Assembly: GCF_003597675.1 (NCBI RefSeq)
Contig: NZ_CP030827.1
Span: 4,034,501 to 4,098,500, forward strand
Origin: Neorhizobium sp. NCHU2750
Lineage (GTDB): Bacteria; Pseudomonadota; Alphaproteobacteria; Rhizobiales; Rhizobiaceae
DNA: 64,000 bases
Reading direction: 5' to 3'
The first letter of the stretch is position 1; every line of letters starts with the position of its first letter. A model generated the notes under the pieces. The model was not told the origin of the DNA. It worked only from the letters and a program-made list of their open reading frames with translations, and ran no database searches. Position numbers and translations under genes: made by a program. Positions 1 through 64,000 of this stretch are shown piece by piece.

Positions 1-129
1 CAGGGCGGCCGCCTGCTGATGGTCGCCAACCGCGGCCTGCCCTACGAGACGGTTCTCGCCGAGGCTTTCCGCGAACACGGCGAAACCTGCCGCAACGCCA
101 AGTTCAAGGTCCTTTGGGCGCGGAAGTAA
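1..129 (+). CDS. C-terminal end of an RsmC/RlmG-like class I methyltransferase (partial)
   Basis: The window opens inside a reading frame that runs to a TAA at 127-129 and encodes 42 residues beginning QGGRLLMVANRGLPYE. The segment GGRLxxVANxxLPYE is the final strand and turn of the SAM-dependent rRNA guanine-N2 methyltransferases RsmC/RlmG, and the last residues (KVLWARK) match the usual end of that family. Only the tail is present, so neither the SAM-binding motif nor the catalytic NPPF-type motif can be checked. The call rests on resemblance of this short end. Confidence 0.6.
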   Translation, partial: QGGRLLMVANRGLPYETVLAEAFREHGETCRNAKFKVLWARK

Positions 130-230
130 TCGTTCGAAGCATCAGTCCACACACTGTAAAATCTTATAGATTGTCGCGTCACTGATCGGCACGTTAAAGA
201 TGTGCCCGGTAGTGTTGTCGGGGCGATCGC

Positions 231-872
231 ATGGGGCGGCTATGGGCCAGTTGCATATTCCTGCTGATAGCTGCGGGTGGGGCGTCCGCCGATTCCGCCC
301 GCATCACCTGGGAATGGTATAACGCCGCCGAGATCCATCAGGGTCGTGAAGCCCAGGGGCCTGGCGAACAGAGGCTTGCTGCCCACTATTTCCGGCTTGC
401 GGCCGAAAAGGGAAATGCTACGGCCGCCTACAAGCTCGGCGAGATCTACGAGAACGGCTGGGGCGTCTCACCGGACCCCATCCAGGCCTTTGCCTGGTAC
501 ATGCAGGCTGCCGCGAGAGGCGACAGATACGGCCAGCTCAAGGTCGGCTGGTGCTATCAGAAGGGCATAGCCGTTCAGCCGGATCAGAAGATCGCTGCCA
601 TCTGGTACAGGATCGCCGCCGAGAACGGCAATATCTGGGGCTATCACATGCTTGGCTTCATGCTGGCAGATGGCGATGGCGTGGTGAAGGACGTGGCGCT
701 GGCCCGCCGCTATTTCGAGATGAGCCTGCCGAAGACCAGAGATCACTGGGCCAAGTGGAAACTCGCGCACCTGATCGAAGAGCAGGAACCGGCAAGGGCG
801 AAAGCACTGCTGAAGGAGGCCGCAGCGGCCGGCAACACGCAGGCGGCGGAAGAACTGAAGCAGATGCCTTGA
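231..872 (+). CDS. Sel1-repeat protein with signal peptide
   Basis: The 213-residue protein starts with a short basic and hydrophobic leader (residues 1-20, ending GGASA before DSA), which suggests export to the periplasm. It then carries tandem Sel1-type repeats of about 36 residues, recognisable by the A-xx-YF-xLAAExG-N-xxAxxxLGxxYexG pattern at roughly 50-85, 86-120 and 121-160, with degenerate copies to the end. Sel1 repeats are alpha-alpha solenoids used for protein-protein contacts, often in cell envelope or signalling pathways. No catalytic domain is visible. The gene stands alone and converges on fabI; a strong palindromic terminator separates them. Confidence 0.8.
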   Translation: MGRLWASCIFLLIAAGGASADSARITWEWYNAAEIHQGREAQGPGEQRLAAHYFRLAAEKGNATAAYKLGEIYENGWGVSPDPIQAFAWYMQAAARGDRYGQLKVGWCYQKGIAVQPDQKIAAIWYRIAAENGNIWGYHMLGFMLADGDGVVKDVALARRYFEMSLPKTRDHWAKWKLAHLIEEQEPARAKALLKEAAAAGNTQAAEELKQMP

Positions 873-880
873 ATGCAAGA

Positions 881-913
881 AGGGCGTGCGCATCATGATG
901 CGCACGCCCTTTT
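881..913. terminator. Bidirectional Rho-independent terminator between the Sel1 gene and fabI
   Basis: Positions 881-910 form a perfect 30-bp palindrome (AGGGCGTGCGCAT followed by its mirror) with T residues after it on the plus strand and A residues before it, so it can terminate from both sides. It lies between the stop of the Sel1-repeat gene and the stop of the convergent fabI gene. Confidence 0.85.
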
Positions 914-934
914 CGGATAAAATAGTCGGAATGC

Positions 935-1741
935 TTACTCGGCGTCGGCCTTGCGCAGCTTGTCGAGGCTCGGCAGCGAGGTGATGCTGTAGCCGGCATC
1001 GACATAATGCACTTCGCCGGTCACGCCGCGGGAAAGATCCGACAGCAGATAGAGGGCGGATCCACCGATATCCTCGATCGTCGGCGTGCGACGCAGCGGT
1101 GCGTTTTCCTGGTTCCACGAGAAGATTGCACGGGCATCGGAAATGCCGGCGCCGGCAAGCGTGCGCACGGGGCCGGCGGAGATCGTGTTGACGCGGATAT
1201 CCTGCGGACCGTAATCGGCGGCCAGGTAGCGCACGGAGGCTTCCAGAGCCGCCTTGGCCACGCCCATGACGTTGTAGTTCGGAATGACGCGCTGCGAGCC
1301 GTTATAGGTCAGGGTCAGCATCGAGCCGCCATTCGGCATCAGTTCGGCGGCGCGCTTGGCTACTTCCGTGAACGAGAAGCAGGAGATCACCATCGTGCGC
1401 GAAAAATTGTCCCGCGTCGTGTTGGCGTAAAGCCCCTTCAGCTCGTTCTTGTCGGAAAAACCGATCGCATGGACGAGAAAGTCGATCGTGCCCCAGCGTT
1501 CCTTGAGCGCCGCAAAGGTCGCATCGACCGAAGCGATGTCTTCCACGTCGCAGGGAATGACGAAGTCCGAATTCAGTTCTGCCGCCAGCGGCTTTACGCG
1601 CTTTCCAAGGGCATCGCCCTGATAGGTGAAGGCGATTTCCGCACCCTGTGCAGCAAGCGCCTTGGCGATGCCCCAGGCGATCGAATGATTATTGGCGACC
1701 CCCATGATCAGGCCGCGTTTTCCCTGCATGATACCTGTCAT
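935..1741 (-). CDS. fabI: Enoyl-[acyl-carrier-protein] reductase (NADH) FabI
   Basis: FabI reduces trans-2-enoyl-ACP in the last step of each cycle of type II fatty acid synthesis in the cytoplasm. The 268-residue length fits the family. The sequence has the FabI-type cofactor loop (GVANNHSIAWG, about residues 14-24), Tyr146 in TYNGS, and the catalytic Tyr156-x6-Lys163 pair in YNVMGVAK, the same numbering as the E. coli enzyme. It is the last gene of the leftward fabA-fabB-fabI set, only 3 nt after the fabB stop codon, so co-transcription and translational coupling are likely. Rhizobia often have a second fabI copy elsewhere; this one sits with the unsaturated fatty acid genes. Confidence 0.95.
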   Translation of the reverse strand: MTGIMQGKRGLIMGVANNHSIAWGIAKALAAQGAEIAFTYQGDALGKRVKPLAAELNSDFVIPCDVEDIASVDATFAALKERWGTIDFLVHAIGFSDKNELKGLYANTTRDNFSRTMVISCFSFTEVAKRAAELMPNGGSMLTLTYNGSQRVIPNYNVMGVAKAALEASVRYLAADYGPQDIRVNTISAGPVRTLAGAGISDARAIFSWNQENAPLRRTPTIEDIGGSALYLLSDLSRGVTGEVHYVDAGYSITSLPSLDKLRKADAE

Positions 1742-1744
1742 GGC

Positions 1745-2968
1745 TTATCCGTTATAGCGCTGGAAGACGAGCGTGGCGTTGGTGCCGCCAAACCCGAAGG
1801 AATTGGAGAGAACAGTGTCGATCTTGGCGTTGTCGATCCGCTTGCGGACGATCGGCACGCCTTCGAATTCGGGGTCGAGGGTCTCGATATGGGCGCTTTC
1901 GCCGATGAAGCCCGCCTGCATCATCAGAAGGCCGTAGATCGATTCCTGCACGCCGGCACCGCCGAGCGAGTGGCCGGTCAGGGACTTGGTCGACTGGATA
2001 TGTGGGATCTTGTCCTTGAAGACTTCGCGGATCGCGCCGATTTCCTTCGAATCGCCCACCGGCGTCGAGGTGCCGTGGGTGTTGATGTAGTCGACTTCGC
2101 CCTTCACCGTTGAAAGCGCCTGGCGCATGCAGCGAATGGCGCCTTCACCCGACGGAGCGACCATGTCGTAACCATCCGAGGTAGCACCATAGCCGGTGAT
2201 TTCGGCATAGATCTTGGCGCCGCGAGCCTTGGCGTGTTCCAGTTCTTCGAGAACCAGAACACCGGCGCCGCCGGCGATGACGAAACCGTCGCGGTCGGCG
2301 TCATAGGCGCGCGATGCGGTGGCCGGCTGATTGTTGTACTTGGAGGACATTGCGCCCATCGCGTCGAACAGGTTCGACATCGTCCAGTCGAGGTCCTCGT
2401 GGCCGCCGGCGAACATGATGTCCTGCTTGCCCCACTGGATCATTTCGGCCGCGTTGCCGATGCAATGCGCCGAGGTCGAGCAGGCCGACGAGATCGAGTA
2501 GTTGACGCCGTGGATCTTGAACCAGGTGGCAAGCGTCGCGGATGCCGTCGACGACATCGCCTTCGGCACGGCGAACGGGCCGATGCGCTTCGGGCTGTTG
2601 TTCTTGATGGTGATGTCGGCGGCTTCGATCAGCGTGCGGGTCGAGGGACCGCCGGAACCCATGATGATGCCGGCACGCTCGTTTTCGCTGTAATCCTTTT
2701 CCTCAAGCCCGCTGTCGGCCAGCGCCTGCTTCATCGCCACGTGGTTCCACGCCCCACCCTGGGACAGGAAGCGCATGGCGCGGCGGTCGACGAGGTCCGT
2801 CGTGTCGATATTCGGCTTGCCCCAGACCTGGCACTTGAAACCGTGCTCGGCAAAGTCGGGGGAAAAGGAAATGCCGGACTTTGCAGCCCTCAAGGATTCG
2901 GTGACTTCGGCCGCGTCGTTTCCGATCGAGGACACGATACCGAGGCCCGTGACAACTACCCGTCTCAT
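1745..2968 (-). CDS. fabB: Beta-ketoacyl-ACP synthase I (FabB)
   Basis: FabB condenses malonyl-ACP with growing acyl chains and is needed to elongate the cis-3-decenoyl intermediate towards unsaturated fatty acids. The 407-residue protein has the complete catalytic set: Cys163 in SSACSTS, His298 in NTHGTSTP, Lys328 and His333 in [10 protein letters not shown], which are the residue numbers known for E. coli FabB. The thiolase-fold N half ([10 protein letters not shown]) and the Gly-rich end ([10 protein letters not shown]) are intact. It lies between fabA (44 nt upstream) and fabI (3 nt downstream), the standard FabA-FabB pairing for anaerobic-type unsaturated fatty acid synthesis. Confidence 0.97.
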
Positions 2969-3012
2969 CTGATCTAACCCTTTTGTTTCCTGGAAATCGC
3001 CTGAGTTTTGCC

Positions 3013-3528
3013 TCAGGCGGTCTTGTCCTTGGACAGGCCGACGCGCAGGTCGGTTGCCTGATATATGGTTTCGCCGTCGGCCTTTAGCCAGCCGTCGGCG
3101 GTGCCGAGTACGAGCCGGCCCTTCATCACGCGCTTGAAGTCGATGCCGTATTGCAGGAGCTTCGTGGTCGGGCGGATCATGCCCTTGAACTTCACTTCAC
3201 CGGTCGACAGCGCCATGCCGCGGCCTTCTTCGCCGAGCCAGCCCAGGAAGAAGCCGGTGAGCTGCCACATGCCGTCAAGGCCAAGGCAGCCCGGCATGAT
3301 CGGGTTGCCTTCGAAATGGCACGGAAAATACCAGTCATCGGGCTTGACGTCGTATTCGGCCCGGATGAAGCCCTTGTCGAAGGCGCCGCCGGTTTCCGAA
3401 ATCTCCGTAATGCGGTGAACCATCAGCATGGGCGGCAGCGGCAGTTGCGCATTGCCGGGCCCGAAGAGATCGCCATGTGCGCAGGCGATGATGTCTTCGT
3501 AAGCGTAGCTGGACTGTCTGGTGGTCAT
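3013..3528 (-). CDS. fabA: Bifunctional 3-hydroxydecanoyl-ACP dehydratase/isomerase FabA
   Basis: FabA dehydrates 3-hydroxydecanoyl-ACP and isomerises the trans-2 to the cis-3 double bond, the branch point to unsaturated fatty acids. The 171-residue length is exact for the family. The hot-dog-fold active site is visible as His71 in [14 protein letters not shown] and Asp85 in LGLDGMWQL, one residue off the E. coli numbering (His70/Asp84). It is the first gene of the leftward fabA-fabB-fabI operon and is divergent from irr, with a 289-nt shared upstream region (3529-3817) that should hold both promoters. I could not pick out a convincing operator there. Confidence 0.97.
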
Positions 3529-3817
3529 CGAATTCCGTTTCCCCCTCTGATCGTCTTCTCGGCGGCAGCTTTAGAGCAAGCGCTGCCGAAATTGAAGCGT
3601 TCAACCTTCCAGGACCGGGGTTTTCTCGCCCTGGAACGTCGTTTTGTCACGTCCGCATATAGGAACCGAAGCGTGCAAACCAGAGGCGGCGGCGTAAAAT
3701 CCGAATATTTGACGGCCCGCGTGCGCATCGGACGCGGGAAACTGTTGAAACGCGATGCAGCAAAAGTTATATCCGAACGTTAAGAAGTATCGCGAGTTGC
3801 GGAGTTCCAGGACCAAA

Positions 3818-4234
3818 ATGGCAGAAGCCGTGCCCCATATCGAAGTGAAATTGCGCCATCATGGCCTGCGCCCGACAAGGCAGCGCGTTGCCTTGGGTGA
3901 CCTTCTCTTCGCCAAGGGTGATCGTCACCTCACGGTTGAGGAGTTGCACGAAGAGGCAATTCTCGCCGGCGTTCCCGTATCGCTCGCAACCGTCTACAAC
4001 ACCCTTCACCAGTTTACCGAGGCCGGGTTGATCCGTGTTCTCGCGGTCGAGGGCGCAAAGACCTATTTCGACACCAATACGTCCGATCACCACCATTTCT
4101 TCGTCGAAGGTCGCAACGAGGTCCTCGACGTGCCGGTGACCCAGCTTCAGATCGGCAATCTTCCGGAGCCGCCCGAAGGCATGGAGATCGCCCATGTCGA
4201 CGTGGTGATCCGTCTGCGCGAAAAGCGCTCCTAA
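3818..4234 (+). CDS. irr: Iron-responsive transcriptional regulator Irr (Fur family)
   Basis: Irr is the Fur-family regulator that represses haem synthesis and iron-using genes, and activates iron uptake, when haem is scarce in Rhizobiales. From the ATG at 3818 the protein has 138 residues: a winged-helix domain with GLRPTRQRVAL and VSLATVYNTLHQFTEAG, then a dimerisation domain with the HHH haem-binding motif (His91-93, in SDHHHFF). The N-terminal haem regulatory Cys-Pro motif of Bradyrhizobium Irr is absent, as is usual in Rhizobium. I prefer 3818 over the in-frame ATG at 3755 because AGGA lies 6 nt before it. The 3' end overlaps the convergent TRIC-like gene by 4 nt. Confidence 0.93.
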   Translation: MAEAVPHIEVKLRHHGLRPTRQRVALGDLLFAKGDRHLTVEELHEEAILAGVPVSLATVYNTLHQFTEAGLIRVLAVEGAKTYFDTNTSDHHHFFVEGRNEVLDVPVTQLQIGNLPEPPEGMEIAHVDVVIRLREKRS

Positions 4235-4893
4235 CCTCTTTTTTTCTTCCGTTTCGGCGGTCTCATCGCCTCGTCGGGATGCCGGCCGGGGCGAGACTTG
4301 TAGCGTGGCAGCATCCAGCCGTAATGGATGGCGCCCCCTCTGAGTGCGAAAGCAAGGACAGCGCCGAAGCTTGCGCTGACGATCAGCGGCTGACCCATCG
4401 CATGCATGGCGGTAAAGCCGCTTGCTCCTGCAAGCGCTGCGGTGATGTAGATTTCCGGCCGCAGAAGCACGGAGGGCTCGTTGGCCAGCACGTCGCGCAG
4501 CACGCCGCCGAGCGCTCCGGTCATCACCCCGGTGACGATCGCAATCGTCGGAGAACCGGTGGCGGCCATGCCCTTGGCAGCGCCGAGCACGCTGTAGGCC
4601 GCAAGCCCGACCGCATCGAGCCAGATCAGAAGCCGGTAGCGCCATTCCACCCGGTGGGCCGAAAAGAACACGAAAGCGCCGGCAACGACCGCGACCAGCA
4701 CATAGGTCGGATCCATGATCCAGAACACCGGCCGGCCAAGTACCATGTCGCGTATGGTGCCGCCTCCCAGTCCGGTCACCGCGGCAAAAAACAGGAAGCC
4801 AATGAAGTCGAGCTGCTTTCGAGAGGCGGCAAGCGCCCCTGTCGCGGCAAACAGCGCAACGCCCGCATAGTCGAGAATCATCAGCAGGGACAT
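4231..4893 (-). CDS. TRIC/UPF0126 family membrane protein
   Basis: This 220-residue inner-membrane protein consists of two homologous halves of three transmembrane segments each, the architecture of the UPF0126 family now classed as prokaryotic trimeric intracellular cation (TRIC) channels. The paired family motifs are visible: GGGTIRD at 43-49 and GALGGVLRD at 126-134. The tail after about residue 195 is strongly basic (RPPKRKKKRG) and cytoplasmic. The gene is single and convergent with irr, sharing 4 nt at the stops. Potassium or other monovalent cation conductance is known for a few homologues; the substrate here is inferred only. Confidence 0.85.
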   Translation of the reverse strand: MSLLMILDYAGVALFAATGALAASRKQLDFIGFLFFAAVTGLGGGTIRDMVLGRPVFWIMDPTYVLVAVVAGAFVFFSAHRVEWRYRLLIWLDAVGLAAYSVLGAAKGMAATGSPTIAIVTGVMTGALGGVLRDVLANEPSVLLRPEIYITAALAGASGFTAMHAMGQPLIVSASFGAVLAFALRGGAIHYGWMLPRYKSRPGRHPDEAMRPPKRKKKRG

Positions 4894-5013
4894 GGTTTTC
4901 TCCAGCGTCGCGCAAGTGCCTGAGCTTAATGAAGGTATATTCCGTGCCGACTGCGCCCGTCATCCGCGCTCAAGCACCATGAACAGATCAATTTCGTCTT
5001 ATTGGTGAGGCCT

Positions 5014-5490
5014 GTGAAAAGACACCTGATCGCGATAATTCAGGCAATTGCACTCTTGGCATTGATGCCGGTCATGGCTGCAGCACAACAGCAGCTGGTG
5101 CCCGACCCGGAAGCATTCGAGAAGGCCTTCTTCCAGAAGACCTGCAAGACGGTCGATTTCGGCCAGAACTTCGTCAAACGCTTCGATATCAACAACGACA
5201 ATCTTGCGGATGTGGTCGTCGATCATGGTGCCCTGACCTGCGATGGCGTCAAGGGGCCGCGATGCAATGCCGACGGCTGCCCGCAGGATTTCTACGTGCA
5301 GGTCAAGGAGGGCGGCTATATCCTGATCGCCACAGCCCAGGTCTACAGCTACGATTTCGTCCAGTATTTCGGCAATATGGTCTTCATGTTCCAGATGCAT
5401 CCGCGCTTCTGCGACCGTACCGACGCGACGCCCTGCGAGATGCGGGTGCGTGTCCGGGGCACGAAATTCGTCACCATCTCGAAGAAATAG
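5014..5490 (+). CDS. Small secreted protein of unknown function with an Asp/Asn-rich loop
   Basis: The reading frame encodes about 158 residues with a signal peptide (KRHLIAIIQAIALLALMPVMAAAQ) and a predicted periplasmic mature part. The mature part contains FDINNDNLADVVVD, an Asp/Asn-rich loop like those of EF-hand or FG-GAP calcium-binding repeats, and five Cys that could form disulphides. I do not recognise the family. The start is uncertain: TTG at 5002, GTG at 5005 and GTG at 5014 are in frame; 5014 puts the signal peptide at the N terminus and is chosen. It is convergent with the YdcF gene, and the two stop codons abut inside a 14-bp palindrome. Confidence 0.65.
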   Translation: MKRHLIAIIQAIALLALMPVMAAAQQQLVPDPEAFEKAFFQKTCKTVDFGQNFVKRFDINNDNLADVVVDHGALTCDGVKGPRCNADGCPQDFYVQVKEGGYILIATAQVYSYDFVQYFGNMVFMFQMHPRFCDRTDATPCEMRVRVRGTKFVTISKK

Positions 5491-6279
5491 CTATTTCGGG
5501 AAAACCGTGCCGATCCGGCCGGTGAGGTAATAGGCCAGAAGGCTCGTCCATTCGCGCGCGGCCGTCGTGGTAATCTGGGCATTGAGCGCAGGCTGGGTGA
5601 AGTCGAACGAAAGATGCTCCACGCCGCTCGTCCGATAATCGACCGGCCAGGGCGTCACCCCGATGCCGGCCTTGGCGAACAGGCCGACCGAGCGCGGCAT
5701 ATGGAAGGCCGAGGTGATCAGCAGGCAGTTCTCCAGTCCCTGTGCCTTGAGCAGGCCTGCCGTGTTGAGGCTGTTCTCGTAGGTCGTGCGCGACGTGTTG
5801 TCCTCGATCAGCCTGTCGCGTGAAATGCCGAAGGCGGAAAAGAACCGCGCCGCCGTCTTCGCTTCGCTCTCGTAACCGCCGCTGATTGAACCGTCCCCGC
5901 CCGAGACGAGGATGCGCGCCTGCGGATGATTGCGGGCAAGCCTCAGTGCCTCGACGAAGCGATCGGCCGCCTGGTTCATCTCCATGCCGCCGCGCGCCGT
6001 GTTGATCTCGTTGTCGAAGGCGCCGCCGAGAATGATCATGCAGGAGATGTTTTCCGGTTCGCCCGCCGGCTTGGCAATGCGGGCCTCAAGCACCTGCAAC
6101 GCGACCGTGCCCGTGGTCGTGAACAGCGTCACGAACAGGATGAGGGCGGCCAGCAACGCGGCAAGACCACCGAGCCGCCGCCAGCCAATGAAAACGGCAA
6201 GGCCCGCAAAGGCCCTCAGTAGGAAGGTGATGGAAAGCGGCTGGGCAAACACCCAGAACAGCTTGGAAAGAAGGAACAT
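5491..6279 (-). CDS. YdcF/ElyC-type DUF218 membrane protein
   Basis: The 262-residue protein has two N-terminal transmembrane segments (about 5-32 and 36-60) followed by a DUF218 domain from about 79 to 240. Family motifs are visible: MIILGG at 81-86, VSGGDG at 125-130, SRTTYEN at 163-169 and TSAFHMPRS at 189-197. Members include E. coli YdcF, SanA and ElyC; ElyC acts in envelope integrity and peptidoglycan or ECA assembly, but biochemical roles are mostly unknown. The gene is single, and its upstream neighbour on the same strand (YoaK-like) starts a separate unit. Confidence 0.85.
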   Translation of the reverse strand: MFLLSKLFWVFAQPLSITFLLRAFAGLAVFIGWRRLGGLAALLAALILFVTLFTTTGTVALQVLEARIAKPAGEPENISCMIILGGAFDNEINTARGGMEMNQAADRFVEALRLARNHPQARILVSGGDGSISGGYESEAKTAARFFSAFGISRDRLIEDNTSRTTYENSLNTAGLLKAQGLENCLLITSAFHMPRSVGLFAKAGIGVTPWPVDYRTSGVEHLSFDFTQPALNAQITTTAAREWTSLLAYYLTGRIGTVFPK

Positions 6280-6309
6280 GCTGCCCCGCCGGTTCGAATC
6301 GCCGGCACT

Positions 6310-7026
6310 CTACAGCGTGTTGCGGCGGTCGTGAACGATCGGTTGCTGGAAGTGCAGATGTAGCGGGCGCGGCAGAAGCGTCGTTGCCAATGCGACGGCG
6401 ATCGTCACCATCGAGACGATCCAGAGCGCATGGCTGCCGAGATAGTGGGTCAGGAAGGCGCCGCTGACGGCACCGCATGCCATACCGGTCCAGGGGACGG
6501 TCTGGATCAACCAGCCGCGCAGATTGCGGTCGCCGATCAGCCATCGGCCGATGCCCCGACCGAAACGCGACAGGGCGCCGGTAATATAAGTCAGCCCGAT
6601 CGGCAGGCCGTCGATCTGCTCGACCGTGGCATTGATCAGGCCCATTGCCAGCACGACGAGATAGAATTGCTCGCGCATGTGGCTGCCAGGCACGATCGAA
6701 GCACCTGCAAGCAGGATGGCGACGGCCGCCAGCACGACGAAGGCACGTCGCGACGAAAGCGTATGCGCCAGCACGATGCCGAGCGCATTGCCGGCGATGA
6801 ACACCCACAATGCCCCGAACAGCGTCAGGGCATGGCCATAATCGCCATCCGCAAAGGAAATGGCGGCACGCGTCGTGTTGCCGCTCATAAAGGAGACGAA
6901 ATCTCCCGACAGGATCATCCCGATCGCATCGGTCATGCCGGCGATGAAGGATGTGGCGGCAACGAGCGCCAGACCGGTTGTGGTCCGCCGCTTGCGGATG
7001 AGGTGTCGACGTCTCTGGCGTGTCAT
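6310..7026 (-). CDS. YoaK/DUF1275 family membrane protein
   Basis: The protein has about six transmembrane segments and the DUF1275 signature SFIAGMTDAIG followed by FVSFMSGNTTR near the N terminus, which identifies the YoaK family of integral membrane proteins of unknown substrate. From the ATG at 7026 the length is 238 residues, with a very basic N terminus (MTRQRRRHLIRKRR). An in-frame ATG at 7098 would add 24 residues without family resemblance, so the shorter start is preferred, although neither has a strong ribosome binding site. No partner genes are adjacent. Confidence 0.8.
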   Translation of the reverse strand: MTRQRRRHLIRKRRTTTGLALVAATSFIAGMTDAIGMILSGDFVSFMSGNTTRAAISFADGDYGHALTLFGALWVFIAGNALGIVLAHTLSSRRAFVVLAAVAILLAGASIVPGSHMREQFYLVVLAMGLINATVEQIDGLPIGLTYITGALSRFGRGIGRWLIGDRNLRGWLIQTVPWTGMACGAVSGAFLTHYLGSHALWIVSMVTIAVALATTLLPRPLHLHFQQPIVHDRRNTL

Positions 7027-7143
7027 CTGGACGATTGGTCTTGGGGTGATGCGGGGGTGTTGAGCTGTCCACCCTGCGCAGGATTTCCAGCCGGACATTG
7101 ATCCAGAACAATAACCGCAAAACCTACGTCGGTCCTGTCTAAA

Positions 7144-8376
7144 CTACCGGCTTGCGAGCCACTCCAGCATGCCCCGCGCTGCCGCACGGCCGGTGGCAAG
7201 GCAGGCCGTCAAAAGGTAACCGCCGGTCGGCGCTTCCCAGTCGATCATCTCGCCGGCGGCAAACAGGCCGGGCAGGCGCTTCAGCATATAGCCATCGTCG
7301 AGTTCATCCCAACTGATCCCGCCGGCAGACGATATCGCCTCGGCGATCGGCCGGGTCCGAAGCACCGGAATGGGCAGTGCCTTGATCAGTACCGCCAGCG
7401 GCTCGGGCGCCATCCGGTTGGCATCCGGCAGCAGTTCGCGCACCAGCGCCGCCTTGACGGCATCGAGCCCTGCGCCCTTGCGCAGCCGGTTGGAAAAGCT
7501 CGCCTTGGCATCCTGCCGCGACAGATCGCGGGCAAGCCGCTCGGCGGTGCGTCCCGGCATCAGGTCGATGGTCAGCACCGCATTCCCCGTCATCGCCAGC
7601 CGGTCGCGCAGCGCTGCCGAATGGGCGTAGACGAGACTGCCCTCGATCCCATGTTTGGAGATCACGAACTCGCCCTGAAACGCCCCGGCATCCGATGTCG
7701 TCACCACCGATTTCAGCGGCGCGCCGCCGAACCGTTCGGTAAAGACCGCGCTCCAGGCGACATCGAAGCCGCAATTGGCCGGCCGCAGGTCGCTGATTTC
7801 CATCCCCGCCTGGCGCAACCACGGGACCCATGAGGCATCCGAGCCGAGCCGCGGCCAGCTGGCGCCCCCAAGTGCCAGCAATGCTGCATCCGGCCGGATC
7901 GCAATCTCGCCTTCGGGCGTGGCCAGAAGAAAGCCCGAACCGGGTTGATTGTCGGCAAAGCCGGTCCAGCGATGCCGGGTCTTCAGGATCACGCCCTGCG
8001 CCTCCAGCCGTTTCAGCCAGGCGCGCAGGAGCGGCGAGGCCTTCATCGCGGTCGGGAAGACGCGGCCGGACGTGCCGGTGAAGGTTTCCGTGCCGAGCCG
8101 AGCCGCCCAGCCGCGGATATCGTCCGGCATGAATGCGTCGAGCGCCGGGCGCAGGCGCGGCGAAGACGCACCATAGCGTTCGGCAAAACGGGCAAACTCT
8201 TCCGCATGGGTGATGTTGAGGCCGGATTTTCCGGCGAGCAGGAATTTTCGCGCGAAGGTCGGCATGGCGTCATAGACGGTGACCGCAATGTCATGAGACT
8301 GCGATGCTGCCGAAAGCACCTCTGCGGCCATCAGTCCTGCCGGGCCGCCGCCGATGATCGCGATTGTCTTCGTCAT
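7144..8376 (-). CDS. FAD-dependent oxidoreductase of the HI0933/BaiN (TIGR03862) family
   Basis: This 410-residue cytoplasmic flavoprotein starts with the Rossmann FAD/NAD-binding motif IIGGGPAGLMAAE at 7-19. The typical HI0933-family motifs follow: FLLAGKSGLNITH at about 45-57, ALLALGGASWPRLGSD in the middle, and FAAGEMIDWEAPTGGYLLTACLATGRAA at the C terminus (quoted in part: EMIDWEAPTGGYLL). Members are called aminoacetone oxidase-like or BaiN-like; the physiological substrate of the rhizobial subgroup is not established. It lies 25 nt upstream of the EamA exporter stop on the same strand and could be read from the exporter's promoter. Confidence 0.85.
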   Translation of the reverse strand: MTKTIAIIGGGPAGLMAAEVLSAASQSHDIAVTVYDAMPTFARKFLLAGKSGLNITHAEEFARFAERYGASSPRLRPALDAFMPDDIRGWAARLGTETFTGTSGRVFPTAMKASPLLRAWLKRLEAQGVILKTRHRWTGFADNQPGSGFLLATPEGEIAIRPDAALLALGGASWPRLGSDASWVPWLRQAGMEISDLRPANCGFDVAWSAVFTERFGGAPLKSVVTTSDAGAFQGEFVISKHGIEGSLVYAHSAALRDRLAMTGNAVLTIDLMPGRTAERLARDLSRQDAKASFSNRLRKGAGLDAVKAALVRELLPDANRMAPEPLAVLIKALPIPVLRTRPIAEAISSAGGISWDELDDGYMLKRLPGLFAAGEMIDWEAPTGGYLLTACLATGRAAARGMLEWLASR

Positions 8377-8401
8377 GCTCTCTTCGCTGCAGGGCCGGTG
8401 T

Positions 8402-9304
8402 CTACAAGCCGGCCTGCCTTGTTGTCGGCACCGGCCCGCGGCTGCGCCTGAATTCGACGCAGATATGCCCGAAAAGTGCCGCCAGCACGATAGGCCCGCC
8501 GATCAAAGTTGCCTGCGGCGGCACTTCGGCCATGAAGATCCACACCCAGAGCGGTGTCAGCGGCACTTCCAGTGCCACAAGCAGGCTCGCATCGGCAGCC
8601 GGGATCCATCTGGCACCGAATGTATAGAGGATCAGGCCGATCGCGTTCTGCACGACGCCGAACAGAATGATCAGCACGATATCGTTGCCGGTTGCGGTGC
8701 CGGGGCTGGCGAAGAAGAAGGTGACGATCGAGCAGAGATAGGCGGAAAACGCCATGGCCGGGATCATCGGTACGTCGCGATGCCGGCGCATGACGACGGC
8801 AAGTGCGGCAACCGTCAGCGTCATGATCGCCGCAAGCCCCTTGCCGAGCATCGACCCGCCGCCGCCTGTATCCATCAGCATCACCACGACGCCGCAAAAG
8901 GCGATGGCGCTGGCGATCAGCGTCGAGCGGCTGGCCTTTTCCCGGATGAACAGGAAGGCGACGCCGGCCGTGACAAACGGCACGGTCGCATAGATCACCA
9001 TCGCATCGGCAACCGAGGTATAATAGATCGATCCGAGCCCGGAGATCATGCTGGCGGCTGAAAACAGCGTGGCCAGCAGCGTCGGCCCGCGCATCCTCTG
9101 GAGGGTCCTGAGGCCACGCGGAATGCCTTCCAGATAGAAGAAGAACATCAGCGTCGCCGTGCCCGAAACGATCCCTCTGAGAAAGATGATCGTGGCCAGA
9201 TCGGTGGAGATGGAGCGCATAAACAGGCCCGACAGCGACCATGCCAGCGCCGACAGCGCGACATAGATCACACCCAGGCGATACTGGCGGTCTTCGATGG
9301 TCAT
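8402..9304 (-). CDS. EamA/DMT-family drug-metabolite exporter
   Basis: The 300-residue protein has ten hydrophobic segments arranged as two EamA repeats (about 10-145 and 155-285), the drug/metabolite transporter fold of inner-membrane exporters such as RhaT and YdcZ relatives. Recognisable positions are LSGLFMRSI after the first helix, the helix-linking FLFIREKASRSTLI near the middle, and PLTPLWVWIFMAEVP before the last two helices, typical of the family. The substrate cannot be told from sequence. A 9-bp-arm hairpin (9331-9352) lies 27 nt upstream of the start codon, within the probable leader. Confidence 0.85.
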   Translation of the reverse strand: MTIEDRQYRLGVIYVALSALAWSLSGLFMRSISTDLATIIFLRGIVSGTATLMFFFYLEGIPRGLRTLQRMRGPTLLATLFSAASMISGLGSIYYTSVADAMVIYATVPFVTAGVAFLFIREKASRSTLIASAIAFCGVVVMLMDTGGGGSMLGKGLAAIMTLTVAALAVVMRRHRDVPMIPAMAFSAYLCSIVTFFFASPGTATGNDIVLIILFGVVQNAIGLILYTFGARWIPAADASLLVALEVPLTPLWVWIFMAEVPPQATLIGGPIVLAALFGHICVEFRRSRGPVPTTRQAGL

Positions 9305-9574
9305 TCCCGGCCGGCCTCATAAGCGAGATACGCCGGGACGCTAGTCCCGGCGACCATTCGTCACAAGTTCTGCTTGCGCTGTCTCATGCCGCAAACGGAA
9401 CTGCTGCAGTGCTTCCGTCTGCTCTCGATCAAATCGACTGGTCGCCTCATTCTGAGCGCGGATGTGATGGCTGACCGCTGCATTTTCGCGGCATGTCGTC
9501 TTCACGGATGACCACTGCCGCGCTAGAGCTTGATCGACAAACTAAGCGACAGCAAGATAACGCCCGGAGACACG

Positions 9575-10504
9575 ATGACAGACCTGCAGGCCATCGTTGA
9601 CGACATCCATGTCAAGCTGCAGAAGCGGCTCGGTGAAGGCAAGGTTGCCGATTACATTCCCCAACTCGCCCATGTCGACCCGAAGAAATTCGGCATCGCC
9701 GTGGTCACGGTGGACGGCAAGGTTCACAGCGCCGGTGATTGCAACGAGCCCTTCTCGATCCAGAGCGTGTCGAAGGTCTTCACCCTGACGCTGGCGCTCG
9801 GCAAGCATGGCGAGACCACCTGGAACCGCGTCGGCCGTGAACCTTCGGGATCCGCCTTCAATTCCATCGTCCAGCTGGAACATGAGGAAGGCAAGCCGCG
9901 CAATCCCTTCATCAATGCCGGTGCCATCGCCGTCAGCGATCTCGTCCTCGCCGGCCATACCCCGCGCGAGGCGATCGGCGAAATCCTGCGTTTCGTCCGC
10001 TATCTCGCCGATGACGAGGAGATCACCATCGATCCGGCCGTGGCGAAGTCGGAGGAAGCCACCGGCTTCCGTAATTTCGCCCTCGCCAATTTCATGCGCT
10101 CCTTCGGCAAGCTCACTCATCCGGTCGAACACGTGCTCGGCGTCTATTTCCACCATTGCGCCATCGCCATGACCTGCACCCAGCTGGCCAAGTCCGGCCT
10201 GTTCCTCGCCGCCAACGGCCGCAATCCGATGACCGGCCACACGGTCGTGTCGAAGCAGCGGGCGCGGCGCATCAACGCGCTGATGCTGACCTGCGGCCAT
10301 TATGACGGATCGGGCGAATTCGCCTATCGCGTCGGTCTGCCGGGCAAGAGCGGCGTCGGTGGCGGCATCATGGCGGTTGCCCCCGGCCGCGCCTCGATCG
10401 CCGTCTGGTCGCCGGGCCTCAATCACAACGGCAATTCGCTGGTCGGCTCGCTCGCCTTGGAAATGCTGGCCGACAAGACCGGCTGGTCGGTCTTCGGCCA
10501 TTGA
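9575..10504 (+). CDS. glsA: Glutaminase
   Basis: Glutaminase hydrolyses L-glutamine to glutamate and ammonia in the cytoplasm. The 309-residue length and the beta-lactamase-like active site Ser64-x-x-Lys67 (in [10 protein letters not shown]) fit the GlsA/YbaS family, as do NPFINAGAI, the C-terminal [16 protein letters not shown] loop and [10 protein letters not shown]. The ATG at 9575 is chosen because GGAGA lies 6 nt upstream; the longer frame would begin at a TTG at 9530. The gene is single and convergent with tctA, with a shared terminator between them. Rhizobia use such enzymes in glutamine turnover and possibly acid tolerance; the second role is inference. Confidence 0.95.
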
Positions 10505-10523
10505 AGTCATGACGCTGAAACGC

Positions 10524-10552
10524 AAAAAAGCCCGGCACGAAACCGGGCTTTT
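10524..10552. terminator. Bidirectional terminator between glsA and tctA
   Basis: A hairpin with arms AGCCCGG and CCGGGCT is flanked by six A residues on the left and four T residues on the right, so it can terminate glsA on the plus strand and tctA on the minus strand. Confidence 0.85.
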
Positions 10553-10576
10553 CATTGAGCGTACGGCGTCTCGCGA

Positions 10577-12094
10577 TCAGTCTTCGCTGGCAGCCATCTG
10601 CGACAGGGCATCCCCGCGACCACGCAGCCGCAGGATCAGTGGCAGGGCGAAGGCGATGACGGCCAGTGCCAGCAGCACGGCAGCGATAGGCGACTGCACC
10701 AGCGTCGTCACGTCGCCCTGGCTGATCGACAGTGCGCGGCGAAGATGCTGTTCCGCCAGCGGCCCGAGGATCAGGCCGACAATGACCGGCGCGATCGGAA
10801 AATCCATCACCCGCATGACATAGGCGACGAGCCCGAAGACCAAGAGCATGCCGAGCTCGAACACCGACGGGTTGGCGCCGATCGTGCCAAGCGTCGCAAA
10901 CACTAGGATGCCGGCATAGAGCCAGGGCTTGGGGATGGTCAAAAGCTTCACCCAGAGCCCGACCAGCGGCAGGTTCAGCACCAGCAGCATGAAGTTGGCG
11001 ATCAGAAGCGAGGCGATCAGGCCCCAGACGAGCTGCGGATTGGTCGCAAACAACAGCGGACCGGGCTGCAGGCCGTATTGCTGGAAGCCGGCGAGCATGA
11101 TTGCGGCGGTGGCAGACGTCGGCAGGCCGAGCGTGAGGAGCGGCACCAGCGTGCCGGCGGCGGAGGCATTGTTGGCCGCTTCCGGACCGGCAACGCCCTC
11201 GATTGCGCCATTGCCGAACTCTTCCGGATGCTTCGACAGCTTCTTTTCCGTCGCATAGGACAGGAAGGTGCCGATTTCAGCACCGCCGGCAGGCATCGCG
11301 CCGATCGGGAAGCCGATCACCGTGCCGCGCAGCCATGCTTTCCAGGACCGCGCCCAGTCCTGCGCCGTCATCCAGACCGAACCCTTGATGGCTTCGATCT
11401 TGTCCGGCGCGCTTTCGCCCTGCGCGGCGATGTAGAGCGTCTCGCCGATGGCAAACATGGCGACCGCCATCGTCGTCACTTCGATCCCGTCGAGCAGGTC
11501 CGGCACGCCGAAGGACAGGCGGTTCTGGCCGGTCAGCTGGTCGATACCGATCAGCGACAGCGCCAGCCCGATGAACAGCGAGGTAAGACCGCGCAGCGCC
11601 GAATTGCCGAAGGCCGATGAGACGGTGATGAAGGCCAGCACCATCAGCGCGAAGTTTTCGCGCGGGCCGAAGGAGAGTGCCACCTTGACAACCAGAGGCG
11701 CGACGAAGGCAAGCGCCAAAGTCGCGATCAGGCCGGCGACGAAGGAGCCGATCGCCGCGGTGGCGAGTGCCGGTCCGCCGCGGCCGGCGCGGGCCATCTT
11801 GTTGCCCTCGAGCGCGGTGACGATCGAGGCGCTTTCGCCCGGCGTGTTCAACAGGATCGAGGTGGTCGAACCGCCATACATGCCGCCGTAATAAATGCCG
11901 GCGAACATGATCAGCGAGCCGGTGGCGTCGAGCTGGTAGGTCACCGGCAGGAGCAGCGCCACGGTGGTGGCCGGGCCGATGCCGGGCAACACGCCGACGA
12001 GCGTGCCGAGCGTCACGCCGATCAGCGCATAGAGCAGGTTCATCGGCATCATGGCCGAGCCCAGGCCCTGGAGAAGGAAATCGAATGTGCTCAT
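10577..12094 (-). CDS. tctA: Tripartite tricarboxylate transporter large permease TctA
   Basis: TctA is the 12-helix membrane subunit of the secondary transporters that import citrate and related carboxylates using a periplasmic binding protein. The 505-residue length is standard. Diagnostic motifs are visible: [17 protein letters not shown] near residue 34, [19 protein letters not shown] at about 70-88 and [20 protein letters not shown] (about 260-280). It is the last gene of the tctC-tctB-tctA operon, 22 nt after tctB. The substrate is not readable from sequence; citrate, tartrate, terephthalate or other acids are all known for the family. Confidence 0.93.
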
Positions 12095-12116
12095 GATCTT
12101 GCTTTCAAGGCCCCGG

Positions 12117-12614
12117 TCAGTGGACGATCAGCTGTTCCAGCGGGCCTGACGGCAGCGAAAGCTGCAGCACGCCGGCAAAGAGCCAGTAGATTGCGAAACA
12201 GATGACGATGCCGACGGGAATGCTGATCCAGATCCTGCGCGCGCCGAAGCCGGCGGCCGCAAGCCCGAACAATGCGCCGGTCGCGATCGAGAAACCGGCG
12301 ATACGGATCAGCGCCATCTGCGCGATAAGGCCCGCGACGACCCAGACGACCGGCTTTATCTGCTGTTTCTCCCGTGCGGGAAAATCCCGCCGGAAGGCGG
12401 CGAACACGGTCCAGATGGCAAGGCCGATCAGACAGAAGGCGATCCAGTCCGGCACGGTGGCCGGGCCGACCTGCGAATATCCTCCCATATCCCTCAGGCG
12501 CGAGACATCGAAGAAGATGACGCCCGCGATGATGGCGAGCACGGCGGCAACGGCAAGCGCCGCCCAGTCGGGGCGGCGCTTCTCGATGCTGGAAGCATTG
12601 TTGTCGTGGCTCAT
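12117..12614 (-). CDS. tctB: Tripartite tricarboxylate transporter small permease TctB
   Basis: This 165-residue protein has four hydrophobic segments (about 18-36, 50-68, 85-105 and 120-155) and the TctB-typical spacing between the membrane-entry motif [19 protein letters not shown] and the second helix. It is the poorly conserved small membrane subunit that pairs with TctA. Its start overlaps the tctC stop by 4 nt (12611-12614), so translation is probably coupled, and tctA follows after 22 nt. The assignment relies on size, topology and position together. Confidence 0.88.
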
Positions 12615-13573
12615 TTGACCAGTCCGATATCCTTCAGGATGCTTTCGGTGGACGCGATGTCCTTGGCGAGCTGGGCATCGAATTCCGGACCGGCGAGATA
12701 GGTATCGATCCAGCCCTTGGATTTCAGGTTGTCCTGCCAGGTCTTGGACTTGGCGAGCTTTTCGATATCGGCCGAAACGGCCTTCTTCTGCTCGTCGGTA
12801 AGGCCTGGAGCGGCAGCGACCATGCGCCAGTTCTGGATCACCACGTCAACGCCGCCTTCCTTCAGTGTCGGAGCGTCGATGCCGTCGACCTTCTTGTCGG
12901 AGGAGATGCCGAGCACGCGCAGCGCGCCGGCCTTGATCTGGCCTTCGAACTCGCCATAGGACGAGATGCCCGCCGTCACCTGGCCGCCGAGAATGGCGGC
13001 CAGTGCCTCGCCGCCGCCGGAAAACGCGATGTAGTTGATCTTGGTCGGATCGACGCCGGACGCCTTGGCGATCAGGCCGGCCGTGATGTGGTCGGTGCCG
13101 CCGGCCGAGCCGCCGCCCCAGGAAACGGCACCCGGATTGGCCTTCAGCTTGGCCGTGAGGTCGGCGATCGTCTTGATGTCCGACGAGGCCGGAACGACGA
13201 TGACTTCGTATTCGCCGGTGAGCCGGGCAATCGGCGTGACGTCCTTCAGCGTGACCGGCGACTTGTTGGTCAGGATCGCGCCGACCATCACGTAACCGCC
13301 GACCATCAGCTGGTTCGGGTTACCCTTCTGCTGGCTGGCGAACTGGGCGATGCCGATCGTGCCGCCGGCACCCGGAACGTTCATCACCTGCACCTTGCCG
13401 GAAATCTTCTCCGTCTGCAGCGCGCTCTGCATTGTGCGGGCGGTCTGGTCCCAGCCGCCGCCGGGCGCTGCCGGTGCCATGATCGAATAGTCGGCAGCCA
13501 GCGCCGGCAGCGCGAATACACTCATGGCCAGCGAAGCGATGAGCACATGTTTCAAGGGCTTGAAATGTTGCAA
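12611..13573 (-). CDS. tctC: Periplasmic tricarboxylate-binding protein TctC (Bug family)
   Basis: TctC-type (Bug) proteins bind organic acids in the periplasm and deliver them to TctAB. The mature domain begins ADYSIMAPAAPGGGWDQTAR, the hallmark of this subgroup, and follows a signal peptide (KHVLIASLAMSVFALPALA). The start is placed at a TTG at 13573 (320 residues) because GGAGG lies 8 nt upstream in the right frame; longer in-frame starts lack a signal peptide at their N terminus. It is the first gene of the leftward tctCBA operon. The region ahead of it (13728-13754) carries three TGTCA direct repeats that look like an OmpR-family response-regulator site. Confidence 0.92.
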   Translation of the reverse strand: MQHFKPLKHVLIASLAMSVFALPALAADYSIMAPAAPGGGWDQTARTMQSALQTEKISGKVQVMNVPGAGGTIGIAQFASQQKGNPNQLMVGGYVMVGAILTNKSPVTLKDVTPIARLTGEYEVIVVPASSDIKTIADLTAKLKANPGAVSWGGGSAGGTDHITAGLIAKASGVDPTKINYIAFSGGGEALAAILGGQVTAGISSYGEFEGQIKAGALRVLGISSDKKVDGIDAPTLKEGGVDVVIQNWRMVAAAPGLTDEQKKAVSADIEKLAKSKTWQDNLKSKGWIDTYLAGPEFDAQLAKDIASTESILKDIGLVK

Positions 13574-13727
13574 GGGTATGTCCTCCGTTGACGTCCCGCG
13601 GGACGAATTGTTTGTGCGCAACAAGAGGATGCAGTGAGCAAGGCGATGCGTCGCCTGCTGTCCTCCTCCCCTTGATCGACGGCGCCCACCTCCATGGGGC
13701 CGGATGCCTTAAGCGATCACAGCAAGC

Positions 13728-13754
13728 TGACATTTACCTGACATCGCTTGACAC
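13728..13754 (-). promoter_or_regulatory. Three tandem TGTCA boxes upstream of tctC
   Basis: Read towards tctC, the sequence is TGTCA-N5-TGTCA-N6-TGTCA, with repeat starts 10 and 11 bp apart. OmpR/PhoB-family response regulators bind direct repeats of this size and helical spacing, and TGTCA-N6-TGTCA is also the core of a PhoB box. The site is about 155 bp upstream of the tctC start codon. Candidates are the OmpR-family regulator encoded at 15639-16316, or PhoB. The function is inferred. Confidence 0.5.
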
Positions 13755-13803
13755 TCGTCATTCTTGCAGGATGCAACCAGGGTTTGCCAGCATTTTCTGG
13801 GTG

Positions 13804-14889
13804 CTACTGATGCCTGAGCTCGTCGTTCCACTTGGCGATCAGCCGTGCCCGCTTCACCTGGTCGAGATAGACCATCAGCCCGAGGCTGACCGGCACCGGC
13901 TTCAACTGCCCGCCGAGTATTTCCCGCATCGTCGTTGCCGTGTTGTTGCCGGCGACTTCCGGGCTGACGGCGGGGATCTGCAGTTCCCGCGCCATGATCG
14001 TCTGGCCTTCCTTCGACATGAAGAATTCCAGGTAACGCTTGCCGAGAGCGGGATCGGCGGCAGCCTGCGGCACCAGTCCGATGCGCGACATGACGACGGT
14101 ATAATCCTTCGGCAGAACGATGCCGACGTCGGGATGGCGGGCGGCCCAGTCGGCCGCATAGGAGCCGACGATATTATAGCCGAGCAGGAACCGTCCGTCC
14201 GCCACTCGTTCGAGGATCGCGCCGCTGGTGGAATAAAGCTTCACGCCGGCGGCCCCCATCGCCCGCACGACGGACCAGATATCGCCGAACTGTTCCTGGT
14301 CGCGCGACATGAACAGGAAACCCACCCCCGAGCGCTCGATGTCATAGGTACCGATCCTGCCATGAACCGCATCGCCGTGTTTCTGCAGGAAGGCGATGAA
14401 CTCTGCCCGGCTGGCAGGCGGCGCTTCGTTTTTGAAGCTCGGCTTGTGATAGACGAAGACCGCGGGCTCGAAGGTCAGCGCATAGACGGTGTTGCGCCAG
14501 TTCGCCCATTGCGGCCATTGCCCGCTCATCGGCAGGTCGCTTCTCTGCGCATAGCCGTCATTGGCGAGTTTCACCTGCAGGTCCATGGCGGATGAAAAGG
14601 CGAAATCGGCGGTCTTCTTGCCCGCATCCGTCTCCCGCACGATCCGGTCGTAGATCTCGCCGGTCAGCATGTCTTCATAGGCAACGGCGACATCCGGATT
14701 GGCGGCCTGGAAGCCCGCGATCATCGGCTTGGCCAGTGCCTCGTCCAGCGACGAATAGACCCTCAGCACCGGCGCGTCCGCCCGACCGGAAGGAGCGGGA
14801 AACATTAGCACATCTGCAGCGCATGTCCCGGCAACCAATACCGGACAGAGGCCGAAAAGACAGAGACGGAGGAATGAAAGCGCCTTCAT
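13804..14889 (-). CDS. ABC-type (iron-class) extracellular substrate-binding protein
   Basis: From the ATG at 14889 the protein has 361 residues with a signal peptide (LSFLRLCLFGLCPVLVAGTCA) and a periplasmic type II binding fold. The segments VLRVYSSLDEALAKPMIAGF, FVYHKPSF and YLEFFMSKEGQTIM resemble AfuA/FbpA-like ferric or small-solute binding proteins. No ABC permease or ATPase is adjacent. Instead it lies between tctC and a TctD/TctE-like two-component system; binding proteins next to 2CSK_N-type kinases have been proposed to act as ligand sensors, so this one may present a ligand to the kinase rather than feed a transporter. That role is inference. Confidence 0.8.
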   Translation of the reverse strand: MKALSFLRLCLFGLCPVLVAGTCAADVLMFPAPSGRADAPVLRVYSSLDEALAKPMIAGFQAANPDVAVAYEDMLTGEIYDRIVRETDAGKKTADFAFSSAMDLQVKLANDGYAQRSDLPMSGQWPQWANWRNTVYALTFEPAVFVYHKPSFKNEAPPASRAEFIAFLQKHGDAVHGRIGTYDIERSGVGFLFMSRDQEQFGDIWSVVRAMGAAGVKLYSTSGAILERVADGRFLLGYNIVGSYAADWAARHPDVGIVLPKDYTVVMSRIGLVPQAAADPALGKRYLEFFMSKEGQTIMARELQIPAVSPEVAGNNTATTMREILGGQLKPVPVSLGLMVYLDQVKRARLIAKWNDELRHQ

Positions 14890-15048
14890 GCCGCTAAGAA
14901 TGCATGAGCGGCAAGGTTGCGGCAAGCCGGCGCACGGCGCTGCCCCGCTGCAACAGATCGGCCGCTTCGTTCTTGACCGCCTTGTTTCCTGCTCCGTCAT
15001 CCCTAAGTGAGGTCGGCATTTATCTCGCAACGTCAACAAGGTTTGACC

Positions 15049-15555
15049 ATGTCGCTTTCGCTCTACGATATTTCAGTTCCCGCCTTCCTGCGCGGTTTTG
15101 CCAGCCTCACCGAGATCCTCAAGAAGGGCGAGGCCTTCGCCGACGAGAAGGGCATTGCCCATAAGGAGCTTCTCGAAGCCCGGCTGATCGAAGACATGCT
15201 GCCGCTGACCGGCCAGATCCAGCGCGCCAGCGATACGGCGAAATTCGTGCCGATCCGCGTCGGCGGGCTGGATAATCTTTCGATGGCCGATGACGAGGTC
15301 ACCTTCGCCGACCTCCATGCCCGTATCGAAAAGACCGTGGCCTTCCTCAACACCGTCGTCCCGGCCAGCATGGCCGATCGCGACGATGCCGAAGTCATCC
15401 TCAAGACGCGCTCCGGCGAGACGAAGTTCACGGCCAGGAGCTATGTCACCGGCTTCGCCCTGCCGAACTTCTATTTCCACGTGACGACGGCCTACGCCAT
15501 CCTGCGCCACAAGGGCGTGCCGATCGGCAAGATGGATTATCTCGGCCGCTCCTAA
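15049..15555 (+). CDS. DUF1993 family protein
   Basis: The 168-residue cytoplasmic protein starting MSLSLYDISVPAFLRGFASL matches the DUF1993 family, small all-helical proteins related to the DinB/YfiT four-helix fold. The pattern includes RLIEDMLPLTGQIQRASDTAK, FADLHARIEKT and the C-terminal FHVTTAYAILRHKGVPIGK, the usual conserved end. Function is unknown for the family. An in-frame ATG at 15007 would add 14 unrelated residues; the start at 15049 matches the family beginning. It stands alone between the divergent binding protein and the response regulator. Confidence 0.85.
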   Translation: MSLSLYDISVPAFLRGFASLTEILKKGEAFADEKGIAHKELLEARLIEDMLPLTGQIQRASDTAKFVPIRVGGLDNLSMADDEVTFADLHARIEKTVAFLNTVVPASMADRDDAEVILKTRSGETKFTARSYVTGFALPNFYFHVTTAYAILRHKGVPIGKMDYLGRS

Positions 15556-15638
15556 GCGATCACGTGTAAACTCGGCCCCGTCACCCGTTACATTCCTCCG
15601 CTTGCCGATTATAGTTGAGGCGCAAGCGGGGGGATTTC

Positions 15639-16316
15639 GTGCGGATATTGCTGGTCGAGGACAATCTGGCGCTGGCCGAAGGGCTGCAGGCAATTCTTCG
15701 CGGGACAGGCTATGTCGTCGATTTCGTCGCCGACGGCGCTTCGGCGGAAGCCGCAGCGGCAGCCCAGACCTATGATCTCGTCATCCTCGACCTGAACCTG
15801 CCGGAAATGGACGGGCTCGACGTGCTGCGCGCCATGCGGGCAAGGCAAAACCGTGCGGCAGTGATGATTTTGACCGCCCGCGGCCTTCCGGAGGAACGGG
15901 TCAAGGGGCTCGATCTCGGCGCCGACGACTACATGATCAAGCCGTTCGACGTGCCGGAATTCGAGGCGCGTATCAGGGTTCTTTTGCGCCGTCAGGCGGG
16001 TTTGCGAACCTCGGTCGTCAGCCATGGCGGCGTCACCTTCGATCTGACCTCGCGCACCTTTTCCTGCAACGGCACGCCGCTCGATATCCCCGCCCGCGAG
16101 ATCGCGCTTCTGGAATTGCTGTTCATGAGAATGGGCAAGGTCGTCTCCAAGGAGGCGATCGTCGCCTCTCTGACCGGTTTCGACGACGACCTTTCTGCCA
16201 ATGCGATCGAGCAATATGTGAGCCGGCTAAGAAGGCGTTTGACCCCGCACGGATTGACGGTGAAGACGGCCCGCGGCATCGGCTACTATCTCGAGACGGC
16301 AGGTGCGGCGCCATGA
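15639..16316 (+). CDS. OmpR-family response regulator (TctD-like)
   Basis: The 225-residue protein begins at a GTG with a purine-rich AGCGGGGGGA stretch upstream. The receiver domain shows Asp8, phospho-acceptor Asp51 (in LVILDLNLPEMDG) and Lys101 (in MIKPFD); the winged-helix DNA-binding domain covers about 125-222 and ends in VKTARGIGYYLE. It is followed by its sensor kinase with a 4-nt ATGA overlap. The pair resembles TctD/TctE, which control tricarboxylate uptake in other proteobacteria, and a tctCBA operon with response-regulator-like boxes lies 2 kb away. Regulation of tctCBA by this protein is therefore likely but inferred. Confidence 0.9.
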   Translation: MRILLVEDNLALAEGLQAILRGTGYVVDFVADGASAEAAAAAQTYDLVILDLNLPEMDGLDVLRAMRARQNRAAVMILTARGLPEERVKGLDLGADDYMIKPFDVPEFEARIRVLLRRQAGLRTSVVSHGGVTFDLTSRTFSCNGTPLDIPAREIALLELLFMRMGKVVSKEAIVASLTGFDDDLSANAIEQYVSRLRRRLTPHGLTVKTARGIGYYLETAGAAP

Positions 16317-17710
16317 TCAGGCTCCCGGTGCCGAGGCCTGGACGCTATTCGCTTCGCCGCCGCTTGCTGGCCTGGCTCCTGGTGTCGACGGCAATGATCG
16401 GCGCCGTCGCCCTCGTCGATACCTGGGACGAGGCGATCGATACGGCCAATGAAGTATCCGACCGGGTTCTGGCTGGCTCGGCGCTGGCAATTGCTGAGCG
16501 CGTCATCGTCTCGGAAGACGGCTCGCTCGAAGTCGACATTCCCTATGTCGCGCTGGAAATGTTGACATCGGCCGCCCAGGACCGGGTCTTCTACCGTGTC
16601 GACGGGCCGCCGGGCAATTTCGTCACCGGTTACCGCACCTTGCCGTCCATCCCGCGCCGGGAGGGCCAGCAGGCAGCCTTTGCCGACAGCAGTTTCCGCG
16701 GCGAGCCGATCCGTGTCGCAGCACTCGCCCGTTCCGCCTCGACCGGCATCAATTCGGTGCCGTTCACCGTGACGGTGGCCGAAACGACGATCGCCCGCCA
16801 GCAATTGACCCGCGCCATCCTGCTGCGTTCGGCTCTGCGGATCCTGTTCATGATCCTCGGTGCGGCGTTCATCGTCTGGATCGCCGTTACCCTGTCGCTG
16901 CGGCCGCTCTATCGGTTCAGCGAGGCGCTGTCGGAACGCAGCCCCGATGATCTGCATCCGATCACCGAGCGGGTGCCGAACGAGGTTCAGGGGCTCGTCG
17001 ATACCGTCAATTCCTTCATGGTCCGGCTTGAAGGCGCGCTCGATGCGCTTCGTCATTTCACCGGCAATGCCGGCCATCAGTTGCGCACGCCGCTTGCCAT
17101 CGTGCGCACGCAACTCGCTTTGGCCAAGCGGGCGGGCACGCTTGGCGAGGCGCGCGAGGCCTCCGAAAAGGCCGATGATGCCGTCGGCAGCGCCGAGCGC
17201 ATCCTTGCCCAGCTTCTGCTCATGGCGCGCATCGATGCGGCCGGCCGATCTACGGCGATGGGGAATGTCGATCTGGTCGATCTTGCCCGTGCGGCAACTG
17301 CAGAGCACGTGCCGCGCGCCGCCGAAGCGGGCATCGATCTCGGCTTCGAAGGGGAGGGGGAAGCAAACGTCACCGCTGAGCCGATCCTGATCGGCGAGCT
17401 GGTGAAGAACCTCGTCAACAACGCGCTTCTCTATACTGGAACGGATGCCGAGGTAACCGTCCGGGTTTTCGCTACTGGGGATAAGGCCTTGCTCGAGGTC
17501 GAGGACAACGGGCCCGGCATCCCACCCGAACGCCGGGAGGCCGTGCTGAAACGTTTCGAGCGCGGCGAGACGTCCGAGCGACCGGGAACCGGCCTCGGAC
17601 TTCCGATCGTCGAGGAAATCGCAGGACTGCATGGCGCAAGCCTCACCCTCGGCGAAGGCTCAGGCGGAAAAGGCCTCAAGGCTGCGATTGCGTTTCCGCT
17701 GGCGAGGTGA
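16313..17710 (+). CDS. Sensor histidine kinase with 2CSK_N periplasmic domain (TctE-like)
   Basis: The 465-residue inner-membrane kinase has transmembrane segments at about 16-36 and 170-195, enclosing a periplasmic 2CSK_N-type sensor domain of about 130 residues. A HAMP-like linker leads to the H-box with His255 in NAGHQLRTPLA, then the ATPase domain with the N box (NNALLYTG), G1 (VEDNGPGIPPE) and G2 (GTGLGLPI). The AGHQLRTPLA form of the H-box is characteristic of the TctE/QseC-like class. The gene overlaps the response regulator by 4 nt and abuts the stop of the convergent nagA with no gap (TGATCA). Confidence 0.9.
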   Translation: MIRLPVPRPGRYSLRRRLLAWLLVSTAMIGAVALVDTWDEAIDTANEVSDRVLAGSALAIAERVIVSEDGSLEVDIPYVALEMLTSAAQDRVFYRVDGPPGNFVTGYRTLPSIPRREGQQAAFADSSFRGEPIRVAALARSASTGINSVPFTVTVAETTIARQQLTRAILLRSALRILFMILGAAFIVWIAVTLSLRPLYRFSEALSERSPDDLHPITERVPNEVQGLVDTVNSFMVRLEGALDALRHFTGNAGHQLRTPLAIVRTQLALAKRAGTLGEAREASEKADDAVGSAERILAQLLLMARIDAAGRSTAMGNVDLVDLARAATAEHVPRAAEAGIDLGFEGEGEANVTAEPILIGELVKNLVNNALLYTGTDAEVTVRVFATGDKALLEVEDNGPGIPPERREAVLKRFERGETSERPGTGLGLPIVEEIAGLHGASLTLGEGSGGKGLKAAIAFPLAR

Positions 17711-18883
17711 TCAGGCCCGATATACTTCCCGGCCACCGATCCAGGTACTCTGCGTCCTGAGATCGTCGTCCAGCACGACGAAATCCGCGTCGAGGCCGGG
17801 GGCGATCGAGCCTTTCACGCCCGATACCTGCACCGCTTCCGCCGGATAGACCGTTGCCATCCTCAGCGCTTCCTCGAGCGGCAGGCCGAGTATCTGGTGA
17901 ACGAGGCGAACCGAAGAGGCCATGTCGATATCGGCCCCCGCCAGCGTGCCGTCGATGAGCGTCAGGCGGCCGTCGCGGCGCAGAATTTCGCGGCCGTTGA
18001 GGGTGAATGACGTCATGTCCGTGCCGAGCGGGCTCATCGCGTCCGTCACCAGGAATATCTTCCCCGGCCCGGTCTTGGCTCTAAGCGCAATACCCATTGC
18101 CGCCGGATGGACGTGAATGCCGTCGGCGATCATGCCGGCGTAAAGCGCGCCTGTCGCAAGTGCAGCACCGACCATGCCCGGCTCGCGGTGGCCGAGCGGG
18201 CTCATCGCATTGAAGAGGTGGGTCGCCGTGCGGATGCCGGCCGTCGCATAGCTTTGCGCCGTCTCGTAGCTCGCCTCCGTATGGCCGAGGCTGACGGTGA
18301 TACCGGCGGCGGCGAGCCGCGTCACCTGGTCCGCCGAGACGCTTTCCGGCGCGATCGTCACCATCAGCGCGTCGAGCGCCATGCCGCAGGAGAGGATGAG
18401 ATCGAGATCGCGCTCCTCCATCGGCCGGATCAGCTTTGGATCATGCGCCCCCTTGCGGGAGAGCGACAGATGCGGGCCCTCTAGATGCAGCCCGAGAAAA
18501 CCGGGAACATGCCGGTCCTTCGCCGCGATCCCGGCCTCGACTGTCCGCTCGGTGATCTCGTACGTATCGGTAATCAGCGTCGGCAGGAGCGCGGTCGTGC
18601 CGAATTTCGCATGGGCGGCGCAGATCGTCGCAATGCCTTCGACCGTCGGTTCCTCGTTCAGCAATACCCCGCCGCCGCCATTGACCTGCAGGTCGATGAA
18701 ACCGGGCGCAATGATCTCGCCGCCCTCGATCTTCTCGATATCCGGCGAAAGTGAGCCGACCGGCCGGATCGCGATGATCTTGCCGTTGCCAAACAGCACG
18801 GCCGCATCCTCATGCCAGGAGGCGCCGTCGAATACATGCCTGCCGATGAGGGCCCTGTTTTCAGTCATACTGTCTTCGGTCAT
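17711..18883 (-). CDS. nagA: N-acetylglucosamine-6-phosphate deacetylase NagA
   Basis: NagA removes the acetyl group from GlcNAc-6-phosphate to give glucosamine-6-phosphate. The amidohydrolase metal and catalytic residues are all present: Glu135 in GLHLEGPHLS, His201 in SLGHTEAS, His222 in THLFNAM and the catalytic Asp281 in VTDAMSPLG. The start at 18883 (MTEDS..., 390 residues) overlaps the SIS-domain gene stop by 4 nt; a second ATG at 18868 would give a 385-residue form. It is the last gene of the kinase-GntR-SIS-nagA operon, and supplies the step before deamination by the SIS protein. Confidence 0.95.
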   Translation of the reverse strand: MTEDSMTENRALIGRHVFDGASWHEDAAVLFGNGKIIAIRPVGSLSPDIEKIEGGEIIAPGFIDLQVNGGGGVLLNEEPTVEGIATICAAHAKFGTTALLPTLITDTYEITERTVEAGIAAKDRHVPGFLGLHLEGPHLSLSRKGAHDPKLIRPMEERDLDLILSCGMALDALMVTIAPESVSADQVTRLAAAGITVSLGHTEASYETAQSYATAGIRTATHLFNAMSPLGHREPGMVGAALATGALYAGMIADGIHVHPAAMGIALRAKTGPGKIFLVTDAMSPLGTDMTSFTLNGREILRRDGRLTLIDGTLAGADIDMASSVRLVHQILGLPLEEALRMATVYPAEAVQVSGVKGSIAPGLDADFVVLDDDLRTQSTWIGGREVYRA

Positions 18884-19902
18884 AGGGTTTCGGTGACCTT
18901 CTTCAGCGCTGCCGGCTGGTCGGGGTTGAACCCCTTCGACCGCGACCAGGCCTCGACAAATCCGTAGAACGGCACGATCAGCGCCAGGGCATCGGTCAAG
19001 GGATGGCCGGTGGCGACGAAGGGCAATTGGCGTGCGGAAGAAACCTTGCCGGACGTTGCAAAGGCGAGTGCCCGCTTGCCGGCAAGGCTGTCGACGATCT
19101 CGACGACGGAGGCTTCTGCCGCATCGCGGGCCGCGAAGGCCAGAACCGGAAAGCTGTTTTCCACCAGCGCTACCGGCCCATGCAGCACTTCCGCCGCCGA
19201 ATAGGCCTCCGCATGCATGTTGGAGGTTTCCTTGAATTTCAGCGCCGCCTCGCTGGCGATTGCCAGTGCCGGGCCGCGGCCGAGCATATAGAGCGATTCG
19301 GCCTCGCCGAGCCGGTCGGCAAATTCGCTCCAGTCGAGCGCGACGGCCTTGTGCAGGTGATCCGGCAGGTCGCATATGGCGGCTTTGAGCGCTTCGTCAC
19401 CCGTCCATTCCGACAGCAGTGCGAGACCGGCGACGATCGAATTGACGAAGGATTTCGTCGCGGCAACCGCCAGTTCCGGCCCGGCATTGATATCGACGGC
19501 ATGGAGCGAGGCGTCGGTGATCGGCGAGGCAAGTGTGTTGGTGAGCGCCACGGTAACAGCGCCGCTTTTCGTCGCCGCGTCCGCCATGGCGACGATATCC
19601 GGGCTCTTGCCTGATTGCGAGATGGCAATCGCAGCGCCCCCGGCAAGCTTCATCTTTGCCCCGTATATTGACGCAAGCGAAGGCCCGAGTGAGGCGACGG
19701 GCCGCCCGGCCGTCAGCTCGACCGCATATTTGATGAAGGTCGCCGCGTGATCCGATGATCCGCGGGCAATCGTCACGAGGAAGGCCGGGTCTGCGGCCCG
19801 CAGCGCATTGCCGGCCTTCTGCAGATCTGCTGCCGACCGGTCGAGCAGGCGTGCGACCGCCTCCGGTATCTCGTTGATCTCCTGCCGCATATGGGTCAGC
19901 AT
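18880..19902 (-). CDS. SIS-domain glucosamine-6-phosphate deaminase/isomerase (NagB-II type)
   Basis: The 340-residue protein has two SIS domains (about 30-170 and 195-335) equivalent to the isomerase half of GlmS, without the glutamine amidotransferase domain. Visible features are ARGSSDHAATF and ISQSGKSPDIV in the first phosphosugar site, AYSAAEVLHGPVALVE around the catalytic Glu/His region, and the C-terminal LKKVTETL that supplies the lysine typical of GlmS-like isomerases. Such stand-alone proteins act as NagB-II glucosamine-6-phosphate deaminases, releasing fructose-6-phosphate and ammonia. Position between the GntR gene and nagA supports this. An AgaS-type substrate (galactosamine) is the main alternative. 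Confidence 0.88.
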   Translation of the reverse strand: MLTHMRQEINEIPEAVARLLDRSAADLQKAGNALRAADPAFLVTIARGSSDHAATFIKYAVELTAGRPVASLGPSLASIYGAKMKLAGGAAIAISQSGKSPDIVAMADAATKSGAVTVALTNTLASPITDASLHAVDINAGPELAVAATKSFVNSIVAGLALLSEWTGDEALKAAICDLPDHLHKAVALDWSEFADRLGEAESLYMLGRGPALAIASEAALKFKETSNMHAEAYSAAEVLHGPVALVENSFPVLAFAARDAAEASVVEIVDSLAGKRALAFATSGKVSSARQLPFVATGHPLTDALALIVPFYGFVEAWSRSKGFNPDQPAALKKVTETL

Positions 19903-19920
19903 TCTGTGGTCCTCGAATTG

Positions 19921-20685
19921 TCAACTGTCTCCGAGCGAAAGCTCGGCCACGAAATCGTAGGCATCGCCGCGATAAAGCGAGCGGGTCAGTTCCACCACCC
20001 GGCCGGACGCGAGATAGGACACGCGTTCGATCGAAAGGCCTGCCGCCTCGATCGGCACTTCCAGAAGGGCGGCATCGCTCTTCTTCATATTGGTTGCCGA
20101 AATCCGCTGGATGGCCCGCACCGGCCGCGCATCCTTCTTTTCCAGTTCCGCATAAAGCGAGCCGGAAAGAGCGGCCGGCTCCGGCAGGAACTCGGCGGAA
20201 ATGCTTGCCCGCTCTATGGCAAGCGGCATGTCGTTGCCAAACCGCAGGCGCCCGATCCGCGCCACCATCGTGCCGGGCGCAAGGCCGAGCATCATCATCT
20301 CTTCCGGTGACGGATGAAACAGGCCGCGCTCCAGCCATTCGGAACGGGATACGAGCCCGCGCCGTGCCATGTCCTCGGTAAACGATGTCAGCCTCGTCAG
20401 CGGCTGTTCCACCCGTGACAAAGGCTTGACCACGAACGTGCCGGAACCCTGCCGACGGGTCAAAAGCCCGTCCCGCACCAGATCGTCGACGGCCTTGCGC
20501 ACCGTCACGCGGCTGACATTGGCATAGTCGGCGAGATCGCGCTCCGCCGGCAAGGCGTCGCCATGGCCGAGCTTTCCGGAGCGGATCGCATCCTCGAGGC
20601 TCTGCCGCAGTTTGAGATAGAGGGGCCCCGAACCCGCCGATTGCAGCCCGTCGAGGGGAAGGATGGCGGTCAGCATATCGCTCAT
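19921..20685 (-). CDS. GntR/HutC-family regulator of the amino-sugar locus (NagR-like)
   Basis: The 254-residue protein has an N-terminal winged helix (about 20-85, with GDALPAERDLADYANVSRVT) and a C-terminal UTRA ligand-binding domain (about 100-245), the HutC subfamily layout of YvoA/NagR, DasR and related amino-sugar sensors that respond to phosphorylated GlcNAc or GlcN. The ATG at 20685 overlaps the kinase stop by 4 nt. It is encoded inside the operon it probably controls; near-identical 20-bp motifs in front of both divergent arms (21586-21605 and 21734-21753) are the likely operators. Confidence 0.9.
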   Translation of the reverse strand: MSDMLTAILPLDGLQSAGSGPLYLKLRQSLEDAIRSGKLGHGDALPAERDLADYANVSRVTVRKAVDDLVRDGLLTRRQGSGTFVVKPLSRVEQPLTRLTSFTEDMARRGLVSRSEWLERGLFHPSPEEMMMLGLAPGTMVARIGRLRFGNDMPLAIERASISAEFLPEPAALSGSLYAELEKKDARPVRAIQRISATNMKKSDAALLEVPIEAAGLSIERVSYLASGRVVELTRSLYRGDAYDFVAELSLGDS

Positions 20686-21569
20686 GCGCCAACCTCCGCG
20701 CCTGTCCCATAGGCCTTCACCGCAAGCTCGACGGCACCGGTCAGCGCATCGGCGCGCGGTTTGGAAAGGCGCCCACGGTGCCGTTCGGCGAGATAGGGTG
20801 GATAAAGCGAGGAAAGACCGCCAAGCAGGCAAAGCCTGCCCTTGCCGTTGGTCACCGCATGGACGGCATCGAGTGCCTCGTCCACGCCGCTTGCCCCGGC
20901 CGCCAGAATGCGCAGCGCCGCCGGATCGCCGCTTTCGGCAAATTCGAACACCTTTGGTGTATAGCGGCCGAAATCGCCGGGCTTTGCCAATCTGGCAAAA
21001 TCGACGATCAGTTCCGGGTTGCCGTCGAACTCGGCAAGGATCGCTGCGCAGAACGGCGTCATCGGCCGGATTGCATCATAGGCGAGCAGCGTTTCCTGCA
21101 ATGCGAGCTGGCCGAGCCTTGCGCCGCTGCCGAGATCGCTGACTTGGAAACCCCAGCCAGCTATGGATCTGAACCGGCCTTCCGCGCGGATGATATAGAC
21201 TGTGCCGGTGCCGACGATGCCGATTGCGCCGTCCTCGTCGCCGATCGCCCCCTGCAAGGCGATCACGCCATCCGAGACGATTTCCGATCTCCGGAAGGGA
21301 AGGCGGGGCCGCACATAACCCACCGCATCGCCGACATTGTTGCCGGCAAGCCCGAGGATCGCCGCTGCCGCGCCGAGATCGGCTGCAAGGCCCGCGTCTT
21401 CGAAAGCAAGCTCCGCAGCTTCGGCAATATGCCGCAATGCCGTGTCGGGATCGGTCAGGATATTGGACGCGCCGCTCTTGCCGCGGCCGAGCACCTTGCC
21501 GGACCTGTCGGCCAGCGCTGCCCGGCAACTTGTGCCACCACCATCGATCCCGAGAATGAAACCCGTCAT
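20682..21569 (-). CDS. BadF/BadG-type amino-sugar kinase (N-acetylglucosamine kinase family)
   Basis: This 295-residue cytoplasmic ATPase of the hexokinase-actin fold starts MTGFILGIDGGGTSCRA, with the phosphate-1 loop (IDGGGTS) of the BadF/BadG/BcrA family that includes mammalian-type GlcNAc kinases. The phosphate-2 region is IGIVGTGTVYIIRAEG and an adenosine loop appears as CLLGGLSSLYPP. It probably phosphorylates GlcNAc and/or MurNAc after ABC uptake. The start at 21569 has GGAGG 8 nt upstream; longer frames run into the promoter region. It is the first gene of the leftward operon, divergent from the MurQ-like gene. Confidence 0.88.
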   Translation of the reverse strand: MTGFILGIDGGGTSCRAALADRSGKVLGRGKSGASNILTDPDTALRHIAEAAELAFEDAGLAADLGAAAAILGLAGNNVGDAVGYVRPRLPFRRSEIVSDGVIALQGAIGDEDGAIGIVGTGTVYIIRAEGRFRSIAGWGFQVSDLGSGARLGQLALQETLLAYDAIRPMTPFCAAILAEFDGNPELIVDFARLAKPGDFGRYTPKVFEFAESGDPAALRILAAGASGVDEALDAVHAVTNGKGRLCLLGGLSSLYPPYLAERHRGRLSKPRADALTGAVELAVKAYGTGAEVGA

Positions 21570-21585
21570 TGGTACCTCCAACTTG

Positions 21586-21605
21586 ATGATACCAAAAAAA
21601 TACCA
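21586..21605 (-). promoter_or_regulatory. Operator-like 20-bp motif before the kinase-gntR-SIS-nagA operon
   Basis: Read towards the kinase gene the sequence is TGGTATTTTTTTGGTATCAT, containing a TGGTAT direct repeat at an 11-bp step. A copy with one difference lies in front of the divergent murQ-like operon at 21734-21753. The site is 17 nt upstream of the start codon, where a bound repressor would block transcription. Binding by the GntR protein at 19921-20685 is inferred. Confidence 0.65.
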
Positions 21606-21733
21606 TTTACCAAGGCAGAAATAACGCTTTGGCAAAATTCATCGATAAAAGGCCAATTTCATTGGCTTTTTAGCATGACCGATTGATGGCTCAATTCTCC
21701 CGGGTAACAATCATTAATTTCTCGCTGGACAAT

Positions 21734-21753
21734 TGGTATTTTTTTGGCATCAT
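21734..21753 (+). promoter_or_regulatory. Operator-like 20-bp motif before the murQ-like/ABC operon
   Basis: The sequence TGGTATTTTTTTGGCATCAT is identical at 19 of 20 positions to the motif at 21586-21605 on the other strand, and lies 21 nt upstream of the murQ-like start codon. The two copies are oriented outward, each towards the operon it precedes, which fits joint repression of both arms by one regulator. Confidence 0.65.
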
Positions 21754-21774
21754 TTTAATCAGAGGGAGAAACGG

Positions 21775-22698
21775 ATGAGCGAAAAAGCCACCGAAGCCAG
21801 ACACGGGAAAGCGGAAGGGCTTGATACGCTCGCACCGGCCGATATCCTTGCGCTGCTTTCCGCCGGCCAGCAGGATGCGGCACGCGCGGTGGATGCCGCC
21901 ATTCCGGCGCTTGCCGAGGCTGCCGATCTGGTGGCACGCGCCCTGCGCAGTGGTGGCAAGCTGGTCTATGCTGGCGCCGGCAGTTCAGGCCTGATGGCCA
22001 TGGCCGATGCGCTCGAGCTTCCCGGAACCTACGGCATTGCCCGCGAGCAGATTGCACTCCTGCTTGCCGGCGGCATTTCAAGTCTCGGCGATATGCCCGG
22101 TGCGCCGGAAGATGACGTGACGCTCGCAGAACGCGATGCATCTGTCATCAAGGAAGGCGACTGTGTGCTGGCCGTCTCTGCCAGTGGCTCCACGCCTTAT
22201 GTGATGAAGATTGCCGAGATCGCCGAAAGCCGCGGCGCAAAGGTCGTGGCGATTGCCAACAATGCCGGTGCCTGCCTGTTCGATGGCGCCGATGTTGCGG
22301 TCCTGTTGTCGACGCCGCCGGAAGTGGTGGCCGGTTCGACCCGCATGGGGGCCGGCACCGCCCAGAAACTCGCCTTCAACATGCTTTCCACGCTTGCCGC
22401 GATCAAGCTCGGGCATGTGCATGATGGCCATATGGTCAATCTGCTTGCCGATAACGACAAGCTGCGCACGCGTGCCGCAGGCATGGTCGCCGAGATAGCC
22501 GGGATCGGCTTCGACGATGCGCGTCGCCTGCTTCTGGAGGCCGACGGATCGGTGAAGCTCGCCGTCCTTCTGGCTGCCGGCGCGGCCGATCTTGGTGCCG
22601 CAAAAGATTTGCTCGATTGTTCCGGTCAGGTGTTGAGGAAAGCCCTGTCGGAACTGGACATGACGGAAAATACAGCCAAACGCGCTTGCAAGCGCTAA
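21775..22698 (+). CDS. murQ: MurQ-like N-acetylmuramic acid 6-phosphate etherase (divergent)
   Basis: The 307-residue SIS-domain protein resembles MurQ, which cleaves the D-lactyl ether of MurNAc-6-phosphate to give GlcNAc-6-phosphate. The SIS phosphosugar loops (GAGSSGLMAMADALELPGTYG, in part YAGAGSSG; and SASGSTPYV), the Glu corresponding to the catalytic Glu83 of E. coli MurQ (in ALELPGTYG) and an acidic PEDD where Glu114 is expected are present. It departs from the usual GTSGR and STRMKAGTAQK signatures (here GSSGL and STRMGAGTAQK), so substrate preference may differ. The ATG at 21775 has AGAGGGAGAAA upstream. It opens the rightward operon ahead of the ABC transporter. Confidence 0.8.
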   Translation: MSEKATEARHGKAEGLDTLAPADILALLSAGQQDAARAVDAAIPALAEAADLVARALRSGGKLVYAGAGSSGLMAMADALELPGTYGIAREQIALLLAGGISSLGDMPGAPEDDVTLAERDASVIKEGDCVLAVSASGSTPYVMKIAEIAESRGAKVVAIANNAGACLFDGADVAVLLSTPPEVVAGSTRMGAGTAQKLAFNMLSTLAAIKLGHVHDGHMVNLLADNDKLRTRAAGMVAEIAGIGFDDARRLLLEADGSVKLAVLLAAGAADLGAAKDLLDCSGQVLRKALSELDMTENTAKRACKR

Positions 22699-22716
22699 CC
22701 GATAAGGGAGAACATC

Positions 22717-23973
22717 ATGACCCGTCTATTGAATGGCATGCTTCTGGCCACGACCATGCTGGCATCTGCCGGCGCGGCTTCGGCGGCGGATGTCACGCTC
22801 AATATCGAAAGCTGGCGTAGCGACGACCTGCAGATCTGGCAGGAGAAGATCATTCCGGCGTTCGAAAAGGAAAATCCGGGCATCAAGCTCACTTTCTCGC
22901 CGACCGCACCGACCGAGTATAACGCATCGCTGAATGCCAAGCTCGATGCCGGCTCTGCAGGCGACGTCATCACCTGCCGCCCCTTCGATGCCTCGCTCGA
23001 GCTTTTCAACAAGAAGCAGATCGCCGACCTGACCGACCTCAAGGGCATGGATAATTTCACGCCCGTCGCCAAGGCTGCCTGGTCGACCGACGATGGCTCG
23101 AAGACCTTCTGCGTACCGATGGCATCGGTCCTGCACGGCTTCATCTACAACAAGGATGCCTTCGACAAGCTCGGCATCAAGGTCCCGACGACCCGCGACG
23201 AATTCTTCGCCGCGCTCGACAAGATCAAGGCCGACGGCACCTATATCCCGATGGCCATGGGCACGAAGGATCTCTGGGAAGCGGCCACCATGGGCTACCA
23301 GAATATCGGCCCGAACTACTGGAAGGGCGAGGATGGCCGCAAGGCACTGATCGCCGGCAAGGAAAAGCTGACCGACAAGGAATGGGTTGCCCCGTTTGAG
23401 GAGCTTGCCAAGTGGAAGCCCTATCTCGGCGACGGTTTCGAAGCCCAGTCCTATTCGGACAGCCAGAACCTCTTCACCCTCGGTCGTGCGGCCATCTATC
23501 CGGCCGGCTCCTGGGAAATCGCGCTGTTCAACAGCCAGGCCCAGTTCAAGATGGGCGCCTTCCCACCACCGGTCGCAAAGGCCGGTGACAAGGGCTACAT
23601 CTCCGACCATCCGGATATCGGCGTCGGCATGAATGCCAAGACGACCCATCCCGAGGAAGTGAAGAAATTCCTCACCTGGGTTACCTCGCCGGAATTTGCC
23701 GAAATCTACGCCAACTCCTTGCCCGGCTTCTTCAGCCTCAACAAGAAGGAAGTGAAGATGAGCGATCCGCTTGCCGAAGAATTCGTCTCCTGGCGCAAGG
23801 ATCACATCTCCACCGTGCGCTCCACCTACCAGATCCTGTCGCGTGGCACGCCGAACCTGGAAAACGAGACCTGGGTCGAATCGGCTAACGTCATCAACGG
23901 TACGGATACGCCGGCCGCTGCCGCCGAAAAGCTGCAGAAGGGCCTCGACAGCTGGTATAAGCCGGGCAAGTGA
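22717..23973 (+). CDS. ABC sugar transporter periplasmic binding protein (CUT1 class)
   Basis: The 418-residue family 1 solute-binding protein has a signal peptide (LLNGMLLATTMLASAGAASA, cleaved before ADVTL) and the CUT1 pattern of oligosaccharide-binding lipobox-less proteins: NIESWRSDDLQIWQEKIIPAFEK at the start, with a central FTLGRAAIYPAGSWEI and a C-terminal KGLDSWY. It follows the murQ-like gene by 18 nt and is separated from its permease genes by a 240-nt spacer that contains a palindromic repeat element. Given the neighbouring kinase, NagA and etherase, the ligand is probably GlcNAc, a chitooligosaccharide or a muropeptide-derived sugar; this is inferred from context. Confidence 0.9.
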   Translation: MTRLLNGMLLATTMLASAGAASAADVTLNIESWRSDDLQIWQEKIIPAFEKENPGIKLTFSPTAPTEYNASLNAKLDAGSAGDVITCRPFDASLELFNKKQIADLTDLKGMDNFTPVAKAAWSTDDGSKTFCVPMASVLHGFIYNKDAFDKLGIKVPTTRDEFFAALDKIKADGTYIPMAMGTKDLWEAATMGYQNIGPNYWKGEDGRKALIAGKEKLTDKEWVAPFEELAKWKPYLGDGFEAQSYSDSQNLFTLGRAAIYPAGSWEIALFNSQAQFKMGAFPPPVAKAGDKGYISDHPDIGVGMNAKTTHPEEVKKFLTWVTSPEFAEIYANSLPGFFSLNKKEVKMSDPLAEEFVSWRKDHISTVRSTYQILSRGTPNLENETWVESANVINGTDTPAAAAEKLQKGLDSWYKPGK

Positions 23974-24021
23974 TGGTGTGGGATCTCTCTTCGTAGACGA
24001 GAGAGGTTCATCTGTGAAAAG

Positions 24022-24155
24022 TCCCCCTCTGGCCTGCCGGCCATCTCCCCCACAAGGGGGGAGAACACCCGAGGCGAACGCCCAACGGCTCGAGGGCTCG
24101 GCGGATCGACTGGGTTAAGCCCTCCCCCTTGTGGGGAGGGTGGGGAGGGGTCTTT
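24022..24155. repeat. RIME-like palindromic intergenic element
   Basis: The spacer between the binding-protein gene and the first permease gene contains two C/G-rich hairpins: CTCCCCC-ACAAG-GGGGGAG at about 24054-24072 and CCCTCCCC-CTTGT-GGGGAGGG at about 24120-24140. The two hairpins are also inverted copies of each other (CCCCACAAGGGGG against CCCCCTTGTGGGG), so the whole unit can fold into one large structure. This matches the dispersed palindromic elements known from rhizobial intergenic regions (RIME type). Its place in a polycistronic message suggests an effect on RNA stability, as for REP elements between malE and malF. Confidence 0.7.
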
Positions 24156-24213
24156 GTCTCTCCGAGAACACACCCGCAGTGCCCGCCAGCAAACACAAAC
24201 AAGACGAGAACCG

Positions 24214-25161
24214 ATGACCGAAGCCGACACCCATTCCGAAGCGGCCCCGATCAAGCGCCCGTTCCGCTGGCATATCCTTGTGTTTCTGGCGCCGGCTTTC
24301 ATCGTCTATACCGCGGTCATGATCCTGCCCTTGGTCGAGACGCTGCGGCTCTCCTTCTACAACACCGTCGATGGCGCCACCGCCTTCGTGGGCCTCGCCA
24401 ATTACAAGGTGCTGTTCGGCGACGCACGCTGGTTGCATGACTTCTGGAATGCGCTGAGAAACAACCTGGTCTTCTTCGCCATCCATATGTGCGTGCAGAA
24501 CCCGATCGGCATCGCGCTCGCAGCACTGCTCTCGACGCCGAAGCTGCGTTTCGTCGCCTTTTACCGCACGGCGATCTTCCTGCCGACGCTCCTGTCCTTC
24601 GTCATCGTCGGCTTCATCTGGAAGCTCATTCTCTCGCCCATCTGGGGTGTCGCGCCATGGCTGATGAGCCTTGTCGGTGCCAAGTGGATGTTCGCCCCCT
24701 GGCTCGGCCAGTCGGGCCCGGCACTCATCGCCGTATCGTTGATCTCCAACTGGCAATATATCGGCATTCCGATGATGCTGATCTATGCGGCGCTGCTGTC
24801 CATTCCAGAAGAGGTGATCGAGGCTGCCGAATGCGACGGCATTACCGGCTGGAGCCAGTTCTGGAGGATCAAGCTGCCGCTCGTCCTGCCGGCGATCGGC
24901 ATCATCTCGATCCTCACCTTCGTCGGCAATTTCAACGCGTTTGACCTGATCTACACGGTCCAGGGCGCGCTCGCCGGCCCCGACATGTCGACGGACATCC
25001 TCGGAACGCTGCTTTACCGCACCTTCTTCGGTTTCCAGCTGCAGCTGGGCGACCGATCCATGGGTGCCACGATCGCCACGGTGATGTTCGCCATCATCCT
25101 CGTCGGCGTGTCCTTCTATCTCTTCGCCATCCAGCGGCGCATGCGCCGCTACCAGTTCTGA
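24214..25161 (+). CDS. ABC sugar transporter permease (MalF-like, CUT1)
   Basis: This 315-residue inner-membrane protein has six predicted transmembrane helices and the binding-protein-dependent transport motif EVIEAAECDGITGWSQFWRI near residue 207, where the EAA loop contacts the ATPase. The N-terminal segment RWHILVFLAPAFIVYTAVMI is typical of MalF/UgpA-type subunits. The ATG at 24214 is chosen over 24154 because the extra residues would come from the repeat-element side of the spacer; the ribosome binding site is weak. The second permease follows after 10 nt. Confidence 0.92.
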   Translation: MTEADTHSEAAPIKRPFRWHILVFLAPAFIVYTAVMILPLVETLRLSFYNTVDGATAFVGLANYKVLFGDARWLHDFWNALRNNLVFFAIHMCVQNPIGIALAALLSTPKLRFVAFYRTAIFLPTLLSFVIVGFIWKLILSPIWGVAPWLMSLVGAKWMFAPWLGQSGPALIAVSLISNWQYIGIPMMLIYAALLSIPEEVIEAAECDGITGWSQFWRIKLPLVLPAIGIISILTFVGNFNAFDLIYTVQGALAGPDMSTDILGTLLYRTFFGFQLQLGDRSMGATIATVMFAIILVGVSFYLFAIQRRMRRYQF

Positions 25162-25171
25162 GGGGGAAACC

Positions 25172-26014
25172 ATGTCCAACAAGGCACGCTCTTCCCCGGT
25201 TCGCGCAAGTCTCGTGCATCTGGCGCTGATTGCCTACACGCTGATCGCCATCTTCCCGGTCTTCCTGACGATCATCAATTCGTTGAAGGACCGCAACGCC
25301 ATCTTCCGCTCGCCCCTGCAGATACCGCTGCCCTCGACCTTCAGCCTCGTCGGCTACAAGACCGTGCTCGGCCAGGCGGATTTCGCCCATTATTTCCAAA
25401 ACAGCTTCATCGTCACCATCGTCTCGATCGTGCTGGTTCTGCTGTTCGGCGCGATGTCGGCCTTCGCGCTCTCCGAATACCGTTTTCGCGGCAACGCCTT
25501 GATGGGCCTCTACATGGCGATCGGCATCATGATCCCGATCCGGCTCGGCACCGTGGCGATCCTGCAGGGCATGGTGGCGTCCGGCCTCGTCAATACGCTG
25601 ACAGCGCTGATCCTCGTCTACACGGCGCAGGGCATACCGCTTGCCATCTTCATCCTGTCGGAATTCATGCGCACCGTCTCCGACGACCTGAAGAATGCCG
25701 GCCGCATCGATGGACTGTCCGAATATGCGATATTCTTTCGCCTCGTCCTGCCGCTGGTGCGCCCGGCCATGGCAACGGTCGCCGTCTTCACCATGATCCC
25801 GATCTGGAACGATCTCTGGTTCCCGCTCATTCTGGCCCCGTCCGAGGCAACCAAGACGGTGACGCTCGGCAGCCAGATTTTCATCGGCCAGTTCGTCACC
25901 AACTGGAATGCGGTTCTGGCGGCGCTCTCGCTCGCCATCCTGCCGATCCTCATTCTCTACGTCATCTTCTCCCGCCAGTTGATCCGCGGCATCACGTCCG
26001 GAGCGGTCAAATGA
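25172..26014 (+). CDS. ABC sugar transporter permease (MalG-like, CUT1)
   Basis: The 280-residue protein has six transmembrane helices and the MalG-class EAA loop DDLKNAGRIDGLSEYAIFFR at about 170-190, followed by the usual LPLVRPAMATVAVF. A strong GAGGGGGAAACC ribosome site precedes the ATG. It forms the translocation pore with the preceding permease. Its stop codon overlaps the start of the Gfo/Idh/MocA gene by 4 nt, which ties the oxidoreductase into the transport operon. Confidence 0.93.
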   Translation: MSNKARSSPVRASLVHLALIAYTLIAIFPVFLTIINSLKDRNAIFRSPLQIPLPSTFSLVGYKTVLGQADFAHYFQNSFIVTIVSIVLVLLFGAMSAFALSEYRFRGNALMGLYMAIGIMIPIRLGTVAILQGMVASGLVNTLTALILVYTAQGIPLAIFILSEFMRTVSDDLKNAGRIDGLSEYAIFFRLVLPLVRPAMATVAVFTMIPIWNDLWFPLILAPSEATKTVTLGSQIFIGQFVTNWNAVLAALSLAILPILILYVIFSRQLIRGITSGAVK

Positions 26015-27072
26015 GCACGCATAAGCCGATCCGGGTTCTCGTCGCAGGTCTGGGCAATATGGGCCGCAGCCATGCGCTCGCCTATCACAACGATCCGGGC
26101 TTCGAGATCGTCGGCTTGGTCAATCGCTCTGCGCCCAAGCTCGATCCGGCATTGTCCGGCTACGAGATCCATCCGGACTTCCTCACCGCACTGGCGCAAC
26201 TGAAGCCGGATCTCTGCGCCATCTGTACCTATTCCGACAGCCATGCGGATTACGCCATTGCCGCTTTCGAGGCCGGCTGCCACGTCTTCGTCGAAAAGCC
26301 TCTGGCAACTACGGTCGCCGATGCCGAACGGGTCGTGGCAGCCGCGAAGGCCGCGGGCAAAAAGCTGGTGATCGGCTATATCCTGCGTCATCATCCCTCC
26401 TGGGTGCGGCTGATCGAGGAAGCGCGAAGGCTCGGGCCGCCCTATGTCTTTCGCATGAATTTGAACCAGCAGTCCTCCGGACCCACCTGGGACGTGCACA
26501 AGGCGCTGATGCAGACGACCCCGCCGATCGTCGACTGCGGCGTCCATTATGTCGACGTCATGTGCCAGATCACCGATGCCAGGCCGGTCGAAGTGCGCGG
26601 CATGGGCCTGCGCCTCTCCGACGAGATCGCCCCGGACATGTATAACTACGGCCATCTTCAGGTGATCTTCGACGATCGCTCTGTCGGCTGGTACGAGGCC
26701 GGCTGGGGGCCGATGATCTCGGAAACCGCCTTCTTCGTGAAGGACGTGATGTCGCCGAAAGGCTCCGTCTCGATCGTCATGGATCCGAACGCGAAGTCCG
26801 ACGACATCGACACCCATACGAAGACATCGGTCATCCGCCTCCACAATGCCGAGACCGGACCGGACGGCATGTTCATCCATCCGGACAGGGACATGGCGAT
26901 GGTGGGCGAGCCCGGCCATCAGCAGCTCTGCGATCTGGAGCAGGCCTATATGCTGAGGGCGATCCGCGAGGATATCGATCTGACGCGCCACATGGACGAT
27001 GCTGTGCAATCGCTGAAAATCTGCCTGGCGGCGGATGAGAGCGCCCGCACCGGTAAACCGGTCCACCTTTGA
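26011..27072 (+). CDS. Gfo/Idh/MocA-family oxidoreductase
   Basis: The 353-residue cytoplasmic NAD(P)-dependent enzyme has the Rossmann motif [10 protein letters not shown] at 13-22, the family cofactor/catalytic motif VEKPLAT (Glu95-Lys96-Pro97), and a second-domain active-site region [14 protein letters not shown] with the conserved His. The family oxidises or epimerises sugars and cyclitols. Its position between the second permease (4-nt overlap) and the ATPase gene says it acts on the imported sugar or its derivative, but NagA, kinase and deaminase already account for GlcNAc breakdown, so its reaction is unassigned. Confidence 0.88.
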
Positions 27073-27106
27073 AGGCCGGCCACGAGATTTAACAAGGAAG
27101 ACGCTT

Positions 27107-28108
27107 TTGGGTTCGCTGCAACTGACCTCCATCCGCAAGTCCTTCGGCGATCATGAAGTGCTGAAAGGCATCGATCTCGACGTCAAGGAAGGCGAGTTCG
27201 TCATCTTCGTCGGCCCGTCCGGCTGCGGCAAGTCCACGCTGCTTCGGGTCATTGCCGGGCTTGAGGATGCGACATCCGGTTCGATCCGCATCGACGGCAA
27301 GGAAGTGGCCACCGTGCCGCCGGCCAAGCGCGGCATCGCCATGGTCTTCCAGTCCTATGCGCTTTATCCGCACCTGACGGTCAAGGACAATATGGCGCTT
27401 GGCCTGAAACAGGCCGGCACCGACAAGGCCGAGATCGAGGAAAGGGTGACGAAGGCTTCGGCCATGCTGTCGCTTGAGCCTTATCTCGCCCGCCGCCCGT
27501 CAGAGCTTTCGGGCGGTCAGCGCCAGCGTGTCGCGATCGGCCGTGCTATCGTCCGTGAACCGAGCCTGTTTCTCTTCGACGAGCCGCTGTCGAACCTCGA
27601 TGCGGCCCTGCGCGTCCAGACAAGGCTGGAAATTGCCCGCCTGCATCGCCGCCTGAAGGCGACGATGATCTACGTCACCCATGACCAGGTCGAGGCGATG
27701 ACGCTGGCCGACAAGATCGTCGTGCTGAGCGCCGGCGCGATCGAACAGGTCGGCTCGCCCATGGAACTCTACAACAGGCCGGCCAATATCTTCGTCGCCG
27801 GCTTCATCGGTTCGCCGCAGATGAATTTCATTGCCGCAGAGAAGCTCGGTGAGAGCGGCTGCAAGACGATCGGCATCCGGCCCGAGCATATCGCCCTGTC
27901 GCGCGAGGCGGGCGACTGGAAGGGCAAGGTGGTGCATGCCGAACATCTGGGTGCCGATACCATCCTTTATCTCGAGACGGAAACGGCCGGCCTCGTCACG
28001 GTCCGTCTGTTCGGCGAGCATCGCTATGGCGCCGACGACGTGGTTTTCGCCACGCCGGACAAGGCCTCGATGCATCGCTTCGACGCCAACGACCAGGCGA
28101 TTCGCTAG
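27107..28108 (+). CDS. ABC sugar transporter ATP-binding protein (MalK/UgpC-like)
   Basis: The 333-residue ATPase has Walker [10 protein letters not shown] at 36-44, signature LSGGQ at 134-138, Walker B LFLFDEP at 154-160, and a C-terminal TOBE/MalK-type regulatory domain (about 235-333, with IGIRPEHI). I place the start at a TTG at 27107, which has AAGGAAG 6 nt upstream and gives the normal [14 protein letters not shown] beginning; an ATG at 27035 lies inside the preceding gene. Last recognised gene of the rightward amino-sugar operon. Confidence 0.93.
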
Positions 28109-28215
28109 GTTTTCTGCATCGGCCACGCTGCCGAAGACGGCAGCTGCGACCATCGGACCGCGTCGACCGAAGAACCTTATGGCTTCCTCTGCGTTATCCT
28201 TGCAGAGGAAGCATC

Positions 28216-28455
28216 ATGGTTACGATAATAGCACTCATATCGATGGCAACCCTTTTCGCCGCACTGGCGGGCATCATCATCCACCAGAAGTCGCTGGCGC
28301 TCCGCGATCTCTATGACGAAGAGGTGGCATTGGGCGGCCAGGTGATCGCGGCAAGGCCCGTCACGCGCCGAAATGGCCGCTCGGCCACGGTCGGCATACG
28401 GAACACGGCAACGGCACGCCGCAAGCTCAATCATGCCTGTGGCCATCAGGCCTGA
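28216..28455 (+). CDS. Small hypothetical protein with one membrane segment
   Basis: A 79-residue frame with AGGAAG 5 nt before its ATG encodes an N-terminal hydrophobic helix (TIIALISMATLFAALAGIII) and a basic soluble tail rich in Arg, Ala and Thr. No family is recognised. The predicted topology is a single-span inner-membrane protein with the tail in the cytoplasm or periplasm. It could be an uncharacterised small protein or a chance frame; the ribosome site and helix favour the first. Confidence 0.45.
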   Translation: MVTIIALISMATLFAALAGIIIHQKSLALRDLYDEEVALGGQVIAARPVTRRNGRSATVGIRNTATARRKLNHACGHQA

Positions 28456-28493
28456 ATGCCCGGTCGGCAAATCGTAACTTCTGAGAAGAGGAT

Positions 28494-28569
<76 letters not shown>

Positions 28570-28676
28570 ATCAGGGTGGTCCGGTATATCCGGTCCTGGG
28601 AAACTCTGCGGCGGTGTTCGCTGCGGAGTGGCGGCTTATTACTTCGCCAATTTTGGAAGCGCAAGCCGAAAAATCA

Positions 28677-28711
28677 AACGTCCGGCAATTTTTCTGAAAT
28701 TGCCGGACGTT
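28677..28711 (-). terminator. Terminator of the FYDLN-protein gene
   Basis: A perfect inverted repeat with 15-nt arms (AACGTCCGGCAATTT and its complement) and a 5-nt loop lies 9 nt beyond the stop codon of the TIGR02300 gene, followed on the minus strand by TTTGATTTTT. Confidence 0.85.
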
Positions 28712-28719
28712 AGCGTCAA

Positions 28720-29112
28720 TTACTGTTCGTCGTCGTCGCCGCCAACGCCGATAATGCCGGTCATATCGTCGTCGTCTTCATCTTCCTGCTCCAGGAAGGT
28801 GTCATCTTCATCGTCGCCGATATCGACGTCTTCGTCATCACCCATGTCAGGAATGTCGTCGCCATTGTTGTCGCCGTCGGCATCTTCCAGGGATACGACT
28901 TCGACGTCCTGGCTCTCGCTGTCTACTTCCTTGACGTCGTCTTCGTCTTCCGCGGCCTCTTCCATCTTTATCGCGGCGCTGTTTTCAGCGAAGAAAGACA
29001 GCGGCCATGCCTTGCCCGTATAGGGGGAGACGACCGGGTCACGGTTCAGGTCGTAGAACTTCTTTCCGGTATCCGGGTCGGTACGTTTGGTTCCGAGTTC
29101 CGCTTTTGCCAC
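28720..29112 (-). CDS. TIGR02300 / FYDLN-acid family protein
   Basis: This 130-residue protein has the conserved N-terminal part KxELGTKRTDPDTGKKFYDLNR with the FYDLN motif at 19-23, then an extremely acidic Asp/Glu-rich tail, exactly the TIGR02300 (FYDLN_acid) family found across Alphaproteobacteria next to aroA. The N-terminal section resembles a small zinc-ribbon-like domain that has lost its cysteines in this copy. Function is unknown. It is divergent from aroA, with a 228-nt intergenic region between them. Confidence 0.9.
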   Translation of the reverse strand: MAKAELGTKRTDPDTGKKFYDLNRDPVVSPYTGKAWPLSFFAENSAAIKMEEAAEDEDDVKEVDSESQDVEVVSLEDADGDNNGDDIPDMGDDEDVDIGDDEDDTFLEQEDEDDDDMTGIIGVGGDDDEQ

Positions 29113-29331
29113 TGTTAAGCCTCATAAGCCGGCCGATCAGATCGGCGCGCCGCGTGTGCGGCGATGGATGAATGGGTGAAAAATCTAAGCCGGTCCCCAT
29201 AAGGCCAACAGGTCTTGATGTCAAAGCCTAACTTTCCGGGCTTTCTTGGCCACACGCGGCCAACAAGCGGATGACCGGCAAAACGCTTTGTGATAACGAC
29301 GGCGCAAAATTCAGAAACGCTTGAGGAATAG

Positions 29332-30704
<1,373 letters not shown>

Positions 30705-30705
<1 letters not shown>

Positions 30706-31355
30706 TGGGCGTCGTCATCGCCATCGACGGACCGGCGGCAGCGGGCAAGGGCACGCTGTCGCGCCAGATTGCCGAGACCTACGGTTTTCACCACCTCGAT
30801 ACCGGCCTGACCTATCGCGCCACGGCAAAAGCGCTTCTCGACGCCGGCCTGCCGCTGGATGACGAGGCGGTCGCGGAAAAGATGGCGCGCGAGGTCGAAC
30901 TCGCGGGCCTCGATCGCGATATCCTCTCCGCCCACGCGATTGGCGAGGCGGCCTCGAAGATCGCCGTCATGCCCAGGGTGCGCCGCGCGCTCGTCGAAGC
31001 CCAGCAGGCTTTCTCGAAGAAAGCGCCGGGCACCGTTCTCGATGGCCGCGATATCGGTACCGTCGTCTGCCCCGATGCGCCGGTAAAGCTCTATGTCACG
31101 GCCTCTCCAGAAGTCCGGGCGAAGCGTCGTTATGACGAGATCGTCGGCAAGGGTGCCGAGGCGGATTATGCCGAAATCTTTGCCGACGTGAAGAAACGCG
31201 ACGAGCGTGACATGGGCCGCGCCGACAGCCCTTTGAGGCCCGCCGACGACGCGCACTTGCTTGATACGTCCAAAATGGGTATAGAGGCCGCGTTTCAGGC
31301 CGCAAAGTCTCTGATTGACCCGATCTTGATGAAGAATGGCCTGACAAGGAATTGA
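30705..31355 (+). CDS. cmk: Cytidylate kinase
   Basis: Cmk phosphorylates CMP and dCMP to the diphosphates. From the ATG at 30705 the protein has 216 residues with the P-loop GPAAAGKGT at 9-17, the CMP-binding [29 protein letters not shown] and the family motif [19 protein letters not shown] in the lid/C-terminal region (quoted in part: [13 protein letters not shown]). It overlaps the aroA stop by one base and precedes rpsA, the standard aroA-cmk-rpsA order. Confidence 0.96.
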
Positions 31356-31526
31356 TGGAGTGCCGGCCAACCGGCTTTTCGTCCGCAAAGATCCCGCAGT
31401 TCAGTCCCAGCGCCGGATAGCCTCCCACGGTATGACCGATTGAGAGAGGCGGGCCTGGACTTCGGGCGTGTTTAACACGAACCACCGGCGCATATGTGTC
31501 CGATCCGGGCACGATCAGGAGATTTC
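31356..31526 (+). promoter_or_regulatory. rpsA 5' leader region (171 nt)
   Basis: Between cmk and rpsA lies a 171-nt stretch with no supportable gene. It has short complementary segments (GCCTC near 31419 with GAGGC near 31456) and ends in a CAGGAGATTTC ribosome site. Long leaders before rpsA often carry autoregulatory structure for S1, but I see no recognised motif here. Confidence 0.3.
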
Positions 31527-33233
31527 ATGGCAGTAACTAACCCCACGCGCGAGGACTTTGCAGCCCTCCTCGAGGAATCCTTCGCCTCCAACGATCTGGC
31601 AGAAGGCTACGTTACCAAAGGTCTGGTAACGGCAATCGAAAAGGACATGGCAGTTGTCGACGTCGGCCTCAAGGTCGAAGGTCGCATCGCGCTTAAGGAA
31701 TTCGGTGCCAAGGGCAAGGACGGTTCGCTGAAGGTCGGCGACGAAGTCGAAGTCTATGTCGAGCGCATTGAAAACGCTCTCGGCGAAGCCGTTCTGTCGC
31801 GCGAAAAGGCTCGTCGCGAAGAAAGCTGGGTCAAGCTCGAAGCCAAGTTCGAAGCTGGCGAGCGCGTTGAAGGCGTTATCTTCAACCAGGTCAAGGGTGG
31901 CTTCACCGTCGATCTCGACGGCGCCGTTGCCTTCCTGCCGCGTTCGCAGGTCGACATCCGTCCGATCCGCGACGTTACCCCGCTCATGCACAACCCGCAG
32001 CCCTTCGAAATCCTCAAGATGGACAAGCGTCGCGGCAACATCGTTGTTTCGCGCCGTACGGTTCTCGAAGAGTCGCGTGCCGAGCAGCGTTCTGAAATCG
32101 TTCAGAACCTCGAAGAAGGCCAGGTTGTTGACGGCGTCGTCAAGAACATCACCGATTACGGTGCGTTCGTTGACCTCGGCGGCATCGACGGCCTGCTGCA
32201 CGTCACCGACATGGCATGGCGCCGTGTGAACCATCCGTCGGAAATCCTGTCCATTGGCCAGCAGGTCAAGGTTCAGATCATCCGCATCAACCAGGAAACC
32301 CACCGCATCTCGCTCGGCATGAAGCAGCTCGAGTCGGATCCGTGGGATGGCATTGCGGCCAAGTACCCGATCGGCAAGAAGATCTCCGGTACCGTCACCA
32401 ACATCACCGACTACGGTGCATTCGTAGAGCTGGAGCCGGGCATCGAAGGCCTGATCCACATCTCCGAAATGTCCTGGACCAAGAAGAACGTACACCCCGG
32501 CAAGATCCTGTCCACGAGCCAGGAAGTCGACGTCGTCGTTCTCGAAGTCGATCCGTCCAAGCGCCGTATCTCGCTCGGCCTCAAGCAGACGCTGGAAAAC
32601 CCGTGGCAGGCATTCGCCTACTCGCATCCGGCTGGCACTGAAGTCGAAGGCGAAGTCAAGAACAAGACCGAATTCGGTCTGTTCATCGGCCTCGAAGGCG
32701 ATGTCGACGGCATGGTTCACCTGTCCGATCTGGACTGGAACCGTCCGGGCGAGCAGGTCATCGAAGAGTACAACAAGGGCGACGTCGTCAAGGCTGTCGT
32801 TCTCGATGTTGACGTCGAGAAGGAGCGTATCTCCCTCGGCATCAAGCAGCTCGGCAAGGACGCCGTTGGTGATGCAGCCGCTTCCGGCGACTTGCGCAAG
32901 AACGCTGTCGTTTCGGCTGAAGTCATCGCCGTCAACGACGGTGGCATCGAAGTGAAGCTCGTCAACCACGAAGACCTCGTGTCCTTCATCCGCCGCAACG
33001 ACCTGGCACGCGATCGTGACGATCAGCGTCCGGAGCGTTTCTCGGTTGGTCAGGTCGTCGACGCCCGCGTCGTCAACTTCTCCAAGAAGGACCGCAAGGT
33101 CATGCTTTCGATCAAGGCGCTCGAAATCGCCGAAGAGAAGGAAGCAGTTGCTCAGTTCGGTTCGTCTGACTCGGGCGCTTCGCTCGGCGACATCCTGGGC
33201 GCAGCCCTGAAGAACCGCGGCAACAACGAGTAA
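31527..33233 (+). CDS. rpsA: 30S ribosomal protein S1
   Basis: S1 binds mRNA leaders and brings them to the 30S subunit. The 568-residue protein contains six S1/OB-fold repeats, visible as repeated GxVxxITDYGAFVDLGGIDGLLHxTDMxW and KRRISLGLKQ patterns at about 33-100, 118-183, 204-272, 289-359, 376-446 and 463-532. The ATG at 31527 with AGGAG 6 nt upstream is chosen over an in-frame ATG at 31494. Codon use is that of a highly expressed gene. A terminator follows at 33258-33289. Confidence 0.97.
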   Translation: MAVTNPTREDFAALLEESFASNDLAEGYVTKGLVTAIEKDMAVVDVGLKVEGRIALKEFGAKGKDGSLKVGDEVEVYVERIENALGEAVLSREKARREESWVKLEAKFEAGERVEGVIFNQVKGGFTVDLDGAVAFLPRSQVDIRPIRDVTPLMHNPQPFEILKMDKRRGNIVVSRRTVLEESRAEQRSEIVQNLEEGQVVDGVVKNITDYGAFVDLGGIDGLLHVTDMAWRRVNHPSEILSIGQQVKVQIIRINQETHRISLGMKQLESDPWDGIAAKYPIGKKISGTVTNITDYGAFVELEPGIEGLIHISEMSWTKKNVHPGKILSTSQEVDVVVLEVDPSKRRISLGLKQTLENPWQAFAYSHPAGTEVEGEVKNKTEFGLFIGLEGDVDGMVHLSDLDWNRPGEQVIEEYNKGDVVKAVVLDVDVEKERISLGIKQLGKDAVGDAAASGDLRKNAVVSAEVIAVNDGGIEVKLVNHEDLVSFIRRNDLARDRDDQRPERFSVGQVVDARVVNFSKKDRKVMLSIKALEIAEEKEAVAQFGSSDSGASLGDILGAALKNRGNNE

Positions 33234-35200
33234 TCGTCGTTACCTGAACGTTTGAAGGCCGCCGGACCGAGAGGTTCGGCGGCTTTTTTCATGTCCGCCA
33301 GATGCTGCCGGCTACCGGTATCTTCACCCCGGGAATCGGTCCAGCCGGCCATGCGCCAATAGAGATCGCCAGCGCTTGCCTCGGCCGGGTCCTTCCCGAT
33401 GCTGGCTTCGGCGGCGGTATAACCGGCGGCCTTTTCTGCCGCGGTCATCCTGTCGCGAACGATCTCCTCTTCGGCAGCATCCTCCTGCGCCTGCTCTTCT
33501 GCCCCGCTATCGTCGCTCTCACCCTGGAAGGCCTCCTGCTGCGCCGACGAATCCTGTTCCTCGTCCTCGATGGCAGACACCGGAGGGGTCTTGCGCTCTC
33601 GCCGCTTCGGCTCTTCTTCGCCGGGAGGATAGGCGGCCACATAGGGCCAGGGCGGGCTTTCTCGGAGCGGGGCCTGCAAGGTGGCGGATGCCGCCGCCAG
33701 TGATTGCTCGCTGACATTGCGCGGCGCGGCTGAGCTATTCGCCATGCGCACGTCGTCGGCTGCATCGTCTGTCACGGCAGAATTGGCTGCGAGCTGCTGG
33801 GCTGGTGACGAGGTCGCCTCTCGCGTGATCGGAATGCCCGCAGTCTGCTGCTGATCTATCGCCTCCCCAGCCACAGCCTGCTGGCCGGACGCGGCAGCTA
33901 TTGCGGCGGGGGAGGGCACGTCCATATTGTCGGCTATGGCCGCGGCCCAGGTCGCCAGTTTGGCCACTGCTTGATCGGAAAGCGATGTCCATAGACGAGC
34001 CGGAACCGGCATGTCGTCTCCATCGTCTCCGTAAGCCTGCAGCAGCAGAGCCGCCTCCTGAAGCTTGAGCGCGTCCTTCAGTTCCGTCCCGTCGCCGTCT
34101 GCCGCCGCCTGCCGCAGATATGCGGCATCCGTCGCTGCAACCGCCGATGTGAGGACGGGTATCGGCACATGGCTTGCCTCGGCTTGGGAGGCGGCGGCCG
34201 CAGGCATGGTGGGCTGGGAGGGAGAAGGGTGCGCATCGGCCTGAGCCGGGCCTGGCATGGCTGGGCCGGATGGCTTGGCGTCGGCCATCTGCCCGGCGAC
34301 GGCCGGCTTCTCTGCCGGGGATGCGGATGGTGCCGGCGCCGACGCGGATGCTGTTGCCGGCTGATTTGTGGAGCCGTCGCCAGCTTTCGCCGACATGGCA
34401 GGGCGATCAGCGCCCGTCGCGGCTGGCTGTTGCTGCGCGCCCGCTGTGCGGCCCGCACCTGCGGCGTCAGCTTCGGCATTATCCGAACCGATTGCGCTCG
34501 CAATCCCGTCAGGTGTGTCGGTGGCCGCGCCGCCGTCGGCAATTGCCGGGCTTCCGGCAATCACGGCTGTTCCGGTGCCTGTTGGGGCTCCACCAGCCTG
34601 GTTCGGACCGCCGCCCGTCGCCGTTGCGCCGGCAGCACTGCCATTGACAGGCGGACGGCTGTCATTGGCTGCCGGAGGAGGTTCGCTACCGTCGTTTTGC
34701 TGGTAGGAACTGACGACGGCGTTCGCTGCCGGATCCTGCTCCGCACTGCTCGCCATTTCGATATAGACGGCAAGCCGCGCCGCGGCAGCCCCGGTGGGCT
34801 CGCGCAAGACTTCCGCCAGAATGCGCAGTGAGATCCCCTGGACGATCTGGTTCAGCAGTCGCTCGATATTCGCCACCTCGGCGGGTTTCAGCACCTGGAC
34901 AGCGTTGAACAGCCGGCTCGTATAATCGGCGAGCGTCTCGCCGTCCTGTCTCGGCGTCTTGAGCAGCTTTCCGATCGTTTCAGCGAAAACGGATGATCCC
35001 TGGGCGAGCTTGAGCTGGGCGGAAAGCGACATGGCGTCCGACCGGGCGCTGGAAATGGCACTGGCCTTTTCCGGATCTGACTGTTGTGTGCCGGAAGCCA
35101 CGTCGACACGCGGGCGGGTGGCCGCGACCTGCGACTGGCTTTGGAAATCGATATTTGAGCTCAGCGCGGCTTGAACGGGTGGCAGCATCGCCTGTTCCAT
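33152..35200 (-). CDS. Large Ala/Pro/Asp-rich protein of unknown function
   Basis: This 682-residue frame (ATG at 35200; ATG at 35188 is also possible) has a short predicted globular N part (about 40-160, with TLADYTSRLFNAVQVLKPAE and NIERLLNQIVQG), a very long low-complexity Ala/Pro/Gly/Asp linker (about 170-330), a second helical section (about 360-430) and an acidic Gln/Glu-rich part before a compact end (AGDLYWRMAGWTDSRGE). I do not recognise the family. The last 82 nt overlap the 3' end of rpsA on the other strand, and the frame reads through the rpsA terminator. High G+C and long antisense openness mean some of the frame could be non-coding, but the length and codon pattern support a gene. 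Confidence 0.7.
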   Translation of the reverse strand: MEQAMLPPVQAALSSNIDFQSQSQVAATRPRVDVASGTQQSDPEKASAISSARSDAMSLSAQLKLAQGSSVFAETIGKLLKTPRQDGETLADYTSRLFNAVQVLKPAEVANIERLLNQIVQGISLRILAEVLREPTGAAAARLAVYIEMASSAEQDPAANAVVSSYQQNDGSEPPPAANDSRPPVNGSAAGATATGGGPNQAGGAPTGTGTAVIAGSPAIADGGAATDTPDGIASAIGSDNAEADAAGAGRTAGAQQQPAATGADRPAMSAKAGDGSTNQPATASASAPAPSASPAEKPAVAGQMADAKPSGPAMPGPAQADAHPSPSQPTMPAAAASQAEASHVPIPVLTSAVAATDAAYLRQAAADGDGTELKDALKLQEAALLLQAYGDDGDDMPVPARLWTSLSDQAVAKLATWAAAIADNMDVPSPAAIAAASGQQAVAGEAIDQQQTAGIPITREATSSPAQQLAANSAVTDDAADDVRMANSSAAPRNVSEQSLAAASATLQAPLRESPPWPYVAAYPPGEEEPKRRERKTPPVSAIEDEEQDSSAQQEAFQGESDDSGAEEQAQEDAAEEEIVRDRMTAAEKAAGYTAAEASIGKDPAEASAGDLYWRMAGWTDSRGEDTGSRQHLADMKKAAEPLGPAAFKRSGNDDYSLLPRFFRAAPRMSPSEAPESDEPN
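33258..33289 (+). terminator. rpsA Rho-independent terminator
   Basis: The hairpin arms GCCGCCGGACC and GGTTCGGCGGC (one wobble pair) enclose GAGA and are followed by TTTTTT. The element lies inside the antisense 3' coding part of the neighbouring minus-strand gene. Confidence 0.9.
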
Positions 35201-35388
35201 CTGTTGTCTGCGACGGTGGACAGTACGGCCAGGTTGAACGCAACGCGAAAGGCTGCGGCCACAACGCCTCATGGCGCGATGATGCCGATTGATGAATGCT
35301 AGTTGGAAATGGTTAACGGCTGGCTAACTATCGTTAAGGTAGTTTTAAGCCGGAGGCCTTGCGGCCGCTGAAGCGGGGCGGCTTCGTT

Positions 35389-36012
35389 TCAGCTATGGGC
35401 AAAAATGTCTGTTTCGTCCCAGCCGAGCAGGTCCAGCTTGGCACGGGTCGGCAGGAATTCGAAACAGGCCGCGGCCAGCTCGGCGCGCCCATCGCGCTCC
35501 AGCCGCATCGTCAGTTTGTCCCGCAAGGCATGCAAATGAAGCACGTCTGATGCCGCATATTCCAGCTGTGCCTGGGAAAGTGTCGCGGCTGCCCAGTCGG
35601 TTTGCTGCTGTGCCTTCGAAATATCGACCTCCAGCAACTCGCGGAGGTTATCCTTGAGCCCATGCCGGTCGGTATAGGTTCGCGTCAGGCGTGAGGCGAT
35701 CTTGGTGCAGAACACGGGTGTCGTCGTCACGCCGAAGGTGTAGAACAGCACGGCAATGTCGAAACGCCCGTAATGAAATATCTTTTGGCGCGAAGGGTCG
35801 CAGAGGATCCCGACCAGATTGGGTGCCTGTTTCTGCCCGGCGGCAATGCGGATGACGTCCGCCGTGCCGTCTCCGGGAGACAGTTGCACGACGCAGAGCC
35901 TGTCGCGGCGCGGCACCAGCCCCAGCGTTTCGGTATCGATGGCGATTGCGTCGCTGTAGCGGGCGGCATCTTCCGCAGAAATATCCCCTTCATGGTAGCG
36001 TATCACGGCCAT
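35389..36012 (-). CDS. rnd: Short ribonuclease D (DEDDy 3'-5' exonuclease)
   Basis: The 207-residue protein is the exonuclease domain of RNase D without HRDC domains, the common short form in Alphaproteobacteria. The DEDDy residues are visible: Asp26 and Glu28 in AIDTETLG, Asp85 in FHYGRFD, and Tyr152 and Asp156 in EYAASDV. It trims 3' ends of tRNA and other stable RNAs in the cytoplasm. The start at 36012 matches family length and has GGGGAAGG upstream; a longer frame from 36042 adds 10 residues. The gene is single; the three-hairpin small RNA is divergent from it. Confidence 0.9.
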   Translation of the reverse strand: MAVIRYHEGDISAEDAARYSDAIAIDTETLGLVPRRDRLCVVQLSPGDGTADVIRIAAGQKQAPNLVGILCDPSRQKIFHYGRFDIAVLFYTFGVTTTPVFCTKIASRLTRTYTDRHGLKDNLRELLEVDISKAQQQTDWAAATLSQAQLEYAASDVLHLHALRDKLTMRLERDGRAELAAACFEFLPTRAKLDLLGWDETDIFAHS

Positions 36013-36132
36013 GGATGCCTTCCCCGATCTCACGTTTCGCAATCGCTATAACGCGGCTTGCCTGGTTGCGATACGCTTATGATGAAACAAGTGCCATCAC
36101 GATAGCGAGCAAATGCTCAGCCTTGCACATAA

Positions 36133-36149
36133 TGCATTGCTGCAATGCA
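36133..36149. promoter_or_regulatory. 17-bp perfect palindrome upstream of the small-RNA promoter
   Basis: TGCATTG-CTG-CAATGCA has 7-bp perfect arms and a 3-bp spacer. It ends 10 bp upstream of the proposed -35 box (36160-36165) of the three-hairpin RNA, the usual place for an activator or repressor site. The binding protein is unknown. Confidence 0.4.
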
Positions 36150-36159
36150 CCGAGCCGGC

Positions 36160-36189
36160 TTGGCGAAACCGGTACGGTCGGCTTATAAG
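36160..36189 (+). promoter_or_regulatory. Probable sigma-70-type promoter of the three-hairpin small RNA
   Basis: TTGGCG at 36160-36165 and TATAAG at 36184-36189 (or TTATAA at 36183-36188) are spaced 17-18 bp, placing the transcription start near 36196, just before the first hairpin. Confidence 0.5.
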
Positions 36190-36195
36190 CTTGTT

Positions 36196-36322
36196 CATCG
36201 AACGACGCACTCCTCCTCCCAGTGTCGTTCGAGACGGATCGACAACATCCTCCTCCTCCCAGTTGTCGATCAAGTTTAAAGCCTGGCGCATCCTCCTCCC
36301 GCGCCAGGCTTTTCGCTTTTCT
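36196..36322 (+). ncRNA. Three-hairpin small RNA with CCTCCTCCC loops (cuckoo/CcsR type)
   Basis: Three consecutive stem-loops each expose the anti-Shine-Dalgarno-like motif CCTCCTCCC: hairpin 1 at 36199-36231 (arms CGAACGA/TCGTTCG plus CACT/AGTG, 9-nt loop), hairpin 2 at 36237-36271 (10-bp stem GATCGACAAC) and hairpin 3 at 36278-36313 (12-bp stem AAAGCCTGGCGC), followed by TTTTCGCTTTTC as terminator. RNAs with CCUCCUCCC loops are known in Alphaproteobacteria as the cuckoo family and as the stress-induced CcsR RNAs of Rhodobacter. The loops could bind ribosome binding sites or titrate a protein. Transcript ends are estimated from the promoter and T tract. Confidence 0.85.
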
Positions 36323-36458
36323 GGAGGTTTTTCACAAAAGTTTTGGGCTTCTGTTTGATGGCTTCGCGCCATTCGTAGGCGTGCCGTGCCATGCGCAACG
36401 GGTTGCGAAATCCGCGTTGGCCGAGGCATGCTGGGGCCTCGGCCGTCCAGCTTCCGGC

Positions 36459-37451
36459 CTACCTGAGCGCCTCGATTGCCTTCACCACATCTTCCTCGAT
36501 CTTCAGACCATTCCTCAGCGCCTCTGCGCGTAGACCGCGCCCTCTGCGCCCGGGAAGCCTTACGCCATCCTGCTTTGCCATCTCGGCAGCAAGGTCGGCC
36601 ATCCGATGAGCCGTGCCTCCGCTATTGCCCGCGTCTGGATCGATGACAATGATCGTGTGGCCAAGCTTCGGGGGAGGTCCGTGCTCATCGAACAGCGAAC
36701 TGGCCTCGTAGGAAAAATTTGCGCCAGCAAGCCCGGCGGATAACACCTCCACCATCAGTGCCAGTGCTGCGCCTTTCGCGCCGCCTGACGGCGCCATCGT
36801 GCCCTTCAGTGCGGCCGCGGCGTCGGTCGTCGGGTTGCCATCGATATCGAATGCCCAATCGTCTGGAATGCTCGTGCCCTTCTGGGTTGCTTCCATGACC
36901 TTGCCGCGAGCGACCTTCGACAGTGCAAGGTCGATCACCAGCGGCGTGTGGCCGGCGACCGGAACGGCGAAGGCGATCGGATTGGTGCCGAACAGCGGGC
37001 TCTTCCCACCCCATGGTGCCATGGCAGCGGGAGCGTTGGCGAACATCATCGCAATCAACCCCTGCTCGGCAAAGCGCTCGACGGTCAGCGCCATGACGCC
37101 GGCATGGTGCGAGCGACCGATCGTGGCAAAGGCGATCCCCTGTTCATGGGCAATCGCCGGTAGTTCTTCAGCTGCAAGATCGAGTGCGGGAAAGGCAAAG
37201 CCATGGGCTGCATCGATCGACAGAACGGCTGGACGAGGGCGAACTGCCTGCGGCAATGCGGAGCCATCTACCTTGCCAGTGCGTACCTGCCTGACATAGG
37301 CAGGCACACGGCGAAGGCCATGGCCCGACTGGCCGGCTGCTTCGGATTGAACGAGTGCACGCGCCACCGACAAGGCCGTTGTCGGCAATACGTTATTTTC
37401 CTCGAAGACGCTTCGAACCAGCGTCTCGGCTTCGTTGAGTTTCAAATGCAT
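36459..37451 (-). CDS. Ldh-family NAD(P)-dependent malate/lactate/ureidoglycolate-type dehydrogenase
   Basis: The 330-residue cytoplasmic enzyme belongs to the Ldh2/MDG family (PF02615), unrelated to classical lactate dehydrogenases. Diagnostic stretches are SGHGLRRVPAYVRQVRTG, the catalytic-region IGRSHHAGVMAL with paired His, and PWGGKSPLFGTNPIAFAVP followed by DLALSKVARGK. Known activities include delta-1-piperideine-2-carboxylate, ureidoglycolate, sulfolactate and malate reduction, so the substrate is open. The ATG at 37451 matches family length, although its ribosome site is weak; the longer frame to 37532 adds unrelated Arg/Pro-rich residues. It follows tonB on the same strand after 89 nt. 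Confidence 0.85.
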   Translation of the reverse strand: MHLKLNEAETLVRSVFEENNVLPTTALSVARALVQSEAAGQSGHGLRRVPAYVRQVRTGKVDGSALPQAVRPRPAVLSIDAAHGFAFPALDLAAEELPAIAHEQGIAFATIGRSHHAGVMALTVERFAEQGLIAMMFANAPAAMAPWGGKSPLFGTNPIAFAVPVAGHTPLVIDLALSKVARGKVMEATQKGTSIPDDWAFDIDGNPTTDAAAALKGTMAPSGGAKGAALALMVEVLSAGLAGANFSYEASSLFDEHGPPPKLGHTIIVIDPDAGNSGGTAHRMADLAAEMAKQDGVRLPGRRGRGLRAEALRNGLKIEEDVVKAIEALR

Positions 37452-37540
37452 CAGGCAGTCCAGGGGTAGGTGTGGGGGTCGTCCGACCACTGGAGACCTG
37501 CCGCCGCTCCGATTGGGGCGGCGACACGGCATTTAAGCGG

Positions 37541-38494
37541 TCACTTGCACTCTACGGCCTGGGTGAGCGTGCTGGCAACACCTGATGGCGGTGTTGGGAT
37601 CGGCGAGGCGCGCCGGATCGCGGCAGTCACATAATCGTCGATCTGCGAATTGCCCGACGAGCGTGCAACCGATACCCGGCCGATATTGCCGCTGCCGTCG
37701 AAGCTGAAGCTGACGGCCACCACGCCCGTATCACCGCCGGGGCAGCGTCGTGCATTGCGGGCAATCTTGGCCCTGACCCGGGTCATCCACTGCGCCGGAG
37801 AAACCGTCTGCGAGAAGATCGATCCCGTTGCCGACTGGGTCGCGGCGTTGCGGTTGGACTGCTCGACCTGTGCCTTGGCCTCGACAGTTTCCTTCTGCGC
37901 CTGTTGCTGCTGTTGCTTGCGGCGCTCAACCTTCTTCACCTGCTCCTTCTTCGGTTCCGGCTTCTTAGCCACTTCCGGAGGCGGAGGAGGGCGCACTGCC
38001 GGCAAAGGCACCTCGACATTGTCGAGTGCGGCAGTCATCTGCTCTTCGATCGGATCGGGCTGCTCGACAGGCTCCGGCGGTTGCTCGGGCATCGGCTGCG
38101 CGATTTCCGGTTCCGGCGGCGTCGGTTCTTCCTGAACCGGTTCCGGCGGCGGTGTCTCGACCACTTCCGGCGGCGTTTCCACGGGCTCGGGGGTCGGCTC
38201 CGGTTCCGGGTCGGGCTGGGGCTGCTCTACCGGTTCCGTCTGCTTGCTGTCCACCTGCTGGGAATCGGCCGTGTCCGTAGTGATCTGCTCGGCGTCGGTA
38301 TTGGTTGCTTCCGGCTCGGGCGCGAGCTCGATCATGATGGCCGCCGGCGGAGAGCTGTCCGTTTCGGTAACCGGGTCTTCCTTCATGAGCAGGGCGGCCG
38401 CAGCGAGATGGGCTGAGAGCACAACGACACCCGCGCCGACCCAAAGGGAGACCTCGCCGATCCGCCGTCCGCGATAGGGAGCTGCAGGGTTCAT
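37541..38494 (-). CDS. tonB: Energy-transducing protein TonB
   Basis: TonB couples the proton gradient, through ExbBD, to outer-membrane siderophore and haem receptors. The 317-residue protein has an N-terminal transmembrane anchor (about 15-37, VSLWVGAGVVVLSAHLAAAA with the usual SxxxH pattern), a long Pro/Glu-rich spacer (about 75-175), a basic Gln-rich stretch (about 175-210) and a C-terminal TonB fold (about 230-317). It is third in the exbB-exbD-tonB operon, overlapping exbD by 4 nt. No TonB-dependent receptor gene is in the window. Iron control via Irr or RirA is expected but no clear site was found. Confidence 0.92.
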   Translation of the reverse strand: MNPAAPYRGRRIGEVSLWVGAGVVVLSAHLAAAALLMKEDPVTETDSSPPAAIMIELAPEPEATNTDAEQITTDTADSQQVDSKQTEPVEQPQPDPEPEPTPEPVETPPEVVETPPPEPVQEEPTPPEPEIAQPMPEQPPEPVEQPDPIEEQMTAALDNVEVPLPAVRPPPPPEVAKKPEPKKEQVKKVERRKQQQQQAQKETVEAKAQVEQSNRNAATQSATGSIFSQTVSPAQWMTRVRAKIARNARRCPGGDTGVVAVSFSFDGSGNIGRVSVARSSGNSQIDDYVTAAIRRASPIPTPPSGVASTLTQAVECK

Positions 38495-38976
38495 TGACCT
38501 GCTCCGGCCGCGGGCGCGGCTGGCTGAGCGCCGGCGGGCTGAGCTCCCGCAGGAGCGGGCAATGTCTCGAGCCCGACAAGCGCAATCTTCAGATATCCGG
38601 AATCGCGCAGCAGGTTCATCACTTCCATGAACTGCCCGTAGTCGACAACCTTATCGGCGCGCAGGAAGATTCGGGTATCCTTCTTGCCGCCGGTCACCGT
38701 ATCCAGCCGGCTCGCCAGCTGATCGCGCGGCACCGGGTCGTTGCCGAGATTGAGCGTAAGGTCCGACTGAACCGTGAGGTAAAGCGGTTCGTCCGGGCGC
38801 TGCGCGGGCTTGGCGCTCGACGCCGGAAGGTCGACATTGACATCGACCGTCGAAAGCGGTGCGGCGACCATGAAGATGATCAGCAGAACGAGCATGACGT
38901 CGATGAACGGCGTTACGTTGATCTCGTGATTTTCCTGCATGTCTTCGCCGTGATGTTCGCGAATGCCGCCGGCCAT
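38491..38976 (-). CDS. exbD: Biopolymer transport protein ExbD
   Basis: ExbD is the proton-channel partner of ExbB. From the ATG at 38976 the protein has 161 residues: a short cytoplasmic start, the single transmembrane helix INVTPFIDVMLVLLIIFMVA with the essential Asp in PFIDV, and a periplasmic domain (about 45-140). The tail is unusually rich in Ala, Pro and Gly (GAQPAGAQPAAPAAGAGQ). It starts 4 nt after exbB and overlaps tonB by 4 nt, so the three proteins are translationally coupled. Rhizobia group these three genes in this order. Confidence 0.93.
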   Translation of the reverse strand: MAGGIREHHGEDMQENHEINVTPFIDVMLVLLIIFMVAAPLSTVDVNVDLPASSAKPAQRPDEPLYLTVQSDLTLNLGNDPVPRDQLASRLDTVTGGKKDTRIFLRADKVVDYGQFMEVMNLLRDSGYLKIALVGLETLPAPAGAQPAGAQPAAPAAGAGQ

Positions 38977-38980
38977 GGAC

Positions 38981-40186
38981 TTATTCTCCGGCGACGAGCG
39001 ACATCGAAGCGGGCTTGCGACCGCCCGGCGGCACCTTGCGGAAATCGAGATCGCGGCTGACCAGCCGTTCGACACCCGCGGCAGCATCGGCGAGAAGTTG
39101 GCGATAGCCCGTCACCGAGCGCGCGAACACGTTGTAGATAACGACGGCGGGAATGGCGGCGACGAGACCGATAGCCGTTGCCATAAGCGCTTCGGCGATA
39201 CCCGGTGCCACGACCGCGAGGTTGGTCGTCTGCGTCTCGGATATCCCGATGAATGCGTTCATGATGCCCCAGACGGTGCCGAACAAGCCGACGAACGGAC
39301 CCGTGGAGCCGATGGTTGCCAGGATGCCCGTGCCGCGTGCGATCCGACGCCCAGCAAAGGCTTCGATCCGCGACAGGGAGGAGCCGACGCGCTCCTTCAC
39401 GCCATCGCCTTCCACGTGATCGAGTGCGGCTGCGGAAAGCTGCATCTCTTCCGCCGCAGCTCTGAGCATGTAGGCGGCAGGACCACCTCGGCTCGCTGTG
39501 GCATCAAGCGCCTCGGCCAGCGTGCGGGATTTACGGATGATCTTGATGGTGTTGCCGGCGCGGGCGCGGGCGCAGGCCAGTTCAAGTGTCTTGACCAGCC
39601 AGACGGTCCATGTTGCGAGCGAAGCGATCGCAAGCCCGATCATCACTGCCTTGACCACCCAGTCGGCAGCCATGAACATGCCCCAGGGCGACAGATCATG
39701 CGGAATGGTCAGCGGCTTCGGCTCTTCGGCCGGCGCGAGTTCGGTCACGCTTTCCTGCGGTGCAGGGACAGCAGAGGGTGAACTCTGGTTCGTGGCAGCC
39801 GGCTCGGGCGTGGTGGACGGTGAAACGGTAGAGGGAGACTGCGCTGCAGACGGTTCGGTTGCCGCAGGAGCGGGCGTCGTCCCTTGGGTTACCGGTGCAG
39901 GGGGCTGAGAAGCCGCCGGTACGGTTGCTGCAGGGGCGGGCGCCGCGGGCACGGTTGCCGTCGGCGCGCCACGGCCGGTCGTGGGCGCTGCCGTCGACGT
40001 GGGGGCGGTCTGCGGCTCGGATGTCTGCGTCTGTTGCAAGCTCGGCTGTTGCGCCGGAGCTTCCTGGGTCTGGGCCATCGCCGTGGCACCCAGCAAGGCC
40101 AGCGCGGCCGCGGTCAGACCAAGTTGTTTCGCGACATGCGCAAGACGGCGGCTTCCGGCGGCAGCTGGGGCGAAATCAACAGACAT
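38981..40186 (-). CDS. exbB: Biopolymer transport protein ExbB, with long N-terminal extension
   Basis: The last 230 residues form the MotA/TolQ/ExbB proton-channel domain with three transmembrane helices (for example [20 protein letters not shown] and [20 protein letters not shown]). Ahead of it is a signal-like helix ([17 protein letters not shown]) and an Ala/Pro/Thr/Gln-rich stretch of about 110 residues (about 45-155), presumably periplasmic. This extended ExbB is typical of Rhizobiales and Pseudomonas ExbB1-like proteins. The ATG at 40186 gives 401 residues; an in-frame ATG at 40237 lacks support. First gene of the exbB-exbD-tonB operon. Confidence 0.92.
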
Positions 40187-40386
40187 GGCAGACGATACTC
40201 CGACTATTGCCGAAAGGCATTCTTGCCGGCTCGGCACGCAACAATTCGGCCACGGGCCATCCGTGGCGAAAGCAGGCTTTGCTGCTATCCGATAATAAAC
40301 ATGACTACAAATGGCAACTAATAAATCTTGAGTGATGCCACCAATTTTAAATTCAGGATGTTGCAGATGACAAAAGACAATTGCAA

Positions 40387-40408
40387 CCGCCGCACAGATC
40401 TGCGGCGG
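40387..40408 (-). terminator. Probable terminator of the KduD-like gene
   Basis: An 8-bp stem CCGCCGCA/TGCGGCGG with a 6-nt loop lies about 30 nt beyond the kduD stop codon on the minus strand and is followed by TTGCAATTGTCTTTTG, a weak T-rich tail. Confidence 0.5.
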
Positions 40409-40438
40409 CGCTTGGCTTTTGTCTGCCCAATCCGGCCG

Positions 40439-41197
40439 TTAACGGGCGAGCCAGCCGCCGTCGACCGGCAGTACTGTGCCATGGACATAGTCAGAAGCTT
40501 CAGACGATAGAAAGACCGCCGCCCCGCCGATCTCCTTCGGCTGCCCCCAGTGACCGGCCGGGATGCGGGCCAGAATGGCGGCGTTGCGATCAGGGTCTGC
40601 GCGCAGGGCGTCCGTATTGTTGGTCGAGAAATAGCCCGGTGCAATGGCGTTTACATTGATGCCCTTGGCCGCCCACTCGCAGGCGAGCAGCCGCGTCAGC
40701 CCGGCAAGCCCGCTCTTCGACGCCGTATAGGACGGAATTCGGATACCGCCCTGAAAGGAGAGGAGCGACGCGATATTGACGATCTTGCCGCCTTTGCCGG
40801 CGGAGACGAGACGACGCGCAAAAGCCTGGGAGAGAAAGAACACGCTCTTGAGATTGAGGTCCATCACCGCATCCCAGTCGGTCTCGGTGAACTCCAGCGC
40901 ATCGGCACGCCGGATGATGCCGGCATTGTTGATAAGGATATCCGCACCTCCGGCCCAGGCAACGGTCTCGTCCATGATGCGCTCGATCGGGTCGAGCGTA
41001 GCAAGATCCGCCGAGATCGGCAGGCCTTGGCCGCCGACATCGGCAATCATGGCTTCCGTCTCGGCCATCGATGACCGTCCGACCAGTGCCACCTTGGCTC
41101 CGGCCTCCGCCAGAGCGACTGCTATCGCCTGCCCAAGGCCGGTATTGGCGCCGGTGACGATTGCCGTCTTGCCGGTCAGGTCGAACGAATTGGCCAT
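40439..41197 (-). CDS. kduD: SDR-family 2-dehydro-3-deoxy-D-gluconate 5-dehydrogenase (KduD-like)
   Basis: KduD interconverts 3-deoxy-D-glycero-2,5-hexodiulosonate and KDG in pectin-derived uronate breakdown. The 252-residue protein has the classical SDR elements: TGANTGLGQA at 15-24, NNAG at 90-93, Ser144, Tyr157 and Lys161 in SYTASKSG. The start MANSFDLTGKTAIVTG and end VHGTVLPVDGGWLAR match KduD/gluconate 2-dehydrogenase rather than generic SDRs. No other uronate gene is nearby, so the substrate assignment is moderately certain. GAGGATGG precedes the ATG at 41197, and the infB terminator lies just upstream. Confidence 0.85.
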   Translation of the reverse strand: MANSFDLTGKTAIVTGANTGLGQAIAVALAEAGAKVALVGRSSMAETEAMIADVGGQGLPISADLATLDPIERIMDETVAWAGGADILINNAGIIRRADALEFTETDWDAVMDLNLKSVFFLSQAFARRLVSAGKGGKIVNIASLLSFQGGIRIPSYTASKSGLAGLTRLLACEWAAKGINVNAIAPGYFSTNNTDALRADPDRNAAILARIPAGHWGQPKEIGGAAVFLSSEASDYVHGTVLPVDGGWLAR

Positions 41198-41215
41198 GCT
41201 TCCATCCTCACAAAG

Positions 41216-41246
41216 AAAAACCGCCGGGAACTTCTCCCCGGCGGTT
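41216..41246 (-). terminator. infB Rho-independent terminator
   Basis: Arms AACCGCCGGG and CCCGGCGGTT surround an 8-nt loop 22 nt after the infB stop codon, and the minus-strand transcript ends in TTTTTC. It separates the rimP-infB operon from kduD. Confidence 0.88.
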
Positions 41247-41268
41247 CGTAACATGGCTTTTATCAAGC

Positions 41269-44103
41269 TTAAAGCGTGCGCGTGATGTGTTCCACGCGGA
41301 AGCACTCGATGATGTCGCCGGCACGGATGTCTTCGTAGTTTTCGAAGGCCATACCGCATTCCTGACCCATCGGCACGTCGGCAACTTCGTCCTTGAAGCG
41401 CTTGAGCGTCTTGAGCTTGCCTTCGTGGATGACGACGTTGTCGCGGATGAGGCGAACGCCTGCACCGCGCTCGACCTTGCCTTCCGTGACGCGGCAACCT
41501 GCGACCTTGCCGACCTTGGTGATGTTGAACACTTCCAGGATCTCGGCATTGCCGAGGAAGGTCTCGCGGCGTTCAGGCGAAAGCAGGCCCGACATCGCTG
41601 CCTTCACGTCATCCACCAGATCGTAGATGATGTTGTAGTAGCGGATCTCGATACCGTTGCGCTCGGCAACCGTACGGGCCTGGGCGTTTGCACGAACGTT
41701 GAAGCCGATGATGGCTGCATCCGATGCTTCTGCAAGCGAGATATCCGATTCCGTGATTGCACCGGCGCCCGAATGGACGATACGGGCACGCACTTCGTCG
41801 GTACCGAGCTTGTCGAGCGATGCGATGATCGCTTCGACCGAACCCTGCACGTCGGCCTTGATGACCAGCGGGAATTCCTTGAAGCCGGTATCCTGCAGCT
41901 TGCTCATCATCTGTTCGAGCGAACCGCGCTGGCCGGACTGGCGGGCAGCAGCCTTGTCGCGTGCCAGACGCTGGCGATATTCGGAAATCTCGCGAGCGCG
42001 GCTTTCGTTTTCGACGACGGCGAAACGGTCACCCGCAGCCGGAGTGCCGGACAGGCCGAGCACCTCGACCGGCATGGCCGGGCCGGCTTCCTTGACGTGA
42101 TCGCCCTTGTCGTTGACGAGAGCGCGAACACGGCCCCACTGATCGCCGGCAACGATGATCTGGCCGGGCTTCAGCGTACCCTTCTGGACGAGCACGGTCG
42201 CAACCGCACCACGACCACGGTCGAGCTGTGCTTCGATAACGGTACCTTCGGCGGTACGGGTCGGATCGGCCTTCAGGTCGAGAATTTCGGCCTGCAACAG
42301 GACGGCTTCGAGCAGCTTGTCGAGGTTCGTCTTGTTCTTGGCCGATACTTCGACGTCGAGCACTTCACCGCCGAGCGATTCAACGAAGACTTCGTGCTGC
42401 AGAAGCTGCTGGCGGACCTTGTCCGGCTTGGCTTCGTGCTTGTCGATCTTGTTGATCGCCACGATGATCGGAACACCGGCCGCCTTGGCGTGATTGATGG
42501 ATTCGATCGTCTGCGGCATCACGCTGTCGTCGGCTGCGACCACGAGGATCGCGATATCCGTCGCCTGCGCACCACGAGCACGCATGGCCGTGAAGGCGGC
42601 GTGGCCGGGAGTGTCGATGAAGGTGATTTTCTGGCCGTTCTTTTCGACCTGATAGGCACCGATATGCTGGGTAATGCCACCGGCTTCGCCGGAAACGACA
42701 TTCGCCTGGCGGATGGCGTCGAGCAGCGAGGTCTTGCCGTGGTCGACGTGACCCATGATCGTGACCACGGGCGGACGCGTGACCATTTCACCCGCATCGT
42801 CAGCCTTGTCGAAGATCCCCTCTTCGACGTCGGATTCCGAAACGCGCTTGACGGTATGACCGAATTCGACGGCGATGAGTTCTGCGAGGTCGGCGTCGAT
42901 GACGTCGCCCGGCTTCATCATCTGGCCTTCCTTCATCAGGTACTTGATGACGTCGACCGCGCGTTCGGACATGCGCTGCGACAGTTCTTGGATGGTGATG
43001 GTCTCCGGCAGGATGACTTCGCGGATAACCTTTTCACGGGTTTCCTGCATCTGGCTGCGGCGGAACTTTTCCTGACGGCGGCGCATGGCGGCCATCGAAC
43101 GACCACGGGCGTTGCCGCCGTCATCGTCGGTGCTGGCAGCGGTGATCGTCAACTTGCCCTGACGGCGACCTTCGTCGCCCTTCGGGCGTGCCGGGGGCTT
43201 GGCCGGAACCGCTGCTACCACACGGCCACGGCCGGGGGCACCAGATGGGCCACGGGCTGGGCCGCGATCATCGTCATCGTCATTGCTGCGGCGGCCGCGT
43301 ATCGCGCCGGGCTGCGCATCGGCAGATGCCGGCGAACCTGGACGTGGAGATTGCGGGCGGCCTTCCTGGGCGCGTGCGGCAGGGGCAGGGCTGCGTTCGG
43401 CAGCGCGGGCGGCAACCGGTGCAGGTTCAGCGGGTGCGGCTTCGGGCTCGGGAGCCGGAGCTGCTGCGGCCTCGGCTGCGCGGCGCGCGGCCTCTGCTGC
43501 TTCCTCGACCTTGCGGCGCTCTTCTTCAACCTTGCGGCGTGCTTCTTCCTCGGCACGCTGCTTGGCTTCGATCACATCGCGGGCCTGTGCTTCCATCAGC
43601 GCACGGCGACGTGCTTCCATTTCGCCCGCCGAGAGGTCGTGGAGCACGTTCGGGCGCTGCGGCTGGCGATGCGGCTGGCTGGACTGTTGCGGGCGCTGGC
43701 CCTGCTGCTGTCCGTGATTGGAGCCGGGGCGCTGACCCTGATGGGAGCCAGGACGCTGACCCTGCTGCGGAGCGGCGGGGCGCTGGCCCTGCGGTGCCGG
43801 CTGATGGACGCGTTGCTGCGGCGCTGCGGCGGCAGGGGCCTGCGGACGCGGCGGCTGGGGAGCTGCAACCGGCTGGGCAGCCTCTACGGGCCGCTGAACC
43901 GGCGCCGGGGCCGGGGTAGCAATCGGGGTGATCGGCTTTTCGTCCAGTGGCCGCGTCGGGCGGCGCTTTACCGTCTCGACGACGACCGCCTTCGTGCGAC
44001 CGCGACCCATGTCCTGACGCACTGTGCCCTGGTTCATCCCAGATGGCTTCAGGGTGAGAGTCTTCTTAACGCCGAGTGTCTTGTCGTCTTTGTTGTCGGT
44101 CAT
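41269..44103 (-). CDS. infB: Translation initiation factor IF-2
   Basis: IF-2 delivers initiator tRNA to the 30S subunit. The 944-residue protein (ATG at 44103, [18 protein letters not shown]) has a long Pro/Gln/Ala- and Arg-rich N-terminal region (to about 370), an IF2-N helical domain, and the GTPase domain from about residue 450 with [12 protein letters not shown] (G1), DTPGHAAF (G3) and NKID (G4), then OB-fold and C1/C2 domains. It is the last gene of the rimP-nusA-ylxR-infB operon. The His/Pro/Gln repeats (residues 90-170) are species-variable. A large frame on the opposite strand is an antisense shadow. Confidence 0.97.
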
Positions 44104-44201
44104 TCCGTTCCTGTTCCTTCGAACGGGACCGGATGGTGACATCAGGGCCCGTTAATCGTGCATAATTCCGTTACGGTGTCCGGCTGGAGCCGTTGCCCGT
44201 G

Positions 44202-44903
44202 TCATTGTTTCGGCATGTCAGCGACACCCTTCGGCTGGGACAGACCGCCATTGCGGTACTGCTCAAGTAGGTTTGCGCGCTTCACTACACCTTCACCTGC
44301 CTGCCCTGCAAGCGCGCAGGCATGGATAAAAGCATTCTCGCCCATCACTTCGTCCAATTCCGCGCTGGTGAGCGGTGAAAAGGACGGAATGTCTTCCTCG
44401 GCATCAGTGCCGAGCTTCCAGGCCTTGCGAGCCTGGTCGATTTTTCTCACTCCGTCCGCGGCCGCGTCCGAAGCATGGAAATAGCCGACGGCGGCGCCGG
44501 AACGCACCGCTGCATCGACTTTCATCGCGCCGGTTATGAACTGACCGGCCTTGCGGGCCATGTTCATCATGCCGGTAAGATCGGCCACCAGAAGCCGGTC
44601 TACGAGTGCGCCAAGATCGTCTGCCGCTTTCGTCTCGCTTTTGAAGGCGCGCGAGAACAGCTTTCTCTTGACCGCCCGATCGACGAGTTGCCGGTCGATG
44701 CCGATCCAGCAGCCCCGTCCAGGGAGCTGCCGTTTCAGGTCCGGTACCACGCTCCCGTCGGGAGCGCGTACGAACCGGATCAGCGCCTCAGGGCTTGCCG
44801 CCTGTCGCGTGACGATGCAGGTGCGGTCGTTCACGACGAAATCGTCCGGCCACTGATCGTCCAAGCCATCGGCACCATCCGTATCGACACCTGCCGCGAT
44901 CAT
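44202..44903 (-). CDS. RNA-binding protein with YlxR (DUF448) and L7Ae-like domains
   Basis: The 233-residue protein, between nusA and infB, combines an N-terminal YlxR/DUF448 domain (about 25-100, with DRTCIVTRQAASPEALIRFV and LPGRGCWIG) and a C-terminal L7Ae-like domain (about 105-210, with LTGMMNMARKAGQFITGAMK). This two-domain form is the rhizobial counterpart of the separate ylxR and ylxQ genes of Firmicutes, known RNA-binding proteins that may act with RNase P and NusA. The start codon overlaps the nusA stop by 4 nt. A 98-nt gap leads to infB. Confidence 0.9.
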   Translation of the reverse strand: MIAAGVDTDGADGLDDQWPDDFVVNDRTCIVTRQAASPEALIRFVRAPDGSVVPDLKRQLPGRGCWIGIDRQLVDRAVKRKLFSRAFKSETKAADDLGALVDRLLVADLTGMMNMARKAGQFITGAMKVDAAVRSGAAVGYFHASDAAADGVRKIDQARKAWKLGTDAEEDIPSFSPLTSAELDEVMGENAFIHACALAGQAGEGVVKRANLLEQYRNGGLSQPKGVADMPKQ

Positions 44904-46513
44904 TCCTGATCGGCGGCGGCGGCCTCCTCCTCAACCTCTTCGGCTTCCTCTTCCTTGGCGAGATCCGCTTCGGTGATCCAGCCGGCCAGTAGGCGGGCCT
45001 GAACGATCATGTTTTCGGCCTCGACGCGCGAAACGTCGAACTTGGAGAACGTGCCTTCGAACTTCTTCGTTTCGCCGTCCTTGCGTTCCGACCAGCCGAC
45101 CAGATCGTCGGCAGCGCAGCCGGCGAAGTCTTCGACCGTCTTGATGCCTTCTTCGCCGAGCGCCACCAGCATCTGGGCGGTAAGACCCTCGATCTGCTTC
45201 AGCTCGTCCTTGACGCCGAGTTCGATGCGCTTGGCATCGTTTTCAGCTTCGATACGCTCCAGATATTCGCGTGCGCGGGTCTGGATCTCGTTGGCGGTAT
45301 CCTCGTCGAAGCCGTCGATCGACGAAATTTCGTCGAGATCGGTATAGGCGAGTTCCTCGACCTGGGCAAAACCTTCCGATGCGAGCACCTGGCCGACCAT
45401 TTCGTCGACGTCGAGCGCGGTCATGAACAGGTTGGTACGCTCGTTGAATTCCTTCTGGCGGCGTTCCGATTCTTCGGCTTCCGTCATGATGTCGATATCC
45501 CAGCCGGTCAGCTGCGATGCGAGACGGACGTTCTGGCCGCGGCGGCCGATGGCGAGCGACAACTGCTCGTCCGGAACCACGACTTCGATGCGTTCTGCGT
45601 CCTCGTCGAGAACGACCTTGGCGACTTCAGCCGGCTGCAGGGCGTTGACGATGAAGGATGCCGGATCCTGGCTCCACGGAATGATGTCGATCTTTTCGCC
45701 CTGAAGCTCGCCGACGACGGCCTGAACGCGCGAACCGCGCATACCGACGCAGGCGCCGACCGGATCGATCGACGAATCGTTGGAGATGACGGCGATCTTG
45801 GCGCGCGAACCCGGATCACGGGCAACCGACTTGATCTGGATGATGCCGTCGTAGATTTCCGGCACTTCCATGGTGAACAGCTTCACCATGAACTGCGGAT
45901 GGGTGCGCGACAGGAAGATCTGCGGGCCGCGCTGTTCGCGACGGACGTCGTAGACATAGGCGCGGACGCGATCGCCATAGCGCATGTTTTCGCGCGGGAT
46001 CATCTCGTCGCGACGGATGATGCCTTCGCCACGGCCGAGATCGACGATGACATTGCCGTATTCGACACGCTTGACGGTACCGTTGACGATTTCGCCGACG
46101 CGGTCCTTGAACTCGTCGAACTGGCGGTCACGCTCGGCTTCGCGCACTTTCTGCACGATGACCTGCTTGGCCGACTGGGCGGCGATGCGGCCGAAATCCA
46201 TCGGCGGCAGCGGATCGGCGATAAAGTCGCCGATCTTGGCGTCGACATTGCGGTCGCGGGCAAGTGCCAGCGGGATCTGCGTGCCGTAGTCTTCTGCGTG
46301 CTCTACGACTTCCAGAAGACGCTGAAGGCGGATTTCGCCGGTCTTGGAATTGATGTCGGCGCGGATGTTGGTTTCAGAACCGTAACGCGAGCGTGCAGCT
46401 TTCTGGATGGCGTCGGCCATCGCAGCCAGCACGATCTCACGGTCGATGACCTTTTCGCGGGCTACTGCATCTGCGATCTGCAGAAGTTCAAGCCGGTTAG
46501 CGCTCACTGCCAT
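44900..46513 (-). CDS. nusA: Transcription termination/antitermination factor NusA
   Basis: NusA binds RNA polymerase and controls pausing, termination and antitermination. The 537-residue protein has the N-terminal polymerase-binding domain (1-125), an S1 domain (about 134-198), two KH domains (about 230-345, with [18 protein letters not shown] and [14 protein letters not shown]) and C-terminal helix-hairpin-helix repeats (about 365-500), ending in an acidic tail. The ATG at 46513 ([17 protein letters not shown]) fits the family. It follows rimP after 67 nt and overlaps ylxR by 4 nt. E. coli-type autoregulation of this operon through leader terminators is plausible here because an attenuator-like hairpin precedes rimP. 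Confidence 0.97.
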
Positions 46514-46580
46514 TGTCGTTGGTCTCCGTAAGTCCAATTCTGACAGCCTCTCCCTGCTGGAGAGGCCGGTTGAGAGTGGG

Positions 46581-47174
46581 TTATTCTTCGTCTTCCGCTT
46601 CGTCGTTCTGGTTCGCAGCCTGCTGCTTGGCGAGCTTGTCGGCCCTCAGCGCATCGCGGATCAGATCGTCCGTCAGGATCAGTTTGCCTTCGGCCAATGC
46701 CGAAAACGGGATCATGACCCGAGGTTCCTCGCCATAGGCGACTTGGTCCCGCTCGATGGTGAAACCGTCTTCATTGACATCGGCAATCTTGCCGCGGAAC
46801 CGCTTGCGGTTGTCGACCATGATCGACGTCTCGCATTTCACCAGATGGCCGGTCCAGCGAACGAAATCCGACTTGCGCACCATCGGCCGGTCGATGCCGG
46901 GCGAAGACACTTCGAGATGATACTCGCGATCGATCGGATCTTCCACATCAAGAACGGGTGAGATCGCCATGGAGACGGCCTCGCAGCCATCGACATCCAT
47001 CGTGCCGTCATTGCGCTCGGCCATGATCTGCAGGGTCATGCCATTCAGGTTCAGCATGCGAACCCTCACCAGCCGATAGTCCATGGCGGTCAATACCGGC
47101 TCGATGATCTCGGCGATTCTCAGGTCGAGACCTGTCTCGACGATGAGACGCGGCTCGTGGTCTGTCTGCTGCAT
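46581..47174 (-). CDS. rimP: Ribosome maturation factor RimP
   Basis: RimP assists maturation of the 30S subunit. The 197-residue protein has the N-terminal domain (about 20-95, [20 protein letters not shown]) and the family signature [20 protein letters not shown], then the SH3-like C-terminal domain; an acidic tail ([10 protein letters not shown]) is extra. GGAGAG precedes the ATG. It is the first gene of the rimP-nusA-ylxR-infB operon, which starts in the 235-nt region shared with the divergent MFS gene. Confidence 0.95.
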
Positions 47175-47229
47175 AAGCTCTCCGGTTCAATGCCCGCGTC
47201 CGTGATGCGGGTTGAAGCGATCGCCTAAC

Positions 47230-47260
47230 AAAAAAGAGCGGGTCCGGTCGGGCCCACTCT
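47230..47260 (-). promoter_or_regulatory. Terminator-like hairpin in the rimP leader (possible attenuator)
   Basis: On the minus strand AGAGTGGGCCC pairs with GGACCCGCTCT (one wobble, one mismatch) and is followed by TTTTTTG, 56 nt upstream of the rimP start. No minus-strand gene lies upstream before the divergent MFS gene, so this is not the end of another gene; a promoter at 47262-47409 would put it inside the rimP leader. Attenuation, perhaps by NusA, is inferred. Confidence 0.5.
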
Positions 47261-47409
47261 TCATCGGACGATCAAGAATATGGCGTCCATATACGCCCTC
47301 GGCCCGGTAATTGCAAGGCATGCACTTTTTCTCCGGCAAAGCGCTGGAATTGGCACGTCCGATCTCTATAACCGATACATAGACCCGAAAGAGGAGCTAG
47401 GGCCACAAC

Positions 47410-49041
47410 GTGCCGGATCGGATAGCAACGCTTGCGCCATTCAAGAACCCGACCTTTCGTATCATATGGATTGCGAGCCTTGCATCGAATTTCGGGGGTC
47501 TGATCCAGGCTGTGGGTGCGGCCTGGATGATGACCTCCATCTCCAGTTCGCAGGACATGGTGGCGCTGGTTCAGGCATCGACGGCATTGCCGATCATGAT
47601 GTTCTCGCTGATTGCCGGTGCGCTTGCCGATAACTTCAATCGGCGCAGTCTCATGCTGACGGCTCAAGCCTTCATGCTGGTCGTGTCCGTGGTACTGACG
47701 GCTTTTGCCTATCTCGACCTGTTGACCCCCTGGCTTCTGCTGCTGTTCACCTTTCTTCTCGGCTGCGGCGTGGCGCTCAATAACCCGTCCTGGCAGGCGT
47801 CGGTCGGCGATATCGTCTCCAGAGACATGCTCCCGCAGGCGGTGACGCTGAACAGCGTCGGCTTCAACATAACGAGAAGTGTCGGACCGGCGATCGGCGG
47901 GGCCGTCGTGGCGGCTGCCGGCGCCGCGGCAGCCTTTGCCCTGAATGCCGCCAGCTATGTCGCGCTGATCTATGCCTTGATCCGCTGGAAGCCTGAACGG
48001 CGGGACGATAGCCTGCCGAGGGAAACGATGGCGCAGGCGCTTTCGGCGGGGCTTGGCTACGTCACCATGTCGCCCAACATTCTCAACGTGCTGTTTCGCG
48101 GGCTTCTTTTCGGCTTTTCTGCCAGCGTTGTTCTGGCGCTGTTGCCGGTCGTGGCGCGCGACCTCGTCGACGGTGGGCCACTGACCTACGGCATCATGCT
48201 CGGTGCGTTTGGCCTGGGCGCGATCGCCGGTGCCATGGCCAATTCCCGGCTCCGGGAAATCTTGTCCAGCGAACGGATCGTCCAGTTCGCGTTCCTGGGC
48301 TTTGCCGCAAGCTCCGCCATCATCGGCTTCAGCACCAATATCTGGCTGACTTCAGTCGTCCTGCTTGTGCCCGGTGCCTGTTGGGTTCTGGCCTTGTCGC
48401 TGTTCAACACGACGGTGCAATTGTCGGCGCCACGCTGGGTGGTCGGCCGGGCACTCTCGTTCTACCAGACGGCTACGTTTGGCGGTATCGCCGCCGGCAG
48501 CTGGATCTGGGGTCTTCTTGCCGAGGATCTCGGCATCTCGGCTGCCCTCAGCATTGCCAGCCTTGCCACACTGGCGGGCGCGCTCGCCGGCATCCGCACG
48601 CCATTGCCGCAATTCGCCGACGTGGATTTGAGCCCGCTCAATCGCTTCAATGCCCCCATGCTGAGGCTGGATTTGAAGCCGCGTAGCGGCCCGATCGTGC
48701 TGCAGATCGACTACGAGATCGACGACAAGGATATTCCGGAATTCCTCACCCTGATGGCGCGCCGACGTCGGGTGCGCATTCGCGATGGCGCACGCCAATG
48801 GGCCTTGATGCGCGATCTCGAACAGACCGATATCTGGACCGAAACCTACCATACGGCCACCTGGGCCGATTACGTCCGCCACAACCAGCGCCGTCTGCAG
48901 ATCGATGCCGAGATCTGGGATCAGATCCGCAGGCTCCACAAGGGCGCGGACGGGCCGCGTGTTCATCGCATGATCGAACGGCAGGCAATCCCGCCGAGCG
49001 ACGACATCTTCCACAAGCCGCATATCGACCTGCATCATTGA
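47410..49041 (+). CDS. MFS transporter (EntS-like MFS_3) fused to a C-terminal ABM-like domain
   Basis: The first 410 residues form a 12-helix major facilitator with the MFS_3/EntS pattern (NPTFRIIWIASLASNFGG at the start, GALADNFNRRSLMLTAQ between helices 2 and 3, VTLNSVGFNITRSVGPAIGG). The last 130 residues (after PMLRLDLKPRSGP) form a soluble alpha/beta domain with a dimeric ferredoxin-like pattern, as in antibiotic biosynthesis monooxygenase-like proteins (EFLTLMARRRRVRIRDGARQ). The start is a GTG at 47410. Substrate and direction are unknown; EntS homologues export siderophores or drugs. The fused domain is common in Rhizobiales but uncharacterised. Confidence 0.85.
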   Translation: MPDRIATLAPFKNPTFRIIWIASLASNFGGLIQAVGAAWMMTSISSSQDMVALVQASTALPIMMFSLIAGALADNFNRRSLMLTAQAFMLVVSVVLTAFAYLDLLTPWLLLLFTFLLGCGVALNNPSWQASVGDIVSRDMLPQAVTLNSVGFNITRSVGPAIGGAVVAAAGAAAAFALNAASYVALIYALIRWKPERRDDSLPRETMAQALSAGLGYVTMSPNILNVLFRGLLFGFSASVVLALLPVVARDLVDGGPLTYGIMLGAFGLGAIAGAMANSRLREILSSERIVQFAFLGFAASSAIIGFSTNIWLTSVVLLVPGACWVLALSLFNTTVQLSAPRWVVGRALSFYQTATFGGIAAGSWIWGLLAEDLGISAALSIASLATLAGALAGIRTPLPQFADVDLSPLNRFNAPMLRLDLKPRSGPIVLQIDYEIDDKDIPEFLTLMARRRRVRIRDGARQWALMRDLEQTDIWTETYHTATWADYVRHNQRRLQIDAEIWDQIRRLHKGADGPRVHRMIERQAIPPSDDIFHKPHIDLHH

Positions 49042-49053
49042 TGTCGGTCGTTT

Positions 49054-50295
49054 CTACCTTAGTTTCGCCTTCAGCGATGCATCCGGATAACAGGTCGGCG
49101 CAAGTCCGGCCTTCGCCTGCCAGTCGCCGAGCGAACGCCGCGTCTTGAAGCCCGGCAGCCCGTCGACATTGCCGACGTCATAACCCTTGGCCACAAGGGC
49201 CTTTTGCATCGCAAGTACGTCGGAACGCAGCATCTTGCCGACATCACCCCAGTTCGCCTGGAAGGGACCGGCCCCATGGGCGATGCGATCGGCGAGATTG
49301 CCGATGAACAGCGCATAGAGGTCGGAATTGTTATATTGCTTGAGCACGTAGAAATTCGGCGTGACGATGAATTCAGGCCCGAAGCGGCCGGCCGGCAGCA
49401 GCATCATGCCGTCGGCCCTGAGTTCGGATGAGGGAAACGCCTTGTCGGAAATGCGCGCAATCCCGGTCGAAACCCAGGCAGAGATCGGCTTTGCAAGGTC
49501 CGGCCCCTCCTGCGCGCAGCTGACTTTGGCGGGGATCGATACCTCGAACCCCCAGTCGCGCCCGCGCTGCCAACCCTCTTCGTTGAGGTAATGGGCGATC
49601 GACGCGAGCGCGTCCGGCACCGAATTCCAGATGTCCGGATGCCCGTCGCGATCGAAGTCGACGGCGTATTTGAGATAGCTCGATGGCATGAACTGCGGCT
49701 GGCCGAGCGCCCCGGCCCATGAGCCCTTCATCTCTGTGGCCGTTGCATCGCCGCGCTGGATCATCGTCAGCGCCGCGATCAGTTCGTCGCGGAACATCTC
49801 CTTGCGGGTCGACATGAAGGCCTTGGTTGCCAGCACCTGGATCGCCGAATAGGGCATGCGCGCCTTGCCATAACCGGTTTCACGCCCCCAGATCGCGATC
49901 AGGATCTCGCCCGGAACGCCATACTTGGCTTCGATCTGCTTCAGCGTCGAGGCATAGGTCGATGCAAGCCCGCGGCCGGTCTCGGCCAGCATCTGCAGCC
50001 GTTTCTCCGAGAAATAGGCACCCGGAGAGGAAAATTCCGCCTGGCTTTGGTCCTGTTGTTTCGGCGGCTTGGAACCGGGCGGCACTAGATCGGGCAGATC
50101 CCAGTTCAGTGTCACGCCCTTGAAGGCGGCTTCGATCGTACGCTGCGAAATGCCGGCCTTGCGCGCTTGCGGGCCAAGATCGGTGGCGATCCATTGCTGG
50201 AACTGCCTCTCGACATCCGGCCTGTTCTGGGCAGAGGCGGGGAGCGGAAGAAGAAGTGCTGCGAAAGCCGCCAGAGCGATGAGTGTCTTGCGCAT
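49054..50295 (-). CDS. Lytic murein transglycosylase (MltB-like) with peptidoglycan-binding domain
   Basis: This periplasmic enzyme cleaves the MurNAc-GlcNAc bond of peptidoglycan. The 413-residue protein has a signal peptide (KTLIALAAFAALLLPLPASAQ), an SLT_2 catalytic domain (about 30-330) with the catalytic Glu in IAIWGRETGYGK and GALGQPQFMPSSYLKYAVDF, and a C-terminal PG_binding_1 domain (about 350-410). It ends 13 nt from the convergent MFS gene and starts 9 nt after the recR stop, so it may be transcribed with recR. It produces anhydromuropeptides, which could supply the amino-sugar locus; that link is inference. Confidence 0.9.
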   Translation of the reverse strand: MRKTLIALAAFAALLLPLPASAQNRPDVERQFQQWIATDLGPQARKAGISQRTIEAAFKGVTLNWDLPDLVPPGSKPPKQQDQSQAEFSSPGAYFSEKRLQMLAETGRGLASTYASTLKQIEAKYGVPGEILIAIWGRETGYGKARMPYSAIQVLATKAFMSTRKEMFRDELIAALTMIQRGDATATEMKGSWAGALGQPQFMPSSYLKYAVDFDRDGHPDIWNSVPDALASIAHYLNEEGWQRGRDWGFEVSIPAKVSCAQEGPDLAKPISAWVSTGIARISDKAFPSSELRADGMMLLPAGRFGPEFIVTPNFYVLKQYNNSDLYALFIGNLADRIAHGAGPFQANWGDVGKMLRSDVLAMQKALVAKGYDVGNVDGLPGFKTRRSLGDWQAKAGLAPTCYPDASLKAKLR

Positions 50296-50304
50296 CGTTC
50301 CTCC

Positions 50305-50910
50305 TCAGATCGTCGTCCGGGCCCTGAGGGCGGCGGTCAGCGTGCCTTCATCGAGATAATCCAGTTCGCCGCCGACCGGCACCCCATGGGCAAGCCGGGT
50401 GATCTTCACGTCAAAATCGGAAAGCTGGTCCGTGATGTAATGCGCCGTCGTCTGACCTTCGACGGTGGCATTGACGGCGATGATGATCTCTTTCACCGTT
50501 CCCTCGCTCACCCGGTCGACGAGCGAGCGGATATTGAGGTCGTCCGGCCCGACGCCGTCGAGCGGCGAGAGCGTGCCGCCGAGAACGTGGTAGGCGGCAT
50601 TCATCGCGCCGGCACGTTCCAGCGCCCAGAGATCGGACACGTCCTCGCAGACGATCAGCATCGAGTGGTCGCGGCGGATATCGGTGCAGACGGTGCAGGG
50701 ATCGGACGTATCGACATTGCCGCAGCGCGAGCAGATCTTCACCTTATCATAGGCCTCGCCCATGGCATGTGACAGGGGGCCGAGCAACTGGTCCTTCTTC
50801 TTGATCAGATGGAGGGCCGCCCGCCGCGCGGATCGGGGGCCGAGCCCCGGAACCTTCGCCAGAAGCTGGATGAGTTTTTCGATTTCGGGGCCGGTGACTC
50901 GCTTTGCCAT
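50305..50910 (-). CDS. recR: Recombination mediator protein RecR
   Basis: RecR acts with RecF and RecO to load RecA onto gapped DNA. The 201-residue protein has the N-terminal helix-hairpin-helix ([20 protein letters not shown]), the four-Cys zinc finger ([16 protein letters not shown]), a TOPRIM domain ([17 protein letters not shown]) and the conserved C-terminal [22 protein letters not shown] (quoted in part: [16 protein letters not shown]). It normally sits just after dnaX and ybaB; here a MOSC gene on the other strand and a LysE gene separate them. Confidence 0.96.
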
Positions 50911-50976
50911 GACCTCCCTTTAGCCCATATGTCGGTTGAACGGAAAGACCGAAGGATCAATAAGGACAGGGCCTGC

Positions 50977-51588
50977 ATGAAACTTCTGGCGATCTGCATG
51001 GGCCACGCGGAAAAGCTGGCCGGCCGCAATTATCGCACCGGCATCTACAAAATGCCCGTCGGTGGTCCCGTCATGGTCGACACACTTGGCCTGGTCGGAG
51101 ATGCAGTCTGCAACCGCAAACACCATGGCGGTCCGGATCAGGCGATCCTGCTCGAAGGGTCTCTGACGCTGGACTGGTGGCGGTCCGAACTCGACCGGGA
51201 GGTGCCGTTCGGCACGTTCGGTGAGAATCTCGTGGTGCAAGGGCTCGATAACCGCGACGTGGCAGTCGGCGATCGTTTCCAAGTGGGCGCGGTGACACTT
51301 GAGGCGACCTGTCCCCGCTCGCCCTGCAATACGCTGGCAGCAAAGCTCGGCGACGCGAAACTTCTCAAGGCTTTCATCAGGGCCGGCCGCCCCGGCATCT
51401 ATTGCAGGGTGCTGCAGCCGGGGTTGCTTTCGCCGGGCGCGCCGGTGGCCTGCCAAGCTTACGACGGCGAGCGTGTGAGCCTGCCGGAATTGTTGGCTTC
51501 ACTCGGCGGTCGCCCATCCGATCGCGACAGGGCCCGTTTTCTCGCAAGTCCGATCGGCAGCCGCTGGCGGGAGAAACTTGCCGTGTGA
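50977..51588 (+). CDS. MOSC-domain protein (YiiM-like)
   Basis: The 203-residue protein starting MKLLAICMGHAEKL has a single MOSC domain (about 25-160) with the pattern GDAVCNRKHHGGPDQAILLE, PFGTFGENLVVQG and the conserved Cys in ATCPRSPCNTLAAKLGD, plus a C-terminal YiiM-type helical extension. MOSC proteins bind molybdenum cofactor or act on N-hydroxylated substrates; YiiM reduces 6-N-hydroxylaminopurine. An ATG at 50977 with AAGGACAGGG upstream is used. The gene is single, divergent from recR and convergent with the LysE gene. Confidence 0.87.
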   Translation: MKLLAICMGHAEKLAGRNYRTGIYKMPVGGPVMVDTLGLVGDAVCNRKHHGGPDQAILLEGSLTLDWWRSELDREVPFGTFGENLVVQGLDNRDVAVGDRFQVGAVTLEATCPRSPCNTLAAKLGDAKLLKAFIRAGRPGIYCRVLQPGLLSPGAPVACQAYDGERVSLPELLASLGGRPSDRDRARFLASPIGSRWREKLAV

Positions 51589-51626
51589 AGTGGTCGGCAT
51601 AAAGTCGAAGGCAGATCTTCCCGGTG

Positions 51627-52238
51627 TCAGCGCGTCGCGATCGCTGCGGCGGCACCGGCCATCGTGCCGGCGGAAATCCGGTTGACGATCCTCACCGCGC
51701 GCGGGCTTTTCAGAAACTGCCGGGCCTTGTTGGCAAGCATCGTCCAGACGATGTCGACCGTCGCCAAAACGGCCAGCATGGTTGCGACCAGTTCCAGCCA
51801 GCCGGCAAAGGTTATGCCGTTGAGATCGATGATCGACGGCAGAAGCGCCACGTAGAACATCATGATCTTCGGATTGCCGAGCGTCACGGTGAGGCCGGCA
51901 AGGAACATCTTCACGCTGGAGCGGTTTTCCGGCAGTTCGTCGGCCGCATCGCCCGGATCGGCGAGCCACATCCGGACGGCGAGATAGAGAAGATAGGCAA
52001 CACCGGCCCATTTGATCGCCACGAAGACGAAATGGAAGCTTTCGGCAAGCGCCGAGAGGCCCGCCACGGCGAAGGATAGCCAGACGGCCTCGCCCACCCA
52101 CATCGCCACCAGGAAAGGCAGCACGTCACGCCAGCCCTTGGCCAGCACACGTGAGACGAGCGCGGCAATGCTGGGGCCGGGAGACCCCGCCGCCACGAAC
52201 AGCGCGGCGGCGAAAACAAATACGGAAGCCAGTGTCAT
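51627..52238 (-). CDS. LysE/RhtB-family amino acid exporter
   Basis: The 203-residue inner-membrane protein has six hydrophobic segments and the LysE/RhtB signature AAGSPGPSIAALVSRVLAKG near the first loop, with GNPKIMMFYVALLP (about 120-133) typical of the family. It probably exports homoserine lactone-, threonine- or other amino-acid-like compounds, but specificity is not readable. It starts 27 nt after the ybaB stop codon and could be co-transcribed with dnaX-ybaB, an addition not seen in the common cluster. Confidence 0.87.
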   Translation of the reverse strand: MTLASVFVFAAALFVAAGSPGPSIAALVSRVLAKGWRDVLPFLVAMWVGEAVWLSFAVAGLSALAESFHFVFVAIKWAGVAYLLYLAVRMWLADPGDAADELPENRSSVKMFLAGLTVTLGNPKIMMFYVALLPSIIDLNGITFAGWLELVATMLAVLATVDIVWTMLANKARQFLKSPRAVRIVNRISAGTMAGAAAAIATR

Positions 52239-52265
52239 CGGAACCTTCCTTCCGAAACCGGAAAA

Positions 52266-52589
52266 TCAGAACGGCAGCTTCATGCCGGGCGGGATCGGCA
52301 GGCCGGCGGTCAGTTCCTTGGTCTTTTCGGCCGTGATCTGCTCGGCCCGGTCTTTTGCCGACTTGTGGGCGGCGACGATCAGGTCCTCGAGGATCTCGAC
52401 ATCGTCTTCCTTGAACAGCGACGGATCGAGCTTCAGGCCGAGCATCTCGCCCTTGCCGTTCATCTTGACGGTCACGAGACCGCCGCCGGCAGTGCCTTCG
52501 ACTTCGAGAGCGGCGATATCCGCCTGCATCTTCTCCATCTTGGCCTGCATTTCCTTGACCTTGCCCATCATGCCCATGATGTCGCGCAT
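52266..52589 (-). CDS. YbaB/EbfC family nucleoid-associated protein
   Basis: The 107-residue protein is a YbaB/EbfC DNA-binding homodimer, with an N-terminal helix ([20 protein letters not shown]), the central strand region [20 protein letters not shown] and a C-terminal helix including [15 protein letters not shown], then the Pro-rich end [11 protein letters not shown]. Members coat the nucleoid and are linked to recombination and gap repair through the conserved dnaX-ybaB-recR neighbourhood. It starts 23 nt after dnaX. Confidence 0.93.
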
Positions 52590-52612
52590 CGGTAATTCCT
52601 CTTGAACGTTTT

Positions 52613-54499
52613 TTATAGATCTTCGATGTCGTCGCCGGGCAGGATATCGCCCTCGGCGGATTCTGCGGTCGCCGGCGGCGGTGCATCCTCGATGTCATTG
52701 TCCTCTTCCGAGGCGCGGATCCTGACGTCGGTGATCTTGGCGCCGGGAAACTGCGACAGGATCGCCATCACGTCCGGATCGGATTTGGCGTCTGTCAGCC
52801 GCGCCTCGCGGGCATTGGCATCGGCCTCAACCAGCGTCGGCTCGCCTTCTTCCTTGCTCAGCGAGACGATCCAGTGGATGCCGGTCCATTCCTTCAGCTT
52901 GACGCCGAGTTCGCCGGGCAGCGTGCCGGGGCCGCTATCCGTCATGCGGATATCGAGCCGGCCCGGCTCGATCTTCACCAGCCGGACGAAATTGCGCACC
53001 AGTGCCTTCAGCCGCGCATCCCGGTTCTGGGTGCAGAGATCGACCACATCATGCAGCGAACGGACGGGCACTTTAGGCTCCGGCTTTTCGCTCGGGCGCT
53101 CCTCGATGCGGCCCACAGGCATGGCTTGCAATCCGGTATTCGGCACGGCTTTCAGCATGGCCGTGGGTCCACCGGATGTCGGTCGCGATCCGCCCATGTC
53201 GATGCCACGAGCGTTGATCGAACCCTGCGGACCTTGCCCCATCGGCGCTCCACGCCCGTTGCCGCCACCATTCTGCACACCGTTGCCATCGCCATTGGCG
53301 AATTCCGCAAGCCGGCGTGCGGCATCCTCGGGCGAAGGAAGCGATGCGGCATGGGTGAGCCGGATCAGCACCATTTCGGCGGCCCCTGCCGGGCGCGACG
53401 AACCTTCGGCCTCAGGAATGCCCTTGAGAAGCATCTGCCAGATGCGCGACAGGGCGCTGACGGCGACGGTTTCCGAAAACTCCCGACCGCGCACGCGTTC
53501 GACTTCGCTCAGCGAAGGATCGTCGGCAGCCTCGGGAATATATTTGAACCGGGTGACGAGATGGGTGAAATCGGCAAGATCCGTCAGCACCACGACGGGG
53601 TTCGCACCCGCTTCGTATTGCGCGTTGAATTCCGAAAGTGCCGCCGTGATATCGCCCTTCACCACATGCTCGAACAGGTCGACGATCCGGGCGCGGTCGG
53701 CAAGGCCCAGCATGCTGCGAACGGTATCCGCATGCACGCTGCCGCCGCCATGGGCAATCGACTGGTCGAGCAGCGACAACCCGTCACGCGCGGATCCTTC
53801 GGCCGCGCGCGCGATCATCGCCAGCGCTTCCTGTTCGGCCGGAATGCCTTCCTTTTCGAGAATGGTGGAAAACAGCCCGACGAGATCGGCAGCACTGATG
53901 CGGCGCAGGTCGAAACGCTGGCAGCGCGACAGCACGGTGATCGGGACTTTTCTGATCTCGGTGGTCGCGAAGATGAATTTCACATGCTCCGGCGGCTCTT
54001 CAAGGGTTTTCAGCAACCCGTTGAAGGCCTGCGTCGACAGCATGTGCACTTCGTCGATGATATAGACCTTGTAGCGCGCCGAGACCGGACGGTAGCGCAC
54101 CTGCTCGATGATCTCTCTTATGTCGTCGATACCGGTATGCGAGGCGGCGTCCATCTCGATCACGTCGACATGCCGGCCTTCCATGATCGCCTGGCAATGT
54201 TCACCGGGTTCGCGCAGATCGATCGTCGGGCGGTCGATGTCAGCGGTCTTGTAGTTCAATGCGCGGGCGAGAATGCGGGCGGTCGTCGTCTTGCCCACCC
54301 CGCGAACGCCCGTCAGCATGTATGCCTGTGCAATACGGCCGGTTTCGAACGCGTTGGTCAGCGTGCGAACCATCGGCTCCTGGCCGACCATCAGATCGGA
54401 GAAATCCTTCGGGCGATACTTGCGGGCAAGCACCCGATAGGCGCTGCCGGCCGTGGCCGTCGAAGAAGGGGTGGATGATGTCGGCCCGCTGTCGCTCAT
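52613..54499 (-). CDS. dnaX: DNA polymerase III subunits gamma and tau
   Basis: DnaX is the ATPase core of the clamp loader. The 628-residue protein has Walker [10 protein letters not shown] at 64-72, Walker B IIDEVHML at 147-154, sensor 1 [12 protein letters not shown] and a domain III, followed by a Gly/Asn-rich linker (about 390-450) and a C-terminal tau-like region. The zinc module of E. coli DnaX (four Cys at 64-79) is reduced to one Cys (Cys102), though the surrounding fold aligns. I saw no A-rich slippery heptamer, so no gamma frameshift is proposed. ybaB follows after 23 nt, and the SRP RNA lies upstream. Confidence 0.96.
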
Positions 54500-54593
54500 A
54501 AGGTCCTGACTATAGGCCGAAAAGGCCGCCTGTACGGGCCATTCCGGCTGTCAGGAGATCTTGACCGGGCCGGATGTTGACCAAGATGAGAAG

Positions 54594-54694
54594 GTGGGAG
54601 GCTGGCACGGCGACCCGTGCCGGGCTCGTTAGGGCTGCTTCCTTCCGGACCTGACCCGGTTGGCGAGTGGCTCGTCCACCACCAACCTCCCGCC
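54594..54694 (-). ncRNA. ffs: Small signal recognition particle RNA (4.5S type)
   Basis: The minus strand reads GGCGGGAGG... to ...CCTCCCACC and contains the invariant SRP hairpin: GGTCAGGTCCGGAAGGAAGC followed by AGCCCTAA, with the GGAA tetraloop and asymmetric loop that bind Ffh. Terminal GGGAGG/CCTCCC pairing closes the rod. Ends are set by this pairing and are approximate. It is located about 95 nt upstream of dnaX, on the same strand, as in other Rhizobiaceae. Confidence 0.95.
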
Positions 54695-54789
54695 GCACAT
54701 ATCGTCAATAACGCTTCCAAATGCAAGCCAACCCTGTAAAAAACTATCAGCGCTGAAAATCACAACAACGAAAAGACCGGGAGGGATGC

Positions 54790-55200
54790 GTGAGCGGGTT
54801 TCAACTGGATGCACGGCTGGCGAGGGATACCGAGCTCGTCACGAGCCTCGGCCTCTGTCAGCTCAGGATGATGAAGGACAGCCGCTGGCCCTGGTTCATG
54901 CTGGTGCCGCAGCGAAACGGCGTCAGCGAACTCTTCGATCTGACGCCGCTCGATCAGGCGCTTCTGACCTTCGAAACCAATATGGTGGCAGCCGCTCTGA
55001 AAAAGACGACATCCGCCGAAAAGATCAATGTCGCGGCGATCGGCAATATTGTCCGCCAGCTGCATGTGCATATCGTCGCACGGTTCGACGGGGATCCGAA
55101 CTGGCCCGGCCCGATCTGGGGTTTCGGCCAGGCGGAAACCTATGATGAAGCCCGCAAGCAATCCCTGATCAAAAGCCTGATGGAAAATCTCGCATCATGA
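54790..55200 (+). CDS. HIT-family nucleotide-binding protein
   Basis: The 136-residue protein belongs to the HIT superfamily of nucleotidyl hydrolases and transferases. The histidine triad region is QLHVHIVARF (about residues 91-100), a shortened HxHxh form in which the third His is absent, as in several bacterial HIT-like proteins. DSRWPWFMLVPQRNGVSEL precedes it. The start is a GTG at 54790 with a GGGAGGGA ribosome site. The 3' end overlaps nudC by 4 nt, suggesting a joint role in nucleotide clean-up. Confidence 0.87.
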   Translation: MSGFQLDARLARDTELVTSLGLCQLRMMKDSRWPWFMLVPQRNGVSELFDLTPLDQALLTFETNMVAAALKKTTSAEKINVAAIGNIVRQLHVHIVARFDGDPNWPGPIWGFGQAETYDEARKQSLIKSLMENLAS

Positions 55201-56156
55201 CAAAAAACCTTTTCGAATCGGATGCTCCGCACCCCGAGCCAAGCAACCTGACCGCTTTCGCCGGTAACAGGCTCGACCGGCGGGCGGAATATCGTGGCGA
55301 CGACTGTGTCGCCGAGGCGCTTGCCATCGAAGGTACCCATATTCTGGCCTTCACTGCCGGCAAGCTTATCCTCAAGCATGATGATCAGGTTCTCGATCCG
55401 CTGTTCGCGGCCTATGAGCTGGCAGAGCTCAAGCCGGACTTCGACAACGCCATCCTGCTCGGTTACCGCGAGAGCGGTGAGCCGCGCGTCGCCGTGCCGG
55501 TTCAGGTTGCTGCCGATGCGTTGGCAAGCCACTTCAAGCCGACGGAAGCCCGCGCCCTCTATCGTGAGGCGCTGCTCGATGAAGAGCTGCAGGGCGAAGT
55601 CGCCCAGGCTGTCTCGCTTCTCGCCTGGAATTCATCCAATCGCTTCTGCGGCAAATGCGGCTCGCCGACCGAAATGAAGATCGGCGGCTACAAGCGCATC
55701 TGCACCGCATGCCAGCACATGATCTTCCCGCGCACCGATCCTGTGGTGATCATGCTGACGGTTGATGCAGAAAACGACCGCTGCCTGCTGGGCCGCAGCC
55801 ATCATTTCCAGGAGGGCATGTATTCCTGCCTTGCCGGCTTCGTCGAGCCGGGCGAAACGGTCGAGCATGCCGTGCGCCGAGAAACCTTCGAGGAATCCGG
55901 CGTCGAGGTCGGCCGCGTCCGCTACCACGCCTCCCAGCCATGGCCGATGCCGCATTCTCTGATGATCGGGTGCTATTCCGAGGCCGTCTCGACCGAGATC
56001 GTGATCGACACCCAGGAAATGTCGGATGTTCGCTGGTTCACCCGCGAAGAGGTGAAAGGCATGCTGGATGCCGGCCCGGACATCAAACCCTTCGGCCCGG
56101 CCAAGGGCGCCATCGCCTATCGGCTGATGAAGGACTGGATAGATTGGCCGGCTTAG
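55197..56156 (+). CDS. nudC: NAD(H) pyrophosphatase / NAD-cap decapping enzyme NudC
   Basis: NudC cleaves NADH to NMNH and AMP and removes NAD caps from RNA. The 319-residue protein has an N-terminal domain, the four-Cys zinc ribbon (CGKCGSPTEM and CTAC, about 152-173), the Nudix box GFVEPGETVEHAVRRETFEE followed by SGV, and the NudC-specific SQPWPMPHSLMIG. All catalytic Glu residues of the Nudix motif are present. It overlaps the HIT gene by 4 nt and is convergent with pheA, 24 nt away. Confidence 0.94.
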   Translation: MTKNLFESDAPHPEPSNLTAFAGNRLDRRAEYRGDDCVAEALAIEGTHILAFTAGKLILKHDDQVLDPLFAAYELAELKPDFDNAILLGYRESGEPRVAVPVQVAADALASHFKPTEARALYREALLDEELQGEVAQAVSLLAWNSSNRFCGKCGSPTEMKIGGYKRICTACQHMIFPRTDPVVIMLTVDAENDRCLLGRSHHFQEGMYSCLAGFVEPGETVEHAVRRETFEESGVEVGRVRYHASQPWPMPHSLMIGCYSEAVSTEIVIDTQEMSDVRWFTREEVKGMLDAGPDIKPFGPAKGAIAYRLMKDWIDWPA

Positions 56157-56180
56157 GTCGGCCAGTCACCACGAGTGGCC

Positions 56181-57044
56181 TTAGCCCTTCTGCAGCGTTC
56201 CGCGCATCGGGTGGCCCTTGTAACTGCCGAGGATGCGGACCTTTTCGGAGAAGAAACGCAGTTCTTCCAGCGCGCGGCGCACCGGTGCGTCGTCCGGATG
56301 GCCCTCGATATCGGCATAGAACTGTGTCGCCACGAATTTGCCGCCGAGCTGATAGCTCTCAAGCTTCGTCATGTTGATGCCGTTCGTCGCAAAGCCGCCC
56401 ATCGCCTTGTAGAGCGCGGCCGGGATGTTGCGGACATTGAAGACGAAGGTGGTGACGATCACGTCGTCCGGGCTGTTCCGCTGCACCCATTTCTCGTCAC
56501 GCGACAGCACGACGAAGCGGGTCACGTTGTTTTCCGTATCCTCGACGTTTTCCTGAAGGATCTCCAGTTTGTAGAGATCGGCTGCCAGCCGCGGCGCAAG
56601 CGCTGCCATGGAGCGGTCGCCTTTCTCCGAAATCATCTTGGCGGCGCCTGCCGTATCGCCCGCGACAACGGCTTTCCAGCCGTTGGCACGAATGATCTTG
56701 CGGCACTGGCCGAGCGCATGGATATGGCTGTGCACGGTGCGAATCTCGTCATGGGTGACACCCGGCAGCACCATCAGCTGGAAGCGGATCGGCATGAAAT
56801 ATTCGCCGACGATATGCAGTCGCGATTCCGGCAGGAGCGTATGAATGTCGGCCACGCGACCGGCAATCGTGTTCTCGATCGGGATCATCGCCAGGTCCGA
56901 CTCGCCGCTTTCGAGCGCCTGGAAAGCGTCCTCGAAGGTCGGACAGGGCAGCGGCTCCATGTCCGGAAACATGTCGCGGCAGGCCATGTCGGAATTTGCG
57001 CCATGGTCGCCCTGGAAGGCGATGCGGTTGGTGATCGTCGACAT
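56181..57044 (-). CDS. pheA: Prephenate dehydratase
   Basis: This monofunctional enzyme converts prephenate to phenylpyruvate in phenylalanine synthesis. The 287-residue protein has the periplasmic-binding-like catalytic domain (about 4-190) with IAFQGDHGANSDMA, MIPIENTIAGRVAD and the NNVTRFVVLSRD motif (catalytic Thr), followed by an ACT regulatory domain (about 200-280) with LESYQLGGKFVATQFYADIE, which usually mediates Phe feedback inhibition. The ATG at 57044 starts MSTITNRIAFQG. kdsB is 11 nt upstream and likely in the same transcript. Confidence 0.95.
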   Translation of the reverse strand: MSTITNRIAFQGDHGANSDMACRDMFPDMEPLPCPTFEDAFQALESGESDLAMIPIENTIAGRVADIHTLLPESRLHIVGEYFMPIRFQLMVLPGVTHDEIRTVHSHIHALGQCRKIIRANGWKAVVAGDTAGAAKMISEKGDRSMAALAPRLAADLYKLEILQENVEDTENNVTRFVVLSRDEKWVQRNSPDDVIVTTFVFNVRNIPAALYKAMGGFATNGINMTKLESYQLGGKFVATQFYADIEGHPDDAPVRRALEELRFFSEKVRILGSYKGHPMRGTLQKG

Positions 57045-57055
57045 TGAAAGCCTCG

Positions 57056-57814
57056 TCAGGATTGGCGGGAGAGGAGGATGGCGCGGGCCTTTTCCAGATC
57101 GGCGGGCGTATCGACGCCGAGCGGGATCGAATGGACGATCTCGGCATCGATCCGCATCCCGGCCTCGAGCGCCCTCAACTGTTCCAGCTTTTCGCGCAGC
57201 TCGAGCGGCGACGGACCAAGCGAGACGAACTTTTCCAGTGCCGCGCGCCGGTAGGTATAGAGCCCGATATGGTGATAGAGCGGGCCGTTGCCATAGGGCG
57301 CGGTCGCGCGGGTGAAATAGAGCGTCTTCAGCCGCGTATCCGACAGCGGTGAGCCGACGATCTTGACCACGTTCGGATTGGTCTTTTCGTGTTCGTCGGT
57401 GATCTCGACGGTCAGCGTCGCGATGTCGGTGGACGGGTTGTCGAGCGGCCGCAGCGATGCGCGCACGACTTCCGCCTCGACCGTCGGCAGGTCGCCCTGC
57501 ACGTTGATGATGACCTCCGCTTTTCCGTCCGGATCGGCTTTCTGCAGTGCCTCGAAAATCCGGTCGGAGCCCGACTGGTGGTGCTGGCTGGTCATGACGA
57601 CATCGAAACCGGCGGCCTGGACCACATCGAAGACCACCTGCTCGTCCACCGCCACGACGACGCGGCCGACTTTTGCCTCCTGCGCTCGCTTGGCGACCTG
57701 GATGATCATCGGAAGACCGGCGATATCCGCCAGAGGCTTGTTCGGAAGGCGTGTCGAGGCCATCCGGGCCGGGATCATCACCAGGGTTTTTTCTTCTGCC
57801 GGTTGTGTCATCAT
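57056..57814 (-). CDS. kdsB: 3-deoxy-manno-octulosonate cytidylyltransferase
   Basis: KdsB activates KDO as CMP-KDO for lipopolysaccharide core synthesis. The 252-residue protein begins with the nucleotide-binding signature [21 protein letters not shown] near residue 14 (quoted in part: [14 protein letters not shown]). Further family patterns are [23 protein letters not shown] and [18 protein letters not shown] with LEQLRALE at the C terminus. It is upstream of pheA, an arrangement shared by Rhizobiaceae, and divergent from the cytochrome c gene. Confidence 0.95.
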
Positions 57815-57998
57815 GGCCTTCTATTTTGGCGTCAAGAGTGTCAAATAGTCTCGATCGCCAGACTTTGTTTCCATTTGCAACGATTTGGCAAAAGACATAG
57901 CTTCCGCGCGATTGCAAGATGGCCGTTTGTACCTGGGGTTGGGCCGGGGGAATTTGCCCAACGGGATCTAGCCAACGGGTTGGGAGAGGAGCTCTTGA

Positions 57999-58577
57999 AT
58001 GAACCCCTACATCAATATGTCGGTGGGTGCTTTGCTTGCCACGATCTTCGTGATGATGACAGTCTCGATTGCGTCAGAAGGTATTTTTCATTCGTCGGCT
58101 CCGGTAACGCCCGGTTTTGCCATTGCTGCCGCTGAGGAGCCGGCAGCAGGCGCGGGCGGCGGCGAGGCGGCTCCGGCATCAGTCCCGGTCGGTCAGCTTC
58201 TGGCAAATGCCGATGCGGGCGCAGGGGCTACGATCTTCAAGAAGTGTCAAAGCTGTCATTCCGCAGAGAAGGGAGGCCCCAACAAGGTAGGGCCTGACCT
58301 CTGGGGCGTTGTCGGCCGGCCGGTGGCCACTCACGAAGGGTTCTCCTATTCGGCCGGGATGAAGGATTTCTCCAACGGTGGCCAGGAAACCTGGACTTTC
58401 GATCACCTGAACCATTTCCTGACGGCACCCAAGGCCTTCGTGAAGGGCACGGCCATGGGCTTTGCCGGGCTCAAGAACGACAAGGAACGGGCCAACCTGC
58501 TCGCCTATCTGCGCGAACAATCGGATAACCCGCTGCCTTTGCCGGATGCCAACGCACCGGCGCCGGCCACGAACTGA
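57999..58577 (+). CDS. cycM: Membrane-anchored cytochrome c (CycM-like)
   Basis: The 192-residue protein has an uncleaved N-terminal membrane helix (about 6-27), an Ala/Gly/Pro-rich periplasmic linker, and a class I cytochrome c domain with haem-binding CQSCH at 83-87 and axial Met near residue 153 (KGTAMGF). Anchored cytochromes of this kind carry electrons from the bc1 complex to the aa3 oxidase in rhizobia (CycM). It is divergent from kdsB, with a 184-nt region that must hold its promoter. GGAGAGGAG precedes the ATG. Confidence 0.92.
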
Positions 58578-58599
58578 TCCGGTTAGGGCGACAATCGCG

Positions 58600-58624
58600 A
58601 GCGCCCGGCATGGCTGGCGCTTTG
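58600..58624 (+). terminator. Possible terminator after the cytochrome c gene
   Basis: AGCGCC and GGCGCT form a hairpin with a 10-nt loop 22 nt beyond the cytochrome stop codon; only three T residues follow, so the call is weak. Confidence 0.45.
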
Positions 58625-58690
58625 CGTCCGGAGCTGCATTGAATCAAAGAGATAGAATAATTTCGCGACTCAAAGAAAAGCGAAATTGCT

Positions 58691-59635
58691 CTACGTGAGG
58701 AGCCATGCCCAGAAGCTGACGGAGGCCACGCCGAAGGCGGTGGTGATACTGATCACCGAGGCTGCGAGGCTCTGGCCGGAGCGGAACCTCTGGGCGATCA
58801 GCCAGGCGTTGATTCCGGTGGGGACCGAGGCGGTCAACACCAGTGCGGCGGTCCAGTCGGGCCTCAGGTCGAGCATCCGCCCCGAGAGGAAGACACAGGC
58901 GGGCAGCAGGAAAAGCTTGAGCACTGCTGCGCTGGCCGAGAGGTTCAGATCGCCCTTCACCGAATAACGCGTCAGTGCCATGCCGATCGAGATCAGCGCG
59001 GCCGGGCTGGCCGATGCCGCGATCTGGTCGATGACCATGCGCAGCGGTCCCGGCATCGAAAGTCCGGAAATATTGACGATCAAGCCGAGGACGAGTGCGA
59101 TCACCAGCGGATTGCGGGCAAGATTGGACCCGACCTGCTTCAACACGGCGGCAACGCTGCGCGCTGCCGTCCCGTCAACCTTGGCGGCCGCCCCTTCCAT
59201 CAGGATCGTGCCGACGATCATCATGATCGGCAGGTGGATGGCGAGCAGGATGGACAATGCCACCAGCCCGTCTTCGCCTACGATGTGGGACACCAGAGGC
59301 AGGCCTATGAAGACGTTATTGGCAAAACTGCCGGACATGCCGGCAATCACGGCGATCTTGGCGTCGCGTCGGAAAATCCGCTTTGCAATGAAATCCCCGA
59401 TCGCCCAGGTGATGGCGACCCCGATGAAATACGCGGTCCACAGCCGAAAGGGCGAAACCCCCTGGAAATCCGCCGTTGCCAACGTGTCGAAGATCAGCAT
59501 CGGAACAGCGATCTTGAACACGAATTCACCCAGCGCATCGCCGGTTTCGGCCTTCAGCACGCCGGATTTCGCGATTAGCCAGCCAAGAAAAATAAGAATG
59601 AAGACGGGGAGAACGTTTGCGAGAACTGCAGACAC
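58691..59635 (-). CDS. AEC-family (auxin efflux carrier-like) transporter
   Basis: The protein has about ten hydrophobic segments in the AEC fold of bile/arsenite/auxin carriers, with LPVFILIFLGWLIAKSGVL at the start and GSFANNVFIGLPLVSHIVGE in the first repeat and NAWLIAQRFRSGQSLAASVI in the last. Bacterial members include malonate and other acid carriers; substrate unknown. I place the start at a GTG at 59635 (314 residues), which has AAGG upstream and begins at the first helix; an ATG at 59668 adds 11 residues. The gene is single and convergent with the cytochrome gene. Confidence 0.85.
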   Translation of the reverse strand: MSAVLANVLPVFILIFLGWLIAKSGVLKAETGDALGEFVFKIAVPMLIFDTLATADFQGVSPFRLWTAYFIGVAITWAIGDFIAKRIFRRDAKIAVIAGMSGSFANNVFIGLPLVSHIVGEDGLVALSILLAIHLPIMMIVGTILMEGAAAKVDGTAARSVAAVLKQVGSNLARNPLVIALVLGLIVNISGLSMPGPLRMVIDQIAASASPAALISIGMALTRYSVKGDLNLSASAAVLKLFLLPACVFLSGRMLDLRPDWTAALVLTASVPTGINAWLIAQRFRSGQSLAASVISITTAFGVASVSFWAWLLT

Positions 59636-59942
59636 GAGCGGACCTTGGAAAGAATTGGTCCTATGCATCTATCGCATAAGTACACGTGCGACAAATGCGT
59701 GATTTGCAACCGTGACTTGATTTGGCGGCCCACACCATTGCTGACCAGGGTATCCGGTAGTCAGCCGCCAGTACATCCGTGACAGCCAACCAACCCGGAC
59801 ACCTGCACCATACGTTGCATTCATGACTGCTGCATGACGGACGGCAAATAAATGCCGTGGGGCTAGAACATGTTTTTCCTTCCCTTGGCTGGAAAAGGCC
59901 TCTACCCATGGCGCAGCTACAGACCAAAAGGATGACGAGTGA

Positions 59943-60935
59943 ATGCCGAAGTTCGACGTGCTGGCCATTGGCAATGCCATTGTTGATATTCTTGCCCGCT
60001 GCGATGACAGTTTTCTCGAAGAGAATGCCATCATCAAGGGCGCGATGAACCTGATCGATGCGGACCGCGCCGAACTTCTCTATTCCAAGATGGGACCTGC
60101 CGTGGAAGCCTCGGGCGGTTCGGCCGGCAACACGGCTGCGGGTATCGCAGGCTTCGGCGGTAAGGCCGCTTATTTCGGCAAGGTTGCCGAAGACCAGCTG
60201 GGCGGCATCTTCCAGCACGATATTCGCGCCCAGGGCGTTCACTACCAGACAGAGCCGCAGGGCCTGAACCCGCCGACAGCCCGTTCCATGATCTTCGTCA
60301 CGCCGGATGGCGAGCGTTCGATGAATACCTATCTCGGCGCCTGCGTCGAACTCGGTCCCGAACATGTCGAGGAAGATGTCGTTGCGGAATCGAAGGTGAC
60401 CTATTTCGAAGGTTACCTGTGGGATCCGCCGCGCGCCAAGGAAGCGATCCGCGAGGCGGCCCGCATCGCCCATGACAATGGCCGCGAAGTCGCCATGACC
60501 TTGTCCGATCCCTTCTGCGTCGGTCGTTACCGCGCGGAATTTCTCGACCTGATGACATCCGGCACGGTCGACATCGTTTTCGCCAACAAGCACGAACTCC
60601 TCTCGCTCTATGAGACGGAAGATCTCGAACTGGCGCTCGAAAAGATTGCGGCAGATTGCAAGCTGGCGGCCGTGACCATGTCGGAGGACGGCGCAATCGT
60701 CGTTCGCGGCAAGGAGCTTGCGAAGATCGCAGCCTTCCCGATCGAGGAACTGGTCGATACGACCGGTGCCGGCGATCTGTTCGCCGCAGGCTTCCTCTAT
60801 GGCTACACGCAGGACCGTTCGCTGGAAGATTGCGGCAAGCTCGGCTGCCTCGCCGCCGCCGTCGTCATCCAGCAGATCGGCCCGCGGCCGATGGGCTCGC
60901 TGAAGGAAACGGCATCGCAGGCAGGCCTTATTTAA
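59943..60935 (+). CDS. Adenosine kinase / PfkB-family sugar kinase
   Basis: The 330-residue cytoplasmic kinase has both PfkB signatures: GGSAGNTAAGIAGFGGKAAY near residue 59 and DTTGAGDLFAAGFLYG near 275, with the catalytic Asp in the second. The N-terminal VLAIGNAIVDILARCDD is typical of the adenosine kinase subgroup of Alphaproteobacteria. It phosphorylates adenosine or a related nucleoside; ribokinase-type activity is the alternative. It ends 8 nt inside the convergent SH3-domain gene. Confidence 0.9.
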   Translation: MPKFDVLAIGNAIVDILARCDDSFLEENAIIKGAMNLIDADRAELLYSKMGPAVEASGGSAGNTAAGIAGFGGKAAYFGKVAEDQLGGIFQHDIRAQGVHYQTEPQGLNPPTARSMIFVTPDGERSMNTYLGACVELGPEHVEEDVVAESKVTYFEGYLWDPPRAKEAIREAARIAHDNGREVAMTLSDPFCVGRYRAEFLDLMTSGTVDIVFANKHELLSLYETEDLELALEKIAADCKLAAVTMSEDGAIVVRGKELAKIAAFPIEELVDTTGAGDLFAAGFLYGYTQDRSLEDCGKLGCLAAAVVIQQIGPRPMGSLKETASQAGLI

Positions 60936-61467
60936 AGGCCTCGCCCGGATAGACGCCCCAGACCTCGGCCTGGGCGACCCAGCCCTCAGTGCCACTTGCC
61001 TCCGCCTGGCACCAGTCGCCGTTGCATTCCTTGACGGTCAACTGGACGCCCGGCTGGAGCTTGGCGACGATGGCAGCAGAGCTCTGCGGGTCGCGGCGCA
61101 TGTTGACATAGATATCCGGCCCCTTGCCGCGCATCCACGGCGCGGCGACGGCGGTGCGCTCGCCCGAAAGCAGCGCCTGATTGACCCAGCCCTCGGTACC
61201 GTCGGCATCGCGGACCCGGCGCCAGTTGTCGTATTCCTGGATGATTTCCATCGGTACGCCGGCCTTGGTATACATCCAGGAAACCGCGTAATCGGTGCTT
61301 GGCCCGATGCGGATATTGACCTTCCTGGATTTCAGGCTGGCAAAGCGCGGCAGCGGAAGCCCGCTCGCACCCTTGGCAGCCGTCTGCGCATAGACCGGCA
61401 CGATGGCTGAAAGCGTCGCGATCAGGGGAAAGCAGATGGCGATGAAGACGATGAAGAGGCGGCGCAT
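60928..61467 (-). CDS. Periplasmic SH3-domain protein
   Basis: The 179-residue protein has a signal peptide (LFIVFIAICFPLIATLSAIVPVYAQ, in part) and two tandem bacterial SH3 domains (about 45-105 and 110-170), visible as NIRIGPSTDYAVSWMY and YVNMRRDPQSSAAIVAKLQ with the closing DGTEGWVNQ and GTEGWVAQ. SH3b pairs of this kind bind peptidoglycan or envelope proteins. Function is unknown; no partner genes are adjacent apart from the convergent adenosine kinase gene. Confidence 0.85.
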   Translation of the reverse strand: MRRLFIVFIAICFPLIATLSAIVPVYAQTAAKGASGLPLPRFASLKSRKVNIRIGPSTDYAVSWMYTKAGVPMEIIQEYDNWRRVRDADGTEGWVNQALLSGERTAVAAPWMRGKGPDIYVNMRRDPQSSAAIVAKLQPGVQLTVKECNGDWCQAEASGTEGWVAQAEVWGVYPGEAFK

Positions 61468-61621
61468 TTTCGGGGATCCTGGCTGGTGATCCTTGGATGT
61501 GCCGCAGGGCCCGTTGCGAGTTTTGTTTGTCTTCGCCGATGGGTCTGATAGAACGCCCGAGGATAGGATCGACTATCGCGCGACTTGGTTAATGACCTGC
61601 TAAAACTGCGGTGGCGGATTG

Positions 61622-62626
61622 ATGACGGCGAAGAAAAGACCCAGGGTTTATATCACGCGCAAGCTGCCCGACGCGGTCGAGACCCGCATGCGCGAACTCT
61701 TCGATGCCGAATTGAACATCGACGATCGTCCCCGCTCGCGCGAGGAACTGGCCGCGGCGCTCGCGACGGCCGACGTTCTGGTTCCGACCATTGCCGACCG
61801 CATCGACGCCGAGTTGCTTGCCGCCGCCGGCCCGCAGATGAAGCTGATTGCGGGCTTTTCCAACGGCACCGATCACATTGATGTCGATGCCGCCGCCGAA
61901 CGCGGCATCACCGTTACCAACACGCCGAACGTGCTGACCGAAGATACGGCCGACATGACCATGGCGCTCATTCTGGCCGTCAACCGTCGGCTGGCGGAAG
62001 GTGCCCGCATCCTGACCGATGCTCCCGGAGACTGGGCTGGCTGGAGCCCAACCTGGATGCTCGGCCGCCGTATCTGGGGCAAGCGAATCGGCATTATCGG
62101 CATGGGCCGCATCGGCACTGCCGTCGCCCGCCGCGCCAAGGCTTTCGGTCTTTCCATTCATTATCACAACCGCAAACCGGCCAGTCAGGCGATTGTCGAC
62201 GAGCTGGAGGCAACCTATTGGGACAGCCTCGACCAGATGCTGGCCAGGGTCGATATCGTCTCCGTCAACTGCCCGTCGACGCCGGGCACTTTCCATCTTC
62301 TCTCCGCACGTCGGCTGGCGCTGATGCAGCCAACCGCGATCATCGTCAACACCGCCCGCGGCGACATCATCGACGAGGCTGCGATGATCAAGCTCCTGCG
62401 CGACGACAAGATGGCCGGCGCCGGCCTCGACGTTTACCAGAACGAGCCGTCGATCAATCCGAAGCTCGTCAAGCTCGCCAACCAGGGCAAGGTCGTGCTT
62501 CTTCCCCATATGGGCTCGGCCACGATCGAGGGCCGCATCGACATGGGCGACAAGGTCATCATCAATATCAGGGCGTTTTTCGACGGCCACCGTCCGCCGA
62601 ATCGCGTTCTGCCGGGCCGCAACTGA
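61622..62626 (+). CDS. D-2-hydroxyacid dehydrogenase (glyoxylate/hydroxypyruvate reductase-like)
   Basis: The 334-residue NAD(P)-dependent enzyme has the D-2-hydroxyacid dehydrogenase catalytic triad: Arg in NTARGDIIDE, Glu in YQNEP and His in LPHMGSAT; the cofactor site is IGIIGMGRIGTAVARRAKAFG (Gly-x-Gly-x-x-Gly). FSNGTDHIDVDAAAERGITV is typical of the glyoxylate reductase/GyaR subgroup. The ATG at 61622 is used rather than the TTG one codon earlier. It reduces glyoxylate or hydroxypyruvate, or oxidises D-glycerate. The gene is single and convergent with the GNAT gene. Confidence 0.92.
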   Translation: MTAKKRPRVYITRKLPDAVETRMRELFDAELNIDDRPRSREELAAALATADVLVPTIADRIDAELLAAAGPQMKLIAGFSNGTDHIDVDAAAERGITVTNTPNVLTEDTADMTMALILAVNRRLAEGARILTDAPGDWAGWSPTWMLGRRIWGKRIGIIGMGRIGTAVARRAKAFGLSIHYHNRKPASQAIVDELEATYWDSLDQMLARVDIVSVNCPSTPGTFHLLSARRLALMQPTAIIVNTARGDIIDEAAMIKLLRDDKMAGAGLDVYQNEPSINPKLVKLANQGKVVLLPHMGSATIEGRIDMGDKVIINIRAFFDGHRPPNRVLPGRN

Positions 62627-62648
62627 TCCGGCTCGAATTCAGTGTGTT

Positions 62649-62680
62649 GGATTCGGGGCCTAAACTCAGGTCCCAAATCC
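62649..62680. terminator. Hairpin between two convergent genes (possible terminator)
   Basis: GGATT-C-GGGGCCT pairs with AGGTCCC-A-AATCC around a 6-nt loop in the 65-nt gap between the dehydrogenase and GNAT stop codons. No T run follows, so termination is only probable from the position. Confidence 0.4.
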
Positions 62681-62691
62681 AGGTCATTGAG

Positions 62692-63165
62692 TCAGGCCAA
62701 CGCCTTCTGCATCTCGATGAAAGTAATCCGGTCGAAGCCCGGATGAGATTTTTCGGCCGTCTTGCGGAAGCCCCAGCGGCCGAATGTGTCGTGATTGCCG
62801 GTGAGTTCTATACGCGTTTCCAGCCGCAATGCCGGCAAACGTCGCTCCTCCGCTACCCTTTCGGCGACCGTCAGCAATTGCCTGCCGATCCCCTTGCCCT
62901 GCTGGCCGGGCGCGACGGCGAGTTTGCCGACATAAAGGCAGCCGTTCTCGGGCTTGAGAAACACGCAGCCCACCAGCTTTTCGCCTTCAATGGCGGCAAA
63001 GGCGATTTCGTCGACAGCCTTCTGCGCCAGCGATGCGAGCGTCAGGCGATGCGCCGAGGATGGCGGGTCGATCACATCATCCATATAGGCGAAGGAGGAT
63101 AGAATGAGCGCCATGAGCTCGTCCCATCGGCCGAAGCCCGTATCGATCCTGGTAATTTCGATCAT
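62692..63165 (-). CDS. GNAT-family N-acetyltransferase
   Basis: The 157-residue protein has the GNAT acetyl-CoA loop in VGKLAVAPGQQGKGIGRQLL (Q/R-x-x-G-x-G/A) after strand 4, with CLYVGKLAV before it and FIEMQKALA at the end. Its acceptor is unknown. The start overlaps the ThiF/MoeB-like gene stop by 4 nt (63162-63165), so the two are co-transcribed, possibly pairing an acetyl transfer with adenylation chemistry; this is inference. Confidence 0.87.
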   Translation of the reverse strand: MIEITRIDTGFGRWDELMALILSSFAYMDDVIDPPSSAHRLTLASLAQKAVDEIAFAAIEGEKLVGCVFLKPENGCLYVGKLAVAPGQQGKGIGRQLLTVAERVAEERRLPALRLETRIELTGNHDTFGRWGFRKTAEKSHPGFDRITFIEMQKALA

Positions 63166-63968
63166 TCAGCGGCTGCCTTTCCCTTACGCTTGTACTTGAT
63201 GACGTCGAACCGCGCCGAAAGCGCATCATAGAGCATCAGCCGCCCGACAAGCGGATCACCGATGCCGGTGACGAGCTTGATCACTTCCATCGCCATCAAT
63301 GTGCCGATCACGCCGGTCAGCGCGCCGATAACGCCTGTCTCCGCGCAGGCCGGGATTAACCCTTCCGGCGGCTTTTCGGGAAAGAGGTCGCGATAACCCG
63401 GATAGAACGCTCCATCCGCGCCCGTCTCATAGGGCTTCAGCACGGTGAGAGAGCCGTCGAACCGTCCTACCGCGCCGGTGACGAGCGGAATTTTCGCCGC
63501 TTCAGCCGCATCGGCGGCAGCGTAGCGCGTATCGAAATTGTCCGATCCGTCGACAAGCAGATTGAAGCGCGACAGGTGACACATGGCCCAGTCGGCCGAA
63601 AACCGCTCCTCGAAATCGATGACGCGCACATGCGGATTGAGCCGTGCAATCTTTTCCCGCGCGCTGCGGGTTTTCATCTCGCCGATCGTGCCTGAATCGT
63701 GGATCACCTGTCGTTGCAGGTTTGAAAGCGACACCCGGTCGTCGTCGACAATGCCGATCGTGCCGATGCCGGCAGCCGCCAGATATTCGAGCACCGGAGC
63801 GCCGAGCCCGCCAGCGCCGATGACGAGCACGCAGGCTCCCTTCATCTTCTGCTGCCCCGTGCCGCCGATCTCCGGCAACAGAATGTGGCGGCGATAGCGT
63901 TCGATCTCGTCCCGGCTGAGGACCGGGGCCGCGGCATCTTCTGGCATATTGTCCATGTCTATCACCAT
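63162..63968 (-). CDS. ThiF/MoeB/HesA-family adenylyltransferase-like protein (zinc site absent)
   Basis: The 268-residue protein has the E1-like ATP-binding motif VLVIGAGGLGAPVLEYLAAAG and the acidic DDDRVSLSNLQRQVIHD, as in MoeB and ThiF, which adenylate the C-terminal Gly of ubiquitin-fold sulfur carriers. The zinc site of MoeB (two CxxC pairs) is missing: GYRD stands where CYRC is expected, and the C terminus ends KYKRKGKAAAE with no CxxC. A single Cys in LIPACAETGVIGALTG aligns near the thioester position. A start at 63956 (second Met) is also possible. The promoter lies at or beyond the window edge. Confidence 0.87.
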   Translation of the reverse strand: MVIDMDNMPEDAAAPVLSRDEIERYRRHILLPEIGGTGQQKMKGACVLVIGAGGLGAPVLEYLAAAGIGTIGIVDDDRVSLSNLQRQVIHDSGTIGEMKTRSAREKIARLNPHVRVIDFEERFSADWAMCHLSRFNLLVDGSDNFDTRYAAADAAEAAKIPLVTGAVGRFDGSLTVLKPYETGADGAFYPGYRDLFPEKPPEGLIPACAETGVIGALTGVIGTLMAMEVIKLVTGIGDPLVGRLMLYDALSARFDVIKYKRKGKAAAE

Positions 63969-64000
63969 AGCATCGGCACTCGCATCCGGTAAGCGGAGTT

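Follow-up and report, generated by a model that had tools for sequence, protein, structure and literature searches.

The window analysed here is a stretch of 64,000 nucleotides on contig C1 of Neorhizobium sp. NCHU2750, whose 6.35 Mb genome comprises seven contigs. At positions 36196–36322 of the plus strand it carries a small RNA (sRNA) of ~121–127 nt, assigned on its Rfam match, fold and covariation, which lies between two minus-strand genes. The first, an RNase D-like 3′–5′ exonuclease gene (35389–36012, PF01612), is divergent from the sRNA and served as our synteny anchor; the second, a gene of the malate/L-lactate-dehydrogenase family (36459–37448, PF02615, start picked inside a longer open-reading frame), is convergent with it. 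The RNase D-like protein scores below the ribonuclease D equivalog cut-off of the NCBIfam models. Among the matches listed, from which the genome's own record is possibly missing, its closest named record comes from a Neorhizobium metagenome assembly (97% identity); Aliirhizobium terrae and Rhizobium sp. NFR07 come next (both 91%). A scan of the whole window against all Rfam families returned three matches at gathering threshold: the ar14 family at the sRNA, a bacterial small SRP RNA (54594–54690, minus strand, 63.6 bits) and a tRNA gene (28497–28569, minus strand, 63.0 bits).

The ar14 match (RF02344) spans 36192–36316 on the plus strand, covers model positions 1–123 of 123 and scores 102.8 bits against a gathering score of 58.8. 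The first-pass annotation had placed an sRNA at 36196–36322 and named the cuckoo family, and the covariance model bears out both the position and the membership: the region is a member of the alphaproteobacterial ar14/“cuckoo” family. We infer its 5′ end from the promoter, and its 3′ end from a terminator-like hairpin and a T-rich tail. Two other identities were rejected, that of AbcR (ar15, RF02345), as the all-Rfam scan calls ar14 here and places ar15 hits at three other places, and that of a coding region, as short open-reading frames cross the region on both strands but it is the paired stems and fixed loops which are conserved.

Of 151 genomes from the same family, the genome's own included, 146 have an RF02344 match (137 over the cut-off), with one to nine hits in each of the 146; none of 14 control genomes has one. 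The sRNA is a further copy of a described family, the mechanism of which is established in a relative. The genome itself has seven ar14 hits on four contigs, six of them over the cut-off. One hit under the cut-off, L007 (1501–1623 of that locus; contig C1 4115646–4115768; 53 bits), has C-rich loops without the CTCCTCC motif and is a diverged or decayed ar14 copy.

Three conserved hairpins

The sequence CCTCCTCCC occurs at 36212–36220, 36252–36260 and 36292–36300 on the plus strand, each time in the loop of a hairpin: hairpin 1 (36198–36232) with an 11-bp stem, hairpin 2 (36237–36271) with a 10-bp stem and hairpin 3 (36278–36312), a probable intrinsic terminator, with a 12-bp stem, the last running into the T-rich tail CTTTTCGCTTTTCT (36309–36322). 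The loops measure 13, 15 and 11 nt and expose CCUCCUCCC in each case, a motif which contains the CCUCCU core of the 16S anti-Shine-Dalgarno (anti-SD) end. Counting both strands, CCTCCTCCC is present four times in the window, against 0.79 copies expected, a number reached by 1 of 100 shuffles; the lone copy outside the sRNA (13662–13670, plus strand) has no Rfam match at gathering threshold. The predicted fold has an energy of −56.2 kcal/mol, against −24.65 (sd 3.3) for shuffled sequences (z = −9.56, none of 200 as stable). It contains the three stem-loops of 11, 10 and 12 bp, with the motif in every loop, that had been read from the sequence in the first pass. The accompanying statement that the stems share little sequence does not hold for hairpins 1 and 2, which have a 20-nt stretch in common, loop included, at 75% identity.

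Syntenic loci were fetched via the neighbouring RNase D-like protein. Among the best 80 of 472, the three-motif array was present at the same place in 40, a single motif in one and no array in 39, so this synteny is shared by part of the family only. Aligned together, the window and the 40 syntenic copies comprise 41 sequences (33 distinct). Paired cells make up 93.1%, and two-sided changes occur at 12 of 37 pairs, the compensatory signal in related genomes that had been proposed as a check on the stems. The 1131 paired cells exceed the maximum of 1093 in 200 shuffles, which leave sequence relatedness in place. Among the distinct rows, hairpins 2 and 3 hold best; hairpin 1 has two pairs close to its base that fail in 17 and 9 of the 33. 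The minimum-energy fold adds four outer pairs at hairpin 3; these were left out of the stem because three of them are often broken in the orthologs (19, 8 and 24 of 33 rows). Adding 30 more distant copies brought the alignment to 63 distinct rows, with 89.8% of cells paired and two-sided changes in 31 of 37 pairs.

Probable promoter and an LsrB/VtlR-type box

Upstream of the sRNA, a −35-like hexamer TTGGCG (36160–36165, plus strand) is followed after 17 nt by a −10-like hexamer TTATAA (36183–36188, plus strand), and 36 of the 41 syntenic copies have TTGGC in their −35 region. The promoter had been given in the first pass as TTGGCG-N18-TATAAG; we keep its TTGGCG and reset the spacing and the −10 element to N17-TTATAA, a register preferred because it lines up by eye with CTATAT in many orthologs. 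Transcription would start at ~36196 from this putative sigma-70-type promoter, and would end at the third hairpin, which would double as the terminator. A generic scan for sigma-70 promoters and terminators returned no sites at the locus; the terminator rule takes loops of 3–8 nt only, and that of hairpin 3, at 11 nt, is too long for it.

The strongest regulatory clue at the locus, absent from the first-pass annotation, is a sequence match to an LsrB/VtlR-type box, TGC-N7-GCA-N2-GCTG-N3-TGC, at 36124–36148 on the plus strand (~ −72 to −48). Within it, if the inferred start at 36196 is taken, TGCA-N6-GCAT (36124–36137) occupies −72 to −59 and GCAT-N3-TG-N3-T (36134–36146) occupies −62 to −50. 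In the Sinorhizobium meliloti sRNA NfeR1, LsrB binds the promoter via TGCA-N6-GCAT at −72 to −60 and activates it (PMC10746234), whilst GCAT-N3-TG-N3-T is described as the LsrB/VtlR consensus (PMC8844928); the Brucella VtlR motif (PMC12595884), taken on its other strand and compared by eye, also resembles the core of the box. Both published motifs match exactly and, given that start, the box sits where NfeR1 has its LsrB site; LsrB/VtlR, a LysR regulator, probably activates the sRNA from 36124–36148. The strict box is present in all 41 syntenic copies, window included, GCAT-N3-TG-N3-T in 34 and the exact TGCA-N6-GCAT in only 15. By a weight matrix built on 38 distinct box sites (window excluded, the near-identical relative L038 included) the window box scores 42.3 bits, and no other site on the two strands of the window exceeds −0.4. 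Further upstream lies an imperfect palindrome, GAGCAAATGCTC (36107–36118, plus strand), and GRGCAWWTGCYC is found in 23 of the 41 syntenic copies.

The negative result of the generic promoter scan would fit a decayed or silent copy, or a DNA repeat, which is not transcribed; however, with stems kept by two-sided changes and a box kept in 41 of 41 syntenic copies, we regard such a reading as very improbable.

A candidate regulator is present in the genome, a LysR gene of 300 aa with trxB in front of it and two ar15 RNAs in tandem behind it, as is the case for vtlR/lsrB of A. tumefaciens (PMC7486931). None of the NCBIfam models assigns the gene to LsrB, so it takes that name from synteny. The strict box occurs four times in the 6.35-Mb genome (reversed-pattern control, 0), and all four sites are just upstream of anti-SD sRNAs: an AbcR1-like RNA, the window RNA and two further copies, one on contig 2 and one on contig 4. 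LysR regulators have a loose T-N11-A rule in common (PMC10746234), which leaves some room for another regulator of this type to bind the box, with the sRNA outside LsrB control. Yet the box is an exact instance of the LsrB/VtlR consensus, which diverges from typical LysR boxes (PMC7486931), and it recurs before the AbcR1-like RNA, AbcR1 being an established LsrB target (PMC8844928), so we consider control by another LysR regulator unlikely and LsrB/VtlR the probable activator.

The box elsewhere and DUF1127 loci

By weight matrix, the box of the AbcR1-like RNA scores 21.8 bits, and those of the ar14 paralogs in the same genome 25.2 (L003), 16.1 (L006), 6.4 (L001) and 5.2 bits (L005), whilst L004 (−13.0) and L007 (−23.4) are without a box. 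For L001 and L005, 60 shuffles each reached maxima of 4.1 and −4.5 bits respectively, and the L001 box is doubtful as it exceeds its shuffles by so little (6.4 vs. 4.1). L003, L005 and L006 possess a fourth loop motif upstream and so resemble SmelA099, the four-loop form which, with the three-loop SmelA075, was described from S. meliloti and other Rhizobiales (PMC3927594); these RNAs have the same motif as the window copy, here from Neorhizobium sp. NCHU2750, and likewise occur in several copies per genome.

The CcsR RNAs of the Rhodobacter sphaeroides CIN1 locus, with CcaF1 (a DUF1127 protein), belong to a loop motif family in common with the window RNA (PMC10253847). Association of DUF1127 genes with CcsR RNAs is described in Rhodobacter and other alphaproteobacteria (PMC10253847). 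A DUF1127/CIN1 arrangement was rejected for the window locus, as no DUF1127 gene adjoins it; the genome has five DUF1127 places, none near the window copy, which unlike CIN1 stands away from DUF1127 with a box and a promoter of its own. CIN1-like linkage is seen at L004 and in relatives. L004 (1501–1624 of that locus; contig C1 ~2205180–2206005, with L131) is a boxless cuckoo copy with two same-strand DUF1127 frames after it. The locus is CIN1-like but in the opposite order to Rhodobacter, where ccaF1 comes first and the CcsR RNAs follow.

For relatives, we took the top copy from each of the 30 best-scoring other genomes (L008–L037), which is not a random draw, and detected DUF1127 with a small profile from four domains of the Neorhizobium genome. 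DUF1127 frames were present on the same strand within 1.5 kb in 22 of the 30, whilst seven had no DUF1127 frame within that distance and carried the strict box at −66 or −67; L011 had no DUF1127 and a near-box seen by eye. In three of the 22 (L025, L028 and L036) the box was 277–280 nt upstream, which places it before the DUF1127 frame or close to where that frame begins. These three loci, L140, L143 and similar ones in many Rhizobiaceae genomes show the box before DUF1127, followed by cuckoo-like arrays.

Searching 151 genomes for the box followed by CTCCTCCC at 45–75 nt gave 55 occurrences in 34 genomes (reversed control, 0), some of which begin like AbcR and not like cuckoo. The box by itself had 255 sites in 118 of the 151 genomes (reversed control, 25), and the DNA downstream was examined for the first 60 of them: six were directly before a cuckoo array, three before a single anti-SD loop, 16 before DUF1127 and a cuckoo-like array, two before DUF1127 alone; in the remaining 33, by the criteria used, no anti-SD array, anti-SD loop or DUF1127 followed. 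Given these 33 and the 25 control sites, some sites away from anti-SD loci may have arisen by chance or serve other genes. Five named plasmid copies, chosen from 20 listed of 349 matching records, were also scored: two carried the box (Agrobacterium, 13.7 bits; Rhizobium, 30.6 bits), whilst the three from Sinorhizobium, including S. meliloti pSymB, scored below zero.

In Brucella, VtlR controls DUF1127 genes and AbcR2 (PMC12595884). It is conceivable, though we rate it at slightly below an even chance, that LsrB/VtlR is one master switch for Shine-Dalgarno-directed silencing in the Rhizobiaceae, with the 25-nt box driving AbcR1, stand-alone cuckoo RNAs on the chromosome and other replicons, and DUF1127-cuckoo operons. 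If so, a redox or nitrogen signal would release interchangeable anti-SD loops as one pooled dose, along with small proteins of the DUF1127 type, one of which helps to mature RNAs of this kind in Rhodobacter. Our search, outside which most of the subscription literature lay, found no paper joining VtlR with DUF1127, DUF1127 with CcsR and LsrB with NfeR1. Eisfeld and others have reportedly dealt with a LysR regulator and numerous Agrobacterium sRNAs, which may cover part of this three-way link.

Probable action and meaning

NfeR1 of S. meliloti is an LsrB-activated sRNA which silences mRNAs via anti-SD loops on their ribosome-binding sites (PMC10746234). It resembles the window RNA in its three hairpins with CCUCCUCCC loops, its sigma-70-type promoter and its LsrB-type motif at −72 to ~ −50 (PMC10746234), a comparison of RNA and promoter features, which denotes a functional type without implying orthology. 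We regard it as highly probable that the window encodes a stand-alone, trans-acting ar14/cuckoo sRNA of the NfeR1 type, probably activated by LsrB/VtlR, whose loops block initiation at GGAGG-type sites. The family, the structure with its covariation, the box with its conservation and the presence of an lsrB-like gene are observations of this analysis. By analogy with NfeR1, the sRNA would be transcribed, would depend on LsrB and would find its targets by pairing, its CCUCCUCCC loops acting redundantly on the GGAGG-type ribosome-binding sites of target mRNAs and so blocking initiation. The first-pass annotation had suggested such a block by pairing with ribosome sites, and the idea gains support from NfeR1, for which the mechanism was shown experimentally: the three motifs are redundant, and an ntrB reporter is no longer repressed once all three are mutated (PMC10746234). 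The other option named in the first pass, that the loops bind ribosomes or a regulator, found no support in the literature consulted or in the analyses, which were directed at other questions.

Two further features described for NfeR1 in PMC10746234 were compared, the pairing with ntrB and the NtrC signature. The start region of ntrB in the Neorhizobium genome contains AAGGAGG, and its pairing energy with the loop is −9.8 kcal/mol; 1000 shuffles did as well in 22% of cases and 3000 random 52-nt stretches in 23%. Pairing at the ribosome site is thus possible, but nothing singles out ntrB here. NtrC represses NfeR1 from −116 to −101 through the motif TGC-N11-GCA, and its signature is stated not to be evident in the promoters of plant and mammal pathogens (PMC10746234). 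At the window locus TGC-N11-GCA is missing from ~ −121 to −90 (it is there in only 3 of the 41 syntenic copies) and its sole match within 200 nt overlaps the LsrB-type box, so an NtrC site placed as in S. meliloti was rejected, and a double-negative loop with NtrBC may not hold here.

In its pairing with the loop ntrB does not stand out from random stretches, so that target choice is not evident, and each RNA has three equal loops and each genome several copies. These points would suit a different role, in which the loops mainly act as a sponge or decoy that titrates an RNA-binding protein, or occupy ribosome sites widely and lower translation generally. We think this quite improbable, as NfeR1 represses a single reporter through base pairing and loses this ability when its three motifs are mutated (PMC10746234), and the literature passages on the family that we drew on name no protein binder of the loop motif. 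AbcR1 and AbcR2 (ar15) are comparable in having anti-SD motifs, and AbcR1 has the same strict box in this genome, but they belong to another Rfam family with different anti-SD seeds and, unlike NfeR1, bind Hfq (PMC8844928).

As a further copy of a described family, the sRNA matters mainly as annotation. The modest new part is the predicted control box and its apparent link to other anti-SD RNAs and to DUF1127 loci. The rule of box, spacing and CTCCTCCC picks out anti-SD RNAs with a promoter of their own, sets them apart from most copies linked to DUF1127 (among the 30 best-scoring loci) and offers a way to predict LsrB control in each genome. It also suggests a hypothesis for why a genome has several copies with the same loop, namely that these may serve dose and timing rather than different targets.
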